Origin: Fimbriimonadaceae bacterium | GTDB taxonomy: Bacteria > Armatimonadota > Fimbriimonadia > Fimbriimonadales > Fimbriimonadaceae | NCBI GenBank assembly: GCA_020847855.1 | Contig: JADLBH010000015.1 | Span: forward strand, 62,001-126,000 | Direction: 5' to 3' | DNA length: 64,000 bases | In this document: positions 1 through 64,000 of the stretch, in pieces | How positions within the stretch are numbered: the stretch's first letter is position 1 | Layout: every line of letters starts with the position of its first letter | Notes under the pieces: model-generated | Database searches by the model: none | Seen by the model: the letters and a program-made list of their open reading frames with translations, nothing else | Told to the model about the DNA's origin: nothing | Made by a program: the position numbers and the translations under genes

Positions 1-1
1 C

Positions 2-250
2 GGCTCCGCGGAGGCGGGACGGTCGAAGTGGACGGTGCGCCATGCCGTCGCGGGGGAGAAGGGCACCTTGGGAGCGAGCGAGCAAGTCAGCGCGCCCTAC
101 GAGGCGATCCGTCCCCCCATGGACTTCATGGCGTGCGCAGCCGATAGCAAGTACATCTACGTGACTTGGACCGAGAACCCAGGCTCGACGAACGCATGGG
201 ACTTCACGGGCACGTTCTACTTCGCCAAAAAGTCCCTAGGAGGACCGTAG
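2..250 (+). CDS. C-terminal end of an unidentified protein (partial)
   Basis: The reading frame is open from the window edge to a TAG stop, so this is the last 82 or so residues of a gene that begins upstream. A GTG lies at position 35, but coding-like residues continue before it, so it is probably not the start. The visible piece contains a segment (DSKYIYVTWTENPGS) that resembles one blade of a BNR/sialidase-type beta-propeller, in which Tyr-Val-x-Trp strands are typical. No catalytic residues can be assigned. The family guess is inference; that it is a coding 3' end is more secure. Confidence 0.55.
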   Translation, partial: GSAEAGRSKWTVRHAVAGEKGTLGASEQVSAPYEAIRPPMDFMACAADSKYIYVTWTENPGSTNAWDFTGTFYFAKKSLGGP

Positions 251-342
251 TACGGCGAAACCCACGGGCCGGACGAACGTCCGACTATGGGACAATGGAA
301 TTGAGGCAGACATTGCGTCTCGATTTGCACCAGGCGGCAAGG

Positions 343-942
343 ATGCAGGTGGCGGATAAGGCGGTCGGTTATGAGACCGACGCCGACCTCGTAGTTCGTG
401 CCCGAGGTGGGGACTTCTCGGCCTACGAGGTCCTCTTTGAGCGGCATCGCGCCCTGGTCTACCGGTTCGTGTACCAGATGTGCCGTAAGCAGGACGATTC
501 CGAGGACTTGACCCAAGAAGTGTTCGTCCGGGCCCTGAGGAACTTGGACCGGTATCGAGATCAGGCGAAGTTCACGACCTGGTTGCTCCGAATCGCCTCG
601 AACCTCGTCGCGGACCGGGCTCGGTCCCAGAACCGTCGCTCGGTGCTCGAGATCGAGCAGGCGAGCGACGGCTTGGCATGGATGACCCGGTCGAAGGCGA
701 CGGACCCGGTCGAGAACTTGGAGCACGAGCGGCTTCAAGAGGCCGTGGAACGCGCCCTGGCACAACTCAAACCCCAACAGCGGGAAATCATCGTGATGAG
801 GGACGTGCAAGAGCTACCCTATCAGGATATCGCCGACGTTCTGGGCTGCACCGTCGGCGGGGCAAAGCTCCGGGCACTCCGGGCTCGCAAAGCCTTGCGA
901 GACCTCACCCTCGCGCTCATGGGCGGGGAGATCAAACTATGA
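343..942 (+). CDS. ECF RNA polymerase sigma factor
   Basis: This is a sigma-70 family extracytoplasmic-function factor of about 199 residues, the usual size. Region 2 lies at about residues 25-97 and includes the core-binding and -10 recognition helices (DLTQEVFVRA, FTTWLLRIASN). Region 4 lies at about 133-190 with the helix-turn-helix (LPYQDIADVLGCTVGGAKLR). I chose the ATG 13 codons before DADLV because ECF proteins normally have a short leader there; an ATG at 295 is the alternative. The stop codon overlaps the next gene's ATG (ATGA), so it is co-translated with the anti-sigma-like protein and the degenerate HtrA protein downstream. It should direct core polymerase to an envelope-response regulon. 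Confidence 0.9.
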   Translation: MQVADKAVGYETDADLVVRARGGDFSAYEVLFERHRALVYRFVYQMCRKQDDSEDLTQEVFVRALRNLDRYRDQAKFTTWLLRIASNLVADRARSQNRRSVLEIEQASDGLAWMTRSKATDPVENLEHERLQEAVERALAQLKPQQREIIVMRDVQELPYQDIADVLGCTVGGAKLRALRARKALRDLTLALMGGEIKL

Positions 943-1634
943 AGGAGTTTCGCGAGATCAACGACCACGTCTTCGAGGGCGAGCCCTTGAGTCCAGGCAT
1001 CAGCCCGCGCGAGACACGACACGCCGAGGCGATCCGTGCGGCGCTTAGGTCGGTGAAGACGCCTGAGTGCAGGCTTCAAGTCGAGCACTTGCGGAACGCC
1101 GTGCTGGACACTTCCTCGCGCCGGCCCGCCCGGCCCGTCAAGTGGGGCTGGCTGGGTTCGGGGCTCGGCATCGCGGTGGCAGCCAGCATGCTCGCCGTAC
1201 TCCAACCCAAGGCGGACGTGGAAGCACCCGTTCTGGGCCAGGCTGGCCAGCCTGGCATCGTGGCCCTTCAAACGGAGCCCGCCGAGGGCCAAGCTGTGCC
1301 CAAGGTAAAAGCCGAGGTCTCTGAGCCCCCTGCCGCCGCCAAGGCGACAAACGTCGCACCCGAGCCGATGCGAAGGCCCAGGTCGAGGATTCGCGTTCGG
1401 CCCAAGTCTGAGTCCAAGCCACCCTTGAACGAGGCGACCCTGCTAGCGAGACAAGAGCCGCAAGCGAAGCGCGACGCCCCAGCACAGAAAGCCGAGACAC
1501 CCGCCGAGGCGGCCGTGGCGCCAGCCGCAGGCTCCACAGCGTCCGAGCAGGTCGTAGTCGTAGTGCAGCCCGGCACCGATCACGGGAAGGCTATCGAGGT
1601 GGGCCTTGGTCAAGACGTTCTGTTTGGCGGCTAG
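939..1634 (+). CDS. probable membrane anti-sigma factor
   Basis: The 231-residue protein starts on an ATG that overlaps the sigma-factor stop. Its N-terminal 65 or so residues are polar. One hydrophobic stretch (GWLGSGLGIAVAASMLAVLQ, about residues 70-89) could cross the membrane, and the rest is Ala/Pro/Lys/Glu-rich and low complexity, as expected of an extracytoplasmic linker. I do not see a His-Cys-Cys zinc anti-sigma motif. The anti-sigma role is inferred from its position and one-TM topology, not from a recognised domain. Its last 29 bases overlap the start of the next gene. Confidence 0.6.
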   Translation: MKEFREINDHVFEGEPLSPGISPRETRHAEAIRAALRSVKTPECRLQVEHLRNAVLDTSSRRPARPVKWGWLGSGLGIAVAASMLAVLQPKADVEAPVLGQAGQPGIVALQTEPAEGQAVPKVKAEVSEPPAAAKATNVAPEPMRRPRSRIRVRPKSESKPPLNEATLLARQEPQAKRDAPAQKAETPAEAAVAPAAGSTASEQVVVVVQPGTDHGKAIEVGLGQDVLFGG

Positions 1635-2622
1635 TCTCCTCGGAGCCTTCCTGCCACAGGAGCGAGCGGCCGTGGATGGCACCGCGTGGGAACGCGCGCA
1701 GGGCGGGATCCTTGTCCTAGAGCACCTGGGTGTGCCGACCGGGGTCGCGGCGGTGATTGACGAGCGCGGCCTCTTGCTCGCGCACAAGACCTCGTTGCGG
1801 ACGGGCCCCATGGCGGTGCGAATGCGCGATGGGAGCATCCTTACCGCAACCGTCGTGGCGCAAGACGAGGTCACTCAGGCAACGCTTCTCCAGATCCCCC
1901 CGATCCGCACTGAACTGCGAGCCCTGAGCGTCGCGCTCACCGCACGGGCCGGTGAGCGGGTCCTTGCCGCCACTCCTGCGGGCCCGGTCTATGGGCAGAT
2001 CGCAGGCACGGACAGGGTGGGCCAGATGCGACCCTCGCTCCGCTATCTCCCCTTGAGCGAAGTCTGGCTGGAGGCGAGCGCGGCCACGCAGTCGTCTTCC
2101 GTCCTGGTGAACGAGCGGGGCGAGATCGTCGGCCTGCTCGGTGCGAGCCTCGCCGAGGAGACCCGACCTGCTGCACAAAAGGAGAGCTTCGGTGGAGGGG
2201 CTGGTGTAGGTGCGAGCGCCGCGAGGGCGAACTATGGGCCAGGCTCGCTTCAAGTGAGCTATGCGATCGGGCCCAAGGTGATGAAACGGGTGGTGGACGG
2301 CTTTCGATCGCCGAGCCGAGAGGTGAAGCATCCGACGGTCGGCATCCTGTTCCGCATGTCCTCCGGCGCGGGGGGCGTAATCCTCGACACCGTGCTGGAC
2401 GGTTCGACGGCACAGCTTGCCGGGCTTCGTGCAGGTGACCGCGTGCTCACGGTGGAAGGCAAGACGATCTCCGATTCGGTGCAGCTCGCCGTAGTCCTTT
2501 TCGAGGCCACCCCTGGTTCGACCATCACCATCGCGTACGAGCGGGACGGCCAGACCAAGACCGCGAAGGTCAGAGTGACGAGTCAGGATATGGTTCTGAC
2601 GTCACGGACAATCCACTTGTAG
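1606..2622 (+). CDS. exported HtrA-like PDZ protein with degenerate protease domain
   Basis: This 338-residue protein has a TTG start with a Shine-Dalgarno-like aggtggg just upstream and a short hydrophobic leader (CLAASLLGAFL). Residues about 30-190 follow the HtrA/DegP chymotrypsin fold pattern: GLLLAHKTSL aligns with the HtrA GYILTNNHVV block, and SSSVLVNERGEIVGLLGA with the GNSGGPLVN block. By this alignment the catalytic His and Asp are replaced and the oxyanion glycines are lost. A PDZ domain follows (about 245-325, GGVILDTVLDGSTAQLAGL). It is therefore likely a pseudoprotease that senses or binds peptides, encoded in the sigma/anti-sigma operon. Its 3' end overlaps recJ by 40 bases. 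Confidence 0.75.
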   Translation: MVKTFCLAASLLGAFLPQERAAVDGTAWERAQGGILVLEHLGVPTGVAAVIDERGLLLAHKTSLRTGPMAVRMRDGSILTATVVAQDEVTQATLLQIPPIRTELRALSVALTARAGERVLAATPAGPVYGQIAGTDRVGQMRPSLRYLPLSEVWLEASAATQSSSVLVNERGEIVGLLGASLAEETRPAAQKESFGGGAGVGASAARANYGPGSLQVSYAIGPKVMKRVVDGFRSPSREVKHPTVGILFRMSSGAGGVILDTVLDGSTAQLAGLRAGDRVLTVEGKTISDSVQLAVVLFEATPGSTITIAYERDGQTKTAKVRVTSQDMVLTSRTIHL

Positions 2623-4304
2623 TTCCGCGCGCCTCGGAACTCGTCCACGTCCAGCTCAATCGCAGCCTCCACGTCGCTACCGCTGGGGATCGCAGCAAGT
2701 CCAGCCGCCTTCCCGAAAGCGATGCCTTGGATCGTCTGGCGGCCCGCTTGGAACCGGGCCCAGGCGTGCTCAGGCTTGGAGGTCGGCTTCGCTCCCATGA
2801 GCTTGAGCCCGCGCACTCCAAAAATCGGCTTGGGGTTCCCTTGGCCGAAGGGTTCGAGGGCGAGCAGCGCTTCGCCATAAGCCGGACTCGCCTCTTCGGC
2901 GTCGAGCATCGCGGTGAGGCGTAGGCGAGGGGCATAGTCCTCCTCGGTCAGACTCTCGCTCGCGCGACGCTCAAGGCTCGCTCGAAGCTCTTCCAGGCGT
3001 TCGGTCTGGACGGTGAACCCTGCCGCGAGCTCGTGGCCCCCGCCGGAATCCAGGATGTCCGCCATCCCCCGGAGAGCCAAACCGACGTCGAAGCCGGGCA
3101 AGGATCGGGCCGACCCACGGGCGATCCCGTTGTGGATGCTTGCCGCAAAGGCCGGGCGACGGAACTGTTCGAGCAACCTTCCCGCCACGAGCCCTACAAT
3201 CCCTTGGTGCCAGTCGGCGGAAGCGACGAAGATGATCGGCCGCTCCCCCTGACCATCGCTCACCGCGGCCTCGATCGCTTGCTGGACGGCGTCGCGTTGC
3301 TCGTCCTTGCGGCGCTCGTTCACCTCGTCCAAGTGTGCGGCGAGCATCGTACACTCTTCCGTACACTCCGAGGTCAATAGCTTGAGCGCTACGGTCGGGT
3401 CGTCAATCCGTCCCGCAGCATTGATCCGCGGCCCGAGCACAAAACCGACGTGTCGGGCGGTGACCGCCTCCTTGATGCCTAGGCGCGCGACCTCCTTGAG
3501 TGCGCGAAGCCCCGCCTTTTGTGGATCGAGCATCCTCGCAAGGCCGATCGAGGCGATGACGCGGTTCTCATCGGTGAGGGGCATAAGGTCGGCGATCGTG
3601 CCGAGGGCGGCGAAGTCCATGTAGGCGCGGTAGTACTTGTCCACGGGGGCACCGATCTCCTCCGCCAAGGCAGCCCCGACCTTGAGCGCGACCCCGACCC
3701 CTGCCAGCTCCTTCCATGGGTAGTTGTGGCCCTCGCGCTGTGGGTTCACCACTGCGTGAGCGTCGGGGAGCGAGTGGTCCACCTGGTGGTGGTCGGTCAC
3801 GACCACCTTCATCCCAAGCTCCCTCGCGGCTCGGATCGGCTCGTAGGCTCCCGAGCCGCAGTCGCAGGTGAGCATGACCTGGGCGCCTGCGGCGTGGGCC
3901 GCCTTGATCGAGTCCATGTGGATGCCGTAGCCTTCCGTCACTCGGTGCGGGACGTGCGGGCGGACCTCACAGCCGATCTTCCGGAGGAAGCGCGTGAAGA
4001 GGGAAGTGCTCGTCACGCCGTCCACATCGTAGTCCCCGTGGACAAAGATCGGTGCCTTGTTCTCGCGCGCCCATGCCAGCACGGACACTGCCTCGCGAAT
4101 GTCGGGAAGGAGCCACGGAGAGTGAAGCTGGTCGAGGCATGGGTGCAAGAACCGGTGGGCAGCTTCGGGTTCCGTGACCCCCCGGGTCACCAAGGTCGCG
4201 GCCACGATCGTGGGAATCCCGAGTTCGCGGCAAAGGACCGCCTCGGCCGAGGCGTCGCGGGGAAGGAACTCCCAACGAGCGGGAACGGCCTCGGCCTGTC
4301 CCAT
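2583..4304 (-). CDS. recJ: single-stranded-DNA-specific exonuclease RecJ
   Basis: RecJ degrades single-stranded DNA 5' to 3' in recombination and mismatch repair. The 573-residue protein has the usual length. The DHH phosphoesterase motifs are present: HGDYDVDG (residues 89-96), the DCGSG loop near 148 and VTDHHQ (169-174), which coordinate two metal ions. The DHHA1 domain carries SGGGHELAAG near residue 420. It lies three bases downstream of nusG on the same strand, where many bacteria have rplK, so it is probably cotranscribed with secE-nusG. Confidence 0.96.
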   Translation of the reverse strand: MGQAEAVPARWEFLPRDASAEAVLCRELGIPTIVAATLVTRGVTEPEAAHRFLHPCLDQLHSPWLLPDIREAVSVLAWARENKAPIFVHGDYDVDGVTSTSLFTRFLRKIGCEVRPHVPHRVTEGYGIHMDSIKAAHAAGAQVMLTCDCGSGAYEPIRAARELGMKVVVTDHHQVDHSLPDAHAVVNPQREGHNYPWKELAGVGVALKVGAALAEEIGAPVDKYYRAYMDFAALGTIADLMPLTDENRVIASIGLARMLDPQKAGLRALKEVARLGIKEAVTARHVGFVLGPRINAAGRIDDPTVALKLLTSECTEECTMLAAHLDEVNERRKDEQRDAVQQAIEAAVSDGQGERPIIFVASADWHQGIVGLVAGRLLEQFRRPAFAASIHNGIARGSARSLPGFDVGLALRGMADILDSGGGHELAAGFTVQTERLEELRASLERRASESLTEEDYAPRLRLTAMLDAEEASPAYGEALLALEPFGQGNPKPIFGVRGLKLMGAKPTSKPEHAWARFQAGRQTIQGIAFGKAAGLAAIPSGSDVEAAIELDVDEFRGARNYKWIVRDVRTIS

Positions 4305-4307
4305 CGC

Positions 4308-4835
4308 CTACAGTTTCTCTACTGCTAAGAACTCGAGCTCGACCGGGGTATCGCGTCCAAAGATGGAGATGAGCACCTTGACCTTCTCGTGCTCAGGGTG
4401 GATCTCCTCGATCTTGCCGGTGTAGTCAATAAAGGGCCCTTCGATGACTCGGACCACGTCGTTCTTGCCGAACGCGACCTTGGGCGCCACTTGCGACTCC
4501 TCGATGTTCGACATGATCCGCTTGACCTCGTACTCTTCGAGGGGCACGGGTCGGTTGCCGCTCTGGACAAAGCCTGTGATGCCGGACGTGCCCTTGACGA
4601 TCTTGTAGGTCTCGTCTGTCAGGTTCATCTGAACGAGGATGTAGCCAGGAAACACCTTGCGGTCCACGAGCACGCGCTTACCTGCCCGCGAGCTCATCTC
4701 CTGCTCGGTCGGGATAAGGATCTCAAAGATGTCCTCGCCCCATGCCCCCTCGATCTCGGCCCTTCGGGTGAGCAACGATCGAACCTTGTTCTCATGGCCC
4801 GACAGGGTGTGAACGGCGTACCAAGCCCTTGCCAC
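4308..4835 (-). CDS. nusG: transcription termination/antitermination factor NusG
   Basis: NusG binds RNA polymerase and links it to Rho or the ribosome. The 175-residue protein is normal in size. The NGN domain occupies about residues 1-115, beginning WYAVHTLSGHENKV and including FPGYILVQM. The KOW domain at about 122-155 contains VIEGPFIDYTGKIEEI. It follows secE by three bases, the universal secE-nusG arrangement. The usual next gene, rplK, is absent and recJ follows instead. Confidence 0.98.
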   Translation of the reverse strand: MARAWYAVHTLSGHENKVRSLLTRRAEIEGAWGEDIFEILIPTEQEMSSRAGKRVLVDRKVFPGYILVQMNLTDETYKIVKGTSGITGFVQSGNRPVPLEEYEVKRIMSNIEESQVAPKVAFGKNDVVRVIEGPFIDYTGKIEEIHPEHEKVKVLISIFGRDTPVELEFLAVEKL

Positions 4836-4838
4836 GGC

Positions 4839-5075
4839 CTACGAACCCCCCGTGACAAAGATCTTCAGGACCTGCTCGAAGAAGAGGGAGAGCAAGTAGA
4901 GCAGGCCGGCTACCATGAGGCAGACCGCGAAGACCACGCCCGTCAGGCGCGTCGTGTCGCGGCTGGTGGGCCAGCTGACGTGCTTCATCTCCCGCACTAC
5001 GTCGCGGTAGAAAGCCTTGGGCCCCCGTCCCAGCTTGGGTACCGGGATGGTGGCGGACTGATGCTTATCTGCCAT
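4839..5075 (-). CDS. secE: protein translocase subunit SecE
   Basis: SecE is the small essential subunit of the SecYEG translocon. The 78-residue protein has the short single-span form: an amphipathic segment ending in VVREMKHVSWPTSRDTTRLT, the conserved hinge with the Trp-Pro-Thr/Ser motif, followed by one transmembrane helix (VVFAVCLMVAGLLYLLSLFF). The start ATG is preceded by a GAGGAA Shine-Dalgarno sequence. It is the first gene of a secE-nusG-recJ run, and the 106 bases to greA must hold its promoter. Confidence 0.96.
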   Translation of the reverse strand: MADKHQSATIPVPKLGRGPKAFYRDVVREMKHVSWPTSRDTTRLTGVVFAVCLMVAGLLYLLSLFFEQVLKIFVTGGS

Positions 5076-5181
5076 GTGGTTCCTCGTGCCACCAGGACAT
5101 ACGGCTCCGCACCGCGCAGTCCATGGGGATGCCTGGATGGTACCGCAGACGGAGGGGTCGGTTCGACCCCTTTTGGGCCGG

Positions 5182-5679
5182 TTAGCGAGAGATCTTGATG
5201 ATCTCGTAGTTCAACACGCCTGCGGGCGCCTCGAACCGAGCAACGTCCCCTTTCGCGTGGCCCACGAGGGCTTGGCCCATGGGCGACTCCTCGCTGATCA
5301 GGTCGTTGTCGGGGTCGGCCTCGACGCTTGCAACGATCCGCAAGTTGAACTGGACACCAGAAGCCACGTCCTTCACCGTCACCTTGCTGCCCAAGCCGAC
5401 CTCCTTCGTCGAGATCTCGCTCGGATCCATGATCTCAGAGTTGGAAAGGATCGTCTTGAGGTCGCTGATGCGATTCTCGATGAAGGCCTGTTCCTGCTTG
5501 ACCTCGTCCAGTTCACTGTTGTCCTCGCTGAACTCGCCGTGGTCAATGCTTTCACGAATGCGCTCGGCGATCTCGGCTCGCTTGACCTTGGTCAAGTGCT
5601 CCAGCTCGTCCTTCAGACGGGCATAGCCGTCTGGCGTCAATATGTATCCGCCACCGGACTCCAGTTCGAATTCCTGCAT
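5182..5679 (-). CDS. greA: transcription elongation factor GreA
   Basis: GreA rescues backtracked RNA polymerase by stimulating transcript cleavage. From the chosen ATG the protein has 165 residues, close to the family's 158. The N-terminal coiled coil carries the acidic tip (HGEFSEDNSELDEVK) that enters the secondary channel. The C-terminal FKBP-like domain has the typical DLISEESPMGQALVGHAKGD signature. A TTG nine codons upstream extends the frame, but the ATG has a GGAG Shine-Dalgarno sequence and the family start. A strong promoter lies directly upstream. Confidence 0.97.
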   Translation of the reverse strand: MQEFELESGGGYILTPDGYARLKDELEHLTKVKRAEIAERIRESIDHGEFSEDNSELDEVKQEQAFIENRISDLKTILSNSEIMDPSEISTKEVGLGSKVTVKDVASGVQFNLRIVASVEADPDNDLISEESPMGQALVGHAKGDVARFEAPAGVLNYEIIKISR

Positions 5680-5696
5680 TCCGCTCCGAGCCGGCG

Positions 5697-5727
5697 ATTG
5701 TAGCACCGCCGCCCATTAGAGTGTCAA
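5697..5727 (-). promoter_or_regulatory. sigma-70 promoter of greA
   Basis: Reading the minus strand there is a perfect TTGACA, a 19-base spacer and TACAAT preceded by TGC (an extended -10). The -10 ends 17 bases before the greA ATG, giving a short leader with the Shine-Dalgarno site. The spacer is longer than the ideal 17, which the extended -10 could offset. Confidence 0.7.
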
Positions 5728-5769
5728 GACGCGCTGAGTCCCGCAGACGTTACCGGAAAGGGGACTTTT

Positions 5770-6495
5770 GTGCTCGATCCTGCAGGTAACCTGCGTGGAG
5801 TGCGAGCGGCGGCCCTTGCGACTACGATCTTGATCCCTTGGCTGGCCTTCGGGATCGAGACCGACCCGGCCCTGGTCGCTCCCGACCTGATCCTCAACGT
5901 CCGGGAGCACCCGACGACCGCGGACATCATCGAGGCGAGGGCGCGAGACCCGCTCGTCGAGCCCGAGAGGCTCGCCGCGGCCGCCCGTGCCCTCGGCGAG
6001 CGGGTGGGATCGCCGCCGCGAGGGTTGGAGGCGGAGAGGATCGCCGTCCCCGGCCCTCGCGGCACCAAGATCGCCCGTGCCTACTTTGCGACCGACCACG
6101 TGGTGGACCGGGCCAAGGGGACCGTTGACCTCACGAGCCTGGTCCAAGCGTTCTGCGACCCGAAGGGCGAACCTCCGATCAAGAACCTGGCAATCGTCCT
6201 CGATGGCGAGAAGCCGGTCGCAGAGCTGTCGCTCAAGGAGTATAAGGACCGCAGGGTGTGGATGCGTGCCGCAGCGAGCGAGGATCCGCCTGGTGTCGAG
6301 ATCAGGATCAGCCTCCAGACTGATTCTCTCGAAGGGGTCCGCGTCCCCTACCGCAACGATGAGAACTTGCCCGAGAACCCGGTCGCTCCCGTGGAGGTGG
6401 GAATCCCCACGCTCGTCTGGATACTTCTCGGTACCGCCGGACTTGCCGCCGGTGCCTTGGTATACTCCGTGCTCGCTCGCCGAACCCGGCGATAG
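5770..6495 (+). CDS. membrane-anchored protein upstream of pilT-like gene
   Basis: I do not recognise this 241-residue protein. A hydrophobic leader (about residues 13-28, AAALATTILIPWLAFG) suggests export, and a second hydrophobic segment near the C-terminus (IPTLVWILLGTAGLAAGALVYS) followed by an Arg-rich tail suggests anchoring, with about 180 residues outside. The GTG start has a good aaagggg Shine-Dalgarno sequence. It lies 15 bases before the PilT-like ATPase and is likely cotranscribed, so a pilus-related role is plausible but not shown. Confidence 0.75.
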   Translation: MLDPAGNLRGVRAAALATTILIPWLAFGIETDPALVAPDLILNVREHPTTADIIEARARDPLVEPERLAAAARALGERVGSPPRGLEAERIAVPGPRGTKIARAYFATDHVVDRAKGTVDLTSLVQAFCDPKGEPPIKNLAIVLDGEKPVAELSLKEYKDRRVWMRAAASEDPPGVEIRISLQTDSLEGVRVPYRNDENLPENPVAPVEVGIPTLVWILLGTAGLAAGALVYSVLARRTRR

Positions 6496-6510
6496 AACCT
6501 CAAGGAAGAC

Positions 6511-7590
6511 ATGGCCGACCTCGCAACCCTGAAGATCACCGACCTCATTCAGCTCGGATACGACATCGTGGCCTCCGACGTGATGCTCAAGGTCGGATCC
6601 AAGCCGAGGATGAAGAAGGACAGCTTCATCCAAGACCTCCCCGGAGAGTGGCCGGTGCTCAAGGAGGAGGACGTTGTGCGATTGCTCCACAGCGTCATGA
6701 GCGAGCGGCAGAAACGGGTCTTCGAAGAGACGAACGAGATGGACCTCGCCTTCGCCCTCGAGGACAAGTGCCGCGTCCGAACCAACGTCTATCGGCAGAG
6801 AGGCGGGCCCGCGGCCGTGATGAGGATCATCCCGTCCAGGATCCGCACCCTGGAAGAACTCGGCCTGCCCACCGTGCTCAGCGAGCAGACCCGGCACCGA
6901 CAAGGACTCATCCTTTGCACGGGCCCCACCGGCTCCGGAAAGACGACGACCCTCGCCGCGCTCCTGGACATCATCAATGAGGAGCGACGGTGCCACATCG
7001 TCACCATCGAGGACCCGCTCGAGATCGAGCACTTCGACAAGAACAGTTATCTCAGCCAGCGAGAGGTCGGTCTCGACACCGAGGACTTCATGCCTGCGCT
7101 CCGTGCCGTGGTCCGTGAGGCGCCCGACGTGATCCTCATCGGCGACATGCGCGACACCATCACCAGGCACACCGCGCTCCAAGCGGGTGAGACGGGGCAC
7201 CTCGTGTTCTCGACCGTCCACACCGCGTCCGCATACGAGACCCTGGACCGTATTATCAACATGTTCCCGCCGCACGAGAAGGTGCACCTCTGCCAACGTC
7301 TGGCGAACTCGCTACGGGCCGTCATCGCCCAGAAGCTCGTGCCACGTGCCGACGGAAAGGGCCGCGTCGTCGTCCCCGAGATCTTGATCTGTACCCCCAC
7401 GGTGAGCAAGGCGATCGAGGACGGCCACTTCGGCGATATCTACCACCTGATGAACGAGGGCGGCTTCTGGGGCATGCAGACGATGAACCAGGGGCTCGTC
7501 CGGTACGTCAAGGCGGGCATCATCACGGAGGAGGTCGCCGTACAATACGCCGGCATCGTCTCCGAGCTGAAGCAGATGCTCCGCAGATAA
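6511..7590 (+). CDS. PilT/VirB11-family ATPase (type IV pilus retraction-like)
   Basis: This 359-residue protein belongs to the PilT group of secretion ATPases that power pilus retraction. The Walker A motif GPTGSGKTTT is at 138-147, the Asp box at about 165-170 (IEDPLE), AGETGH at 225-230, and a His box STVHT at 234-238. At the Walker B motif the sequence is DVILIGDMRD (206-215), where canonical PilT has a catalytic Glu in VGEMRD. The N-terminal domain is also divergent. It is the last gene of a two-gene unit and has a clear AAGGAA ribosome site. It may be a PilU-like accessory or slow ATPase. Confidence 0.9.
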   Translation: MADLATLKITDLIQLGYDIVASDVMLKVGSKPRMKKDSFIQDLPGEWPVLKEEDVVRLLHSVMSERQKRVFEETNEMDLAFALEDKCRVRTNVYRQRGGPAAVMRIIPSRIRTLEELGLPTVLSEQTRHRQGLILCTGPTGSGKTTTLAALLDIINEERRCHIVTIEDPLEIEHFDKNSYLSQREVGLDTEDFMPALRAVVREAPDVILIGDMRDTITRHTALQAGETGHLVFSTVHTASAYETLDRIINMFPPHEKVHLCQRLANSLRAVIAQKLVPRADGKGRVVVPEILICTPTVSKAIEDGHFGDIYHLMNEGGFWGMQTMNQGLVRYVKAGIITEEVAVQYAGIVSELKQMLRR

Positions 7591-7681
7591 GGGGCTCGGA
7601 TCGGGACGGCATCCTGCGACCTGCGGTTCGTTCGCGGTTGCCGTTTCCGGTTCGTTCAGGGTGGGAACTGGCCGCATCGGA

Positions 7682-7687
7682 TAGAAT
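7682..7687 (+). promoter_or_regulatory. -10 box of leuD (leaderless-type)
   Basis: TAGAAT sits six bases before the GTG start of leuD. With a normal -10 to +1 distance, transcription would begin at the start codon. No Shine-Dalgarno sequence fits between them and no clear -35 is visible. Confidence 0.6.
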
Positions 7688-7693
7688 CCATGT

Positions 7694-8290
7694 GTGGAAG
7701 GGTTCCGGAAGCACACGGGCAGGATCGTGGTCTATGACGCCGACCAACTCGACACCGACCGGATCATCCCGGCCCGGTTTCTGAGCCGAGTGAGCCGCTC
7801 TGGATACGGAGAACTGCTCTTTCACGATGTGCGAGGCGAGGGCTTCCCGCTGGACGAGCCCTCGGCGCAGGGAGCGACCGTCCTTGTGACCGGCTCGAAC
7901 TTTGGCTGCGGCTCCTCGCGAGAGCACGCGGTCTGGGCCATTCAGCAGGCCGGGTTCGTGGCCGTGATCGCGAAGAAAACGCCGGACGAGAGCGGCTTCT
8001 CCGATATTTTCCGCAGCAACTCGACCAACTGCGGCCTGCTTCTCATCGAGCTACCTAAGGCCAACCACGCCATGCTCGTTCGAGCAGGGAGCGGTGCAGA
8101 AGTCACCATTGACCTGCCCAACCAAACCGTCACCCTAGGAGACGGCCACATTCGTTTCGAAATCGCCGCCGCCACGAAGCGCCAATTGGAGTCTGGCTTG
8201 GACCTGATCGGGACCACGTTGGCCCTGGACGGCGAGATCTCGCAGTTCGAGGCCCAATGGGACTCCTTCGTCCCGCAGGAAGTACCCTAG
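7694..8290 (+). CDS. leuD: 3-isopropylmalate dehydratase small subunit
   Basis: LeuD is the swivel-domain subunit of isopropylmalate isomerase in leucine synthesis and pairs with the iron-sulfur LeuC, which is not in the window. The 198-residue protein has the family's DTDRIIPARFL segment (about 18-28) and the substrate-loop motif GSNFGCGSSREHA (about 64-76). The GTG start lies six bases after a -10 box, so it is probably translated from a leaderless mRNA. leuB lies far away at 30.6 kb. An alternative is the small subunit of a homologous aconitase-type enzyme. Confidence 0.9.
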   Translation: MEGFRKHTGRIVVYDADQLDTDRIIPARFLSRVSRSGYGELLFHDVRGEGFPLDEPSAQGATVLVTGSNFGCGSSREHAVWAIQQAGFVAVIAKKTPDESGFSDIFRSNSTNCGLLLIELPKANHAMLVRAGSGAEVTIDLPNQTVTLGDGHIRFEIAAATKRQLESGLDLIGTTLALDGEISQFEAQWDSFVPQEVP

Positions 8291-8300
8291 GGGGGTCGTG

Positions 8301-8939
8301 ATGCGTCTAAATCCAGTAGGCAAGATGCCGAGGTACGAAACGATGAATGCAATCCTCTTGATGATCGCTCTCGCAGGGTGCGGGCAGGGCAATGCCGCGA
8401 CCGGAACCGCCCAGACGGACAAGCCGCGAGCCGACACCGGGCAGACGAGCTTGCAGGACTCGGGAGGTCAGGCAGGAGGTCAAACGACCGGCACCCAACA
8501 GCAGCCCAAGAACCAGCACCGAAAGATCGAGTACCGGTCATTTCAACTCGACGACCTGGAAGTGGCGGACGTCAAGTTCGACGAGACCGTGATCAAGATG
8601 TGGGTGATGGACACCGACGCCAAGCGGGCGGAAGGGATGATGTTCCTCCAAGACGGAGACTTCAAGCCTGAGGAGGGGATGATCTTCGTGTTCAAGGTCG
8701 CCCAGCCGCTCTCCTTCTGGATGAGGAACACCCTCGTGCCGCTCGATATCGCCTATTGTGACGCCAAAGGGGTCGTCTTGAACACCTACTCGATGCGGGC
8801 GCTCGATGAGACCAGCGACTACTCGAGCAAGGGCAAGGCGATGTACGCCATCGAGCTCAAGGCGGGCACGATCAAGAAGCTAGAGATCGCAGCAGGCGAC
8901 AAGTTCGAGATTCCAGAGACCGTAGTCGCCAAAGACTAA
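8301..8939 (+). CDS. DUF192-domain lipoprotein
   Basis: From the ATG at the start of this feature, preceded by a GGGGG ribosome site, the protein has 212 residues. A signal sequence ends in the lipobox LMIALAGC near residue 26. A Gly/Gln/Thr-rich linker follows, then a DUF192 domain at about 85-205 with the conserved MMFLQDG and FWMRNTLVPLDIAYCD core. The domain's function is unknown; it is widespread as an exported single-domain protein. A downstream ATG at 8343 would leave no positively charged signal N-region, so the longer start is preferred. It follows leuD by 10 bases. Confidence 0.85.
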   Translation: MRLNPVGKMPRYETMNAILLMIALAGCGQGNAATGTAQTDKPRADTGQTSLQDSGGQAGGQTTGTQQQPKNQHRKIEYRSFQLDDLEVADVKFDETVIKMWVMDTDAKRAEGMMFLQDGDFKPEEGMIFVFKVAQPLSFWMRNTLVPLDIAYCDAKGVVLNTYSMRALDETSDYSSKGKAMYAIELKAGTIKKLEIAAGDKFEIPETVVAKD

Positions 8940-8998
8940 AGCGGAACTGGTAAACATCGCGGATCGGTAGCTCGCGAACAACACGGCTGTACCAGGCC

Positions 8999-10204
8999 AT
9001 GTCCTTTGTCCAGGGCGTGGCCTTTTCGATGTTCTGGACCCTCGCCCTCTACTTCCAGATCAAGGTTGCCGCGCTAAGCGGGGCCCAGCAAGTGCTCTTA
9101 GGCTCGGTGGGCGAGGCCGCGATATTCTTGTGCGAGATCCCGACCGGCGTGGTCGCCGACGTCTATTCGCGGAAGCTCTCCATCGTGATCGGGTACCTGA
9201 TCCTCGGTTTGGCCTTTGCGGTTCAAGGATTGGTCCCAACGTGGCCAGTCATGATCCTCGGCATGGCCGCGTGGGGTCTGGGCGAGACGTTTCTCAGCGG
9301 TGCGAAGGAAGCCTGGGTCGCGGACGAGCTGGTACACGAAGGGCGCGAGCACGAGGTCCCTGCCACCTACGTCGCCGGGAGCCGGGCGAACCAGATTGGG
9401 GCGATCCTTGGCGCATGGGCGGGAGTCTTGGTCGGGCGGGCCGACCTTCGCCACGCGCCCATCGCGAGCGGGGCCTTGTTCTTGCTCTTGGGGATCTGGC
9501 TCGCACTCGTCTTACCGGAGACGGGCTTCGCTGCAGCCACCGGAGGGAGGGCGAAGGGGTGGCAGGGCATGATCAGTACTGCGGGGGACGGGTTGACCCT
9601 CGTGCGACGCTCCGCGCTCTTGCCGGGAATCTTGGTACTCATCTTTGTCTCCGGGGTGGCGAGCGAAGGTTTCGACCGCCTCTGGGTGAACCACTTGGAG
9701 ACGATGTTCTCGATCCCGAGCCTTGGCGCGCTCGGTCCCGCAGGATGGTTCGCGCTTCTCGCCAGCCTGTCCATGGGTTTGACCTGGGTCGTGCTCTGGA
9801 TCTTGGAGCGGCGCTTCGAACGACGAGGCGTGGCCTATGCCCCGGTGATGACGGTTCTGAACGCGATCGTCGGCGCCGGGATCGTCGCGTTCGTCTGGGT
9901 CGGCTCGTTCTGGGGGGCCGTGGTGCTCTATCTGCTGGCGAAGGCGGCGCGGCGTGCGATGGAGCCCGTCCGCGCCGCCTGGGTGAACGACCAATCCGAG
10001 CCGAGCGTGCGGGCGACGATGCTCTCCATGAGCGGTCAGGCACATGGGCTCGGCGAGATCGCTGGGGGCTTGGTGGCCGCCGCAATCGCCGCCGTCACGG
10101 GCGTACGGCTCGCGATCACGTTCTCGGGGTGTGTGGCGGGCCTGGTGTCGTCGCTCTGGGCGGCCCGCCTTGGGCGCATCGAAGCACGCCGAGATCCAGC
10201 GTGA
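8999..10204 (+). CDS. MFS transporter
   Basis: This is a 401-residue integral membrane protein with about 12 hydrophobic helices and the major-facilitator loop motif between helices 2 and 3 (GVVADVYSRKLSIVIGY). The substrate cannot be told; the sequence resembles multidrug-efflux members. The first ATG is probably not the true start: upstream in frame the codons read R-L-Y-Q-A, like the first helix of related transporters, but no ATG, GTG or TTG occurs before a stop at 8951. Confidence 0.88.
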   Translation: MSFVQGVAFSMFWTLALYFQIKVAALSGAQQVLLGSVGEAAIFLCEIPTGVVADVYSRKLSIVIGYLILGLAFAVQGLVPTWPVMILGMAAWGLGETFLSGAKEAWVADELVHEGREHEVPATYVAGSRANQIGAILGAWAGVLVGRADLRHAPIASGALFLLLGIWLALVLPETGFAAATGGRAKGWQGMISTAGDGLTLVRRSALLPGILVLIFVSGVASEGFDRLWVNHLETMFSIPSLGALGPAGWFALLASLSMGLTWVVLWILERRFERRGVAYAPVMTVLNAIVGAGIVAFVWVGSFWGAVVLYLLAKAARRAMEPVRAAWVNDQSEPSVRATMLSMSGQAHGLGEIAGGLVAAAIAAVTGVRLAITFSGCVAGLVSSLWAARLGRIEARRDPA

Positions 10205-10207
10205 TGC

Positions 10208-10213
10208 TAGACT
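10208..10213 (+). promoter_or_regulatory. -10 box of SGNH hydrolase gene (leaderless-type)
   Basis: TAGACT is followed by six bases and the ATG. There is no ribosome-binding site, which fits initiation of transcription at the start codon. It lies immediately after the transporter stop codon. Confidence 0.55.
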
Positions 10214-10219
10214 CGCGAC

Positions 10220-10903
10220 ATGGTCCTCTTCGCCGCAATCACCGCAATGCAGGTCGCCGCACTCCAGCCCGTGGATCGGAACTCGGAAGCATGGTGGGCG
10301 GAGCGCCACGCCGCCTGCGTCGAAACCACGAAAAAAGGTGGGTTCGACGTCGCGTTCTTGGGCGATTCCATCACTCAGGGCTGGGAAGGAGCGGGAAAGC
10401 AGGCTTGGGACAAATCTTTCGCCCCCCTGAAGTCGGCGAACTTCGGATTCAGCGGAGACCGGACCGAGCACGTCCTTTGGCGACTCGCGCACGGTGAGCT
10501 GATCGCGGCCAAGCCCAAGGTCGTCGTCCTGATGATCGGTACGAACAACCTGGGCCATGCTTCGAGCAACCCTGCGCAGACCGCCCAGGGCGTGCGAGCG
10601 GTGTGCGATGCCATCGTGAAGGGATCGCCGAGCACCCGCGTTCTGCTCTTGGGAATCCTCCCTCGAGGCGAGAGCGCGGACGATCAGCTGCGAGTGGCGG
10701 TCGCCCAGGCCACGGAATCCTTCCGAGCACGGGCCGACGGAACGGAAGTCTTCTTTGCTGACACGGGCTACCCGTTCGTTCGACCCGACGGCAAGCTCAA
10801 GGCGCTCCTCATGCCCGACCTCCTCCACCTCTCGGAGGGCGGCTACGAGGTCTGGGCCAAGGCGATCCTCCCCCAGCTGCAGTCGGTGCTTCGTCGAAAC
10901 TAA
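10220..10903 (+). CDS. exported SGNH/GDSL-family hydrolase
   Basis: This 227-residue esterase-fold protein carries all four SGNH blocks: the nucleophile in LGDSITQG (Ser50), the oxyanion Gly in GFSGDRT (about 75), Asn in IGTNN (about 109) and the DLLH Asp-x-x-His pair (200/203). It most resembles the platelet-activating-factor acetylhydrolase IB group, whose bacterial members are carbohydrate esterases or lipases. A short hydrophobic N-terminus (MVLFAAITAMQVAALQ) suggests export. The substrate is not known. Confidence 0.9.
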   Translation: MVLFAAITAMQVAALQPVDRNSEAWWAERHAACVETTKKGGFDVAFLGDSITQGWEGAGKQAWDKSFAPLKSANFGFSGDRTEHVLWRLAHGELIAAKPKVVVLMIGTNNLGHASSNPAQTAQGVRAVCDAIVKGSPSTRVLLLGILPRGESADDQLRVAVAQATESFRARADGTEVFFADTGYPFVRPDGKLKALLMPDLLHLSEGGYEVWAKAILPQLQSVLRRN

Positions 10904-10956
10904 TTCTTAGAGCGGGAACCGTCCCAAGTATTTTTCGGGTACAAGGTTCCGAGTCT

Positions 10957-13527
10957 ATGAGGACGTTCTTCGTATCGCTGGCCGCTGTGGCGGCCGTTTT
11001 TGCGTCGGCACAAGACAACTCCGGCCCGGTCGGGCAGATGCTCGGCAAGCTCGTACCCCGCGAGTTGGGGCCCTCGACCATGGGTGGCCGGATCATGGAT
11101 CTCGCGGTCTATGAGAAGGAACCACGAATCTTCTATGTGGGTTTTGCCGGAGGCGGTGTCTACCGCACGGACAGTGGGGGCACCGTGATGACTCCCATTT
11201 TTGACAAGAACCCCTACATGAGCATTGGAGGCCTTGCGGTGAGCCAGTCGAACCCAGACGTGCTCTGGGTCGGCACCGGTGAGCCCAGCAGCCGTAACTC
11301 CACGCTTTGGGGCGGCGGGGTCTACATGACTGAGGACGCAGGGAAGACTTGGAAGTTCAAGGGCCTCGAGGAGTCGCGCCACATCTCCAAGGTCCTCATC
11401 AACCCGAAGAACGAGAAGATCGTCCTGGTCGGGGCGCTCGGTCCGCTCTGGGCGACCGGCGGGGAGCGGGGGCTCTTCCGGACCGAGGACGGCGGGGAGA
11501 CGTGGACGAAGACGCTGGACACCGGCGACAACTCCGGAATCATTGACCTCGTGATGGACCCGAAGAACCCGAACGTCGTGCTCTGCTCCAGCTGGCAACG
11601 ACAACGGTGGGCCTACGACTTCGTTTCGAGAGGGAAGGGGTCTGCCCTCTGGAAGAGCACCGACGCAGGCAAGACCTGGAAGAAGATCACCAAGGGACTG
11701 CCCGACATGGAGCTGGGCCGAATCGGCCTGGCCGTCCACGCGAAGAACCCCAAGATCTGGTACTCGATCGTTCAAGCCGACCAAGGGAAGAGCGGCGTCT
11801 ACAAAAGCACGGACGGCGGCGAGTCGTGGGCACAAGTGAACACCCTCAACCCACGGCCGTTCTACTTCAGCTGCATTCGAGTGGATCCCAACGACCCCGA
11901 CCGGGTCTATGTACTGGGGGTCGGCCTCCACTTGAGCACGGACGGAGGGAAGTCGTTCCGACAGATGAACATCCCCCTGCACAGCGACCACCACGCGGCC
12001 TGGATCGACCCCAAGGACAGCAACTACCTCTTGATCGGAAACGACGGCGCCCTCGGGCTCTCTCGGAACAAGGGTGTGACCTGGAACGTGATTGACAATA
12101 TGGCGGTGGGGCAGTTCTATGGCGTCGCCTATGACTACCGCAAGCCCTATTGGGTCTATGGCGGGCTTCAGGACAACGGATCATGGGCCGGCCCAACCCA
12201 GACCCGGCAAGGCGCGACCGGTTCGATCCACTGGGAGTTCGTCTCCGGGGGGGACGGGTTCCACATGCAGGTTGACCCGACGGACTGGCGCACGGCCTAC
12301 GCCGAGAGCCAAGGCGGTGCCGCCCAACGGGTGGACCAGGAAACAGGACAAGGGCGTTCGATTCGCCCCAACCCGCAACGGATCCCAGGCGAGCCGGAAG
12401 GCACCCGGTACCGGTTCAACTGGTCCACCCCGATCGTCCTCTCGCCGCACAACCCGCGAACGGTCTACATCGGGGGCAACAAGCTCTTCAAGTCGGTGGA
12501 TCGCGGGGATACCTGGCGCGCGATCAGCCCTGACCTAACGACAGACAACCCGGACAAGCAGAAGCCGCCGCAAGGCGACCAGCAGACCGGAGCCGAGAAC
12601 CACTGCACGATCATTACGATCGGGGAGTCGCCCATGAGGCCCGGCACGATCTGGGTCGGTACCGACGATGGCCTCGTTCACGTCACGCAGAACGACGGCG
12701 CCGGGTGGGACAACGTGACCTCGCACGTGCCTGATGTGCCTCGCTTCACCTGGGTGAGCCGTGTTCGACCCAGCAAGTACAGCCCAGGCAGGTGTTATGC
12801 GAGTTTTGACGGTCACCGGAACGGCGATCCCAAGCCGTATCTCTACGTAACGGAGGACTTCGGCCAGACCTGGAAGGCGATTACCAAGGGTCTGCCTCAG
12901 GCTTCCGTCTACGTGGTCACAGAAGGGACGGTGAACCCGGACTTCCTCATGGCGGGAACCGAGGTCGGGATGTTTGTTTCCCTCGACCGCGGCGAGAACT
13001 GGGTGAAGTTCGAGGCCGGGGCGTGGCCGAACGTTCGCACCGACGACATCGTGATCCATCCAAGGGAACTGGACGCGATCATCGGGACGCACGGGCGGAG
13101 CGTATGGACGATCAACGTCAGTGCCCTGGAAGCCCTCTCGGTGACCGAGCGGGAGAAGGACGTCGTCCTCCTAAGACCCCAGGACATCCTCGACCTCGGG
13201 CGCGTCCCAGGAAGGTGGTTCCCGAGCGGCGAGGAGTTCGGAGCGGAAAACACGCAGCCCGGAACGCAAATTTTCTACTGGCTCAAGAGCCAGACGAGCG
13301 AGGCGGTCAAGGTCTTGGTGAAGAACTCCGCGGGCCAAGTGATGGGAACGCTGAACGGAACCGGCGAGGCTGGCCTCAACCGAGTGGACTTCCGGCCGCC
13401 CCGCAACCGGATGTCGGGCACAGGGGACTACACCGTGGTGCTTCAGGTGGGGGAGAAGGAGTACACCGCTCCGCTCCGGATGGAGAAGGCCTACCTAACG
13501 CCGCAGTCCAACAACGGGAACGAATAA
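10957..13527 (+). CDS. secreted VPS10/BNR-type beta-propeller protein
   Basis: The 856-residue protein starts with a signal peptide (FFVSLAAVAAVFASAQ). Many propeller blades follow, with recurring Asp-box-like units such as STDGGKSF, TEDGGETW, STDAGKTW and STDGGESW. It matches the large family annotated as glycosyl hydrolase or sortilin-like that is common in Armatimonadota and Acidobacteriota. The C-terminal 130 or so residues form a beta-rich domain (VKVLVKNSAGQVMG) like those appended in that family. No active-site residues are evident, so a binding or scaffolding role is as likely as hydrolysis. Confidence 0.9.
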   Translation: MRTFFVSLAAVAAVFASAQDNSGPVGQMLGKLVPRELGPSTMGGRIMDLAVYEKEPRIFYVGFAGGGVYRTDSGGTVMTPIFDKNPYMSIGGLAVSQSNPDVLWVGTGEPSSRNSTLWGGGVYMTEDAGKTWKFKGLEESRHISKVLINPKNEKIVLVGALGPLWATGGERGLFRTEDGGETWTKTLDTGDNSGIIDLVMDPKNPNVVLCSSWQRQRWAYDFVSRGKGSALWKSTDAGKTWKKITKGLPDMELGRIGLAVHAKNPKIWYSIVQADQGKSGVYKSTDGGESWAQVNTLNPRPFYFSCIRVDPNDPDRVYVLGVGLHLSTDGGKSFRQMNIPLHSDHHAAWIDPKDSNYLLIGNDGALGLSRNKGVTWNVIDNMAVGQFYGVAYDYRKPYWVYGGLQDNGSWAGPTQTRQGATGSIHWEFVSGGDGFHMQVDPTDWRTAYAESQGGAAQRVDQETGQGRSIRPNPQRIPGEPEGTRYRFNWSTPIVLSPHNPRTVYIGGNKLFKSVDRGDTWRAISPDLTTDNPDKQKPPQGDQQTGAENHCTIITIGESPMRPGTIWVGTDDGLVHVTQNDGAGWDNVTSHVPDVPRFTWVSRVRPSKYSPGRCYASFDGHRNGDPKPYLYVTEDFGQTWKAITKGLPQASVYVVTEGTVNPDFLMAGTEVGMFVSLDRGENWVKFEAGAWPNVRTDDIVIHPRELDAIIGTHGRSVWTINVSALEALSVTEREKDVVLLRPQDILDLGRVPGRWFPSGEEFGAENTQPGTQIFYWLKSQTSEAVKVLVKNSAGQVMGTLNGTGEAGLNRVDFRPPRNRMSGTGDYTVVLQVGEKEYTAPLRMEKAYLTPQSNNGNE

Positions 13528-13551
13528 TCACATAATAACGATTATCAGAAA

Positions 13552-13578
13552 GTGCGGTGGGCTAAGAGCCCGCCGTGC
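13552..13578. terminator. strong hairpin between convergent genes
   Basis: A 12-bp stem with a 3-base loop (GTGCGGTGGGCT / AGCCCGCCGTGC, three G-T pairs) sits between the propeller gene and an oppositely oriented small gene. An AT-rich stretch precedes it. No T-run follows on either strand, so it may act as a bidirectional transcript-end hairpin rather than a classic intrinsic terminator. Confidence 0.5.
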
Positions 13579-13595
13579 CCTCCCGGCATTAGAGA

Positions 13596-13793
13596 CTATG
13601 CTGACTCGGCCAAGAGCGAGCGTTCGAGACGCTCGGCAGCGCGCTCGCAGGCCCCCACGACATCCTCGAAGACGCTCGTTCCGTCCTGCTTCCGGCGCGT
13701 GAGGAGGAAAATGCCGACGGTGGCGGCGATCGCCAACACGCCGAGCGTGATCCCCAAGCCTGGGCTCGTTTGCGCAGATGGATCCTGGTTCAT
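13596..13793 (-). CDS. small single-pass membrane protein
   Basis: This 65-residue protein has one transmembrane helix (LGITLGVLAIAATVGIFLL) followed by an Arg/Lys-rich turn and an amphipathic, probably cytoplasmic helix rich in Glu and Arg. The chosen ATG has an AGGAAG ribosome site seven to eight bases upstream; the longer open frame, starting 34 codons earlier, lacks one. The function is unknown. It is divergent from ffh. Confidence 0.65.
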   Translation of the reverse strand: MNQDPSAQTSPGLGITLGVLAIAATVGIFLLTRRKQDGTSVFEDVVGACERAAERLERSLLAESA

Positions 13794-13897
13794 AAAAGTC
13801 TTCCTACAGAGTTGGACGGCGTTGGCATTCTCGGCGTTTTTTGCGGGACTCATGAGGGGGCCGTTAGTACCGGTCGTCGGTAGACTGGGGGCCACGG

Positions 13898-15217
13898 ATG
13901 CTCGATAGACTCACTCGGAGGCTGACTGGGGTCTTTTCGAGCCTTCGGCGGCAAGGGCGCCTCTCGGAAGACGACGTGAACAACGCCCTGCGGGAGGTTC
14001 GCGTTGCCGTCCTCGAGGCGGACGTGAACTACGGCGTCGCCAAGGACTTCTTGGCCCGGATCAAGGAGAAGGCGGTGGGCGAGAACCTCTTCGGGAGCCT
14101 CACGGCCGATCAGACCCTCGTCAGGATCGTTCGGGACGAAATCGTGGAGCTTCTCGGGGAGGACGTCCCGTTCCACTGGGCTCCCGCGCCCCCCACCGTG
14201 GTCCTCATGGCCGGGCTTCAGGGTTCGGGCAAGACGACCACCTGCGCCAAGCTGGCCCGGTGGCTGGTCAAGGACGGCAAGAAGCCCATGATGGCCGCAT
14301 GCGACCTCCAGAGGCCCGCCGCCGTCCACCAGCTCCAGGTCTTGGGCGAGCAGGTGGGGGTGCCCGTCCACACGGGGCAAGGTTCGCCCGTGGACGTTGC
14401 AAAGGAGGCGATTCAGCGAGCCCGCCACCTCTTTTGCGACGTCTTGATCGTGGACACCGCGGGGCGACTGGCGATGGACGCCGAGCTGATGAACGAGCTC
14501 GCTGCGATCGAGAAGGCGGTCGGCTCCCACGAGCGACTTCTCGTTCTCGATGCCACGATCGGGCAGGAATCGGTGAACGTCGCCCAGGCCTTCCAAGACC
14601 GCTTGGGCCTCACCGGGGTCGTGATCACGAAGCTGGACGGGGACGCGCGAGGTGGCGCAGTCCTAAGCGTGCGCGCGGTGACCGGCGTTCCGGTTCGGTA
14701 CGTGGGAACGGGGGAGGCGACCGACGCTCTGGAGCGGTTCTCTTCCGAGAGGATGGCGGGTCGAATCCTCGGAATGGGCGACGTGCTGGGCATCATCGAG
14801 AAGGCCGAGGAGGCTGCCGCCGACGCGGACACGGCCGCGATGGAGGCGAAGTTCAAGAGCGGCAAGCTGGACTTCAACGACTTCTTGGAGCAAATGCGGA
14901 TGGTGCGCAAGATGGGCCCTCTCAAGAAGGTCATGGGGATGGTTCCGGGTCTGGCCGGGGCGATCCCGGAGGAGGCGATGGATCAGATTGACGACCGCAA
15001 GCTCGACCATCTTGCGGCGATGGTCCTCAGTATGACCCCCGAGGAGCGTGCGAACCCGGATATACTCAATGGCTCACGACGGAAGCGGATCGCACGCGGG
15101 TCTGGTAGGAGCCCTGAAGAGGTCAATCGGTTGGTCGAACAGCTCTACCAGATGCGCAAGACGATGAAGCAAATGTCCCTTTTGGGCAAGCGCACGAAGC
15201 GGTTCCGCCGCCGGTAA
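13898..15217 (+). CDS. ffh: signal recognition particle protein Ffh
   Basis: Ffh is the GTPase that, with 4.5S RNA, delivers nascent membrane proteins to SecYEG. It has 439 residues with an N domain (1-95), a G domain with GLQGSGKTTT (106-115), DTAGRL and TKLDGDARGG, and a Met-rich M domain (about 300-439) ending in a basic tail. A TAGACT -10-like box lies 11 bases before the ATG, so its leader would be only a few bases. It heads a run with rpsP, khpA, rimM and obg. The 4.5S RNA gene was not found. Confidence 0.97.
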   Translation: MLDRLTRRLTGVFSSLRRQGRLSEDDVNNALREVRVAVLEADVNYGVAKDFLARIKEKAVGENLFGSLTADQTLVRIVRDEIVELLGEDVPFHWAPAPPTVVLMAGLQGSGKTTTCAKLARWLVKDGKKPMMAACDLQRPAAVHQLQVLGEQVGVPVHTGQGSPVDVAKEAIQRARHLFCDVLIVDTAGRLAMDAELMNELAAIEKAVGSHERLLVLDATIGQESVNVAQAFQDRLGLTGVVITKLDGDARGGAVLSVRAVTGVPVRYVGTGEATDALERFSSERMAGRILGMGDVLGIIEKAEEAAADADTAAMEAKFKSGKLDFNDFLEQMRMVRKMGPLKKVMGMVPGLAGAIPEEAMDQIDDRKLDHLAAMVLSMTPEERANPDILNGSRRKRIARGSGRSPEEVNRLVEQLYQMRKTMKQMSLLGKRTKRFRRR

Positions 15218-15232
15218 ACCTAGAGAACAACC

Positions 15233-15745
15233 ATGGTCAAGATTCGCCTGCGAAGGATGGGCAACCGACACCGCCCCTTCTATCGCATCGTCGTTGCCCG
15301 CAGCACCGCCTCCAGGGACGGTAGCTTCATCGAGCAGATCGGTACCTACAATCCGGTTACCCAACCCAAGCTCATCGAGCTCAAGGGCGAACGTGCCCTG
15401 CACTGGCTCTTGGAAGGCGCCCAGCCGACCGAGACCGTCGCCGTGATCATGAAGAAGGAGGGGGTTCTGGAGCAGTTCTTCGAGCAGCGGCCCAAGGCAA
15501 AGGCGAACTTCAAGTTCCTCGACAAGCGGACGTCGGCCATGAGCCGCAAGTCGGTCGTGACCGAGGTCGCGCCCGAGCCGAAGTCCGAAGCAGCCCCGGC
15601 GCCGCCGGCGGAAGCCCCTGTGGTAGAGGCCGCTGCCGAGCCCGTGGTGGAAGCAGCAGGGAGCGAGCCGGTGGAGGAAGTGGTCGCGGAGCCCGTCGTG
15701 GAAGAGGTGGTCGCGGCTTCGGAGCCTGACGAGGGTCAGTCGTGA
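15233..15745 (+). CDS. rpsP: 30S ribosomal protein S16 with long C-terminal tail
   Basis: Residues 1 to about 85 are a standard S16 core ([20 protein letters not shown] at the N-terminus). The protein continues to 170 residues with an Ala/Glu/Pro/Val-rich, low-complexity acidic tail from about residue 100, roughly doubling the family's usual 80-90 residues. The tail contains PEPKSE, also found in the tail of S2 in this window. It lies 15 bases after ffh, and its last four bases overlap khpA. Confidence 0.97.
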
Positions 15746-15981
15746 GCTTGAAGCCCCTGGTACAGAAGCTCGTGGAGTCCGTTGTGGACAATCCCAAGGC
15801 GATCAAGGTCGAGGAAGAGGACGACCGTGGCGCGGCCGTCTTCCACGTCGAGTGCGACCCTGACGACGTAGGCCGGGTGATTGGAAAGAACGGTCGGGTC
15901 GTGAACTGCATCCGCCAGGTGGTCTCGGCCGCGGGCGCCAAAGCTAAGATCCGTACCTACGTCAAGATAGATTCCGACTAG
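15742..15981 (+). CDS. khpA: KH-domain RNA-binding protein KhpA
   Basis: This 79-residue single KH domain protein has the GxxG loop as IGKNGR near residue 50. KhpA usually sits between rpsP and rimM and binds diverse RNAs, often with KhpB. The GTG start overlaps the rpsP stop (GTGA), and the position in the operon confirms the assignment. Confidence 0.93.
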
Positions 15982-15985
15982 GCTG

Positions 15986-16489
15986 ATGACCCACGAGTCC
16001 GAGCTTCGGATCGGCCGGATCGTGGGGGCTCACGGGACTCGCGGCGCCGTCCGCGTCGAAACCATGACCGACTTCCCTTCCCGTTTTGCGGCTGGAAAGT
16101 CCGTGTTGCTTCGTGGAGCGCCCGTGACGATCGTTTCGGCGTCCTTTCACGCGGGGCAGGCGCGATTGGTCTTGGAAGGAGTGGACACACGGGAAGCTGC
16201 CGATGCCCTCAAATGGGAGTACGTCTGCGTGCCCGCAGGCGAGCGGCCCGAGACCGGCGAAGGCGAGTACTTGGAGCGCGAGTTGGTAGGGTGCACGGTC
16301 GTGGACCCCCAAGGTCGCCCCTTAGGCGAGTTTGAGCGGGTCTTTCACACTCCTGCCCACGACCTCTGGCAGGTGAGCGGGGTGCTCGTACCCGCGATCC
16401 GAGAGTTTGTCGAGAGCGTGTCCCTGGCAGATCGCCTCATCGTCGTACGACCGATCCCTGGAATGTTCCCGGAGGAGAGCCCACCATGA
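15986..16489 (+). CDS. rimM: ribosome maturation factor RimM
   Basis: RimM assists maturation of the 30S head domain by binding S19. The 167-residue protein has an N-terminal RimM beta-barrel (RIGRIVGAHGTRGAVRVETM) and a C-terminal PRC-like barrel (DLWQVSGVLVPAIREFVESV). It follows khpA by four bases and overlaps obg by four. trmD and rplS, which usually follow rimM, are missing here. Confidence 0.94.
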   Translation: MTHESELRIGRIVGAHGTRGAVRVETMTDFPSRFAAGKSVLLRGAPVTIVSASFHAGQARLVLEGVDTREAADALKWEYVCVPAGERPETGEGEYLERELVGCTVVDPQGRPLGEFERVFHTPAHDLWQVSGVLVPAIREFVESVSLADRLIVVRPIPGMFPEESPP

Positions 16490-17763
16490 GTACGTTCATT
16501 GACGAGGTTACGCTGACGGTTCGGTCAGGCAGAGGGGGAAACGGCTCGGCCACGTTCCACCGTGAGAAGCACGTGCCTCGAGGTGGGCCGAACGGGGCCG
16601 ATGGTGGCCGTGGTGGGGACGTGGTCCTCGTAGCAGCGAGAGGTCTGCGAACCCTGTTGGACTTTCGGTTCCGAAGGACCGTCTTCGCGGGGGACGGAGG
16701 AAACGCCAAGCAGAACAAGAGGGGGGCCGATGGCCATAGCGAACGGGTCGAGGTGCCGGTCGGCACCCTCGTGAAGACCATGGAGGGCGAATTGCTGGGA
16801 GACCTCGCCGAGGACGGATCCGCGCTGGTCGTGGCGAGGGGGGGAAGGGGCGGCCGCGGCAACCTCCACTTCACCACCAGTGTTCGACAGGCACCGACCT
16901 TCGCTGAGCAAGGTGAGCCCGGTGAAGAGCTCGAGATCCATCTAGAGCTTCAACTGATCGCTTCCGTCGGTTTGGTGGGGCTCCCCAACGCGGGCAAGAG
17001 CACTTTGCTGGCGGCGGTGAGCGCGGCCAAGCCCAAGATCGCCTCGTATCCCTTCACCACGATCACGCCGAACCTGGGTGTCGTGGCGGTGGACGACCAA
17101 CGGTTCGTCATGGCCGATCTCCCTGGCTTGATCGAAGGAGCGAGCGAGGGTCACGGCCTCGGGCACCAGTTCCTCAAGCACGTCCAACGGACCCTTGTAC
17201 TCGTCCACGTCGTGGACCTCTTCCCTGTGGACGAGTCCGAACCGATGGAGAACTTTCGAACGGTCGAGGCGGAGCTTCGCTCCTATTCGCCGGAGCTAGG
17301 TTCGAGAAGGCGGATCATAGCCCTCAACAAGGTGGATCTAGGCTCTGCCGAGGACGTGTCGGCTCGGGCCGCGCCCTTCGAACAGGAAGGACTTCCCTGC
17401 TTCCTCGTCTCCGGAGCTTCGGGTCAAGGACTCCCGCCCCTCCTTCGCGAAATCGCCTCCCAGCTGCAGGAAGCAGAGGCGGACACGGAAGAACAACCTC
17501 CGGTGCGGCTCGTCCAGACCCCGGTGCGCACGATGGACACTTGGGTCATCGAGCAGGACGAGGACGGCTTTGTCGTCCTGGGCAAAGGCGTGGAGCGGGC
17601 GGTCAAGATGACGAACCTAGCGAATATGGAAGCGGTGAGGTACCTCCACCGCAAACTAGAAAGAATGGGATTGATCTCGGCCCTCCGTGATGCAGGGGCC
17701 CAGCAAGACGATACGGTGAAAATCGGCGAGTTCGAGTTCGAGTTCGAGGACTGGGAACGATGA
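16486..17763 (+). CDS. obg: Obg/CgtA GTPase
   Basis: Obg acts in 50S assembly and stress signalling. The 425-residue protein has the Gly-rich Obg fold (1-158), then the GTPase domain with GLPNAGKSTL, the G3 DLPGLIEGA and the G4 NKVD, and an OCT domain at about 345-425. It overlaps rimM by four bases and nadD by four. Obg-nadD-rsfS is a common order in many phyla. Confidence 0.97.
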   Translation: MSTFIDEVTLTVRSGRGGNGSATFHREKHVPRGGPNGADGGRGGDVVLVAARGLRTLLDFRFRRTVFAGDGGNAKQNKRGADGHSERVEVPVGTLVKTMEGELLGDLAEDGSALVVARGGRGGRGNLHFTTSVRQAPTFAEQGEPGEELEIHLELQLIASVGLVGLPNAGKSTLLAAVSAAKPKIASYPFTTITPNLGVVAVDDQRFVMADLPGLIEGASEGHGLGHQFLKHVQRTLVLVHVVDLFPVDESEPMENFRTVEAELRSYSPELGSRRRIIALNKVDLGSAEDVSARAAPFEQEGLPCFLVSGASGQGLPPLLREIASQLQEAEADTEEQPPVRLVQTPVRTMDTWVIEQDEDGFVVLGKGVERAVKMTNLANMEAVRYLHRKLERMGLISALRDAGAQQDDTVKIGEFEFEFEDWER

Positions 17764-18347
17764 GAACGGGGATCCTGGGAGGCACGTTCGACCCCCCTCA
17801 CAACGGTCACATCGCCCTCGCCCATGCTGCCCGAAGTGCCTTGTCGCTCGACGAGGTTTTGCTCGTCCCTGCGTCACGGAACCCGAACAAGGAGCATCCC
17901 CCTTGTGCCTCGGCTCGCGACCGGTTGCGAATGTGCTCGTTGGCGGCGGCGGGCGAGACGGGGATCGCGGTGTGCGACATCGAGGCGCAACGGAGCGGGT
18001 TCTCCTACACGGTGGACACCCTAGAGGACCTCTGCATGGTCCGGCCCGCGGACTATTGGCTGATCATGGGTGCGGACGCCCTGAGAGGCTTCATGGACTG
18101 GAGGGAGCCCCACCGCATCCTGCGATTGGCTCGCCTCGCGGTGGCGGTTCGGGACGGCCAGGACGTGAAGAGCCTAGTGGAGGACTGGGATCCCGCCGAC
18201 CGGGCGAGGGTGGATCCGGTCCCAATGCCAGAGATGCCCGTTTCGTCGTCTAAGATTAGGGAGCAACTGGTTCGCGCGGCTCCCGGTACGATCTCCGTTG
18301 CGCCAACCGTGTTGGACTACATTCGTGAGCGAGGCCTCTATCAATAA
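17760..18347 (+). CDS. nadD: nicotinate-nucleotide adenylyltransferase
   Basis: NadD makes nicotinic acid adenine dinucleotide in NAD synthesis. The 195-residue protein starts with the nucleotidyltransferase motif GGTFDPPHNGH (about 6-16) and carries the C-terminal SSSKIREQL signature. The ATG overlaps the obg stop by four bases. Confidence 0.96.
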   Translation: MRTGILGGTFDPPHNGHIALAHAARSALSLDEVLLVPASRNPNKEHPPCASARDRLRMCSLAAAGETGIAVCDIEAQRSGFSYTVDTLEDLCMVRPADYWLIMGADALRGFMDWREPHRILRLARLAVAVRDGQDVKSLVEDWDPADRARVDPVPMPEMPVSSSKIREQLVRAAPGTISVAPTVLDYIRERGLYQ

Positions 18348-18357
18348 CCGCGAAAGC

Positions 18358-18705
18358 ATGACGGCAGCCGAGAAGGCCGAACTGATCGCCGAGTTCGCCG
18401 ACGATATGAAGGCGGAACGCATCGAGACCCTGGACGTGAGCAAGAAGACCTCGGTCATGGAGATCCTCGTTGTCTGCACCGGGACGAGCGACACCCATGT
18501 GACCTCTATCGCCGACCGAGTCGAGGAAAAGCTGCGCGAGCGCGGCGTGCGTGCGTTGCGCTCTCAGACCGGGCCCAGCGCGAACGGGTGGTGCCTGTAC
18601 GACTTTGGGGACGTCGTATTCCATGTAATGCTCGAAGACAAGCGGCAGTTCTACGATCTGGAGACCCTATGGCGGACGATCCAAGACGACCCGAATCTGG
18701 TATAG
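18358..18705 (+). CDS. rsfS: ribosomal silencing factor RsfS
   Basis: RsfS binds L14 and blocks 30S-50S joining when nutrients are scarce. The 115-residue protein spans the family fold, with DVSKKTSVMEILVVCTGTS and WCLYDFGDVVFHVM. The ATG 10 bases after nadD gives the usual N-terminus; an in-frame upstream start would overlap nadD. Its 3' end overlaps the next gene by 37 bases. Confidence 0.94.
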   Translation: MTAAEKAELIAEFADDMKAERIETLDVSKKTSVMEILVVCTGTSDTHVTSIADRVEEKLRERGVRALRSQTGPSANGWCLYDFGDVVFHVMLEDKRQFYDLETLWRTIQDDPNLV

Positions 18706-19373
18706 GCAATGCGGCGCCAGCCGTGACCCCGGAGCAACTCGCCGAGGCCGACGACTTGCTTCGCCTCTCCCATCTCGCCCTCGTGCGGGGCGATACCAAA
18801 GAGTCGGACAGGATGCTCGAAAGGGCCTTGGAGGTTGCACCGGGCTCCGCGCAGGTGCTCGAGGAGATGGGAGATCGGCAAGTGAAGCAAAGGAAGCTTC
18901 AAGCCGCGAAGGAGAGCTACGCCGCCGCACTCGCCGCAGAGCCGAGCCGGGCAAGCGCGGAACGAAAATATGGCGAGACCGTGTTGGCGCTGCAAATGGT
19001 GCTCGATCCTTCCAAGATCCTCGGGGACGGCCTCGCTGAGGACGACTCCTTCGTGAGCGCACGCGCTCTCCCCGTCCTCTCGTTCCTCGTGCCTGGTCTG
19101 GGCCAGATCGTCAACGGCGAGGTACCCAAGGGGCTCACCATGCTCCTCGTCTGGGCGGGCTCGATCCTCCTGACCGGCATGCTCAGTGACCAGTTCCGGA
19201 CGTTTGGCTCATTGCTCCAGTCCGGTAGCGACTTCAACGCCCTCGCACTCTTGCCGCTCTTTTCCGCGGTAATGGCCTTTGGGTGGTCGGTCGGGGATGC
19301 CGCGAGCACGGCCAAGCTCAAGGAAAAGCGGCAGATCGTCCGCCCGACCCCACCGGTGGACAAGGAGTTCTAG
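18669..19373 (+). CDS. TPR-containing membrane protein
   Basis: This 234-residue protein begins inside rsfS. Residues about 20-110 form two to three tetratricopeptide-like helical pairs (LAEADDLLRLSHLALVRGD, ALEVAPGSAQVLEEMGDRQV). Two to three hydrophobic helices follow (about 133-220), including a PVLSFLVPGLGQIVNGEVPK segment resembling the TM2-type PGLGQ motif. The function is unknown. It is translationally coupled to the nadD-rsfS unit. Confidence 0.8.
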   Translation: MADDPRRPESGIGNAAPAVTPEQLAEADDLLRLSHLALVRGDTKESDRMLERALEVAPGSAQVLEEMGDRQVKQRKLQAAKESYAAALAAEPSRASAERKYGETVLALQMVLDPSKILGDGLAEDDSFVSARALPVLSFLVPGLGQIVNGEVPKGLTMLLVWAGSILLTGMLSDQFRTFGSLLQSGSDFNALALLPLFSAVMAFGWSVGDAASTAKLKEKRQIVRPTPPVDKEF

Positions 19374-19380
19374 GCCAGGA

Positions 19381-20592
19381 TTGGCGAGGGTCGCAGTCGT
19401 CGGAGGGGGATCGGTGGGCCTCTGGAGCGCGTACTCCCTTGCGTTGTGCGGGCACGAGGTCTCGGTTCTCGAGGCCGGCGCATTCCTCGTCGGGTGCTCG
19501 ATGAAGAACTCGGGCCTGCTCGTGCCGAGCCACCTGACCCCACTCGCGGCACCAGGGATCGTAGCCAAGGGCCTCAAATGGCTTGCCGATGCCAAGAGCC
19601 CGTTCTACCTGCGGCCGAGCCTCGATCCCAGGATGGTTCGCTGGGCGGCGCTCTTCCGCCAGTGCGCCACGAAGACGAAAGCTGCCGAGGGGGCCGAGGT
19701 TCTCTCGCGGCTCTCCACCGAAAGCTTGAGCCTCTATCGCGCGCTAGCTTCGGACCTTGATCTCGGCTTGAGAGAGAGCGGGCTGCTGATGCTCGCCCGG
19801 ACGCGAGCGGGCCTGGAAGAGGAGGTCCATGCCGCAGAACTGGCGAACAAGTTCGGTGTGGAAGCCCGAGTCCTTCGCGGCAACGAGCTGGGTGCGCACG
19901 AGCCCTTGGCCGAGTGTTTTGGCGGAGTCCTCTATCCTGGCGACGCCCAACTTGACCCCACTCGAATGATGTCAGCCATGCTAGACAGGCTCCGCGACAT
20001 GGGAGCCTCCCTGCAGGAGAACCTGGGTCGGGTGAGCCTTCGCTTGGTCGGGGAGGAAGTGGCGGCCAAGATCGGCGGGGCTTCCTGGGACGCTGAGTTC
20101 GTTGTGCTCGCGTGTGGTGCCCGCTCCGGCGTGGAGATGCAGGAGCTGGGCCATCGCCTACCCATGGTGGGCGGGAAGGGGTACAGCTTCGATGTTCCCG
20201 CCTCTGGCCTCACGGTCGCGCGACCCACCATCCTCGTCGAGGACAGAGTGGCCATGAGCCCTTTAGGAGACCATGTGCGGCTTGGCGGAACGATGGAGAT
20301 TGGGACCGACCCGGAGAAAGTGGCGGTGAGGCGCGTGCGGGGCATTGCCGACGCCGTCCCAAGGTATTTGGCAGCCGCCGCACCCGAACCGACCGCGGTA
20401 TGGTCAGGGCTACGGCCCTGTTCCCCCGACGGCCTGCCCTACGTCGGTCGAACGGCCATAGCAAAGAACCTCATCGTGGCGACCGGGCACGCTATGCTCG
20501 GTATCACGCTCTCTCCAGTTACAGGGCGGCTGGTCGCAGACTCCTTAGAAGGTCGCAACGAACCGGAGCTCTCGCCCGACCGATTCCTCTAG
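19381..20592 (+). CDS. FAD-dependent D-amino-acid dehydrogenase/oxidase family
   Basis: This 403-residue DAO-fold flavoprotein has the dinucleotide motif VAVVGGGSVGLWSAYSLA at the extreme N-terminus, an FAD-binding Glu at the end of strand 2 (VLEAG), and a C-terminal block (WSGLRPCSPDGLPYVGR, then ATGHAMLGITLSP) typical of DadA and glycine or sarcosine oxidases. The start is TTG, preceded by AGGCCAGGA seven bases after the previous stop. The substrate (D-amino acid or hydroxyproline) cannot be decided. It ends with a 4-base convergent overlap with hom. Confidence 0.88.
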   Translation: MARVAVVGGGSVGLWSAYSLALCGHEVSVLEAGAFLVGCSMKNSGLLVPSHLTPLAAPGIVAKGLKWLADAKSPFYLRPSLDPRMVRWAALFRQCATKTKAAEGAEVLSRLSTESLSLYRALASDLDLGLRESGLLMLARTRAGLEEEVHAAELANKFGVEARVLRGNELGAHEPLAECFGGVLYPGDAQLDPTRMMSAMLDRLRDMGASLQENLGRVSLRLVGEEVAAKIGGASWDAEFVVLACGARSGVEMQELGHRLPMVGGKGYSFDVPASGLTVARPTILVEDRVAMSPLGDHVRLGGTMEIGTDPEKVAVRRVRGIADAVPRYLAAAAPEPTAVWSGLRPCSPDGLPYVGRTAIAKNLIVATGHAMLGITLSPVTGRLVADSLEGRNEPELSPDRFL

Positions 20593-21857
20593 TCTAGGAT
20601 GCGCAGGGAGAGGGCCGGGGCTCGCACGGCACCGGTCTTCTCGATCTTGCTCAAGACCTGGGCGATCACGGGCTCGCTCGTAACGTGGGTCAGGATCGTG
20701 AGGTTCCCCGCCGCCCCTTCCGCGCCGACCAGACGTGCCTGGGCATGGGTGATCGAGACGCCGTGCTCACCCAAGGCCGTTGCCACCTTCCCGATGAGGC
20801 CAGGACGATCATGGACCGGGAAGCGAAGGTAGAACCGGCTCGTGCCCGGCACGTGCCGGACCTTCGTGCTCTTCGCAGGATCCCAAGGGATCCGCCAATC
20901 GGGGTGGCGGACAAGCTCCACGATGTCTCCGAGCACGGCGCTCGCGGTCGGGAGGGAGCCTGCGCCCCGTCCATAGAACAAGGTTTCCCCGGTGGCCTCG
21001 CCGCGCAGGAGCACCGCGTTGTACTCGTCGCTCACGGGGCCAAGGACATGGGTGTATGGCACGAGGGCGGGGTGGACGCGAAGATCAAGGGCGTCCTCGA
21101 CTCGCTTTGCGACCGCTACCGGCTTGATCACGTACCCAAAGCTGTCGGCGGTCTGGATGTCAATGGGCTCGATTGCCTCGATCCCTTCCCTCTCGATCTG
21201 GTCGAGCCCGACCGCGGTCTGGAACATGATCTCGGCGAGCAATATGAGCTTGTGGGCGGCATCGGAGCCGTTGACGTCCAGGGTCGGGTCCGCTTCCGCC
21301 AGTCCGCGCTCCTGAGCAAGTGCGACGGCCGTCGCGTAGTCGAGCCCGTCCTGGTGCATCCTGCTCAGGACGAAGTTGGAAGTGCCGTTCAGGATCCCGA
21401 CCATTTGATCCACCTCGTCCGCGATCAACCCCGTCGAGATCGCGCGGAGCAAAGGTATCCCCCCGCAGACGCTCGCTTCGAATCCGATCGGCCTCCCGGA
21501 CGCATGGCTCGCGGCCAAGAGCTCGGCCCCGTGCCGGGCAAGCACCGCCTTGTTCGCGGTAACCACCGACTTCCCTGCTCCCAGGGCCCGGAGGATGTAG
21601 CTCCGGGCAGGCTCTATACCTCCCATCAGCTCGACGACCACGTCCACGTCGTCGGCCTCGATGACCTGCGCGGGGTCGGTCGTAACCATCGAGGAAGGAA
21701 GCCTGCGCTCGCGCGTATCGTCGCGGACGAGGGCGCGTGTGACACGAATCTCGTGGTCGAGTCGGTGCCTGAGGTTGGCACCGCCCTTCTCCAGTAGATC
21801 TACCAGCCCCGAGCCGACGGTGCCGAGTCCGAGAATCCCGAGCCGGGTCGCCTTCAC
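20589..21857 (-). CDS. hom: homoserine dehydrogenase
   Basis: Hom reduces aspartate semialdehyde to homoserine, the branch point for threonine and methionine. The 422-residue protein has an NAD(P)-binding N-terminus (GLGTVGSGLV at about 10-19), the catalytic domain and a C-terminal ACT domain (HDRPGLIGKVATALGEHG) for feedback control. It overlaps metB by four bases, so homoserine synthesis and use are co-transcribed. asd is encoded at 54.3 kb. Confidence 0.96.
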   Translation of the reverse strand: MKATRLGILGLGTVGSGLVDLLEKGGANLRHRLDHEIRVTRALVRDDTRERRLPSSMVTTDPAQVIEADDVDVVVELMGGIEPARSYILRALGAGKSVVTANKAVLARHGAELLAASHASGRPIGFEASVCGGIPLLRAISTGLIADEVDQMVGILNGTSNFVLSRMHQDGLDYATAVALAQERGLAEADPTLDVNGSDAAHKLILLAEIMFQTAVGLDQIEREGIEAIEPIDIQTADSFGYVIKPVAVAKRVEDALDLRVHPALVPYTHVLGPVSDEYNAVLLRGEATGETLFYGRGAGSLPTASAVLGDIVELVRHPDWRIPWDPAKSTKVRHVPGTSRFYLRFPVHDRPGLIGKVATALGEHGVSITHAQARLVGAEGAAGNLTILTHVTSEPVIAQVLSKIEKTGAVRAPALSLRILD

Positions 21858-23029
21858 GCGGGCGTGGCTTCTAGGGCTTGGTCAAGGTCGGCAAGAATGT
21901 CCTCAATGTTCTCGATCCCGATGGAGAGTCGCACGACGCCCATCGTGATCCCTACCTTCTCTCGAACCTCGGGATCCACGCTAGCGTGGGTCATGGTCGC
22001 GGGATGGTTGGCGAGTGAGGCCGTTCCGCCGAGCGACTCGGCGAGGGTGAACAGCTCCAAGGACGATAGGAACTTTCGAGCCGCGGCCTCGCCGCCCATG
22101 AGTTCGAGGGAGAGCATCGCTCCCGGACGCCTCATCTGCATGCACGCAACCTCGTGGTTGGGGTGCTCCTCTAGCCCTGGGAAATAGACGGACTTGACCT
22201 TGGGATGGGCCTGAAGGTGCCTCGCGACCGCCTCCGCGTTGTCACAGTGGCGCTGCATGCGGAGCTCAAGGGTCTTCAAACCTCGAAGGACGAGCCAGCA
22301 GTCCTGCGGGCCGGGCACGAGCCCGCACGCGTTCTGGATGAACTTCAAACGTGAGTGGAGCGCGTCGTCGTTCATCGTGAGCGCACCGCCGATCACGTCG
22401 GAGTGGCCGTTGAGGTACTTCGTCGTCGAATATAGGACCACATCGGCCCCGAGTTCCAAGGGCCGTTGGAGGATCGGGCTTGCGAACGTATTGTCCACGA
22501 CCACCGTGGCACCGGCAGACTTGCCGATCTCGCAGGCCGACTTGAGGTCGGTGATGCGGATCAATGGGTTCGAGGGGGACTCGAGCCATACCATTCGGAC
22601 GCCGGGCCGCATTGCAGCACGGAGCTGATCGAGATCCGTCGTATCCACGAAGGTGAACCGGATCCCCAGGTTCGCATAGACCTTGGTGAACATGCGGAAA
22701 CACCCGCCGTACAGATCGCCGCAGGCCACGACCTCGTCGCCCGTGCTGAGCGAGTTCATCACGCACGCGACGGCAGCAAGGCCACTGGCATAGACAAGCG
22801 CGTACTTGCTGCCCTCGACCTCGGCCAGGGCTTCTTCGAGCACCGTGCGCGTCGGGTTCTCGCTTCGGGCGTAGCTCAGCTTTCTACCGAAGCTGTCGCG
22901 CGGGTTTCCGGGCTCGTCCTGGGAGAAGGTCGCGGTCTGATAGATCGGAAACGTGACCGATCCGACCGTCTTGTCCTTGGGGACCCGGCCGTGTACGGCG
23001 CGGGTGGATGTGCCCTTACTTCTTGACAT
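21854..23029 (-). CDS. metB: cystathionine gamma-synthase/lyase family PLP enzyme
   Basis: This Cys/Met-metabolism PLP enzyme has 391 residues from the chosen ATG. The Schiff-base Lys lies in LYSTTKYLNGHSDVIGG, and the substrate block ESPSNPLIRITDL is present. The pairing with hom suggests cystathionine gamma-synthase acting on an acylated homoserine; gamma-lyase is the alternative, and the sequence alone does not separate them. The ATG overlaps the end of the YHS lipoprotein gene by 14 bases. A longer open frame upstream lacks family similarity. Confidence 0.9.
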   Translation of the reverse strand: MSRSKGTSTRAVHGRVPKDKTVGSVTFPIYQTATFSQDEPGNPRDSFGRKLSYARSENPTRTVLEEALAEVEGSKYALVYASGLAAVACVMNSLSTGDEVVACGDLYGGCFRMFTKVYANLGIRFTFVDTTDLDQLRAAMRPGVRMVWLESPSNPLIRITDLKSACEIGKSAGATVVVDNTFASPILQRPLELGADVVLYSTTKYLNGHSDVIGGALTMNDDALHSRLKFIQNACGLVPGPQDCWLVLRGLKTLELRMQRHCDNAEAVARHLQAHPKVKSVYFPGLEEHPNHEVACMQMRRPGAMLSLELMGGEAAARKFLSSLELFTLAESLGGTASLANHPATMTHASVDPEVREKVGITMGVVRLSIGIENIEDILADLDQALEATPA

Positions 23030-23360
23030 ACTTGGCCGGATCCTTCTTGAACGCGCCAGGACACCCGTCGCAGCAGAAGTAGTACCGCTTCCCCTCGTAG
23101 TCCTGGTACCCAACCGCTTTCTCGGGGGACTCGACCTTCGTGCCCATTACCGGGCACACGACATTGCCCTCGGCGTCCTTGCTGATCTCGATGTCCGTGG
23201 GCCAGGCCGCAGCCTGGAGCTTGGCATCTCCCGTGGCGGCGCCGGTGGACTTCACGGCATTGGCGTTCTCGCCGGAGGCAGCAGCCTCGGGCTCCGGGGC
23301 GCAGCCGATGAGGAACACGACGGCGAGAGCGGTGAGGGTGGCGGCGAAGGTTCGGAACAT
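23016..23360 (-). CDS. YHS-domain lipoprotein
   Basis: This 114-residue protein has a lipoprotein signal (ALAVVFLIGC lipobox near residue 21), a short Ala-rich linker and a C-terminal YHS domain with VVCPVMGTKV and YYFCCDGCPGAFKKDP. YHS domains occur in metal-handling proteins and are thought to bind copper or other soft metals through these Cys residues. It is the first gene of a unit with metB and hom. A TACAAT box lies six bases before the ATG, so its mRNA is likely leaderless. Confidence 0.88.
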   Translation of the reverse strand: MFRTFAATLTALAVVFLIGCAPEPEAAASGENANAVKSTGAATGDAKLQAAAWPTDIEISKDAEGNVVCPVMGTKVESPEKAVGYQDYEGKRYYFCCDGCPGAFKKDPAKYVKK

Positions 23361-23366
23361 GTCTTC

Positions 23367-23372
23367 ATTGTA
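23367..23372 (-). promoter_or_regulatory. -10 box of YHS lipoprotein-metB-hom operon (leaderless-type)
   Basis: TACAAT on the minus strand, followed by six bases (gaagac) and the ATG. It lies back to back with the aminotransferase promoter, 34 bases away. Confidence 0.65.
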
Positions 23373-23405
23373 TCCAGTCCCTGGGCGATCCCATCGGGCC
23401 TTGTG

Positions 23406-23411
23406 TACACT
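23406..23411 (+). promoter_or_regulatory. -10 box of aminotransferase gene (leaderless-type)
   Basis: TACACT, then six bases (ggcgcc) and the ATG. No Shine-Dalgarno sequence fits between. It is divergent from the YHS-metB-hom promoter. Confidence 0.6.
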
Positions 23412-23417
23412 GGCGCC

Positions 23418-24629
23418 ATGCCGGTCGTCTCCCAGCGGGGCAGGAACATGCCACCTTCCCCGGTCCGCAAGCTTGCGCCCTTTGCCGACGCCGCCAAGGC
23501 GAGGGGGGTCGAAATCCTCCATCTCAACATAGGGCAGCCGGACCTGGAGAGCCCGCCCGCCTTCTGGGACGCGGTACGAGGCTCCACTCTCAAAACCTTG
23601 GAGTACGGCCATGCCAGCGGGCTTGCCGAGCTCCGCGAGGAAATGGCGGCGTACTACCGTTCCATCGGGATCAGTGTGGATGCCGCGCAAGTGTTGGTCT
23701 GCACCGCCGGCTCCGAAGCCTTGAACTTCGCCCTCTCCGCGTGCCTCGAACCGGGGAGCGAGGTGATCGTACCCGAGCCTTTCTATGCCAATTACATCGG
23801 ATTTGCGACTTGGTTCGACGGTAAGGTCGTCCCAGTCCCCACGAGGATCGAGGACGATTTCGCCCTTCCCTCGACGCAGGAGTTCGAAGCTAGGATCACG
23901 CCGAGGACCAGGGCGATCTTGATCAACAATCCTGGGAATCCTACCGGCACGGTCTTTGCCGACCGCCAGCTCGAAGAACTCGCCGAGCTCTGTGCCTCGA
24001 AGGACCTGTGGCTTATCAGCGACGAGGTCTATCGCGACTTCAACTTTTCCGGACGGCCAATCCGATCCATCCTCCAGCTTGATGGTTTGGGAGACGCAGG
24101 GATCATGGTGGACTCGGTGAGCAAGCGATACTCTCTCTGCGGCGCCCGGGTCGGCTTCCTGGTGAGCCGCCATGCGGATTTCAACGATGCGACGGCCCGA
24201 CTCGCGATGGCCCGGCTATCGCCCCCCACCCTTGAACAGCTCGGCGTGGTCGCGGCCCTGCGGGACACCAAGCCAGAGTATTTCGAAGGCCTCAGAGCCG
24301 AGTACCGCTCGCGGAAGGATCTGCTCGTCGAGAGACTAAGAGCGATCTCTGGCGCGGTGTGCCCGGAGATCGAAGGCGCGTTCTACGCCATGGTCCGATT
24401 ACCCATTGACGACTCCGACCGGTTCTGCCAGTGGCTCTTGGAGGAGTTCGACCATGAGGGCGCCACGGTGATGCTCGCCCCAGGGACGGGCTTCTATGCG
24501 ACTACAGGAAGCGGTCGGGACGAGGTGAGGATCGCCTATGTCCTGGGGAAGGACAGGCTGATACGGGCGATGGACGCCCTGGAAGCCGCCCTCGCGGTGT
24601 ATCCTGGAGCCAAGGTACCGACGGCTTAG
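23418..24629 (+). CDS. class I PLP aminotransferase
   Basis: This 403-residue fold-type I aminotransferase has NNPGNPTGTVF (the PLP-binding Asn region), ISDEVYRDF and the Schiff-base Lys in VDSVSKRYSLCGARVGF. It resembles the aspartate/aromatic aminotransferase AspC-type Ib group; substrate specificity cannot be assigned. A far longer open frame runs upstream, but the ATG six bases after a -10 box marks the start. The 3' end overlaps rpmB by four bases. Confidence 0.92.
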   Translation: MPVVSQRGRNMPPSPVRKLAPFADAAKARGVEILHLNIGQPDLESPPAFWDAVRGSTLKTLEYGHASGLAELREEMAAYYRSIGISVDAAQVLVCTAGSEALNFALSACLEPGSEVIVPEPFYANYIGFATWFDGKVVPVPTRIEDDFALPSTQEFEARITPRTRAILINNPGNPTGTVFADRQLEELAELCASKDLWLISDEVYRDFNFSGRPIRSILQLDGLGDAGIMVDSVSKRYSLCGARVGFLVSRHADFNDATARLAMARLSPPTLEQLGVVAALRDTKPEYFEGLRAEYRSRKDLLVERLRAISGAVCPEIEGAFYAMVRLPIDDSDRFCQWLLEEFDHEGATVMLAPGTGFYATTGSGRDEVRIAYVLGKDRLIRAMDALEAALAVYPGAKVPTA

Positions 24630-24889
24630 TAGGTCGGCTTGGTCAGCCAGTGCTTCGGGATAGGCTTGAGCCCGCTCAGTACGGCGGCCATCTCAGGGCT
24701 CTTGAGCACTGAGGTGGCCACGGTGAGCGAGACCTTACCGGTCGGGGTCAGGATCGTCACCTTCTGCAGGTTCGGGAGCTGGAGTCGGTTCTTCTTGGGC
24801 GCGCGGAACTTCCACTGCCCGGAGTGGCGGTGGCGAATGTGCTTCGCATTGTTGGCGCGCTTTCCGCTGACTTGACAGATCCTTGGCAT
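24626..24889 (-). CDS. rpmB: 50S ribosomal protein L28
   Basis: This 87-residue protein carries the L28 signature at its N-terminus (MPRICQVSGKRANNAKHI) and the basic stretch PNLQKVTI. It is slightly longer than usual (62-78) owing to a C-terminal extension ending KPIPKHWLTKPTY. The ATG has a GGGAG element about 10 bases upstream, and a CATAAT-like box lies further upstream. It stands alone, not with rpmG. Confidence 0.94.
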   Translation of the reverse strand: MPRICQVSGKRANNAKHIRHRHSGQWKFRAPKKNRLQLPNLQKVTILTPTGKVSLTVATSVLKSPEMAAVLSGLKPIPKHWLTKPTY

Positions 24890-24963
24890 CGAACGAGACT
24901 CCCGTGGAGGGCCCGCGAGGCGGGCGGAGACTATTATGCCGCGAATCCCAAGGCTCGGTAGGA

Positions 24964-26103
24964 CTAGAACGTATCCAGCATGGAGACAGGCAGCGATCCG
25001 AAGAACCGAGCCGCCGCTTCGGCGTCTCTGCGGACCTTGATCTGGACGAAGCCGTCCGACACGAGTTGGGAGAAGGAGGGCGAACCCATGTACGCTTGGC
25101 TCAAGGTCGCGACCGAGAGGCTGAGGCCTGCGTCGTTCGAGGCTGCCACCTCGACCCGCCCGTTGTCCCAGCCAACCGTCCACGGGCCGCAGTTCCACCG
25201 GGCGTGGGCGTCGTCCACATGCAAGGTGAACGTTCCTTTCCCCTCCGGCTGGAGCAGTCGGAGCGCGGCGGGCACATCCACCAATCGGAACATCGTCATT
25301 CCGTGGCGGCGTGCCTCCATTCCTTGCTCCATAAAGTGCGAAAGGAACCGACTGTCTGGCGGTTCGTTCCACCGAATCGCCTCTTGATTGCTCACCATGG
25401 AGTGGAAGAGGTTGATTAGGGCGTCATGGCCTTCCGCGTCGGCATAGACCGCCTCGCTCGCCTCCGCCGTGCCCCAGAACCCGTCGAACTTGACGACCGC
25501 ATAGGCGCGCACGGGGTTGCCCAACGCGTAGATCGCACCGTTGGCCGGGGCGAGGCGAAGAGCCCACTCCTCTGTGCGCCGTACGAGGTTCCCCGAGCGC
25601 GTCGCAGCAAACTCTGCATAGCAGCCCTGAAGCTTCTTCCAGTCTTTGGGATCGAGCCGAGCGACCTCCATGCCGCTCGCACGCCTCGGAAGCCGATGGG
25701 ACGGGCTCTTGATCTGCCACTGGTACCCGCTCAGGCCGTATCCGAACCTCGCATAGTAGGCGTTCTTGAAGGCATAGAGGGCGCTCAAGGGTTGGCCGTT
25801 CTCCCTCATAGCGCCGAGGAGACCCGCCATCAAGTCCGCGCCGTGGCTCGATCTTCGATCCTCAATGAGGGTCGCGACGGCGGCAACGCCCCCACACCGC
25901 ACCGGCACCGGGCCCCGAGCCACCGTATAGTCGCGCACTCGGCACGCGCTCACCACCCGGCCCCCCTCTCGCACGAGGAACCGCTTCTCCCCCTTGGACG
26001 GCGGTGCCGCGGGCTCCCTGGGTGCGGACTGGGTGTAGACCCAGTGGAGGACGCTGTTCCACTCCTCCACGGTCGAGGGCTTGACTTCTTCGAAACCCGC
26101 CAT
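24964..26103 (-). CDS. Eis-like GNAT acetyltransferase with SCP2-like domain
   Basis: This 379-residue protein has a GNAT fold at the N-terminus; the acetyl-CoA-loop region is around VRCGGVAAVATLIEDRRSSH, as in Eis proteins. A second GNAT-like half follows (about 140-270), then a C-terminal sterol-carrier-protein-2-like domain (about 275-375). This is the three-domain layout of mycobacterial Eis and its relatives. The acceptor substrate is unknown. It is followed by 74 bases holding the rpmB leader. Confidence 0.85.
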   Translation of the reverse strand: MAGFEEVKPSTVEEWNSVLHWVYTQSAPREPAAPPSKGEKRFLVREGGRVVSACRVRDYTVARGPVPVRCGGVAAVATLIEDRRSSHGADLMAGLLGAMRENGQPLSALYAFKNAYYARFGYGLSGYQWQIKSPSHRLPRRASGMEVARLDPKDWKKLQGCYAEFAATRSGNLVRRTEEWALRLAPANGAIYALGNPVRAYAVVKFDGFWGTAEASEAVYADAEGHDALINLFHSMVSNQEAIRWNEPPDSRFLSHFMEQGMEARRHGMTMFRLVDVPAALRLLQPEGKGTFTLHVDDAHARWNCGPWTVGWDNGRVEVAASNDAGLSLSVATLSQAYMGSPSFSQLVSDGFVQIKVRRDAEAAARFFGSLPVSMLDTF

Positions 26104-26111
26104 CGGTCACT

Positions 26112-26492
26112 TCAAGTTACCATGCCTTCACCGGGTTCGTCACCGTAGTGGCGTCGCACTTCCGGCCGGAACCACGCCAGGAGAAGCGGGAGGCAGATGG
26201 GCGTGAAGATCACGCTCCCCGCGCCCAGGACGATGTTCACCAAATGGACCTCCCACCTCCGACGGCCCGCGTAGCTAGGAAGGGTGAACGATATGGCGGC
26301 GAAAACGAGCGCAGCCACGGCGAACGTGACAGAGATCATCTGGATCGCCCATGCCGCCTCCTCGTAGTCTATCGAGTTCGGCACGAGGCTCCACCAGTGG
26401 GATCGAAAGTAGAAGCATCCCCAGGCCAGGGCGAGGTTCAGCAGTCCGTTGAGGCAGCAATAGACTGTGTACCATGCGACGGCCCTTGGCAT
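26112..26492 (-). CDS. four-helix membrane protein, unknown function
   Basis: This 126-residue protein has about four hydrophobic helices (CCLNGLLNLALAWGCFYF, WAIQMISVTFAVAALVFAAI, and VNIVLGAGSVIFTPICLPLL) and charged ends. No family is recognised. I prefer the ATG that lies seven bases after a TAGAAT box; an ATG three codons upstream overlaps that box. It precedes the Eis-like gene by eight bases and may be cotranscribed. Confidence 0.7.
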   Translation of the reverse strand: MPRAVAWYTVYCCLNGLLNLALAWGCFYFRSHWWSLVPNSIDYEEAAWAIQMISVTFAVAALVFAAISFTLPSYAGRRRWEVHLVNIVLGAGSVIFTPICLPLLLAWFRPEVRRHYGDEPGEGMVT

Positions 26493-26499
26493 CACCGTC

Positions 26500-26505
26500 A
26501 TTCTA
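26500..26505 (-). promoter_or_regulatory. -10 box of membrane protein gene (leaderless-type)
   Basis: TAGAAT on the minus strand, seven bases before the chosen ATG. No ribosome site intervenes. Confidence 0.5.
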
Positions 26506-26531
26506 GCGGCCCACTGCGCCAAACTGGTCGA

Positions 26532-28094
26532 GTGCGCGCCCCGTTCGACGTACTCTCACTCGCAGCGGTCGCTGACGAAGCTCAAAGCTTGGTCGGTAGC
26601 GCGCTGGAGCGAGTTTGGGAGCCGGAGCCCCGAACCGTCGTCCTCGGACTTTATGCGGAGGCCGAGCGATGGTTCTTGCTCTGCGCGTCCCCAGGGAGGA
26701 CTCGCGCCCATCTGATCTCCCGCAGGCCCTCCGGGCCCAAGCCAAGAGGGCCCCTCGCGAACGCAATCCTTTCGCACTTGGAGGGGGCGGTCCTCACGGG
26801 GCTCGCAATTCGTGGGGACGATCGTACGCTCGACCTGTGCTTTGACCAGGAAGGCCGCCGATACACGTTGGTGGCCGAGCTCCACGGGCGCATGCCCAAT
26901 CTCATCCTCGTGGACCCGGCCGGGAACTGCTTGGGGGCCGACCGATGGTTGGGCCCAGGGAAATCGTCGCGACCGGTCGTGCCGAAGAAGCCCTACGTCC
27001 CGGTTCCAGGCTCGCTCCCGCTCCCGATCGAGCCCTTGCCGCGGCCCGACCTGGTTTGCCTCCCCCCCTTCGCGAAGAGGCTGGCGGAGGCAGGTACCGA
27101 CGTCGCCGAGGTCTGGAGGGAGCGCGCCTGGTCGCCGGTCTTCTCGCCCGATCTGGGGGCCTATCCGCTCCCTGTCTCCGCGCTCGGGATCGAGGCGGTC
27201 TCGCGCGAGTCTTTCTCGCAGGCTCTGGAGCAGGCCTATGCGAGCGAGTGGGTCGAGGAGCAGGGTGACGCGATTCGCCGGCGGCTCTTGGCTCAAGTGA
27301 CACGGGTCACTATGGCCCGTGAGGTCGCACTTCGGCAGATCGAGGACGCGGTGGCGGCGAGCGGGCGAGCCGGTGAGCACCAAGCCGCAGGCGAGCTACT
27401 CCTCGCCTATCAGCACGAGGTTCCTTCGGGCGCGAGCGAAGTCGCGCTCCCCGGATTCGACGGCTTGGAGATGCGAATCCGGCTCGACCCGGACTCCACA
27501 GTGGTCGAGAACGCGACCCTGCTCTTTGCCAAGGCGAAACGGGCTCGGGCGCGGGCAGCGGGGCTCGGGGAGCAGCGCGCTCGCTTCGAGAGCGAGATTC
27601 GTGAGACACGTGAGTTTCTCGTACGGATCCAAGGGGCAACGTCCGCAGACGAGCTGGAAGCTCTCGCGCTCGAGGCTGAGCAGCGGCGCTGGGTGAACGC
27701 GCCCGGCACTGCCAAGAAAAAGCAAGAGAGACCTTTCGAGGGGCACGCGGTCCGCGAGTCGCTCTCCCCTGGTGGATGGCGGGTCATGGTGGGAGAGAAC
27801 GCCACGGCGAACGACTATCTGACCTCGAAGGTCGCACGCCCCCGAGACTTGTGGTTCCACGTCCGTGGGGCCCCCTCATCCCACGTCGTCTTGGCCACGA
27901 ACAATCAACCCCAAAGGGTCCAGACCCCTGACATCCTCTTTGCGGCCACGCTCGCGGCCAAGCACAGCAACATGAAGCACTCGAGCTACGTCTCCGTGGA
28001 CTACACCGAGAAGCGCTATGTGCGCAAACCGAAGGGGGCGGCTCCGGGACTGGCCGTGTACTCGAACGAGAAGACGGTACACATCGAGCCTTGA
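26532..28094 (+). CDS. rqcH: RqcH/NFACT ribosome quality-control factor
   Basis: RqcH binds peptidyl-tRNA on split 50S subunits and directs Ala tailing of stalled chains. The 520-residue protein has an NFACT-N domain (1-210; e.g. LVAELHGRMPNLILVD), a helical middle with a coiled coil (about 310-400), and an NFACT-R domain (RPRDLWFHVRGAPSSHVVL, about 440-470). The start is GTG; a longer frame upstream is not family-like. It is sometimes annotated as a fibronectin-binding protein. Its stop overlaps the next start. Confidence 0.92.
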   Translation: MRAPFDVLSLAAVADEAQSLVGSALERVWEPEPRTVVLGLYAEAERWFLLCASPGRTRAHLISRRPSGPKPRGPLANAILSHLEGAVLTGLAIRGDDRTLDLCFDQEGRRYTLVAELHGRMPNLILVDPAGNCLGADRWLGPGKSSRPVVPKKPYVPVPGSLPLPIEPLPRPDLVCLPPFAKRLAEAGTDVAEVWRERAWSPVFSPDLGAYPLPVSALGIEAVSRESFSQALEQAYASEWVEEQGDAIRRRLLAQVTRVTMAREVALRQIEDAVAASGRAGEHQAAGELLLAYQHEVPSGASEVALPGFDGLEMRIRLDPDSTVVENATLLFAKAKRARARAAGLGEQRARFESEIRETREFLVRIQGATSADELEALALEAEQRRWVNAPGTAKKKQERPFEGHAVRESLSPGGWRVMVGENATANDYLTSKVARPRDLWFHVRGAPSSHVVLATNNQPQRVQTPDILFAATLAAKHSNMKHSSYVSVDYTEKRYVRKPKGAAPGLAVYSNEKTVHIEP

Positions 28095-28768
28095 TGCGAG
28101 ATTTCTGGCAGCTCGACATCCGCGTGTTCCGAGTGCTGCACGAAGGATGGGGCCAGTCTTGGGCCGCCCCCCTCGCGAAGCTGCTGAGCGATAGCGGCCT
28201 GGGCCACATCGCGCTTGCGGGTCTGATCGCGGTCGTGGCGTGGCGTCGGTGGCCCCGGTGGGCGGCGGCTGCGTGGTCCCTGGTCTGGGTTCTTGCGGTC
28301 GCGCTGGTGGAGCGGGACATCATATCTGTGCTTGCGTGCGGCCTTGCTTTGGTCCTGTTCCGAAGCGTTCCGACCAGGACACTCCTGGAGGGTCTCGCCT
28401 CTGCGGTCGCCGCCAGCCTTGTCAGGCTCGCGGTGGAACCTGCATTTGATCGGATGCGCCCGAGTAACCTCGCGTTCGCGAGACCACTCGAAGACGTCTA
28501 TGGCGCGAGCAGCTTCCCGAGTGGCCACTCCACGATGGTGTCCGCCTTGGTCGTCTCGGTGCTCCTTTCCGGGGTCGGCAAGCGAACTTCGATTGCCGGT
28601 TGGCTCGCGGCATGGGCCGTCCTCGTGGGGATCTCCCGAGTGGCGGTCGGTGTTCACTTCCCTAGCGACGTGGTGGGGGGGTTCGCCTTGGGATCAGCGG
28701 TGGCTGCGCTCTTGGTCATGGCGTGGCCGCTACCTCAGGAGGTTACGGACACAGCTGCGAGGTCTTGA
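28094..28768 (+). CDS. PAP2-family membrane phosphatase
   Basis: This 224-residue multi-spanning protein has the three phosphatase motifs: DRMRPSN (motif 1, about 120), SFPSGHST (motif 2, about 140) and SRVAVGVHFPSDV (motif 3, about 183). Members dephosphorylate undecaprenyl pyrophosphate or phosphatidate at the membrane. The ATG overlaps the rqcH stop (TGATG). Its last 34 bases overlap accA on the other strand. Confidence 0.93.
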   Translation: MRDFWQLDIRVFRVLHEGWGQSWAAPLAKLLSDSGLGHIALAGLIAVVAWRRWPRWAAAAWSLVWVLAVALVERDIISVLACGLALVLFRSVPTRTLLEGLASAVAASLVRLAVEPAFDRMRPSNLAFARPLEDVYGASSFPSGHSTMVSALVVSVLLSGVGKRTSIAGWLAAWAVLVGISRVAVGVHFPSDVVGGFALGSAVAALLVMAWPLPQEVTDTAARS

Positions 28769-29733
28769 TGGCTAAAGCTGCCCAGCCTTCTGAACTTATC
28801 ATATCGGTCGGCTTTGAGGCTCTCCGGGGACATCGCATCCAACTGGGACAAGTGCAGGGCGATCGCGTCCCGAACTCCGGCGGCGGCCTCGTCGTAGTCG
28901 CGGTGCGCCCCACCGAACGGCTCAGGGATGACTTGCTCGACGACGCCCAGTTCCAGGGCCGTTTGTGCCGTGAGTTGGAGCGCAGCGGCTGCCTGGGGTC
29001 CTTTCTCTGGGGCACGCCAGAGGATTGCGGCGCAGCCTTCGGGCGGGATTACGCTGTAAATCGAGTGCTCGAGCATCAAGACTCGGTTTGCGACCGCGAT
29101 CCCTAAGGCACCCCCGCTCCCACCTTCCCCGATCACCACGCTCACCACCGGTACGGTCAAGCGGACCATCTCTAGCATCGAGGAGGCGATCGCCTCGCTG
29201 ATCCCGCGCGACTCGCTCTCCACACCTGGATCGGCGGCCGGTGTGTCCACAAAGGTGAGTACCGGCATCCGAAACCGCTCCGCCATTCGGAACAGTCGGA
29301 TCGCTTTCCGATAGCCCTCGGGCTTGGCCATCGCATAGTTTCTGTCCGTCCTTTCGGTTAAGTTCCGCCCCTTTTGGTGCCCGAGCGCGATCACGGGCCG
29401 TCCTTGGAAGAGTGCGGGGCCGCCGACGATCGCATGGTCGTCCGCCGCCGCCCGGTCTCCCGCGAGCTCCAAAAACTCGGAGAAGATGCGGGACACATAA
29501 TCGAGCGTGTAGGGTCGTTGCTCGGCGCGAGCGAGGAGCACCCTCTCCCAAGGCCCTAACCTGCTGAAGAGGGTTTCGATGTAGTTGTCGCGCCTCTGGC
29601 GAAAGCGCCGGATCGTTTCTGCGATCTCCGCCGCCTTGTCTCCCGACTCGCCCGCGGCGAGCGATTCCAGGTTGGCGATTCCTTCCTCGAGCTCGCGAAG
29701 GGGCTGCATCCACTCCTTGTAGGTTTTAGCCAT
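28735..29733 (-). CDS. accA: acetyl-CoA carboxylase carboxyltransferase alpha subunit
   Basis: AccA is half of the carboxyltransferase that makes malonyl-CoA. The 332-residue protein has the crotonase-fold core with RPVIALGHQKGR, VDTPAADPGVESESRG and GEGGSGGALGIAVANRVLM, which bind the biotinyl and CoA substrates. It overlaps accD by eight bases, giving an accD-accA operon. The biotin carboxylase genes are not in the window. Confidence 0.97.
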   Translation of the reverse strand: MAKTYKEWMQPLRELEEGIANLESLAAGESGDKAAEIAETIRRFRQRRDNYIETLFSRLGPWERVLLARAEQRPYTLDYVSRIFSEFLELAGDRAAADDHAIVGGPALFQGRPVIALGHQKGRNLTERTDRNYAMAKPEGYRKAIRLFRMAERFRMPVLTFVDTPAADPGVESESRGISEAIASSMLEMVRLTVPVVSVVIGEGGSGGALGIAVANRVLMLEHSIYSVIPPEGCAAILWRAPEKGPQAAAALQLTAQTALELGVVEQVIPEPFGGAHRDYDEAAAGVRDAIALHLSQLDAMSPESLKADRYDKFRRLGSFSHQDLAAVSVTS

Positions 29734-30544
29734 GCGCCGCCCCGTGGAGCAAGCGTCCGCCCAGAGTCCGGCACAGGGTGGCCAGCGTGGGCCTCAAATC
29801 CTTGCGGGGCACGATCCGATCTATCATTCCTGACCGCATGGCGAACTCTGCCGATTGAAAGTCCTTCGGTGCCTTGTGTACTCCGGCCTGCTTGGCGACT
29901 CGCTGCCCAGCGAAGCCGACCAGGGCCCTGGGCTCGCTCAGGATCACGTCGGCGACGCTGGCGTAGCTGGCAAGCACGCCTGCCATCGTCGGATCGGTAA
30001 AGACTGCGATGAAGGGGACCCCGGCTTCCTGGCACCGTTCCACGGCCGCGGTCGTCTTCGCCATCTGCATCAGGCTCAAGATGCCTTCCTGCATCCTCGC
30101 CCCGCCGCTCGCACAGAAGACGATCGCCGGGATCCGGGCGTTCGCTGCCTCCTCCAGGGCGAGGGTTACCTTCTCGCCTGCCACCGAGCCCATGGATCCC
30201 CCCATGAAGTGGAAGTCGGAGACGGCAACGCTCACGGGCAATCCTTCCAGGCGCGCCGTTCCGATGGTTACGCTGTCCATCGAGCCGGTCTTGGCTTGCG
30301 CCTGTCCGTATTTGGGCGCGTACTCGGGAAAATTGAGCGGATCGTGAGAGACCAAGGTGGAGGCGGACTCGCAGAAGGTGTCAGCGTCGAAGGTCGCGTC
30401 CACGCGCTCTCGCCAGGTGAGCCGATGGTGGTGGCCACACGTTCCGCAGACCTTGTGGCTCGCCAGAAACTCCGTGGCGAACAAAGTCTTGCGGCATCCT
30501 TGGCACTGCACGAACATTGCCGAGGAGCCCGATTCGGCCTTCAT
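29726..30544 (-). CDS. accD: acetyl-CoA carboxylase carboxyltransferase beta subunit
   Basis: AccD is the zinc-containing carboxyltransferase subunit. The 272-residue protein has the N-terminal four-Cys zinc ribbon (CQGC and CGTC, about residues 14-36), then the crotonase domain with [18 protein letters not shown] box lies eight bases before the ATG and no ribosome site is visible, so the operon probably makes a nearly leaderless mRNA. It is divergent from leuB. Confidence 0.97.
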
Positions 30545-30552
30545 CGTGAGTC

Positions 30553-30558
30553 AGGATA
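30553..30558 (-). promoter_or_regulatory. -10 box of accD-accA (near-leaderless)
   Basis: TATCCT on the minus strand with eight bases to the ATG, so the predicted leader is one or two bases. The divergent leuB -10 lies 32 bases away. Confidence 0.5.
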
Positions 30559-30590
30559 CCGTCCGTTCCTCAGGATTCGGGGGATTCGGG

Positions 30591-30596
30591 CATAAT
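30591..30596 (+). promoter_or_regulatory. -10 box of leuB-trmFO (leaderless-type)
   Basis: CATAAT followed by six bases (ccccgc) and the ATG of leuB. No Shine-Dalgarno sequence is present. Confidence 0.6.
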
Positions 30597-30602
30597 CCCC
30601 GC

Positions 30603-31673
30603 ATGGCTTGGAAGGTGACCGTGCTACCTGGGGACGGGATAGGCCCTGAAGTCACGGACGAGGCCGTCAAGGTGCTCAAGGCGTCGGGTGCCGACATCGA
30701 GTTCGAGTTCGCCTTGGTCGGAGGCGCGGCGTACGACGCTTCCGGTCACCCGTTGCCCGAGGAGACGGTGGAGGCGTGCAAGCGTTGCGACGCTGTGCTC
30801 ATGGGCGCAGTAGGCGGCCCGAGGTGGGACAAGCTCGAACCCGTAACCCTTCGCCCCGAGGTCGGCGCGCTCCTTCCACTCCGCCGCGAGCTCGGGCTGT
30901 TTGCAAACCTGCGACCGGCCAAGACCATGGAGGCCCTAGTGCATGCCAGCCCGCTCAAGGACGGGCGCAACCTCATTGACCTCGTCGTGGTCCGCGAACT
31001 CACAGGCGGGATCTATTTCGGCACACCTCGGGGCAGGCGGGACGATGGGAACACCGCCTTCGACACTTGCGTCTATTCACGGGACGAGGTTCGAAGGATC
31101 GCGGAGTGCGGTTTCCAGATCGCCCGTACACGGTCGAACCGGATTGTAAGCGTAGACAAGGCGAACGTCCTGGAGACCAGTCGGCTCTGGCGCGAGGTCG
31201 TGGAGGAGACGGCCGGGGTCTATCAGGACGTCAGCCTGAGCCACTTGCTCGTGGACAACTGCGCGATGCAGATCGTCCGCGACCCTTCCCAGTTCGACGT
31301 AATCCTCACCGAGAACATGTTCGGGGACATCCTAAGCGATATCGCGAGCATGGCGACCGGCTCGCTCGGTCTCCTACCCAGTGCGAGCCTCGGCTCCGCG
31401 GCCGGGACGCGAACCTTCGGTCTTTATGAGCCTGTCCATGGATCGGCTCCCGACATCGCGGGCCAGGGCCGAGCGAACCCCCTCGCGATGATTCTGAGCG
31501 CGGCGATGATGCTGAGGCACAGCTTGGACAGTGCCGATCACGCCGACCGGATCGAGAACGCGGTGGAATCAGCGTTGTGCGAGCGCCTTCGGACGGCGGA
31601 CATCTTCGAGAACGACACGAAGCTCGTGACCACTTCCGAGATGGGCGACGCGGTGGTCGCCAAGCTTGTCTGA
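30603..31673 (+). CDS. leuB: 3-isopropylmalate dehydrogenase
   Basis: LeuB catalyses the NAD-dependent oxidative decarboxylation step of leucine synthesis. The 356-residue protein has [13 protein letters not shown] at the N-terminus, the substrate-binding [12 protein letters not shown] block, and the metal/NAD region NMFGDILSD and [15 protein letters not shown] longer frame upstream runs antisense to accD and is not the gene. Its stop overlaps the trmFO start by eight bases. Confidence 0.97.
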
Positions 31674-33039
31674 GCCCTGCGTCCACGTCATCGGCGCGGG
31701 CTTCGCCGGGGTCGAGTGTGCGTGGGCTTGCGCGAACCGCGGGGTGTCCGTGCGCCTCTTCGAGATGCGGCCCCAAGTCTCCACCCCCGCTCACCGCACG
31801 GCACATTTCGCCGAGCTCGTCTGTTCCAACAGCCTCAAATCAAAGGCGTTGGATTCCCCGGCAGGGATTCTCAAGGAGGAGATGGCGAGCCTTGGCTCGA
31901 TCGTTTTAAGGAGCGCGGCCGCGTGCGAGGTGCCGGGGGGACAGGCCCTCGCGGTGGACCGTGAGGCCTTCGGTGAGTTGGTGACCCAAGAAGTCCGCCA
32001 ACACCCAAGGATCGAGGTCGTAGCATGGGAGTGGCGTCCCGAGGATCGTGAGCCTGCGGGGATCACGGTCCTTGCCACCGGTCCCTTGAGTACGGATCCG
32101 GTGTCGCGGTGGCTTGCCGTAGCCACGGGTCGGGAGCACCTTCACTTCTACGACTCCGTCAGTCCGACCGTCCACGCGGATTCGATTGATACATCCATCG
32201 CGTTCGCCGCGAGCCGATACGACAAAGGAGGCGACGACTACCTCAACTGCCCGATGGACAAAGACGAGTACCTGGCGTTCGTTCGTGAGCTCGTGGCAGC
32301 CGAGCGGGTGCCCTTGAGATCCTTCGAGACGGGCGGTGTGCGCGTTCCGGACACGGGCCATGAGGATCCATCGAAGATCCCCTACTTTGCGGGTTGCATG
32401 CCGATCGAGGCTATTGCGGACCGCGGGGAGCGCTCGCTCGCTTTCGGCAACTTCAAGCCGGTGGGCCTGACCGATCCCCGAACGGGCCGCCGGCCCTATG
32501 CCGTGCTCCAACTTCGTCCGGAGAACCGTGAAAAGACGCTATTCAGCCTCGTCGCGTGCCAAAACCGGCTCAAGTGGGGCGAGCAGAAGAGGGTTTTCAG
32601 GATGGTTCCGGGACTCGCCGAGGCAGAATTCGCCCGGTTTGGCGTCATGCACCGGAACACGTACGTGGACGCACCCCGGGTTCTCGACCATGAACTGAGG
32701 GTCGCCGGGCTGGAGAACGTGTTCGTGACCGGTCAGCTCACCGGGGTGGAGGGCTATGTCGAGAGCGCGGCGATGGGTATCTGGTCGGGACTGGTGGCCT
32801 CCCACCAAGCCCAAGGCGGTTCCGTGGAGCCCCCGCCCCGCGCCTCTGCGTTGGGGAGTCTCCTCGCGCACCTATCCGACCCAACCGAGCGCGAGTTTGC
32901 CCCCATGAACATCAACTGGGGGCTGTTCCCGCTGCCTGAAGAACCCGTTCGGGACAAGGGCGTTCGGCGGGCAGCCCAACTTGCCCGTGCGCGGGAGGAC
33001 TTTGCCGAGTGGCGGGCTCACGCAGCCGGGTCGGAGTAG
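31666..33039 (+). CDS. trmFO: folate/FAD-dependent tRNA (uracil-54-C5)-methyltransferase
   Basis: TrmFO makes ribothymidine at position 54 of tRNA using methylene-tetrahydrofolate and FADH2. The 457-residue protein has the FAD motif [14 protein letters not shown], the [12 protein letters not shown] block with the conserved Cys, and [12 protein letters not shown] near the C-terminus. The start appears to be TTG inside the leuB 3' end. Convergent with the next small gene, with a 22-base overlap. Confidence 0.95.
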
Positions 33040-33218
33040 ATCCCCTTGGCCGACTCTGCACTGGCGTAGTCCCAATTGTCGCAGTCCAGCCGTTTGCAGT
33101 GCACCATACGTTGCACCGAACCGTCCTTCATTTCGACGCTCGCCATCTGAGCGAAGCGGCACTCCAGGCACATCTCCGGCTCGATGAGACGGACGACCTT
33201 TAGCTGTTTCTTGCGCAT
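33018..33218 (-). CDS. small Cys-rich protein, possible zinc binder
   Basis: I do not recognise the family of this 66-residue protein. It is basic at the N-terminus (RKKQLKVVRLIE) and has four Cys residues in two pairs (CLEC, and CKRLDC followed by DNWDYA), a spacing suited to one zinc ion. A strong GAGGAG ribosome site precedes the ATG, which supports a real gene despite its size and its overlap with trmFO. Confidence 0.7.
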   Translation of the reverse strand: MRKKQLKVVRLIEPEMCLECRFAQMASVEMKDGSVQRMVHCKRLDCDNWDYASAESAKGIYSDPAA

Positions 33219-33294
33219 CTTGCACTCCTCAGGTGCCGCCCGAAGACACAGTCAATCATCGGGCCCACCCGGTGCGCGTCTCCTTGCGAAGTTG

Positions 33295-33906
33295 CTAGGT
33301 TTGAACGGGGCCCCAGCCCCATTCGGTAGAGACCGCGGCCGCCTTCCGCACAAGGTCGAGGTACTCCTCGTGCGAGACTTGGTACCCACCGAGCCATCTC
33401 AGGTGGGGGGTCATCGTCTGTACGTCCATCGTCAGGAAGCCTTGCCGCCCGCACTCCTCCACCAAGCGAGCGAGAGCGAGCTTGCCCGCCTCAGGCTCGG
33501 TGTGAAACATGGACTCGGCGCAGAAGAGCCCCCCGATCGCGGCTCCATAGACGCCGCCGACGAGCCGCTCCCCCAGCCAGACCTCGCTGCTGTGCGCCCA
33601 TCCTTCGTCGTGAATCTCGCAATAGGTGGACAAGATCTCGCTCGTGATCCAGTTCTCGCTTGGTCGCTGGCAAGCCCTGACTACCTTCTCGAAGGCGCGA
33701 TCGAAGGTGTGGACGTACTCGGACTCCCGCAGTGCGCGGGCAAGGGAGCGGTTCTTGCGAAGCCCCTGGATCGGCAGGAGCCCGCGCGGATCTGCGAAGT
33801 ACCAGGCGTGCGCACCGTCCTCGCCACCCATAGGAAACATCCCCGCCAAAGCCGCCCGACGAACTGAGGTCGGTGAGAGCGTCAGGGCGAAGGGCTGAAG
33901 GAGCAT
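33295..33906 (-). CDS. aat: leucyl/phenylalanyl-tRNA-protein transferase
   Basis: Aat adds Leu or Phe to proteins with N-terminal Lys or Arg, feeding the ClpS-ClpAP N-degron pathway. The 203-residue protein has the family landmarks GMFPMGGEDG, WYFADPRGLLP, GWAHSSEVWLGERLVGGVYG and FCAESMFH. Its length is a little below the 230 of the E. coli enzyme. No other N-degron gene is in the window. Confidence 0.93.
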   Translation of the reverse strand: MLLQPFALTLSPTSVRRAALAGMFPMGGEDGAHAWYFADPRGLLPIQGLRKNRSLARALRESEYVHTFDRAFEKVVRACQRPSENWITSEILSTYCEIHDEGWAHSSEVWLGERLVGGVYGAAIGGLFCAESMFHTEPEAGKLALARLVEECGRQGFLTMDVQTMTPHLRWLGGYQVSHEEYLDLVRKAAAVSTEWGWGPVQT

Positions 33907-34006
33907 CCGGGCCTTTGTGATTTTGGCCCTTTCCTGCCGACGGCTACGATCAGTCCGCTGCCCTCGGTACCGTTTTCGAACGGTTAAGGACGCAGCTTGG
34001 CCCAGC

Positions 34007-35089
34007 CTACAAGTGCCCGGAGCCCGCCGAGGCCCCTCCGCGCCTCCGCCGCGCGAGGGCGGCGAGCAGGCCGGGCTCTGGGACGGGGGTGAGGACCACG
34101 GTGAAGTACTGCCCCCCCCGGTACTGCGCGTTCGCGAGGACCTGGCCGCGGTCGTTGACGTCCCATCCCTTGGCGATCACCCAGTCCGCCTGCAGGCCGG
34201 GGAGCAGCAGGTCGTCCAGGTAGCGGCTCCCCGTCGCCTCGCTCCAGTACATCCCGACCTCGCGCCGCCCGTTGCCCGTGATGCCCACGGCCTCCAGGCG
34301 CTCGTTCAGCGCGAGGACCCCGGTCGAGTAGTCCTGGCGCTCGGGGTGGGGGATCACGAAGATGGAGCCGTCGGGCCGGCGGAGCCAGCTCGTCCAGGTG
34401 CCCCCTCCCACGGCGGTCCCCGCGACGAAGCCGGACTCGGTCACGTCCCGTGGGTCCAGCTGGTGGTTCGCGTCGTACCGGGGGACGACCACCAGGGTGC
34501 CGTCGGGCTGCCAGAGTACGGCCTGGTGGTCGTAGCCGCCGGTGAAGTCCACGCTGATCCCGGCGGTGAGGCCGGAGCTGTTCACGAAGTGGGCCTCGGT
34601 GCGGTCGCCGGGGCGGAGCTGCTCGAGCCACTCGAACTCCCCGCCGGGCCTCAGCCGCCAGGCCCGTGCCGGGTCGTTGCTGATGAAGGGGCTCTGGGTC
34701 CCGACCAGGGTCCCGTCGTCCGCCACCCCGGTTCCATAAGAGTTCTCGGTGAAGAACCCCTCGCCGTAGACCCGGCTCTCGCCGGTGGACGGGTCGAAGA
34801 CGAAGGGCCGGTTCATTTGGCCGCGGATTTGTGCGACCCCGACCCCAAGCCCAGAAGGGCTTGCCCCCCTGATTACCGCAAACTCGTATCCTGAGGGAGG
34901 AGGCATCGGCCTGGCCCCGACCCCTGGAGTCCAGTACGTCCCGGTGAAACGGTCTCCTTGCAACACCCCGCTGTTGGAGATCTTGAAGTACCGGTAGGGC
35001 TGGGGGATCGCCTCGAGGGCGAAGAGCGGCTGCCCGGGGGCCGCCCCAGCCGCCGGGGCGGCGGCGAGGGCGAAAGCGGCCCGCCTCAC
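34007..35089 (-). CDS. exported HAF-type repeat protein with shortened PEP-CTERM tail (cassette copy C)
   Basis: This 360-residue protein starts at a GTG overlapping the stop of the remnant upstream. An Ala-rich hydrophobic leader (RRAAFALAAAPAAGAAP) is followed by repeats of the HAF type (RAWRLRPGGEFEWL, HQAVLWQPDGTLVVV, TSWLRRPDGSIFVI). The C-terminus has VPEPG and the RRRRG basic cluster, but the hydrophobic span between them is only about six residues. The paralogue upstream has about 14. The tail then runs on to GASAGSGHL. It is probably a decaying or mis-sorted duplicate of gene B. Confidence 0.75.
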   Translation of the reverse strand: MRRAAFALAAAPAAGAAPGQPLFALEAIPQPYRYFKISNSGVLQGDRFTGTYWTPGVGARPMPPPSGYEFAVIRGASPSGLGVGVAQIRGQMNRPFVFDPSTGESRVYGEGFFTENSYGTGVADDGTLVGTQSPFISNDPARAWRLRPGGEFEWLEQLRPGDRTEAHFVNSSGLTAGISVDFTGGYDHQAVLWQPDGTLVVVPRYDANHQLDPRDVTESGFVAGTAVGGGTWTSWLRRPDGSIFVIPHPERQDYSTGVLALNERLEAVGITGNGRREVGMYWSEATGSRYLDDLLLPGLQADWVIAKGWDVNDRGQVLANAQYRGGQYFTVVLTPVPEPGLLAALARRRRGGASAGSGHL

Positions 35090-35226
35090 AGCGGCGGCCT
35101 CACGAGGACCTAGCACTGCACGATGGACGCCCGCCAGAGCGCCCCGCCGCCCGGGCCGGACGACGGTTCCCCGGCGCGAGCGAGAGCCTCGCCCGTGCCA
35201 CGCCTGACGAAGTCCGGTGCGTCCAT
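35086..35226 (-). pseudogene. C-terminal remnant of an A-type gene (duplication scar)
   Basis: Reading the minus strand from an ATG gives RRGTGEALARAG, SGPGGGALWRASI, then an in-frame TAG, VLVRPPL and TGA. This parallels the end of gene A upstream: KPGTGEVLARAG, ASGPGGTALWRASF, VLVLP and TGA. As in the A-B junction, the TGA overlaps the GTG start of the next PEP-CTERM gene. About 47 codons of an A-type gene therefore survive between copies B and C. Confidence 0.75.
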
Positions 35227-35234
35227 GGCTCACG

Positions 35235-36278
35235 TCAGCGTCCGCGCCTCCGCCGCGCGAGGGCGGCCAGGCCCAGGGCGAGGGCGGCGAGCATCCCTGG
35301 CTCGGGGACGGGGTTGAGGACCACGTTGCGGAGCTGGCCCGAGGGCAGATAGGCGTAGGCGAGGATCTGTCCCAGGTTGTTGACGTCGCCACCGGCGGTG
35401 ACCCGGTAGCCGCCGTAGCCTGGGGCCAAGAGGTCGTCGAGGAGGCGCATCTGCCCGTCCGGTTCCCAGAGCACGCCTCGGAGCCGGGTACCGTCGCTTG
35501 CCTCGCCGACCAGCAAGCCTACGTCGTTCACTCCGTACACGTACGAGGTGTGCGTCGGGGCGATCGGGCTGATCCGCTTGCGCATCCCGTTCTGCTCGTC
35601 CCAGACAAAGCCCTGGGTAGCCCCCCATCCGGTGGAAGACCCGACCACGATCGAGGTGTTGGAAATGTCGGCCGTGCCATACTGCCAGTCCGTCCCTAGC
35701 GTCCCCATCGCCACCGGCGTGAGGTCGGGGCGCCAGAAGACGGCGTCTTCGCGGTTCAGCCCGCTGTTCATGCTCCGGCCTGCCGCCTCGCCCTTCTCGT
35801 TCACCTGGCTCGCCTCTACGGTGTCGCCGGGTCGCAGGGCAGGGAGCCGCTCGGGGCCCGCGCCTTCGGACCAGCGGAAGCTCCGCTCGCCAGGCTGGCC
35901 CGAGTACTCTCCGACCACGTAGCCGGAGTCCGAGGCGTCGTACAGCTCCGTGAGCTCGAGGCCGGGGATCGGCACCGTCCCCCGGTGCCGATCCCAAACG
36001 TACCCGGCCCGTCCCCCCGTGCCGAAGGCGTAGCCCGCGACGATGCCTCCGTCGCTCGCCCCCTTGACGAACGTCTGCGGCATGCCTGGCGGCAATTGAA
36101 TCCTCTGGACGCCTAGATCCGGGTGCCAGACCTCGCCCTCAAAGCCTGTGGCCAGCCCGGTGTCCGAGATCGCTTGACCGCTGAAGGTGGTCGAGGGGAT
36201 CACCGTCACCGTGTACTGGCGCTGGGCCGAGGCCAGGGCGGCGGCGCAGAGCGCCGCCGCGACCATCGTCAGCCTCAC
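35235..36278 (-). CDS. exported HAF-type repeat PEP-CTERM protein (cassette copy B)
   Basis: This 347-residue protein has a GTG start overlapping gene A's stop (GTGA). A signal peptide (LTMVAAALCAAALASAQ) precedes a string of HAF-type repeats (AGYVWDRHRG, AVFWRPDLTPVAMGTLG, QGFVWDEQNG, GVLWEPDGQMRLLDDLL). The C-terminus is a full PEP-CTERM-like sorting signal: VPEPG, then the hydrophobic MLAALALGLAALA, then RRRRGR. Proteins with this tail are thought to be processed by an exosortase-type enzyme. It may be displayed on the cell surface. Confidence 0.82.
   Translation of the reverse strand: MRLTMVAAALCAAALASAQRQYTVTVIPSTTFSGQAISDTGLATGFEGEVWHPDLGVQRIQLPPGMPQTFVKGASDGGIVAGYAFGTGGRAGYVWDRHRGTVPIPGLELTELYDASDSGYVVGEYSGQPGERSFRWSEGAGPERLPALRPGDTVEASQVNEKGEAAGRSMNSGLNREDAVFWRPDLTPVAMGTLGTDWQYGTADISNTSIVVGSSTGWGATQGFVWDEQNGMRKRISPIAPTHTSYVYGVNDVGLLVGEASDGTRLRGVLWEPDGQMRLLDDLLAPGYGGYRVTAGGDVNNLGQILAYAYLPSGQLRNVVLNPVPEPGMLAALALGLAALARRRRGR
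35257..35288. repeat. 11-bp direct repeat pair, 21 bp apart, in PEP-CTERM coding region
   Basis: GCGAGGGCGGC occurs at 35257-35267 and 35278-35288 on the plus strand, inside the hydrophobic part of gene B's sorting signal. In gene C only one copy is left and exactly the 21 intervening bases are missing. This is the expected product of slipped-strand deletion between the repeats. Confidence 0.8.
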
Positions 36279-37777
36279 GGCAGCACCAGAACCCGGACGG
36301 ATTCGAACGATGCCCGCCAGAGGGCAGTTCCGCCCGGGCCCGAGGCCCGAACCCCCGCCCGGGCGAGCACTTCGCCCGTCCCTGGCTTGACGTAGGACGA
36401 CACACCGGTGGAAACAGTCCGCACGATCGTCCGCATGTGGACGTCGAGGTTCTGCGCCGTGCCGAGCGTGTCCCACAGCAGCGTCGTCCAGTTGAACATC
36501 TGGACCTCGACCGTGAACGCCCCTGCATGCTCGCGCCTTGCCGTCGCCCGCACTGCAATCTTGGCAGGCACCGCAGCCAAGAACTCTTGGGCCTGCACGA
36601 GGACACGGGGGAGAAGCGGGTTTGGCACCGCGCCGCGCTCGACCGAGTAGTACCGCCCGTCCATGAGCTTCATGTCCGTCGTAGCTCCGCCTACTCCGGC
36701 GCCGTAAACGAGCGAGTGCGTCGGTGAAGCGCTGCCCAAGGCCCAATCGGAGCCACCGGCCATCCAAAGGTCGGTGCTCGGCGGATCCGAGATCACGATG
36801 TGCCCGCCGGCCACGAACTCGCGCTGGATGCCGGTCAGCGAGATGCCGGTGACCGAGGAGTCTGCGTCCGGATCCAGGTACGACCACAGGTCGCTCGCCG
36901 CGCCGTCGTTGGCGGCGGCGGGGTCGGGAGAGCCGGTCCATACGTAGGGGAACGGCGAGTCCCTGGCGAAGGTGACGACAGGCCGCGACGTCGAGTAGGC
37001 GCGGTTGGTCGCCTGGCGGGGCTCGCCGAAGGCTGTGCCGACCCAGCGCACCCGTCCGTCCGGGTCGCCTGTGTAGCCGAGCGACCAGACGAACGCCTCG
37101 CCGGGAATCGGGAGGTCGGAAGCCGTCGTGGGCAGCATCCAGTCCACCGCGTAGGGGGAGTTGGGATCGCCCGCGACCGTGTCGGTCACCGCGACGACGT
37201 AGCTCGCGCGGTCCGATCGCCTGTCCCAGCCTTCGGCGTTGCTAGCGGTCTTGATGACTTGGTAGAGGCCCTGGGCGTCCTTCTGCCAGACGACCGCGAC
37301 CGAGCCGGGCGCGCCGATCACCCAGCCGCCGACTAGCCCGTCCTTGTTGACGGCCCGTGCCCCGCTGCCCGCCCGTCCTGCCAAGTCGAAGGAGAAGTTC
37401 GTCGAAGGTACGGACCGATCATAGATGAACGCGCGGAGCTGGCCGCCGGTTGTCAGCTTGTACGACCCGACGGCGTTGTCCTCCTCGTCCACGTCCCAGA
37501 ACGTGCCGGAAGTGTACGTCCCCGTCTGGTCGGCCAAGACGGCGAACGTGCTTGCGTCCGGCCAGTAGCAGGGGTAGGGCCGGCCGAGGTGGTCCGGGGC
37601 GTCGGACTCGCCCACGAACACCCCGGCGAAGTTGCCGGCCTTGCTGGTTGAGTCCCGGTCCGCGCCGCTGGTGTCGGGAACAGGCAACAGGGACGTGCCC
37701 CCCGTCGCGCTCCCCGACCAAAAGGCGGCTCGGTAGAACGGCGGGTCATTGGCGAGGGCTACCCCCCCCCCCCGCAA
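36275..37777 (-). CDS. exported repeat protein, 5' end frameshifted at a C12 tract (cassette gene A)
   Basis: The open frame encodes 500 residues from a TTG, but it lacks a signal peptide. Its mature part has HAF-like units (AFIYD, GTFWDVDEEDNAVG, VNKDGLVGGWVI, AVVWQKDAQG) and a C-terminal beta-rich domain ending WRASFESVRVLVLP. It overlaps gene B by four bases. The missing signal peptide is encoded just upstream in another frame (37774-37830) and would join this frame if the homopolymer had 13 or 10 bases instead of 12. It may be phase-variable, a pseudogene or an assembly error. Confidence 0.75.
   Translation of the reverse strand: MRGGGVALANDPPFYRAAFWSGSATGGTSLLPVPDTSGADRDSTSKAGNFAGVFVGESDAPDHLGRPYPCYWPDASTFAVLADQTGTYTSGTFWDVDEEDNAVGSYKLTTGGQLRAFIYDRSVPSTNFSFDLAGRAGSGARAVNKDGLVGGWVIGAPGSVAVVWQKDAQGLYQVIKTASNAEGWDRRSDRASYVVAVTDTVAGDPNSPYAVDWMLPTTASDLPIPGEAFVWSLGYTGDPDGRVRWVGTAFGEPRQATNRAYSTSRPVVTFARDSPFPYVWTGSPDPAAANDGAASDLWSYLDPDADSSVTGISLTGIQREFVAGGHIVISDPPSTDLWMAGGSDWALGSASPTHSLVYGAGVGGATTDMKLMDGRYYSVERGAVPNPLLPRVLVQAQEFLAAVPAKIAVRATARREHAGAFTVEVQMFNWTTLLWDTLGTAQNLDVHMRTIVRTVSTGVSSYVKPGTGEVLARAGVRASGPGGTALWRASFESVRVLVLP
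37762..37773. repeat. 12-base C/G homopolymer in the signal-peptide coding region
   Basis: Twelve consecutive C (G on the coding strand) lie between the codons for the signal peptide and those for the mature protein of gene A. Changing the tract by +1 or -2 restores one frame through both parts. It is the longest G/C homopolymer I noticed in the window. Confidence 0.9.
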
Positions 37778-37830
37778 ATTGACGAGAGCGCGAGCCCGAG
37801 GGCAGCGCGGCGGATGTTTGTTCTCTTCGT
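37774..37830 (-). other. out-of-frame signal peptide of gene A with ACG in start position
   Basis: The minus strand reads ACG-AAG-AGA-ACA-AAC-ATC-CGC and translates as (M)KRTNIRRAALGLALSSICG, a textbook signal peptide. GGAGGA at 37837-37842 is spaced six bases before the ACG, exactly where an ATG is expected. The true start is thus either ACG or an ATG altered by mutation or sequencing error. Confidence 0.65.
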
Positions 37831-38125
37831 CGGGATTCCTCCATGCCGAGTGTAGTCTCCACCGTGCCTTCAGAAGGAGTGCGGCAATTCAATCCTCGTA
37901 GCATTACCGGGTAGAGAGGCGACCGGGGCGCGCTCGCCTGCGGAGCCGACCAAACCCCGCGGTTCGCCGTAGGCCATGGCCCGAGCCGCCCAGAGTGGCC
38001 AGGTATCCTGCCTTCCCGGCCCTCGGGCCGAGAACACACGGTCGTGGACGCCGCTGGGTCCGCCCCTGGGGGGTGGTCAGGTGGGCTCTCAGCCACGGCC
38101 GGAGGAAACAACCCAGGAAACAACT
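37831..38125. other. divergent intergenic region between gene A and rpsB
   Basis: This stretch of about 295 bases should contain the promoters of the cassette and of rpsB-tsf. On the minus strand a TACACT (37849-37854) lies just before the GGAGGA of gene A and may be its -10. On the plus strand I find no convincing promoter. An AGGAAA ribosome site precedes rpsB. The rpsB leader may be structured, but I could not identify a known leader motif. Confidence 0.4.
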
Positions 38126-39073
38126 ATGCCTCAGATCAGCATGAAAGAGCTGCTAGAGGCGGGCGTGCACTTCGGTCACCAGACTCGGCGCTGGAACCCG
38201 AAGATGAAGCGGTACATTTACGGCGCCCGCAACGGCATCTATATTCTCGACCTTCACCAGACGATCCGTCTCTTCGAGGACGCGCTCAACTTTGTCCAGC
38301 GCGTCGTCGAGGACGGCAAGAGCGTCCTCTTTGTCGGCACCAAGAAGCAGGCTCAAGCCGCGGTCAAGGAAGCGGCCCAGCGGTGCGGCCAGTACTATGT
38401 CGTGGAGCGTTGGCTCGGCGGAATGCTGACAAACTGGGAGACCATCCAGCAGCGCATCACGCGCCTCAAAGAGCTTGATCGAATGGAAGAGGAGGGCTAT
38501 ATGGCCCGCCTGCCCAAGAAGGAGCAGCTCAAGCGCCGCGAAGAGCGCGAGAAGCTCAATCGGTACCTCGAAGGGATCCGCAGCATGGAGGAAGCTCCCG
38601 GTCTCATGGTGGTTGTGGACCTGAACAAGGAGAACATCGCCGTGCTGGAAGCTCGCAAGCTCAAGATCCCGATCGTCGCCCTGGTGGACACGAACTGCGA
38701 CCCGGAGATGGCGGACTACGTGATCCCTAGCAACGACGACGCCATCCGTGCGATCCGCCTCGTCGCGAGCAAGATCGCCGATGCGGTCCTCGAGGTTCGG
38801 CCCTATGAGGACGGTGGATTGGTCGAAACGTTCACGGAAACCGAGGACACCGCCGACGACGGGGCCGCGGTTCCGTTCGGCGAGGTGGAGGAAGAGTTCC
38901 TCCGAGCCTTCGACGAGAGCGCCCGCCAAGTCGCGGGTGCGGGCAGCACCGAACCGGTGATCGAGCCTGAACCGAAGTCCGAGCCCGTGCCGGAACCGCC
39001 CGCCGCTCCGGAAGCGGCGTCCGAGACAGCGGAGGAGCCGGGCACAGAACCGGAGGAGGCCAAGGCGGAATGA
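38126..39073 (+). CDS. rpsB: 30S ribosomal protein S2 with long acidic tail
   Basis: The S2 core (about 1-230) begins [20 protein letters not shown] and includes [13 protein letters not shown] and [14 protein letters not shown]. The protein continues to 315 residues with a low-complexity tail rich in Glu, Pro and Ala from about residue 275, containing PEPKSE as the S16 tail does. A longer frame upstream is excluded by the ribosome site and family start. It overlaps tsf by four bases. Confidence 0.97.
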
Positions 39074-39912
39074 CGATCAACGCGAGTGACGTCAAACGGC
39101 TGAGAGACGAGACCGACGCTCCGATGATGGAGTGCAAGAACGCGCTCGTCGAGGCCGGGGGCGATTTCGAAAAGGCGAAGCTGATCCTGCGGGAGAAGGG
39201 CCAGGCCGCCGCGACCAAGCGCGCAGGCCGGGACACCTCGGAAGGGATCGCGATGTTCGTGGCGGATCCGGGCAAGCAGGTCGCGGCCGGGATCGTCCTC
39301 GAGTGCGAGACCGACTTCGTGGCCAAGAACGAGATGTTCATCGCTCTGGCTGAGGCGGTCGCGAAAAACTTCCTCTCCCACCCGCCCGCCGCCGACCCCG
39401 CTGACACTCCCATGGACGGCTCGACGGTCGGGCAGAAGGTGCAGGACGCCGTCGCCGTCATCCGCGAGAACATCGTCCTCAAGCAGGCCGTGCGGATTGA
39501 TGAGGGCAAGCCGGTCGCGATCTATAACCACCACGACAAGAAGAAGGCGAGTGCCGTCGTGCTCGAGGGCGCAGCTTCCAACCTCAAGGACGCCGGGTTC
39601 CAGGTCGCGATCCAGGTCGTGGCCTTCCCGCCCGCCGCGCTCCGCAAGGAGGACCTCTCGCAGGAGCTGCTGGACGAGGAGTACCGCACCCAGGTCCAGC
39701 GCGCGATCAACGAGGGCAAGTCCCCAGAGATCGCCGAGAAGATGGCCGCCGGGCGCGTGCAGAAGGAGTTCGTGCAGAGCAGCGTCCTGCTCGAGCAGCC
39801 CTTCTACCTTGACCCGAAGAAGACGGTCGCCCAATACCTCGCCGAAGAGGGCAAGGTCGGCGGCGGCCCGATCGAGCTTGCTGCCTACATCTACCTAGCC
39901 GTAGGCATGTAG
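39070..39912 (+). CDS. tsf: translation elongation factor Ts
   Basis: EF-Ts exchanges GDP on EF-Tu. The 280-residue protein has the UBA-like N-terminus ([20 protein letters not shown]) and the EF-Tu-contacting motif [10 protein letters not shown]. Its ATG overlaps the rpsB stop. The usual next gene, pyrH, is present but only after a 2-kb block on the opposite strand. Confidence 0.97.
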
Positions 39913-39954
39913 CCGAGCGGGGTGCGGGAGACCGCACCCCGCGCCTCGGGGCGC

Positions 39955-41163
39955 TCAGCCGCCCGGGGCTTTATCCCAACTAAGTTTCCAGACCGTCTCG
40001 TCGGTCAGGCGGCGCAGGAGGAGGTGCTTCTCGTTCCGGCTCCCGCACATCCAGGTGTAGGGGCCGAGGAACGTCTTGCTCTTGCGGTCCTCGGAGAAGA
40101 GGTACAGGCCCTGCGAGCGGTACTGAGAGCGCAAGCCTCCCATGCTATCGTCCACCTTCTCCTGCTTGACCGGCTCGAGCAACAGGTGCCCTCGCCAGTA
40201 CTTGTAGCGGTTGGTCTCCTCGACTTTCGGTAAGTCCGTCCAAGATTGTGACTTCTCGTCGAATTCGCGGGTTAGTTGTTCCAGGGAGTACCAGTAGAGG
40301 TGCTTGCCGCCTTCGGTCCAACTCGCGTACGGCGCGAGTTCCGTCCGATCCTTGCTGTTCGGCATTTGGTAGCTCACAAGCGGAAGGCTCTTCCTCCTCG
40401 ACTTGTCCTCGCTGCCCCGCTTGGTCCCGAAGTCCACGAGGTACCAGCGGTGCCCGCAGGCCTTCGCCCCGGTCTTGACGAACAGCTCGACGACCGCGCG
40501 GCCGAGGTTGTCGAACCGGGCCCCCATCCGCAGCACCTTGAGCTTGGCGCCCAGCGGCACCGTCACCTCGACGTTCGGGTGCTCGCCCCGCTCGTCCGCC
40601 CTCACCAGCGCCATCAGCAGGCGGTCCGTGCCGCCCGCGTCCACATAGCGGCGATCCGTCTCGCGTTTCGGGTTTGGGTTCCGCTTCATCAGCGGGTACA
40701 CGGTGCCCGCGATCCAACGTACATGGTGCTTGTAGTCGAACACACCAAGCAAATGGTCGTAGCGGCGGATACCGTCGGCGCTGCTTGCGGTGCTCTGAAA
40801 CACCTTCATGTGCTTCTGCTGGCTCTCAGTCGCGGCGACCCAGGTCAGTGGCGATTGATTGGTGACCATGACGTAGATATCGCCTTGCAACGTTGGCAGT
40901 CCTTGCCTTAGGTTCCGAAGCACATTGCCCGAAGTGATCAGGTCGTAGCCGTCGTTCGTCAGCATGATGCAACCCGTGCCCATCTCTTGACCCTGTCCCA
41001 AGGTGACCCATTTTCTGCCATTGAGGTCGTCGAGATTCTCGAAGGTGGTCCGAGGCTTCGCGACCGTGATCAGCTGAATGTGGTCGTAGCTCAGCGCCTC
41101 AAGCCCGACCGACGGCGTTAAGGCTTGCGCAGAGAGCCCGATTGCGAGCAGACCGCACGTCAC
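39955..41163 (-). CDS. exported protein, unknown function
   Basis: The 402-residue product has a short hydrophobic leader (CGLLAIGLSAQAL). Its body is rich in aromatic and charged residues, with phrases reminiscent of beta-propeller blades (YDHIQLITVAKPR, GGKHLYWYSLEQLT, KTFLGPYTWMCG), but no family is recognised. The GTG start overlaps the stop of the fragment upstream (GTGA). It lies between tsf and pyrH on the opposite strand. Confidence 0.7.
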   Translation of the reverse strand: MTCGLLAIGLSAQALTPSVGLEALSYDHIQLITVAKPRTTFENLDDLNGRKWVTLGQGQEMGTGCIMLTNDGYDLITSGNVLRNLRQGLPTLQGDIYVMVTNQSPLTWVAATESQQKHMKVFQSTASSADGIRRYDHLLGVFDYKHHVRWIAGTVYPLMKRNPNPKRETDRRYVDAGGTDRLLMALVRADERGEHPNVEVTVPLGAKLKVLRMGARFDNLGRAVVELFVKTGAKACGHRWYLVDFGTKRGSEDKSRRKSLPLVSYQMPNSKDRTELAPYASWTEGGKHLYWYSLEQLTREFDEKSQSWTDLPKVEETNRYKYWRGHLLLEPVKQEKVDDSMGGLRSQYRSQGLYLFSEDRKSKTFLGPYTWMCGSRNEKHLLLRRLTDETVWKLSWDKAPGG

Positions 41164-41806
41164 TTCGGATCCTCGCTCGGCGTCTTGCCGAGTGCATTCA
41201 CCACGATAAGGTTGTCTGGCAACGTAGCCGAGCCACCATTGACGAGTGAAATCCTGAGGGTTGACTCCTGGCCCGGGTTAAGGACCACTGGTACCTCGCT
41301 CCCAGTTGTGTTCTCCGTCATCCGGTTCCACCTCTGGGCCGCAGTTGCGCTCGATATCGGTCGCACTTCCATCTCCGGATAGAAGCTAGGCGCCTCGATC
41401 CGGCCCGAGCCGACTGCTTCCGGATCACATTCTTTACCTTAACTGACCCTCCGCCTGGGATCGGGCCGTTCAGTCCGGCGAGCAATGAGAAGTGGAGCGT
41501 CTGCGCAGCCGTCTCGTTGATGTGCCGAAGGAAGAGACGAACCTTCTTCGTCTCGACCGCGATTTGAAGCAGACACTTGTAGAGCGTGTTGGTTTCAGTT
41601 CCGGGCTTTCCGGCCAGGGGCAGCGTTTCCCAGGGAATGGTGCCTCAGAGCTCGAAGGTGGACTTAGTCTGCAACTGCGGAATCCGCTCGGGCGCGTTGC
41701 TGCAGACCAGGACGCGGTCGTTGGCCCAGTTCCTTGGCGCGTGGGTAGGCGGGATCGCGTCCGGTGTCGAGGCATGTCGGACGAATGGGTCGCGGAAGCA
41801 CGGCAC
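41160..41806 (-). pseudogene. broken gene for an exported or surface protein
   Basis: Three adjoining segments read as one protein. The first starts at a GTG (41806) and reads PCFRDPFVRHASTPDAIPP and so on to a TGA at 41645-41647. The same frame continues with LYKCLLQIAVETKKVRLFL. After a frame change near 41400-41440 a third segment (IEAPSFYPEMEVRPISSATA to the TGA at 41160) follows. The codon usage and hydrophobic pattern look coding throughout. One stop and one frameshift therefore inactivate it. Only its last 70 codons form an ATG-started frame. Confidence 0.6.
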
Positions 41807-41923
41807 ATTTCACTAGACGTGCAGGCTGTCCGCATCATTACGCACTCCCTGGCGTTCCCTACGCGGTCTCGGTGGCCATATGCCGTGCGCAAAACCCAAC
41901 TTCCGGCCACAATCTAGCCATCC

Positions 41924-42637
41924 ATGTCCTACTCCCGCATCCTGCTCAAGCTGAGCGGCGAGGCACTCGCCGGGGCACCCGGCTTCGGCCTTGACACCGA
42001 GACGCTCGCCTACGTGGCCGCCGAGGTCGGCAAGGCGCACGCGGCCGGCGTCGAGGTCGGCATCGTCGTCGGCGGGGGGAACTTCCTGCGGGGCAAGGTT
42101 TTCTCGGACGCCGGGAACATTGACCGCACCACCGCCGACCAGATGGGGATGCTCGCCACCGTGATGAACGGCCTCGCGATCCAGGCCGCGCTGGAGCGGA
42201 CCAACATCCCCACCCGCGTCCAGAGCGCCCTCGACGTCAGCGAGGTCTGCGAGCCGTTCATCCGCCGACGGGCCGTCCGGCACATGGAGAAGGGCCGCGT
42301 CGTCGTCTTCGTCGGAGGTACGGGCAACCCGTTCTTCACCACGGACACCGCCGCCGTGCTCCGCGCCCTGGAGATTGACGCGAAGTGCCTCGTCAAGGCC
42401 ACCCGCGTGGACGGCGTCTACGACCGCGACCCGGAGAAGTTCGACGGCGCGGTCAAGTATACGAAGCTCGGCTTCGACGAAGCCGTCTCCAAGCGGCTCG
42501 GGGTCATGGACAGCACCGCCTTCACCATGTGCCGGGAACACCAACTGCCGGTGATCGTGTTAGACTTGCACGAGCCCTCGGGGATTGTCCGCGCCGTGCG
42601 CGGCGAGCCGGTGGGAACCCTTGTAGGAGTTGATTGA
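41924..42637 (+). CDS. pyrH: UMP kinase
   Basis: PyrH phosphorylates UMP to UDP as a hexameric amino-acid-kinase-fold enzyme. The 237-residue protein has YSRILLKLSGEALAG at the N-terminus, GGGNFLRG, and TGNPFFTTDTAA for nucleotide binding. It is translationally coupled to frr (3-base stop/start overlap). It is separated from tsf by the opposite-strand block. Confidence 0.97.
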   Translation: MSYSRILLKLSGEALAGAPGFGLDTETLAYVAAEVGKAHAAGVEVGIVVGGGNFLRGKVFSDAGNIDRTTADQMGMLATVMNGLAIQAALERTNIPTRVQSALDVSEVCEPFIRRRAVRHMEKGRVVVFVGGTGNPFFTTDTAAVLRALEIDAKCLVKATRVDGVYDRDPEKFDGAVKYTKLGFDEAVSKRLGVMDSTAFTMCREHQLPVIVLDLHEPSGIVRAVRGEPVGTLVGVD

Positions 42638-43200
42638 TGCAGACACTTGCCGAGATGATGAAAGACGCCGAGCACCGGATGAAGAGCGCCATCGAAGTGA
42701 CGGTGCACGACTTTGGGCGCTTCCGCACGGGCCGAGCCAACCCGCAGCTCTTGGAAGGCATCACCGTGGACTATTACGGCGTGGACAGCCCGCTCAACCA
42801 GGTCGCCAACATATCGGTGCCGGAGGCCCGGCAGATCCTGATTAGCCCGTTCGACAAGACCATGCTCAAGCCGATCGAGACCGCGATTACGAACAGCGAC
42901 CTCGGAGTGAACCCCAACAACGACGGCCAGGTCATCCGCCTCAACTTCCCGCCCATGACGGAAGAACGGCGCAAGGACCTGGTCAAGCAGGTCCACCACC
43001 GTGCGGAAGAGGGCCGGGTCGCCATCCGCAACGTACGGCGAGACGCCTTGCACCACGCCCACGCGCTGCAAAAGGACCAGCACATCAGCGAGGACGATGT
43101 CAAGGGTTTCGAGAAGAAGCTCCAAGAGGTCACGGACCGCTATGTCCACGAGGTGGACGAGGCCCAGAAGAAGAAGGACGCCGAAGTCATGGAGGTCTAG
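42637..43200 (+). CDS. frr: ribosome recycling factor
   Basis: Frr splits post-termination ribosomes with EF-G. The 187-residue protein has the family motifs GRANPQLLEGITVDYYG, PLNQVANISVPEARQILI and RNVRRDALH. The ATG overlaps the TGA of pyrH; a TTG one codon earlier is possible. Confidence 0.97.
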   Translation: MQTLAEMMKDAEHRMKSAIEVTVHDFGRFRTGRANPQLLEGITVDYYGVDSPLNQVANISVPEARQILISPFDKTMLKPIETAITNSDLGVNPNNDGQVIRLNFPPMTEERRKDLVKQVHHRAEEGRVAIRNVRRDALHHAHALQKDQHISEDDVKGFEKKLQEVTDRYVHEVDEAQKKKDAEVMEV

Positions 43201-43207
43201 GCCGAGA

Positions 43208-43981
43208 GTGACGGCCAGGCCCGCCGGGAACCCTGTCCAAGAGAGAGCGCTACAGCTGGGAATTGACCTAGCGCGGTTGCCCGTCCACGTGGCGCTCATC
43301 ATGGATGGTAACGGTCGCTGGGCACAGGATCGGGGCCTTTCCCGGCTCGCAGGACACGCCGAAGGGCACCTTGCCTTGCGAGCGACCCTCGTCGCCGCAT
43401 CAGAGCTTGGCATTCGATACTTGACGGCATACGGGTTCTCGGCTGAGAATTGGCGAAGGCCGGATCAGGAGGTGAGCGGCATCATGGAGGTGATCGCGAA
43501 CGCTGCGAGCGAGGAGACACAGTCCCTCATCGAGAACAACGTTCGCGCTCGGCTCTCGGGAAGGATTCATGAGATGCCCGCCGAGGTTCAGGAGCGCCTT
43601 CGTTCCATGGAGGCACAAACCTCGAATTGTACGGGTACCCAACTCATCCTTGCTCTGAACTATGGAGGCCGGGCCGAAATCGTGGACGCGGTCCGTCTCG
43701 CAGTAGAGCGGGGCCTGTCGGTGGACGAGGACGACTTCCGCAGTCTCCTTTACCTCCCAGACGTCCCTGACCCCGAGCTCGTGGTGCGGACCTCGGGCGA
43801 AGTCAGGCTCAGCAATTTCCTCGTTTGGCAGTCCGCCTATTCCGAGCTTGTGATCAGGAAGGAGAACTGGCCCGAGTTCGGTGCGGACGGGCTGCTCGCC
43901 TCCGTGCTCGAGTACCAACAGCGGGATCGAAGGTTCGGCGGGCTCAGTGGTGAAGAGACCGAGCGTCCGGGACTGCTATAA
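43208..43981 (+). CDS. uppS: isoprenyl (undecaprenyl) diphosphate synthase
   Basis: UppS condenses isopentenyl units into the C55 carrier for peptidoglycan. The 257-residue protein has the signature HVALIMDGNGRWA with the catalytic Asp, YGFSAENWRRP, and the C-terminal RTSGEVRLSNFLVWQSAYSE. It most likely starts at the GTG seven bases after frr. The stop codon lies inside a TATAAT box for the next gene. Confidence 0.95.
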   Translation: MTARPAGNPVQERALQLGIDLARLPVHVALIMDGNGRWAQDRGLSRLAGHAEGHLALRATLVAASELGIRYLTAYGFSAENWRRPDQEVSGIMEVIANAASEETQSLIENNVRARLSGRIHEMPAEVQERLRSMEAQTSNCTGTQLILALNYGGRAEIVDAVRLAVERGLSVDEDDFRSLLYLPDVPDPELVVRTSGEVRLSNFLVWQSAYSELVIRKENWPEFGADGLLASVLEYQQRDRRFGGLSGEETERPGLL

Positions 43982-43982
43982 T
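43977..43982 (+). promoter_or_regulatory. extended -10 promoter of double-YHS gene
   Basis: TGC-TATAAT is a perfect extended -10 and overlaps the uppS stop codon. It lies 36 bases before the downstream ATG. No TTGACA-like -35 is seen 17 bases upstream. Confidence 0.65.
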
Positions 43983-43992
43983 AGGGCGCATT

Positions 43993-44007
43993 GGCCCGTG
44001 ACGGGCC
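43993..44007 (+). promoter_or_regulatory. perfect inverted repeat in 5' leader of double-YHS gene
   Basis: GGCCCGT-G-ACGGGCC is a 7-bp perfect inverted repeat with a 1-base centre. It begins about 10 bases after the -10 box, so it overlaps the start of the transcript. It could be a repressor operator or an mRNA hairpin. Confidence 0.5.
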
Positions 44008-44018
44008 GGGAAAACACT

Positions 44019-44639
44019 ATGTTCCTTTCCACTCTCGTTGCCACCCTGACCCTCGTCGCACCCGCGCCGCAGGGCGATCTCGTCTGCATCATGATGGGCT
44101 CACCGACGAACGAAAAGTCCAAGGCCCTCGAATACTCCGGCGCGCGCTATGCGTTCTGCTGCGGCGGGTGCGACACGACCTTCGCCAAGGATCCGGTGAA
44201 GGCGATCAAGGCTGCGACCGCCAAGGGGCAGACCTTTGCCCTGGGCCTCTTCGACCCGGTGAGTGGCAAGCGCGTGGACGCTGCGAAGTCCGAGTTCCAC
44301 ACCGACGCCGCCGGGGTCCGGTACTCCTTTGAGACCAAGTCGAACCTGGACACCTTCATGGGTGCCAAGGACAAATACACCAAGGCTCCCGCCAAGGACT
44401 CGCTCACTTGCCCTGTCACCGGGGAGAAGCTCGACTCCTACAGCCAGGCGGCTGGGTTCGTGGACTACAACGGTGCTCGATACTATGCCTGCTGCGCCGG
44501 TTGCCTCGCCCCGATGAAGGCAGACATGAAGGCGCTTCTCGCCAAGGGCAAGTCCGTGGCCGCCGCACCGAAGCCGGTGCCTGCCAAGGACGCGATGCCC
44601 ATGGCTTCCGAGGCGGGCTGTTGCGCGACGGGCGGCTAA
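44019..44639 (+). CDS. exported protein with two YHS-like metal-binding domains
   Basis: This 206-residue protein has a short signal peptide (STLVATLTLVAPAPQ) and two related Cys domains: YAFCCGGCDTTFAKDP (about 45-60) and, after LTCPVTGEKL, YYACCAGCLAPMKADM (about 153-168). The C-terminus ends EAGCCATGG. YHS domains are linked to copper and other soft-metal handling, so a periplasmic metal buffer or sensor is likely. It has its own promoter and a terminator after it. A second YHS protein is encoded at 23.0 kb. Confidence 0.85.
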   Translation: MFLSTLVATLTLVAPAPQGDLVCIMMGSPTNEKSKALEYSGARYAFCCGGCDTTFAKDPVKAIKAATAKGQTFALGLFDPVSGKRVDAAKSEFHTDAAGVRYSFETKSNLDTFMGAKDKYTKAPAKDSLTCPVTGEKLDSYSQAAGFVDYNGARYYACCAGCLAPMKADMKALLAKGKSVAAAPKPVPAKDAMPMASEAGCCATGG

Positions 44640-44661
44640 CCGCTCCCTGAGCCGAGCCTGG

Positions 44662-44698
44662 AAGACCCTGGGGGGCGACTAGCCTTCCGGGGTCTTTT
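44662..44698. terminator. intrinsic terminator, probably bidirectional
   Basis: AAGACCC and GGGTCTT form the base of a hairpin followed by TTTT on the plus strand, between the double-YHS gene and the end of rfbD. The rfbD stop codon lies inside the loop, so it would serve both convergent genes. Confidence 0.65.
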
Positions 44699-45593
44699 CG
44701 TCTCGCAAGGAGCGAGCGAACTCCGCCAGTGACTCCGCGAGCGACCTCATGGGCGCGATGCCCAATGCTTCGAGCTTCGCGGTGGAGAGCACGGTGGACG
44801 CGGGCCGTTTCGCTGCCGTCGGCCAGTCGTGGGTCGTGCAAGCTTCGACGTTCGGCGGATCCTTGCCTGCGAGGGAACACCAATGAGTCAGGGTCTCGGT
44901 GGCAAGCCCGTGCCAAGTTCTTGTTTCAGGACCGCAGGCATGGTACGTGCCGCCGGCAGGTCCCATGGCGATGACGTCCGCAATGACCCTGGCCAGGTCT
45001 CGTGTCGAAGTCGGGCACCCCGACTGATCGGAAACGACCTTGAGGGCCTTCCCTGCCTCGAACGCCTCAACCAAGGTGCGAGGAAAAGACCTTCCGTGAA
45101 CTCCATAAAGCCAACTCGTCCGGATCACGACCGCTTCGGGCAAGGTGCCCAATACGTTCTGTGCCCCCATCATCTTCGATTTGCCATAGATGGAGAGGGG
45201 CGCCATGGGGTCGCTCTCTGTGTAAGGTGAACCTTTGGCACCGTCGTACACATAGTCGCTACACACGTGAAGGAACTTCCAGCCGGTCTGGGCACAGCTC
45301 GCGGCCAAGGCTCCTGGAAGGATGGCGTTCCCCGCCATGGCCTCGGTCACGTGGGACTCTGCACCGTCCACGTCGGTATAGGCTGCCGCATTGACCACCC
45401 AGTCGAACTCGCCCAAGGAGCGACGGGCCAAGCGGAGCCGATCCGCCTCGATCAGAGGGTCGAACTCGCCCCGCTTCGGCCCCGTGATGCTCCACTTTCT
45501 GCGGTCAAACTCGCTCCAGAGATCGGATCCCAACAGCCCGTGCCGGCCCAAGAGGAGCACACGGCGATATCCCGGTAGGTTTGCCTGTTCCAC
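44679..45593 (-). CDS. rfbD: dTDP-4-dehydrorhamnose reductase
   Basis: RfbD makes dTDP-L-rhamnose, a surface polysaccharide precursor. The 304-residue SDR protein has the nucleotide motif LGRHGLLGSDL near the N-terminus, VVNAAAYTDVDGAE, FLHVCSDYVYDG and the catalytic YGKSK. The GTG start has no clear ribosome site. The other rhamnose genes (rfbA, rfbB, rfbC) are not nearby. Confidence 0.92.
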   Translation of the reverse strand: MEQANLPGYRRVLLLGRHGLLGSDLWSEFDRRKWSITGPKRGEFDPLIEADRLRLARRSLGEFDWVVNAAAYTDVDGAESHVTEAMAGNAILPGALAASCAQTGWKFLHVCSDYVYDGAKGSPYTESDPMAPLSIYGKSKMMGAQNVLGTLPEAVVIRTSWLYGVHGRSFPRTLVEAFEAGKALKVVSDQSGCPTSTRDLARVIADVIAMGPAGGTYHACGPETRTWHGLATETLTHWCSLAGKDPPNVEACTTHDWPTAAKRPASTVLSTAKLEALGIAPMRSLAESLAEFARSLRDEKTPEG

Positions 45594-45594
45594 A

Positions 45595-45616
45595 TTTTCA
45601 CTACGAAAGTGAGAAA
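45595..45616. promoter_or_regulatory. imperfect inverted repeat between divergent genes
   Basis: TTTTCACT and AGTGAGAAA form an imperfect palindrome in the 56 bases between rfbD and the Gly-rich protein gene. It is placed to act as an operator for both, but nothing else supports this. Confidence 0.3.
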
Positions 45617-45649
45617 CCTGAGGTGGCGATAGGCGTCAGAATTACTGTT

Positions 45650-46834
45650 ATGGACACTCCCATGAAGTGGATCCGTATTCTTGCCCTTCTCGCCGCCGGG
45701 TCTCTGGTGGTGCCGAGCATCTCGTTTGCCCAAGACGGCCCCCTCGGAAAGAAGGGAGGGGGCAAGGGTGGCGGCCAGTCCGGGAACTCCGGCGGAGGCA
45801 AGTCCGGCGGTCAGTCCGGGAACTCCGGAGGAGGCAAGTCCGGCGGCCAGTCCGGGAACTCGGGCGGAGGCAGCACGAGCCCAGGCCGATCTGGAGGAGA
45901 CTCCAGTGGCGGCGGTGGCAGCGTGGGCCTTCCGGGAACCCCTCCCAGGAACAACGGGGGAGGTCAAGCCAGCTCCGGGTCAGGGCGCCCGATCACAATC
46001 CCGAGAGACCAGTACGGCGGTCAAGTCATCAACAAGCGCGGGAACGGCGACTCGAAGAGCGGCGACGTTCATTATGGCTCCAACAACAACATTCGAGTGC
46101 AAGAGGGCCAGTACACCGGGTTCGGCGTGACCACGATCCCGCGGGTCTCGACGAGCAGGGGCATCGGGCTCGAGGCGAGGGGCGAGGCACGGCACGTCGA
46201 GATCGGGCGCGACAACGACAACTCGTACCGATACGGCTACTCGCACTACCGGAACGACTGGTGCGACGACGACTTCTACTACCCGTTCTATGCGTTCCGC
46301 TGGGATCCGTGGAAGACCGTGCCTTCCCCGTTCTACTGCTACACCCACCTGCCCGCCTACATCAACTGCGTCCGGATCTCCATCGGATCCTTCACCTGGT
46401 CGCAGTGCTCGACGAGCTACCCCTACCGCTACCGCGGCAACGACGATCCCTATGGCTGGTCATATGGGCGAGATAACCGTGGGGGCGACCTCGACTATGC
46501 CGTGGACGACATCTACGACGCTTTCCGCAGCGGAAGGATGAGGTCGCTCGGCTCCATGATCGGCCGGTCGGTTATCGTCGAATATGGATATGGCGAGCGG
46601 TACAGGATGAACGGTGACGACTTCTACGACCTCATGCGCGACGTGGTGGAAGGAACCCGGACCGAGAACTACCTGATCCAAGACGTTTATCGGGACGGCG
46701 ACCAAGCGACCGTGATCGCCTATCACACCTTCTACACCCCGAACGGGATCCGTGAGTCCGTACGCCACGTCTACGGGCTCGATCGGGTTCGGCGGGGCTA
46801 CGAGATCACCTACTTCCGAACCGAGCGGTTCTAG
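45650..46834 (+). CDS. secreted Gly-rich repeat protein
   Basis: This 394-residue protein has a signal peptide with a cleavage site near residue 27 (SISFA-QD). A Gly/Ser/Asn/Lys-rich region (about 36-120) opens with three 12-residue repeats. A Tyr/Arg/Asp-rich middle follows (YRYGYSHYRNDWCDDDFYY). The C-terminal 115 residues (about 280-394) form an alpha/beta domain (LDYAVDDIYDAFRSGRMRSL, YLIQDVYRDGDQATVIAYH) that could be NTF2-like. The function is unknown; it is probably an envelope or matrix protein. A strong terminator follows. Confidence 0.75.
   Translation: MDTPMKWIRILALLAAGSLVVPSISFAQDGPLGKKGGGKGGGQSGNSGGGKSGGQSGNSGGGKSGGQSGNSGGGSTSPGRSGGDSSGGGGSVGLPGTPPRNNGGGQASSGSGRPITIPRDQYGGQVINKRGNGDSKSGDVHYGSNNNIRVQEGQYTGFGVTTIPRVSTSRGIGLEARGEARHVEIGRDNDNSYRYGYSHYRNDWCDDDFYYPFYAFRWDPWKTVPSPFYCYTHLPAYINCVRISIGSFTWSQCSTSYPYRYRGNDDPYGWSYGRDNRGGDLDYAVDDIYDAFRSGRMRSLGSMIGRSVIVEYGYGERYRMNGDDFYDLMRDVVEGTRTENYLIQDVYRDGDQATVIAYHTFYTPNGIRESVRHVYGLDRVRRGYEITYFRTERF
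45755..45862 (+). repeat. three tandem 36-bp repeats (12 residues each)
   Basis: The units encode GGGKGGGQSGNS, then GGGKSGGQSGNS twice. A tract like this can change copy number by slippage and would vary the length of the flexible region of the exported protein. Confidence 0.85.
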
Positions 46835-46863
46835 GACCTCCCACCGCGATTCCTGGTCAAGAA

Positions 46864-46896
46864 GGCCGCCTCCTAGCGAGGCGGCCTATGTTTTTT
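46864..46896 (+). terminator. intrinsic terminator
   Basis: A 9-bp perfect stem (GGCCGCCTC / GAGGCGGCC) with a 5-base loop is followed after four bases by TTTTTT. It ends the Gly-rich protein transcript and separates it from flagellin. Confidence 0.85.
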
Positions 46897-46972
46897 CCAT
46901 GTTTCTTCCAATGATCCACACAAGGAACGTGCGGGGCCGCGAGGGCCTGCACGCTGCAAGGGAGAGCAAAAC

Positions 46973-48430
46973 ATGGGCTTTCGGGTCAATACTAACATCA
47001 CTGCGCTGATGGCGAACCGCCAACTCAGCCGTACCGACCAGGCGATGGAAGCCTCCATCACGCGACTCAGCACTGGTCTGCGCATCAACAACGCTTCCGA
47101 CGACCCGGCCGGGCTCGTCATCAGTGAGGGCCTCCGGGCCATCATCCGAGGCATCGAACAGGCGTCGAGGAACGCTCAGGACGCTGTCAACATGTCCCGG
47201 ACGGCCGAGGCGTCGCTGGCGGAGGTCAGCGATCAGATCGTCTCGCTGAGGGCATTGGCGGTTCACTCTGCTAACACCGCGGTTGTGGACTCGGCTCAGC
47301 TGGAAGCGAACCAGAACCAGGTGAGGCAGATCCTCGCCTCCATCAACCGAATCGCGAGCCAGACCTCCTGGGGCGACAAGAAGCTCCTCAATGGCGCGAG
47401 CGGTACGACCACGACCGTCACAGAGCCTACGCTCGTGAGCAGCATGTACTTGACCGGTGAGATCGGCTCTAAGATCATCCGCAACGGCGAGGTAAGCATT
47501 CAGCGCACCACCGCTGCCACCCAAACGACGACCGGAGCTATGGCTACGAACTTCGCCAATGCCGCCGCGACGGTGGCCCAAGGCACGCTCGTCATCAATG
47601 GCCGTGGGTTCACCGTGGCGCCAGGGGCCACCTTGTCCGAGGTCGTCGCTATGATCAATCAGGCTGCGACCGAGACCGGAGTCTCAGCTTCGATCGTGGG
47701 AGGAGGGCCGGTTCAGGTTCAATTGACCTCCCTCAAGTACGGTAGCAAGTTCCCCATCAACTATGTGGAGACGAGCAACATTCTCAATGGCGGGAACAGC
47801 GTCACCCCCGCCGTGGGCGTGGATGCCGTCTTCGATGTGACGCTCCCTGTCGAGCCGAGCCCAGACACTGCGGTGGAGACCTTCACGGGGGGGATCGGAC
47901 CTGGTACCGACGGACTCACGCTCACCTCGCCTTCGGGCAACCGACTCGTGGTCACACCGCAAGGCAACGCCACGGCGGGCGCACAGATCGTCGGGCAGGT
48001 GAACGTCGGCTCCCTTCGCTTCCAGTTGGGCGCGTTCGCGAACCAGTCGGCGAACTTCTCGATCCCGAGCGTCCTGCCGGACAAGCTGGGTACCGGAGCC
48101 TTCGCCGGAAAGTCCCTAGCTACACTCGACCTCTCGACCCGCCAAGGGGCGGAAGAGGCGATGAAGATCGTAGACGCGGCAATAGGCGAGCTCAACACCC
48201 TTCGCGGCAACATCGGCAGTTTCCAGAAGAACTTCCTGGAAAGCGCGGTCCGGTCGCTCGACGTCGCCTATGAGAACATTTCCGCGAGCGAGAGCAACAT
48301 CCGCGACGTGGACATGGCCAAGGAGATGAGCGAGTTCACCCGAGTGCAGGTACTGCGCCAGAGCGGCATCGCCGTCCTCTCGCAGGCGAACCAGTTGCCG
48401 CAAGCCGTCCTCCAACTCCTGCAAGGCTAA
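46973..48430 (+). CDS. fliC: flagellin
   Basis: This 485-residue flagellin has conserved N- and C-terminal D0/D1 helices: VNTNITALMANRQLSRTDQA and LSTGLRINNASDDPAGL at the start, and AVRSLDVAYENISASESNI with MSEFTRVQVLRQSGIAVLSQ at the end. The middle contains a flagellin-IN-like motif (GFTVAPGATLSEVVAMINQA). A good AGGGAGA ribosome site precedes the ATG. No sigma-28 promoter is obvious. No other flagellar gene is in the window. Confidence 0.95.
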   Translation: MGFRVNTNITALMANRQLSRTDQAMEASITRLSTGLRINNASDDPAGLVISEGLRAIIRGIEQASRNAQDAVNMSRTAEASLAEVSDQIVSLRALAVHSANTAVVDSAQLEANQNQVRQILASINRIASQTSWGDKKLLNGASGTTTTVTEPTLVSSMYLTGEIGSKIIRNGEVSIQRTTAATQTTTGAMATNFANAAATVAQGTLVINGRGFTVAPGATLSEVVAMINQAATETGVSASIVGGGPVQVQLTSLKYGSKFPINYVETSNILNGGNSVTPAVGVDAVFDVTLPVEPSPDTAVETFTGGIGPGTDGLTLTSPSGNRLVVTPQGNATAGAQIVGQVNVGSLRFQLGAFANQSANFSIPSVLPDKLGTGAFAGKSLATLDLSTRQGAEEAMKIVDAAIGELNTLRGNIGSFQKNFLESAVRSLDVAYENISASESNIRDVDMAKEMSEFTRVQVLRQSGIAVLSQANQLPQAVLQLLQG

Positions 48431-48443
48431 TCTCACCACTTTG

Positions 48444-48472
48444 GGCGGCCCCCCGGTAGTCGAGAGGCCGCC
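48444..48472 (+). terminator. terminator-like hairpin after flagellin
   Basis: GGCGGCC and GGCCGCC form a 7-bp perfect stem about 14 bases after the flagellin stop. It has a weak T content downstream (ttcgtcat). Confidence 0.55.
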
Positions 48473-48542
48473 TTCGTCATACTGGTCCTAAGCCTACTAG
48501 GCCCACCCGAGAGGAACATGGTGTCCTCCCGTTGATCCCGGT

Positions 48543-49235
48543 GTGACGAAGGTCTTTCCTGCCGCTGAGCGCGGGCACACACAGATCGGCTGGCTCAACG
48601 CCCGCCACTCCTTTTCCTTTGGCGAGTACTTCGACCGGGAACGGATGGGTTTCGGCGACCTACGGGTCATCAACGACGACAGGGTCGCACCCGGCGGGGG
48701 CTTCCCTACCCATCCCCACCGCGACATGGAGATCGTCACGTTCGTGGTCTCGGGGAGACTAGCCCACCGGGACAGCATGGGAAGCGAGGGCAGCCTCGGT
48801 CGCTTTGAGGTGCAAGCAATGACCGCGGGCCGAGGGATCACCCACAGCGAGTTCAACCCGAGCCAAGAGGAAACCACGCGCCTTCTCCAGATCTGGATCT
48901 TCCCTCGGGAAAAATCACTGGAGCCCAAGTACGACCAACGCTCCTTCGCCCACGCGGCTGGGGCGGCTCGACTCATCGCGAGCCCCGATGGTGAGGGGGA
49001 CAGTCTGCCCATCGAGCAAGAGGCCCGTGTCTATGCCGTGGAGTTGAAAGGTGGCGAAGAGGTGCGGCTCGATCTGCGCTCGGGCCGAAGGGCCTGGGTG
49101 CAGGTCGTCGAGGGCGAACCGACGGTACAGGGCGAAGCCTTATCGGAGGGTGACGGTATCGCAATGGAGGACGAGACCGAGGTCGTTCTTTCCGGCAGTT
49201 CCCCTTCCCTGGCCCTGGTCTTCGACCTGCGCTAG
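48543..49235 (+). CDS. pirin-family protein
   Basis: This 230-residue bicupin carries the pirin metal-site motif PTHPHRDMEIVTFVVSG and GRGITHSEFNPS. It resembles E. coli YhhW, which has quercetin dioxygenase activity; the true substrate here is unknown. The start is GTG. It is followed closely by parA with its own promoter. Confidence 0.9.
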   Translation: MTKVFPAAERGHTQIGWLNARHSFSFGEYFDRERMGFGDLRVINDDRVAPGGGFPTHPHRDMEIVTFVVSGRLAHRDSMGSEGSLGRFEVQAMTAGRGITHSEFNPSQEETTRLLQIWIFPREKSLEPKYDQRSFAHAAGAARLIASPDGEGDSLPIEQEARVYAVELKGGEEVRLDLRSGRRAWVQVVEGEPTVQGEALSEGDGIAMEDETEVVLSGSSPSLALVFDLR

Positions 49236-49250
49236 GCACTCGACTGCGGG

Positions 49251-49256
49251 CATACT
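49251..49256 (+). promoter_or_regulatory. -10 box of parA-parB (leaderless-type)
   Basis: CATACT followed by six bases (gcaaag) and the GTG of parA. No ribosome site is visible. Confidence 0.55.
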
Positions 49257-49262
49257 GCAAAG

Positions 49263-50048
49263 GTGCCGGTATGGGGTGTCGTGAACCAAAAGGGGGGCGT
49301 CGGAAAGACGACCACCGCGGTCAATTTCGCCGCCGTGATGGCGAAGGAAGGCCGCAAGGTCCTCCTGATTGACGCCGACCCCCAAGGTAACGCGACCACG
49401 AGCTTCGGGTTGCTGAGGCAACGCTCGCGCGCTAGCCTCTTTGAAGTCCTCACCGCGGTCGCCGAGGCCGAGAACGGGGTACCCAGCCTTACGGACGCCG
49501 CTTGCGTCGTAGCTCCAGGTTTGTCGGTAGTCCCGGCAAGCATGGATCTGGCGGGACTGGAGGCGGCGCTGGGTACGGCGGTGGGCCGGGAGACCTTTCT
49601 ACGAGAGGCCGTGGATCGGGTTCGCGACGAGTTCGACTGGATTGTCGTGGACTCGCCCCCCAGCCTAGGGCTGCTGACCGTGAACGTCCTCGCCGCGTGC
49701 GACGCGATCGTGGTGCCGATGCAGTGCGAGTACTTCGCGCTGGAAGGGGTCGCGCAACTGCTCCGAACCGTGGAGATCGTGAAGCGAAGGATCAACCCAA
49801 ATCTCCGGGTCGCCAAGGTGGTGCTCACGATGTACGACACCCGCAACCGCCTCACCCAGCAAGTGGAGGACGAGGTCTTGGGCTTCTTTCAAGGTACGGT
49901 TTCCGGCGTGAGGATCCCGAGGAACGTCCGGCTCAGCGAAGCTCCGGGGCACGGGCGACCCGCCGTGGAGCTTTTCCCCTCCAGCAAGGGCAGCGAGGCC
50001 TATCGAGAACTCGTCAAGGAGGTGCTGGAAGAGTGCGCCGTTCACTAG
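49263..50048 (+). CDS. parA: chromosome partitioning ATPase ParA/Soj
   Basis: ParA forms ATP-dependent gradients that segregate ParB-bound origins. The 261-residue protein has the deviant Walker [10 protein letters not shown] at the N-terminus (about 10-18), the Walker A' [11 protein letters not shown] and the Walker [13 protein letters not shown]. It overlaps parB by 16 bases. The origin-proximal genes mnmG/rsmG, often next to parA, are absent here. Confidence 0.95.
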
Positions 50049-50875
50049 GCAAGGGACTTGCCCAACTGATGGGTGAGGAGTCCGAAGGGACGGTTCACGA
50101 GCTCCCCATCTCTGCGATCACGCCGTCACCGACCCAGCCTCGGCAATCGTTCGACGAGTCCGAGCTCGAGGAGCTGGCCGCGTCCCTTCGGGAGCACGGA
50201 GTGCTTCAACCGATCCTCGTTCGGCCCGTGGGGCACGAACGTTATGAGATCATGGCGGGAGAGCGGAGGTTCCGAGCGGCACGGCTTGCCGGGTTGGCGT
50301 CGGTACCTGTCGTCGTCAAGCCCGCGGACGCCCGAACCGCGTTGGAATACGGGTTGATCGAGAATGTCCAGCGGGTGGACATCGCGCCGCTGGAGGCTGC
50401 CGCGGCCTTTCGCAGGCTCGTCACCGAGTTTGGCCTGAGTCAGGACGCGGTGGCGGACCGGGTCGGCAAGTCAAGGGTGGCGGTCGCGAACACGATCCGG
50501 CTTCTGGGCCTTCCTGCCGAGGTTCAAGACCTGCTCGCGACCGGTGCGATCACAGAAGGGCACGCCCGGGCCGTACTGGGCGCAAGGAGCGAAGCCCGAG
50601 CGGTTTGTGTCGCGCGGCGCGCTGCCGATCACGGCCTTAGCGTTCGCCAGACCGAGGCCCTGGCGCGGGGCGAGAGCCGGGCGATCCGGCTCCCAGTGGC
50701 AGCCCCCGACCCAGACTGGGAGCGGATCGCCGAGCGGCTCAGCGAGAGGCTGGGCACACGCGTGAGCTTGCGCCAAGGCAAGCACCGGGGCAAACTGGAG
50801 ATCGAGTTCACGAGCGTCGAGGATTTGGAGCGCGTTTTGGAAGCCATAGGTATCCGCTTGGACCCGGTGCCATAA
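50033..50875 (+). CDS. parB: chromosome partitioning protein ParB
   Basis: ParB is a CTP-dependent clamp that loads at parS. The 280-residue protein has the ParB/Srx domain with [12 protein letters not shown] and [18 protein letters not shown], the helix-turn-helix ([20 protein letters not shown]), and a C-terminal dimerisation segment. The GTG start ([11 protein letters not shown]) follows a GGAGG ribosome site inside parA. I saw no consensus parS site in the window. Confidence 0.96.
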
Positions 50876-50887
50876 TCCACTTCGTTC

Positions 50888-50964
50888 GGCGACGTAGCTC
50901 AGCTGGTTAGAGCGAACGGTTCATACCCGTTAGGTCCGCGGTTCGAGTCCGCGCGTCGCTACCA
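50888..50964 (+). tRNA. tRNA-Met (anticodon CAT, elongator type)
   Basis: The 77 bases fold as a cloverleaf with a 7-bp acceptor (G1-T72 wobble), a D arm GCTC/GAGC, an anticodon stem AACGG/CCGTT with loop TTCATAC, and a T arm CGCGG/CCGCG with TTCGAGT. CCA is encoded. The anticodon stem lacks the three G-C pairs of initiator tRNA, so it is elongator Met. A tRNA-Ile with a lysidine-modified CAT anticodon is the alternative. Confidence 0.9.
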
Positions 50965-51079
50965 TCCTTCCCTCTGGGCCGTCGGTCCCGATTGTTTCCC
51001 GGCAGGTCCCATCGTGAGGTTTTTGGGTCTTGTTCCCAGCAGCTGAGGCGTCCATAGAGCCACCGGAGGCAAGACAAGA

Positions 51080-51595
51080 ATGCTAACACTTGGCGACGTT
51101 CTGGCCGTTGTGGCCCTCGTGTTCGGTACCGCGTTCGCTCTGAGCGCCCTGTCGTTTTCAGCGGGGTTCGCCTTCCCCATTGCGTCGGAGAGGGCGGCTC
51201 GGCGCGCCGAGGCCCGAACGCTGGGTTCGCTTCTCGCCGGTCTTGGGATCACGGTACCCGTGGTCTTTGTGGGAGTCGTACTGGCGAACCTTCCCAACCC
51301 CTTGGCGAAATCTCTGGGAGTGACGATGCTCGCGGCCTTCCTCTTGCTGCTCGCCTATGGCACCGGGGTCGTGTCATGGCTCATGGCGGGCCGAATCCAG
51401 GCCGCTTGCCCAGGCATGGGCCGTCACACGAGCCTGACTATGGCTTCCTTGGGTGTTGCGGTGGCGATGATCCTTCCGTTCGTAGGATGGTTCCTCATTG
51501 GCCCAATCGTGAGCCTTGTTGGCTTCGGCGCATGGGCGACCTCTCGCAGGGCGCGGGTCTCCGCTCCCCCCGTCGTCGAGGACACACTGGGGTGA
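51080..51595 (+). CDS. membrane protein with four or five helices
   Basis: This 171-residue protein has about four to five hydrophobic helices (VLAVVALVFGTAFALSALSF, LAGLGITVPVVFVGVVLA, LGVTMLAAFLLLLAYGTG, VAVAMILPFVGWFLIGPIV). No family is recognised. A GGAGG ribosome site precedes the ATG. Its stop overlaps the GTG of the DUF1800 gene (GTGA), so it is likely cotranscribed with the DUF1800/DUF1501 pair. Confidence 0.8.
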   Translation: MLTLGDVLAVVALVFGTAFALSALSFSAGFAFPIASERAARRAEARTLGSLLAGLGITVPVVFVGVVLANLPNPLAKSLGVTMLAAFLLLLAYGTGVVSWLMAGRIQAACPGMGRHTSLTMASLGVAVAMILPFVGWFLIGPIVSLVGFGAWATSRRARVSAPPVVEDTLG

Positions 51596-53007
51596 AGCTC
51601 TCCCGGCGCGAGGCAATCGCCCTGGCGGGCACGGCACTCGTAGCGTCAGGGTGTGGAATCTCCGAGCAGCTTCAGACGCTGGTATCCCAGCCGCCTGAAC
51701 CCCTCGATAGGAACGAAGAACCAGGTGCCCGGGCCCTGGCTCGGGCAGGCTTTGGTCACGACCCGGACTCGCTCGACCTAGTGCGGGAGATGGGCGTACC
51801 TGCCTGGCTGCGATCCCAGACCGAGGCACCCGAGACCGAGCCCGCCTGGCTTGCCCAGAGGATCAGCAGGCTCGACGTGGTCAACTTCAGCCCTTGGGAA
51901 CTCCGCGACTGGCCCGAGAGCGCGGTCGTCGCGCAACTTCAGCAGCACAGCATCCTGCGTGCGCTGCACACCCCGTGGCAGCTTCGCGAGCGAATGGTGG
52001 ACTTCTGGTCGAACCACTTCAACATCTACGCGAAGAAGGGGATGGGCGCGTACCGGAAGACGCTCGACGACCGGACGGTGGTCCGACCGCACGTCCTCGG
52101 GAAGTACACCGACATGCTCCAAGCCAGTGCGCGGAGCGCAGCGATGCTCGTGTACCTCGATCAACAGGCGAGCACTGCCTCGCACCCCAACGAGAACTAC
52201 GCGCGGGAGCTCCTCGAACTGCACTCCTTGGGCGTGGACGGCGGTTACACTCAGGACGATGTCATGGAGGTCGCCCGATGTTTCACGGGGTGGACCGAGG
52301 AGCGCGGATTCCTTCGAGGAAAAGGCGGGTTTGCGTTCGACCCGCGCCTCCACGACGATGGCGAGAAGCGGGTGCTCGGTCACGTGATCCCCGCAGGGGG
52401 CGGAGTGGAGGATGGAAACCGCGTGCTCGCGATCGTTGCGAAGCACCCTTCGACCGCAAAGCACGTCTCCGGGAAGTTGGTCCGCCATTTCGTGGGCTCG
52501 GGCCATCCCGCGGCGGAGGAGGCAGTTCGTGAGGCGTTCGTTCGATCGGGGGGCCAGACCAAGGCGATGCTCCGCGCCCTTTTCGACCGCGACGAGTTCC
52601 TCCAAGGGCCGCCGATCCTGAAGAGGCCCTTCGACTTTGCCGTCTCCGCTACACGCGCCCTCGGCATCAAAGGGGACGGCGGCGGGGACTTCCAGCAGCA
52701 CTTGGCAGCGATGGGGCAAGCGCCCTTCCAATGGCCGATGCCGGACGGCTACCCCGTAGAAGCCGAGGCTTGGACGGGCACGCTACTCGCCCGGTGGAAC
52801 TTCGCTCAGAGCCTGGCCCACGGCCGCATTGGCGGGACTCCTGAGCCCAAGCTCACCGGCACTCCCGAGGAGGTGGTCTCGGCCGTTCTGGGCGCCCCGG
52901 TGGACGCCCCCTCCTGTGCTCGTGTCACCGCCTGTCTGGGCGGGATCACTGACCTGGCAGACGCGGCTGCGCTCGCGCTTTGCTCCCCGGAGTTTCAATA
53001 CCGATGA
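51592..53007 (+). CDS. DUF1800 protein, Tat-type lipoprotein
   Basis: This 471-residue protein has a twin-arginine motif (LSRREAIALAG) followed by a lipobox (LVASGC), so it should be folded in the cytoplasm, exported by Tat and lipidated. The DUF1800 hallmarks are present: ARAGFGHDPDSL, FWSNHFNIY, NENYARELLELHSLGVDGGYTQDDV. This family is nearly always paired with DUF1501 and is of unknown function. It overlaps both neighbours. Confidence 0.92.
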   Translation: MKLSRREAIALAGTALVASGCGISEQLQTLVSQPPEPLDRNEEPGARALARAGFGHDPDSLDLVREMGVPAWLRSQTEAPETEPAWLAQRISRLDVVNFSPWELRDWPESAVVAQLQQHSILRALHTPWQLRERMVDFWSNHFNIYAKKGMGAYRKTLDDRTVVRPHVLGKYTDMLQASARSAAMLVYLDQQASTASHPNENYARELLELHSLGVDGGYTQDDVMEVARCFTGWTEERGFLRGKGGFAFDPRLHDDGEKRVLGHVIPAGGGVEDGNRVLAIVAKHPSTAKHVSGKLVRHFVGSGHPAAEEAVREAFVRSGGQTKAMLRALFDRDEFLQGPPILKRPFDFAVSATRALGIKGDGGGDFQQHLAAMGQAPFQWPMPDGYPVEAEAWTGTLLARWNFAQSLAHGRIGGTPEPKLTGTPEEVVSAVLGAPVDAPSCARVTACLGGITDLADAAALALCSPEFQYR

Positions 53008-54293
53008 GAGACTGGATCTATTGTGACGGCGATGGCGGCGATCGCGGCCTCGTGAACCGAAGAACCGCTTTGGCGGCCGGAATCGGCGCGGCGGTGTGGT
53101 GGATGGGGTCTCGGACGGCCTTCGCCCAAGCCGCACTGCGGCCCGACCGTTCGGATGGCCCGGTGATGGTCGTTGTCTTCTTACGGGGGGGCGCGGACGG
53201 CTTGAACATCGTCGCCCCCTATGAGGAGGAGAACTACTATCGCCTACGGCCCACGCTCGCCATTGCGCGACCCATGGATCGAGGGAAGCCCCAGGGCGAA
53301 CGCTTGATTGACCTGGACGGGTTCTTCGGGCTCAACCCAAGCCTGGCGATGCTCGAGGCCCATTTCAAGGAGGGCCGCCTGGGGTTTGTTCACGCCTGCG
53401 GTTCCGCCGACGCCACTCGGTCTCACTTCGAGGCGATGGGCACCATGGAGCGCGGGGCTGAGAGCAAACCCAGCCAGCAACTGAGCGGCTGGATCGCCCG
53501 GCACCTGAACAGCACGCCAGACCGTCGCGACCCAATGCGGGCCGTGGCACTCAGCTCCGTCACGCCAGACTCGTTGCTCGGGAACACGTCCGCCCTCACG
53601 ATCAACAACTTGGAGGACTACCGGCTCGGGATCGAGGGTGCTCACAGCATCCGTGCGCTTCAGGCCCTCTACGCTCCTGGGGACGATATTCTCTCGGTGG
53701 CGGGCCGGGACACAATCTCGGTGCTAGACACGCTGAAGCGGCTCGATCCGCGGAAGTACGTGCCGAGAGAGGGCGCGACCTACCCAGATACCGCGTTTGG
53801 CCGATCCATGAAGCAGGTCGCATTCTTGGTCAAGGGCGGCTTCGGCCTTGAAGTCGCAGCTCTAGATCTCGGCGGGTGGGACTCCCATGTCGCACAAGGA
53901 AACACCTCAGGCTGGCTCACCAACCTGCTCACGGAACTAGGTGGGGCCGTCCATGCGTTCCTCCACGACCTGGGCTCCGAGGCGAGGCGTGTGAGCCTAG
54001 TCGTGCAGACCGAGTTTGGACGGACGAACGAGGAGAACAGCGGCTTTGGGACCGACCACGGACGTGGTGGCGTGATGCTGCTCGCAGGGGCGGGAGTCGA
54101 AGGAGGCAAGGTGCACGGGAGGTGGCCCGGCCTTACTTCGGTGCGACGGGGAGGGCCCGGCGATCTGGATGTCACGACCGACTATCGGAGCGTCCTTGCG
54201 GGCCTGGTGAGGAACCACCTCGGTAACCACAATGTCGGCGACGTTTTCCCAGGGGCGAGGCTGGCCGGGTCTTCGGCCGTCAAGTCGGGCTAG
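53004..54293 (+). CDS. DUF1501 protein, Tat-exported
   Basis: This 429-residue member of the alkaline-phosphatase-like DUF1501 family has a Tat signal (NRRTALAAGIGAAVWWMG). Typical blocks include VMVVVFLRGGADGLNIVAPY, the GGWDSH motif and TEFGRTNEENSGFGTDHGRG. The ATG overlaps the DUF1800 stop. The two proteins probably act together at the envelope; the substrate is unknown. It converges on asd with a 14-base overlap. Confidence 0.92.
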   Translation: MRDWIYCDGDGGDRGLVNRRTALAAGIGAAVWWMGSRTAFAQAALRPDRSDGPVMVVVFLRGGADGLNIVAPYEEENYYRLRPTLAIARPMDRGKPQGERLIDLDGFFGLNPSLAMLEAHFKEGRLGFVHACGSADATRSHFEAMGTMERGAESKPSQQLSGWIARHLNSTPDRRDPMRAVALSSVTPDSLLGNTSALTINNLEDYRLGIEGAHSIRALQALYAPGDDILSVAGRDTISVLDTLKRLDPRKYVPREGATYPDTAFGRSMKQVAFLVKGGFGLEVAALDLGGWDSHVAQGNTSGWLTNLLTELGGAVHAFLHDLGSEARRVSLVVQTEFGRTNEENSGFGTDHGRGGVMLLAGAGVEGGKVHGRWPGLTSVRRGGPGDLDVTTDYRSVLAGLVRNHLGNHNVGDVFPGARLAGSSAVKSG

Positions 54294-55305
54294 CCGAACG
54301 CATTTCGAGGCAGCGCTCGGCGATCTGCACGGCATTGAGCGCTGCCCCTTTGCGAAGCTGATCGCCGCACGCGAAGAGACATAGGGCGTTCGGGGAGCTT
54401 GGATCGTGCCTGAGCCTTCCCACGAGGACTTCGTCGGCCCCGCTCGCCTCCGACGGCATGGGGAACCGGTTCGCGGACCTGAAGTCCACGACCTTGACCC
54501 CTTCCGCGCTCAAGAGCGCCTCCCGTGCGGTTTCCACGCTAGGGGCCGTGCCTTCGAACTCGACCGTCGCAGAGATGGAGTGGGCACGGAGCACCGGGAC
54601 GCGGATGCAAGTCACGTTCACCCCAAGGTCGGGCCTGGCCATGATCTTCCGAGTCTCCTCCGCTACCTTCTGCTCTTCCTCGTTCGCCCCATCCTCGCCG
54701 ATCGGCGTATTGTGACTGAAGAGATTGAAGGCATAGGTGTGAGGCGCGATCTGGGCCTCGTAGTGCGTCTCAGCCAGGTACGCGCTCGTCTCCTTGAGCA
54801 AGTCGTTCATCAGGGCGGCGCCGCCTCCGCTCGCGGATTGGTACGTGCTCAGGACAAGGCGACGGACGTGCCCGAGCTTCGCAAGGGGCGCAAGGGCCAC
54901 CGTCAAGATGGCCGCGACGCAGTTGGGGTTTGCGACGAGGCGCGTGTCTGGCTTCAGGGCCCAGGGGTTCACCTCGGGAACGACGAGCGGGACCTCGGGA
55001 TCCATACGAAACGCGCTGGAATTGTCCACCACGAGGGCGCCGTCCTCGACGCAGATCGGTGCCCATTGCCGGCTCCGCGGGGCTCCGGCGCAGAAGAAGA
55101 CGACGTCGTGCTTGGCCAAGGACTCTGCGGTCACTTCTCGAACCGTGTGGCTCCTGCCATGGACCTCGATCTCCTGGCCGTGCGATGCTTGGCTGGCGAG
55201 GAGGCTGAGCCTGGCCGTGGGGTTTCGTTGGGCGATGATCTCGCACAGTTCCCTGCCTACCGCCCCGGTCGCGCCCACGATCGCGACCTTTCCTAGCTGA
55301 GCCAT
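54280..55305 (-). CDS. asd: aspartate-semialdehyde dehydrogenase
   Basis: Asd makes aspartate semialdehyde for Thr, Met, Lys and diaminopimelate. The 341-residue protein has VAIVGATGAVGREL at the N-terminus, the catalytic Cys in ANPNCVAAIL, and HNTPIGEDGANEEEQK. A GATAAT box lies five bases before the ATG, so its mRNA may be leaderless. It supplies the substrate of hom. Confidence 0.96.
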   Translation of the reverse strand: MAQLGKVAIVGATGAVGRELCEIIAQRNPTARLSLLASQASHGQEIEVHGRSHTVREVTAESLAKHDVVFFCAGAPRSRQWAPICVEDGALVVDNSSAFRMDPEVPLVVPEVNPWALKPDTRLVANPNCVAAILTVALAPLAKLGHVRRLVLSTYQSASGGGAALMNDLLKETSAYLAETHYEAQIAPHTYAFNLFSHNTPIGEDGANEEEQKVAEETRKIMARPDLGVNVTCIRVPVLRAHSISATVEFEGTAPSVETAREALLSAEGVKVVDFRSANRFPMPSEASGADEVLVGRLRHDPSSPNALCLFACGDQLRKGAALNAVQIAERCLEMRSASPT

Positions 55306-55310
55306 GGCCC

Positions 55311-55316
55311 ATTATC
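55311..55316 (-). promoter_or_regulatory. -10 box of asd (leaderless-type)
   Basis: GATAAT on the minus strand, five bases before the asd ATG, in the 31 bases between trpB and asd. Confidence 0.5.
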
Positions 55317-55336
55317 CGCCCTTCGCGAGGGCGAGC

Positions 55337-56518
55337 TTAGTACCCGAGGAGCCGGGCTGCGGTCTCCATATCCTTATCGCCCCGGCCGCTGAGGTTCACC
55401 ATCACCCGTGAGCCTGGGGCCGCGAAGCCGGGCTGGAGCACCGCGGCGAAGGCATGGGCCGTCTCCAAGGCGACCACGATCCCTTCGAGCCGGGCGACTT
55501 CGGTAAACGCCTCCAGGGCTTGGTCGTCAGTGACCGAGCAGTACTCGACTCGGTGCGTGTCCTTGAGGTGGCTGTGCTCAGGCCCCACGCTGGGGTAGTC
55601 CAACCCGGCCGATACCGAGTGGGTCTCCATGACTTGGCCCGCCTCGTCTTGCATGAGATAGCTCATGGCGCCATGCAGCACGCCGGGGCGGCCCGAGGTG
55701 AGTGGTGCCGCATGGCGTCCGGTCTCGATCCCTAGGCCCCCGGCCTCGACCCCGACGAGGCGCACCTGATCGTCGGCTAAGAACGCATCGAAGAAGCCCA
55801 TTGCGTTCGAGCCTCCTCCCACACACGCCACGCCTACGTCCGGCAACTCGCCGTAACACTCGAGGCAGGTCGCCCTTGCCTCCCTGCCGATCACGGCTTG
55901 GAACTCGCGAACGATCATGGGGAAGGGGTGAGGCCCCGCTACGGAACCGATCACATAGTGCGTGTCCCGGACGTTGGTGACCCAGTCTCGCAAGGCTTCG
56001 TTGAGAGCGTCCTTGAGGGTCTTCGTGCCGCTCGTGACGGGGACGACCTTGGCCCCCAACATTCGCATCCGGACCACGTTGAGTCGCTGGCGCTCGCAGT
56101 CGGTCTCACCCATGTACACCGTGCAATCGAGACCCAACCGCGCGCAGGCGGTCGCGGTCGCGACCCCGTGTTGCCCTGCCCCGGTCTCCGCGATGATCCT
56201 CTGCTTTCCCATCCTCTGAGCCAGGAGGCACTGGCCGATCGCGTTGTTGATCTTGTGGGCCCCGGTGTGACAGAGGTCTTCCCTCTTCGCACTAACTCGG
56301 TAGCCCGTCTTTGCACTCAGTGCTGGCAGATCCGTGACCGGGGTAGGACGGCCCACGTACTCGGTGAGAAGGCCTTGCAACTCGCTATGAAACCCAGATT
56401 CTGCGGCGCAAGTTAGGAAGAGCGCCTCCAACTCGTCCAGCGCGGGCACGAGGGTCTCCGGGACGTACCGCCCGCCATAGGCGCCAAACCTACCGAGTTC
56501 CGGCCGCCGCACGCTCAT
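55337..56518 (-). CDS. trpB: tryptophan synthase beta chain
   Basis: TrpB joins indole and serine using PLP. The 393-residue protein begins in the TrpB1 style ([20 protein letters not shown]), with the Schiff-base Lys in [10 protein letters not shown] and the phosphate loop GGGSNAMG. trpA is not adjacent. The ATG has a GAGG ribosome site. It lies between a CysZ-like gene and asd on the same strand. Confidence 0.96.
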
Positions 56519-56530
56519 CGCCTCATTTTC

Positions 56531-57220
56531 TCACGCCGAGGCTTCCGGCAGGTCCCTTTCGGCCGCGTTGACCGCGTATGTAGAAGCGACGATCAGCATG
56601 GGCAAGGCGAAGACGTTCACGATCGGGAAGATCGAGGCGAGCGCAGCGGTGACCAAGATTGCAAAGCTCCCTTTGGTTCGGAACGCCACCGAGACCGTCT
56701 TGGGAAAGAGGGTCCCGCGCCGGGAGAGCGGAGCGTCGAACGCCTCCACCAGCGCAGCGAAGCCCGCGATCGCCGCAGAGACGGGCCCGCATCCAAAGAT
56801 GCCGAACACCGCCGCGACCACTCCAAGAAAGAGGGCGCAGAAGAGCCTGACCGCCATGACCGCGTTCGTCACCACAAACCCGCGCCGGTTCATCGCGACC
56901 GTCCCGTAGCGAGCACCTTCCGCGTAACGGCTGAGCCCGTCCCAGAAGAACCCACTCGCGGCGAGGGCGAGCGAATAGAAGACGGGGCCGGAGACGAAGA
57001 ACCATGCGATGGAGAAGGCCAGCCGCCCCGCCAGGCCCACGAACTGCGGCTGCACCCCAAGGCCCGCTGCCTTGGCCTCTAAGATGGGCACAAGAAGTAC
57101 GTTCCCCATGAGCAGGACACTGAGCCAAAGCCCGAACGCAATGAAGAGGGGCTGCCACACGTACTTGCGAGACGCTTTGTCCCTCCAGAGCAACAGAAAC
57201 GCGTCTCTGACGTGCGACAT
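56531..57220 (-). CDS. EI24/CysZ-like membrane protein
   Basis: This 229-residue protein has four to five hydrophobic helices and the DAFLLLWRDKASRKYVWQPL N-terminus typical of EI24-domain proteins. The E. coli member CysZ is linked to sulfate uptake, but most bacterial relatives are uncharacterised. The assignment rests on topology and the N-terminal pattern. Confidence 0.7.
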   Translation of the reverse strand: MSHVRDAFLLLWRDKASRKYVWQPLFIAFGLWLSVLLMGNVLLVPILEAKAAGLGVQPQFVGLAGRLAFSIAWFFVSGPVFYSLALAASGFFWDGLSRYAEGARYGTVAMNRRGFVVTNAVMAVRLFCALFLGVVAAVFGIFGCGPVSAAIAGFAALVEAFDAPLSRRGTLFPKTVSVAFRTKGSFAILVTAALASIFPIVNVFALPMLIVASTYAVNAAERDLPEASA

Positions 57221-57267
57221 CGCAACCAGAGACGCGCTCCGAGGGTAGGCAGTTGCGCCGGTCCTGC

Positions 57268-57696
57268 TCAGAACCTACGCTTCATGTTGTTGGGTACGGG
57301 GACGTGCTTGTTCGCATATTGGCGTGCGGCCAGAACGACCCCGATCCCGACCAGAGCGAACGCGGCCCCCCACCAGGGGAACCCGCCCTCGCGCTCTTCG
57401 TCCACCTTTCGGATCGCTGCCGAGTTCATGTCTCTTTTGGCGGCCGCCTGTTCGGCGACGGGTAGGTCGGCTGCCGACTCGCCGTCCGACCGCACCGTGT
57501 CGTCGGGCGTGCCGTCGGTGTCCTCGGGCACGACTCCGATCGCGCCATACTTGCCCCCGAAAGCCGCCGCATCGTCGGCGACCTGTCGCTCTGACTTGGG
57601 CGGCTGCGAAGGCAGCTTCCGCTTGTCTTCAGCGAACCCGTAGGCGCTCACCGTGGCGAGCAAGGCGACGAGCAAGATCCAGATCTTTCCTTTCAT
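57268..57696 (-). CDS. exported single-anchor protein at end of pilin cluster
   Basis: This 142-residue protein has a signal peptide (IWILLVALLATVSAYGFA), a polar Asp/Ala-rich middle and a C-terminal hydrophobic helix (WWGAAFALVGIGVVLAA) with a basic end. No family is recognised. It has an AGGAGA ribosome site and lies nine bases after the PilX-like gene, so it is probably part of the pilin operon. Confidence 0.72.
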   Translation of the reverse strand: MKGKIWILLVALLATVSAYGFAEDKRKLPSQPPKSERQVADDAAAFGGKYGAIGVVPEDTDGTPDDTVRSDGESAADLPVAEQAAAKRDMNSAAIRKVDEEREGGFPWWGAAFALVGIGVVLAARQYANKHVPVPNNMKRRF

Positions 57697-57705
57697 GGTG
57701 GTCTC

Positions 57706-59613
57706 CTAGCTGTTCCCCGGCGAGAAGCCGCGGTCTTGCCAAGTGGCTCGAACCAGCGTCGGCTGCCTCGGCAGGTGAAGGTCAATCAGCGGTGGCTGGT
57801 CCGGGCCCTTCTCGCGGATCCGGTTGTCGTAGTTCATCCGGAGCGGAAGGCTCCATGCGACCAAGGACTCGTCCTTGCAGATGATGGTGCCGTTGAAGGT
57901 CGTGCCGCCGCCGCCTTGGCCCAGGTTTCCGCCACCGACAAAGTTCGTGTAGAGAATCGCGTCAATGACGTTGACCCCTTCCGCAATGGAGTTCATAACG
58001 GTATCGGACACTACGGACTGGTACCGCTTCCTGCCCGTATAGTCCGTCTCCATCGCGTTGAACGGTGGGATGTAGTTCCCATCGTCGTCGTACCGGCCCT
58101 TGGTGAAGGGCGGCGTCATGTAGTAGAGCGGATAGGGGAAGGCGAAGGAAGTCGTCTTCCCTGTGATCACCGAACCTCTGGCCGCGAGGCCGAGCATGTC
58201 CTTCTTCTCGACGGACTTCTCCACCGCGTCGGGATCGCCGCCTCGGAAGTCGGGCGCGTTCTTATACATGACCGAGCCTACGATGTGGACGTTGCGTCCT
58301 GCATAGACCGTGCCTTGTCCTTGGACGTAGCCCTTGATGAGCACGTCGGTGTCCACGTTGACCGGCCCGTAGATCTTGATGGGCCTGGAACTGGTGCCGA
58401 TGAGCACCGCCGAACCTGCGATCCTGCCGTTGGTATCGGTGATCCGTTGATAGACGTTCAATGTGGAGTTCCAGACCTCGATGTAAGGTGCCGAACCATA
58501 GTCCGGGTTCGGTGAACCGTCACCATAGGTCGCCTTTTGGTACTCGGCGGGGTTGTTCTTGAAGTCAATGCTGAGCTGCTGGTAGCGGCTCATGTCGCTG
58601 AGGTCGGGCATCGTCACCTCTTGGGTGGGCTTGGTATCGAGCAGGTTCATCGTGGGGGATGCGCCCGTGCTCGTTCGCTGCCAGCCGCTCGTGCCCGTGG
58701 CGTCTGCGATCACGGTGCCGAAGGCGGCCGGGCGGACATAGGTGCCTCCAACGTCGCCGCCCTGGATCCAGTCCGCGCTCGATTTGAAGACGGTGTCCCG
58801 CCAGCGCTCGAACTGGGTCGTGCCTGGGTTCCCGTGCTTGCCGCTGTTGTAGGCGTCTCGCCAGCGCTCCCCGTAGGGGCTGCCCGCTCGCTGGGACTCG
58901 TAGTTCACGTCCGTCCACTTCACGGGCGCGATGTTCACGAAGCCGTTCGCGGGCGGGACCAACTTGTCGTTCGCGGCTGCGATCACCGAGCCGTTCACGG
59001 TCGGCGAACCGTTCAAGAAGTTGAAGTTCCCGTTCGCGCGCATGTCTCCGTTCACGACCAGCTGAGTGTTGTTGAAACCGTCCATCCAGCCGTAGTTGTT
59101 TACAAAGTACGTATAGTCGAACACTTGACTTCTGGAAAGTTCGTAACGGGCCACGGCGTCCACTTGCTTGACCGGCTCAAAGGAGTCCAGTGAACCGTTC
59201 TGATTCGCGTCCAAGTAGCCTACGGCCCGGATCGTCACGATGGAGAGGTAGGAGTTCACTTGGGTATAGCCAATGACGCCCGCCGTGTACCTGCCATTGG
59301 CCGCGAGAGCACCGCTGCGGAGCACTCGCGGGTTCGAGATGCTCGCTCCCGCGCAGGCAGACTGCATCGTGGTGAATTTTTGGGTCGAGCGGAAGGGCCG
59401 CCAGACCTCACGCATGACGGACTGTAGCCCGGCCTCGCAGAGCTGGGTGGCCTGGCTTTCGCGCAGGCTCCTTTTCGCCGATCGGAGCGTTTGCGTGGAC
59501 GAGTCCACATAGCTTGCCCCGGCGAGGGCCAGCAGGGTCATAAGGCCGAAAACCGCGACCAGGGCTGCGCCCCTTCGCTTCTTAGCCGGTCGAGATGAGT
59601 GGGTTTGCTTCAT
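57706..59613 (-). CDS. PilX-like pilus assembly protein
   Basis: This 635-residue protein has a basic N-terminus and then a hydrophobic helix (GAALVAVFGLMTLLALAGAS), as in PilX/PilY-associated minor pilins that lack the strict prepilin site. The long beta-rich body (GSVITGKTTSFAFPYPLYYM, VYAGRNVHIVGSVMY) has the look of a polymeric right-handed repeat. It is much longer than PilX (about 170), so it may carry an added adhesive domain. It follows the PilW-like prepilin. Confidence 0.75.
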   Translation of the reverse strand: MKQTHSSRPAKKRRGAALVAVFGLMTLLALAGASYVDSSTQTLRSAKRSLRESQATQLCEAGLQSVMREVWRPFRSTQKFTTMQSACAGASISNPRVLRSGALAANGRYTAGVIGYTQVNSYLSIVTIRAVGYLDANQNGSLDSFEPVKQVDAVARYELSRSQVFDYTYFVNNYGWMDGFNNTQLVVNGDMRANGNFNFLNGSPTVNGSVIAAANDKLVPPANGFVNIAPVKWTDVNYESQRAGSPYGERWRDAYNSGKHGNPGTTQFERWRDTVFKSSADWIQGGDVGGTYVRPAAFGTVIADATGTSGWQRTSTGASPTMNLLDTKPTQEVTMPDLSDMSRYQQLSIDFKNNPAEYQKATYGDGSPNPDYGSAPYIEVWNSTLNVYQRITDTNGRIAGSAVLIGTSSRPIKIYGPVNVDTDVLIKGYVQGQGTVYAGRNVHIVGSVMYKNAPDFRGGDPDAVEKSVEKKDMLGLAARGSVITGKTTSFAFPYPLYYMTPPFTKGRYDDDGNYIPPFNAMETDYTGRKRYQSVVSDTVMNSIAEGVNVIDAILYTNFVGGGNLGQGGGGTTFNGTIICKDESLVAWSLPLRMNYDNRIREKGPDQPPLIDLHLPRQPTLVRATWQDRGFSPGNS

Positions 59614-59632
59614 GGTGTTCACCAAACGGGTA

Positions 59633-60220
59633 TCAACGGATCGAGTCGGGAATGTTGCGCAGGTAGACGTTCTCACGCTTTCGGCCGTAGAGCTTGTCGT
59701 TCCCTGGCATGTTCTGCTTGACGATGACCTTCACTGTCACCTCGCGGGTGTTCGCCCCAAGCCCAGGGGTGAAGATCTTGTAGGACGAGTTCGCCGGACT
59801 CCCTTCCGGGTCAGTCAGGATCACGTTCGAGGTGAGCTTCCAAGGTGTGCTCACGCCGTCCGACATGTAGATCGAGCCTGACTGGTAGTAGATCGTGCGG
59901 TCCTTCCCGTCCCAGACCGGCGCGCCGTGCACGTCCATTTGGAAGTTTCCATTGACGTCGTACTGCGGCTTCCGGAAATTCACGGTCTTGCCATCCACGG
60001 AGACAGAGACGAAGGTCGCCTCACGTAGGGCATCAATCACCATGGCGACCGTGTTGTCGGCCTCGACCTGGGCACTGATCGTGCGCGATCCGGTGGCCCA
60101 GCTGCCCATGCCGCTGAGAAAGACGGAGAAGGCCCCGACTAAGGCGAGGGTTGAGATGGTCGCGGCGACAGTGACTTCTACCACCGAGAGGCCGCGCAGA
60201 GAACGTCGCTTGTTTCGCAT
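59633..60220 (-). CDS. PilW/PulJ-like minor prepilin
   Basis: This 195-residue protein has a basic leader and the prepilin site SLRG-LSVVEVTVAATIS with the conserved Glu at +5. The +1 residue is Leu, not the usual Phe. The rest is a beta-rich globular head. The chosen ATG gives a nine-residue leader. It lies between PilV-like and PilX-like genes. Confidence 0.82.
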   Translation of the reverse strand: MRNKRRSLRGLSVVEVTVAATISTLALVGAFSVFLSGMGSWATGSRTISAQVEADNTVAMVIDALREATFVSVSVDGKTVNFRKPQYDVNGNFQMDVHGAPVWDGKDRTIYYQSGSIYMSDGVSTPWKLTSNVILTDPEGSPANSSYKIFTPGLGANTREVTVKVIVKQNMPGNDKLYGRKRENVYLRNIPDSIR

Positions 60221-60224
60221 GGGG

Positions 60225-60686
60225 TTAGTTGTTGAGGTCGGCGACGAGGGTAGCAAGGGTGACGTTTCGATCCTGCCCTCGCTCCTTCCAGTCCACCGTT
60301 ACTGTGACTCGCCTGAGCTCGATGTCCACGAGCTCGATCTTGATCTTCGCCACGCCATTGGTCAGTACCTTGGCCGCGTTGTCGTTGGAGGCGGCACCGA
60401 CCTGGGTGAAGGCCCACGTGTCGGTCCCGACTTGGGTGACGGAATCAATGAGCCCCGCCGCGTACAACTGGTCCGGCTTGAGGCCCGGATCCACGCCCTT
60501 GAGGGCTTCGAGTTGGCGCTCGGCGATGGAGATTGCGGTGTTGTAGTGGTCCGCCTTGGTGCGGCTGGATGCCGCGGTCGGCATCGCCGCCGCGAAGATC
60601 ATCGCACACACGAGGGCGAGGAACACGGCGAACATCACTTCGATGAGCGTGTTGCCCGCTTTACGGTTTCGAGCCGGGGTAGTCAT
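60225..60686 (-). CDS. PilV-like minor prepilin
   Basis: This 153-residue protein has a leader ending RKAG and the helix NTLIEVMFAVFLALVCAMIF, with Glu at +5 and Asn at +1. The head contains SIAERQLEALKG, as in PilV/PulI-type minor pilins. It starts 82 bases after the PilA-like prepilin. Confidence 0.82.
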   Translation of the reverse strand: MTTPARNRKAGNTLIEVMFAVFLALVCAMIFAAAMPTAASSRTKADHYNTAISIAERQLEALKGVDPGLKPDQLYAAGLIDSVTQVGTDTWAFTQVGAASNDNAAKVLTNGVAKIKIELVDIELRRVTVTVDWKERGQDRNVTLATLVADLNN

Positions 60687-60768
60687 CTTGTTTTGGAGTG
60701 CGATAGGCCCAAATGGGCGGGAGTCGCCGAAGCGACCTCCCACCCAGTGGTTCGGATAGTCCGAGGGC

Positions 60769-61125
60769 TTAGAGGCCGCTCTTGTCGGTGCGCCAGTCGT
60801 CGGCAGTCTTGCCGCGGAACGTGGGCGCGGTACCGATGACGTTCTCGGCGAAGACGCCGGTCACGGGCCAGGTCATCGTGGCGTAGTCCTTGATGTAGTT
60901 GCCCATGTTGCCGCAGGTGTCGCCCACGGTGAGGCCCTCATCCATCGCGCACTGCTCCTTGCCTGCATCCACCTGCTCGAGGTTCGCGATGATGGTCGAG
61001 GCTCGGCTGTTGCGCCGTGCGGTGATGAAGTTGGGTACCGCGATCGCCAGCAAGATGCCGATGATCAGGACGACGATCATAATCTCAACGAGGGTGAAAC
61101 CCTTTCGCTTGTTTGTCCGCTTCAT
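60769..61125 (-). CDS. type IV prepilin/major pseudopilin (PilA-like)
   Basis: This 118-residue protein is a classic prepilin: leader KRTNKRKG, then FTLVEIMIVVLIIGILLAIA with Phe+1 and Glu+5. Its head contains a Cys pair (KEQCAMDEGLTVGDTC) that could close a small disulfide loop. A GGAGGA ribosome site precedes the ATG. The 117-residue prepilin at 62.1 kb is its paralogue. It heads the minor-pilin cluster. Confidence 0.93.
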   Translation of the reverse strand: MKRTNKRKGFTLVEIMIVVLIIGILLAIAVPNFITARRNSRASTIIANLEQVDAGKEQCAMDEGLTVGDTCGNMGNYIKDYATMTWPVTGVFAENVIGTAPTFRGKTADDWRTDKSGL

Positions 61126-61297
61126 AGTGTGATCCTCCGAAGGCTTTCAGACTTTTCGCCCCGATGGGCCTTCGTCCATCCCTCTGGTTCCATCAATCAG
61201 TATCGGCAGTCCAGGTAGGAATACTGGAGTTGGATTCGAGCCTGGGTCCCTCTGGCATCGAAACAAGCCGATGGAGCGGCTCGTCTAATAGGGTTAG

Positions 61298-62053
61298 ATG
61301 CTCCAGCGAACCTTGCTCCCGGCCCTGCTCGTCGTCGGCCTTACCACGGCGGCCGTCTCGGATCCCTTCCGACCCAGCATCAAAGATCAGATCGCTTTGG
61401 GCAAGCGCGGTGCCGAGCAGGTGCGGAAGGAGGGTAAGGTGATGCCCGAGAACGCCCCGCTCTCGATCGAGGTGCGCCGGATCGGCGAGAAGCTCGTTGC
61501 CCAGATCCCAGCCAAGGAGCGGAAGGACAAACCCTTCGAGTACAGCTTCTCCGTGATTGATGACAAAGACGTGAACGCCTTCGCGATGCCGGGAGGCCCG
61601 ATCTTCGTCTACAAGGGCCTTCTCGACAAACTTGGCAGCGAGGACGCCGTTGCAGGCGTCCTGGGCCACGAGATCATCCATGTGCGGAACCAGCACTGGG
61701 CCAGTGCCTATGCCGACAACACGAAGCGGCGCCTTGGCATTGCGGTCGTCTTGATGCTGTTCAATGCGAGCGACATGATGTTCGACGTCGCGTCGGTGAG
61801 CGACGAGCTGCTCTTCGGCCTCCCCTATTCTCGGCGCCACGAGAGCGAGTCCGACAAGTATGGGTACGACCTGATGGCGGCCGCTGGATACAACCCCGCG
61901 GGAATGGTGGACGTCTTCAACGTCCTGGCCAAGCAGGGCAAGGCGGCGGCCGAGTTCCTGAGCACCCACCCAGACGCGGGAAAGCGCGGCGAGGCCGTCG
62001 CTAAGCGGCTCAAAGAGGACAAGCGAGAGTTTCCCCCTCTGAGGCCCCGGTAA
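61298..62053 (+). CDS. M48-family zinc metallopeptidase, exported
   Basis: This 251-residue peptidase has a signal peptide (LLPALLVVGLTTAAVS), the zinc motif LGHEIIHVRNQH and the third ligand in ESESDKYGYDLMAAAGY. It belongs to the BepA/LoiP/Oma1-like periplasmic group involved in envelope protein quality control. It is encoded between two PilA-like prepilins and transcribed opposite to them. Confidence 0.92.
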   Translation: MLQRTLLPALLVVGLTTAAVSDPFRPSIKDQIALGKRGAEQVRKEGKVMPENAPLSIEVRRIGEKLVAQIPAKERKDKPFEYSFSVIDDKDVNAFAMPGGPIFVYKGLLDKLGSEDAVAGVLGHEIIHVRNQHWASAYADNTKRRLGIAVVLMLFNASDMMFDVASVSDELLFGLPYSRRHESESDKYGYDLMAAAGYNPAGMVDVFNVLAKQGKAAAEFLSTHPDAGKRGEAVAKRLKEDKREFPPLRPR

Positions 62054-62123
62054 AAAGGGGACGGGGCCGGTTCACCCCAGGAAGAGTGCCCGGCCCAAGC
62101 AACACGAAACGCGACCGCGCCGC

Positions 62124-62477
62124 TCAGAGTTCGGAATAGTCCGTGCGCCACTGCTGGGCCGACTTGCTGTTGAAGAGGGCCGGGTCGCGCAGAGGGTTGA
62201 TCGCCAAAGTGCCCGCAATCGGGAACGACGGCGGCCATGAGTTGAAGAACTGCCCGACGTCCGAGCAAACGTCGCCGGGACTCAGGTTCTCGACCATCGC
62301 GCACTGCTCCTTCGCATCCTCGATCTTGGAGAGGTTCCCGACGATCGTGTTCCGGCGGCTGCTCTGCCTCGCCTTCATGAAGTTCGGGACGGCCACTGCC
62401 AAGAGGATGCCGATGATCAGGACTACGATCATGATCTCGACCAGTGTGAATGCGGATTGCTTTCGACTTCGTGCCAT
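62124..62477 (-). CDS. type IV prepilin (PilA-like), Ala at cleavage site
   Basis: This 117-residue paralogue of the 60.8-kb prepilin has FTLVEIMIVVLIIGILLAVA and the same Cys pair (KEQCAMVENLSPGDVC). The residue before Phe+1 is Ala (KQSA-FTLVE), whereas PilD normally needs Gly. The ATG has an AGGTGGAG ribosome site; a longer upstream frame overlaps mrp and is not used. Confidence 0.9.
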   Translation of the reverse strand: MARSRKQSAFTLVEIMIVVLIIGILLAVAVPNFMKARQSSRRNTIVGNLSKIEDAKEQCAMVENLSPGDVCSDVGQFFNSWPPSFPIAGTLAINPLRDPALFNSKSAQQWRTDYSEL

Positions 62478-62581
62478 GCTCCACCTTTCGGCTTCTGCGG
62501 TGGGAATCCTCAGTTGTGAACCCCCACGCGATGCGTCAAGGAGCATGTTCCACCGTTCTAGACGACTACCACCAAGTAGAA

Positions 62582-63676
62582 TTACCTGGATGCGTTCTCG
62601 ACCGTGGCCCAGGTTGGCTCCTCGGCCTTCTTGCGGTGAGCTTGGATGCTGATCTGGGCCGCCAGCGCGCTCGCGACGTTCCGAAAAGCCGCGGCCGCGT
62701 GGGAGTTCGGCGCGCTCACGACGATGGGGCTTCCTACCTCGTCGCCCGCACCCGTCGCGGGGTCGAAGGGGATCGAGCCGAGATAAGGGACGCCCAAGGT
62801 CTGAGCCAGAGCCTCCCCTGGCATGCCGGCGAAGAGGCGCCCTCCCGTCCCGCAATGGGGGCACTTCCACTCGCCCATGTTTTCGATCACGCCCATGACC
62901 GGGGTATCGAGTCGCTCGAAGAGCCCCGTCGCCTTCCCGGCGATCGTTGCGGCGAGCGTGTGGGGCGTGCTCACCACGACGACCCCGGTAAGAGGCACAA
63001 GCTGGGCGAGGCTCATGGGTGCGTCGCCTGTTCCGGGCGGGAGATCCACGATCAGGTAGTCGAGGTCGCCCCAGAGGACGTCAGCGAGAAGCTGCCGAAC
63101 TGTTCCAGCGACCATCGGCCCCCGCCAGAGGACCGCCTGGCCCTCCTCCAAGAGGAATCCGAGCGACATCGCCTTGATCCCGTAGCGTTCCAAGGGGATG
63201 ATCTTGCCGGACGAAGTCATTGGGCGCTCGGTCGTGAGACCAAGCAGCTGGGGGGCGCTAGGGCCGTAGACATCGGCGTCGAGAAGCCCCACCCGACCCC
63301 CAGACTGAGCCAGCGCGATTGCGAGATTCACGGCCACTGTGCTCTTCCCTACGCCGCCCTTGCCGCTCGCGATCGCGATGCACTGGCGGACGCCGGGAAT
63401 CAGATCCTCTGGCTTTGTCTCGCGCTGCCGGACTTGAGCCGTGACCTCGATCGCGACGCTCTCCACTCCAGGCAATCCCATGATCGCCTCCTTCGCCTGG
63501 AGCTCCAGATCCTCCCTCGCAGGGCACGCCGGGGTGGTAAGAACAAGCCGGAAGGAGACGTGTTGATCCTGGATGACGACGTCTTGGACGAACCCCAGCT
63601 TGACGATGTCTCGATGGAGGTCGGGATCTTGAACGACCTCGAGGGCCCGACGAACCTCCGCCTCGGTAACCGGCAC
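62582..63676 (-). CDS. mrp: Mrp/ApbC iron-sulfur cluster carrier ATPase
   Basis: This 364-residue protein has an N-terminal MIP18/DUF59 domain (about 1-80) and a deviant Walker P-loop domain with SGKGGVGKST (104-113) and DLPPGTGDAP. The CPHC motif near residue 272 holds the bridging cluster between two monomers. The start is GTG, six bases after a TAGGCT box. Confidence 0.93.
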   Translation of the reverse strand: MPVTEAEVRRALEVVQDPDLHRDIVKLGFVQDVVIQDQHVSFRLVLTTPACPAREDLELQAKEAIMGLPGVESVAIEVTAQVRQRETKPEDLIPGVRQCIAIASGKGGVGKSTVAVNLAIALAQSGGRVGLLDADVYGPSAPQLLGLTTERPMTSSGKIIPLERYGIKAMSLGFLLEEGQAVLWRGPMVAGTVRQLLADVLWGDLDYLIVDLPPGTGDAPMSLAQLVPLTGVVVVSTPHTLAATIAGKATGLFERLDTPVMGVIENMGEWKCPHCGTGGRLFAGMPGEALAQTLGVPYLGSIPFDPATGAGDEVGSPIVVSAPNSHAAAAFRNVASALAAQISIQAHRKKAEEPTWATVENASR

Positions 63677-63682
63677 GCGGCC

Positions 63683-63688
63683 AGCCTA
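63683..63688 (-). promoter_or_regulatory. -10 box of mrp (leaderless-type)
   Basis: TAGGCT on the minus strand, then six bases and the GTG of mrp. It is in the 32 bases between the ECF sigma factor gene and mrp. Confidence 0.45.
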
Positions 63689-63708
63689 CCTAGTCCCGCC
63701 AGACGGGC

Positions 63709-64000
63709 TCAAACCATCGCAGGGCTGAGGTCCTTCTTGAGCAAGGCCCGCGCCCGGAAGAGCCAGGACTTCACGGTCCCCTCCGGTCGAGCGAGTCGGT
63801 TCGCGATCTCGTTGATTTCCATGGAGTGGACGTGGCGCATCGTCATGATCTCGCGGTATCGGCCAGGGAGCCGGTCAATCGCGGAGCTCAGCTCTTGATC
63901 GCGGAGCGAGTCCGCGACGGTGTCGTGAACCGTGGCCGACCGATCGTCGGCCCGGTTCTCCATGGCATCGTCGGCTTCGGGTCCTCGCTTCCGAGCGCGG
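63709..64000 (-). CDS. C-terminal part of an ECF sigma factor (partial)
   Basis: The frame runs open to the window edge; about 96 residues are visible. It carries sigma region 4: LPGRYREIMTMRHVHSMEI and the helix-turn-helix IANRLARPEGTVKSWLFRAR. The ATG at 63963 is probably internal because the preceding codons are open. The rest, including region 2, lies beyond the window. It is distinct from the sigma factor at the left end. Confidence 0.85.
   Translation of the reverse strand, partial: RARKRGPEADDAMENRADDRSATVHDTVADSLRDQELSSAIDRLPGRYREIMTMRHVHSMEINEIANRLARPEGTVKSWLFRARALLKKDLSPAMV

Follow-up and report, generated by a model that had tools for sequence, protein, structure and literature searches.

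A run of 12 guanines separates a signal peptide from the mature part of a putative exported protein in the 64,000-nucleotide stretch of Fimbriimonadaceae DNA analysed here (the window). We put at roughly 0.5 the probability that this tract is a device for phase variation of exported proteins by slippage, similar to that of Neisseria pilC, and that the window gene is doubly OFF, as judged from sequence and its comparison across related genomes. The features on which this reading rests are as follows, with paralog coordinates given on contig C15, which contains the window, or on locus L021.

37837–37842, minus strand: Shine-Dalgarno-like GGAGGA
37825–37827, minus strand: AAG where the paralog has its ATG start codon (differing base 37826)
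37774–37827, minus strand: codes for the signal peptide, (AAG)RTNIRRAALGLALSSIC, read in the frame that the ribosome-binding site dictates
37762–37773, minus strand: G12 tract (C12 on the forward strand) between signal peptide and mature part, which the assembled length leaves in different frames
36275–37761, minus strand: mature-protein frame 3′ of the tract, VALANDPPFYRAAFW...VRVLVLP, intact, no family match
37740–37847, minus strand: 108-bp block common to the window gene and its paralog, 107/108 identical, same tract length
35235–36290, minus strand: gene downstream of the window gene, for an exported repeat protein ending in a PEP-CTERM tail; weak DUF3466
35095–35235, minus strand: remnant of the C-terminus of an additional window-gene copy, interrupted by stop codons TGA and TAG
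C15:56032–57540: full-length homolog (paralog, L021), 42 kb from the window gene
L021:7699–7710: G12 tract of the paralog

Anatomy of the window gene

Consistent with the original prediction, the assembly has exactly 12 C at 37762–37773 and a GGAGGA on the minus strand at 37837–37842. The signal-peptide-like RTNIRRAALGLALSSIC was also recovered as described, with the tract then giving GGGG and a TAG stop. The mature part GGGVALANDPPFYRAAFW is read in the next frame, such that 13 or 10 G would fuse signal peptide and body. The proposed ACG start (37828–37830) is one codon early: the L021 paralog carries ATG at the next codon, which places the initiation codon at 37825–37827, where the window has AAG, and the base that differs from the paralog is 37826 rather than 37829. 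No ATG, GTG, TTG or CTG is available to start the window copy in its signal-peptide frame, and a search upstream for a start codon in the mature frame found none. A TTG at 37775–37777 was considered as the true start and rejected, having neither a ribosome-binding site nor a signal peptide. Given the window's codon usage, four consecutive glycines would all be encoded by GGG with a probability of 0.5%.

Past the G12 tract the body is open for 494 codons without a stop, down to 36275, and any loss of the gene would therefore be recent or incomplete. We infer that the protein is exported because a signal peptide is present. Pfam and NCBIfam searches of the gene body gave no match above curated cut-offs, relatives of the protein sought in genome-contig and viral-contig collections were not found, and structure prediction run without an alignment was useless (pLDDT 31). 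The 3′ end of the body meets the start of the downstream exported gene (35235–36290), a probable operon partner since the paralog locus repeats this gene order, the paralog also preceding an exported repeat gene. Pfam and NCBIfam place PEP-CTERM in the downstream gene only, not in the window gene body. The remnant at 35095–35235 suggests that the gene pair was tandemly duplicated and then lost; it sits between two exported PEP-CTERM/HAF-like genes.

The paralog and its shared leader

The paralog and window bodies are 39% identical by alignment (35% by tblastn), and their DNA is not alignable outside the 108-bp block, which comprises the ribosome-binding site, signal peptide, G12 and eight codons past the tract. 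The sole mismatch in this block falls in the start codon, which reads ATG in the paralog and AAG in the window. Identical leaders on strongly diverged bodies imply that the leader was copied recently, and gene conversion, the simplest route, is most likely what made the two identical. The paralog has an intact start codon and body, yet its G12 is out of frame, like that of the window copy. The equal tract length of 12 in the two copies counts against slippage, as does a homolog of the window gene in genome G007 (L002, about 1230–1390), which is without a homopolymer tract. The leader of this homolog is repetitive (SPVASRQ repeats) and has no clear start codon.

Among known systems, pilC1 and pilC2 of Neisseria have homo-guanine tracts in the signal-peptide region that turn the genes on or off by frameshift, according to a passage in PMC5354566 citing Jonsson 1991. 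Like pilC, the window gene encodes a protein, exported by inference, whose signal peptide carries a G tract of comparable length, and it is one of two homologous copies whose frame is set by tract length. Unlike pilC, the protein and phylum here are unrelated, switching is a prediction, the leaders are identical on bodies only 35–39% identical, and the window copy has no start codon. Comparison with a phase-variable gene of the pilC type finds a G/C tract (G12) of no fewer than 9 bases near the 5′ end of the reading frame, a frame relation between start and body that depends on tract length (12 leads to TAG), and an intact gene including its start codon in the L021 paralog but not in the window (AAG). 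Poly-G/C contingency genes, collectively phasomes, have been described in Neisseria and Campylobacter (PMC5953494, PMC6321876). The tract here exceeds the phasome cut-off of at least 9 G/C (PMC5953494) and likewise lies near the 5′ end of a reading frame; in contrast to those host-adapted genera with measured variation, the genes here encode uncharacterised exported proteins of Armatimonadota, and their variation is putative. The anatomy of the window gene matches translational phase variation by slippage, with pilC as its closest counterpart.

In such a mechanism the tract would act as a slippage-prone contingency sequence ending the signal peptide, like the homo-G tract of pilC, and gain or loss of a G would move the exported body into or out of the signal-peptide frame. 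The model presumes slippage in cells, reversible expression and a benefit, as well as gene conversion as the cause of the identical leaders and a surface role for the proteins. As assembled, the window copy would be OFF at G12, with its start codon also lost (AAG), so that a change in the tract alone could not express it. The set would then consist of two copies, of which the paralog keeps ATG and the same G12 leader and the window copy is, at present, locked or silent. The latter may be either a silent copy, revivable by conversion with the paralog, or an early pseudogene.

Long tracts in the host genome and its relatives

By ribosomal protein S2, the named assemblies closest to the host genome (2.53 Mb, 41 contigs) belong to Fimbriimonadaceae and other Armatimonadota. 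The host genome has nine G/C tracts of at least 10, making one G12 unremarkable by number. Only four tracts exceed 10, three of which lie exactly at a signal-peptide end (window, paralog and L023:8695), the fourth being 22 bp past an ATG. With the paralog pair counted once, two of three fall at signal-peptide ends, where the background rate is 1.6% (P~0.0008). The third case (L023:8695 = C10:104695) is a G13 that follows MRPLTTLARAAAVLASVC, whose frame its body does not share. An apparent duplication of this tract region was rejected, being really a partial copy of a glcF-like gene start that is without the tract (L023:6766–6865 and 8833–8932, 82% identical); five G/C tracts of at least 9 occur within the 4-kb stretch holding this partial duplicate. 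Elsewhere in the genome, a G10 lies inside a YD/RHS-like repeat gene whose coding frame differs before and after it (L022:8472–8481; G000:C10:68472), and L051:2113–2121 (G000:C19) is the sole frame-shifting G9 that has strong coding signal before as well as after it.

Tracts of at least 10 were also collected from some 30 further genomes of this family, with junctions read and their list curated by eye, and signal peptides called by simple rules and by eye rather than by a trained predictor. Signal-peptide-end G/C tracts of at least 10 were found in several other Fimbriimonadaceae genera, with varied lengths and phases (genome in brackets where given, followed by tract):

Out of frame: L064, G12; L066, C13; L190 (G010), G10; L192 (G079), G11; L205 (G001), C10; L246 (G022), C10; L257 (G087), G10; probably L261 (G087), C10; L323 (G056), G12; L344 (G102), G11
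In frame: L199 (G079), G13; L093 (G087), G12; L254 with tandem copy L304 (G086), L254 G10; L218/L219 (G011/G080), C11/C10

L344 is a probable case from another family of the order, in which the tract precedes a hydrophobic stretch. The body of L064, from another genus and a single-contig genome, is homologous to that of the window gene. Across homologs, tract lengths are 12/12 in the window gene and its paralog, C11/C10 in the orthologs L218/L219 (each in frame, their 96% identical bodies differing by a net one codon) and G12/G10 in L093/L254, which are mutually homologous with differing signal peptides. L093 and L257 form a second pair with nearly the same leader (96%). Recurrence of a tract in the signal peptide with different lengths and phases supports phase variation as a device, the part of the originally proposed phase-variable surface protein that has been strengthened; as an example of it, the window copy has been weakened by its missing start codon. 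The recurrence in related genera suggests that exported proteins are switched on and off via run length. The long tracts of the relatives are, overall, mostly intergenic or at gene or contig ends.

A loose rule allowing three start codons placed 18 of 154 tracts at signal-peptide ends versus 11.4 expected at random positions, a weak result, and was dropped for this high background in favour of a stricter one. This demanded an upstream ATG, an uncharged hydrophobic stretch preceded by no acidic residue and ending at most 6 residues from the tract, and an open frame of at least 60 codons downstream. It matched 11 of 142 tracts of at least 10 and 19 of 1131 tracts of 5–9, a roughly fivefold higher rate for the long tracts (Fisher P=0.0002); none of the 48 tracts of 8–9 matched (P=0.07 for at least 10 versus 8–9 alone), and omitting the loci behind the first examples left 7 of 97 versus 1.44 expected at random positions (P=0.0007), all of these P-values being optimistic because the stricter rule was written after seeing the loose rule's list from the same loci. 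One mechanical match of the stricter rule is doubtful (L227). A pattern ATGA-N36-66-G10, about five times commoner than its reversed control, was discarded as evidence because ATGA and AGTA differ in frequency.

Alternative explanations and wider occurrence

Ordinary decay would make the window gene a young pseudogene that has lost its start and frame, long G/C runs drifting neutrally where signal peptides tolerate glycine, proline and length change. The loss of both start codon and frame, the further copy already reduced to a remnant at 35095–35235, and genome-wide tract counts that are not in excess all favour decay, the last also counting against slippage. We nevertheless consider it unlikely given the intact 494-codon body, the intact start and body of the paralog, enrichment seen at tracts of at least 10 and not at 5–9, and recurrence of the anatomy across several genera with both G and C.

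An assembly or base-calling error, with a true length of 13 or 10, a gene constitutively in frame and perhaps an erroneous AAG as well, has in its favour that homopolymers of at least 10 are hard to call and that junction tracts are mostly out of frame. In-frame junctions make up about 4 of the 16 curated ones when related copies are collapsed, a share close to the one third that random phase predicts; set beside the in-gene G9 tracts described next, this counts in favour of slippage. Against an error, 13 of 14 G9 tracts flanked by coding sequence within genes of the same assembly preserve the frame, the anatomy is found across many different assemblies, of which one is a single-contig genome and several have the junction in frame, and the window copy and paralog would need the identical error. 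We regard this explanation as rather improbable. Slippage of RNA polymerase or the ribosome on a fixed G12, yielding some in-frame product, would accord with the equal tract length of both copies and with the general tendency of long homopolymers to induce transcript slippage, but is very improbable as the window copy has no start codon from which anything could be translated, and lengths and phases differ among the other genes.

Extending phase variation by tract slippage to the whole order is more tentative. Fimbriimonadales might possess order-wide contingency genes for unrelated secreted or surface proteins, in which G/C tracts at signal-peptide ends switch export and tract-bearing leaders are copied between paralogs, reshuffling state and body; we hold this to be possible, though somewhat doubtful. 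Most of what is known of slippage phase variation comes from host-adapted bacteria, whereas the Armatimonadota are a mostly environmental, little-cultured phylum. Recurrent signal-peptide-end tracts would here point to selection for variable exteriors where no vertebrate immune system is involved, with phage, predators or changing surfaces as candidate forces. A literature search for Armatimonadetes and phase variation, with most subscription journals outside its coverage, found no report.

Two further observations concern tracts in related genomes. In L308:686–695 (G080:C183) a G10 lies two bases 5′ of an ATG and immediately precedes an exported-type gene, where tract length could possibly control translation start. 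Genome G039, from another family of the order, has three near-identical leaders, ATGAAGCGAAGTA...GCGGGGGGGGGG, at C23:169425, C26:6178 and C48:4905, a further set of shared tract-bearing leaders.
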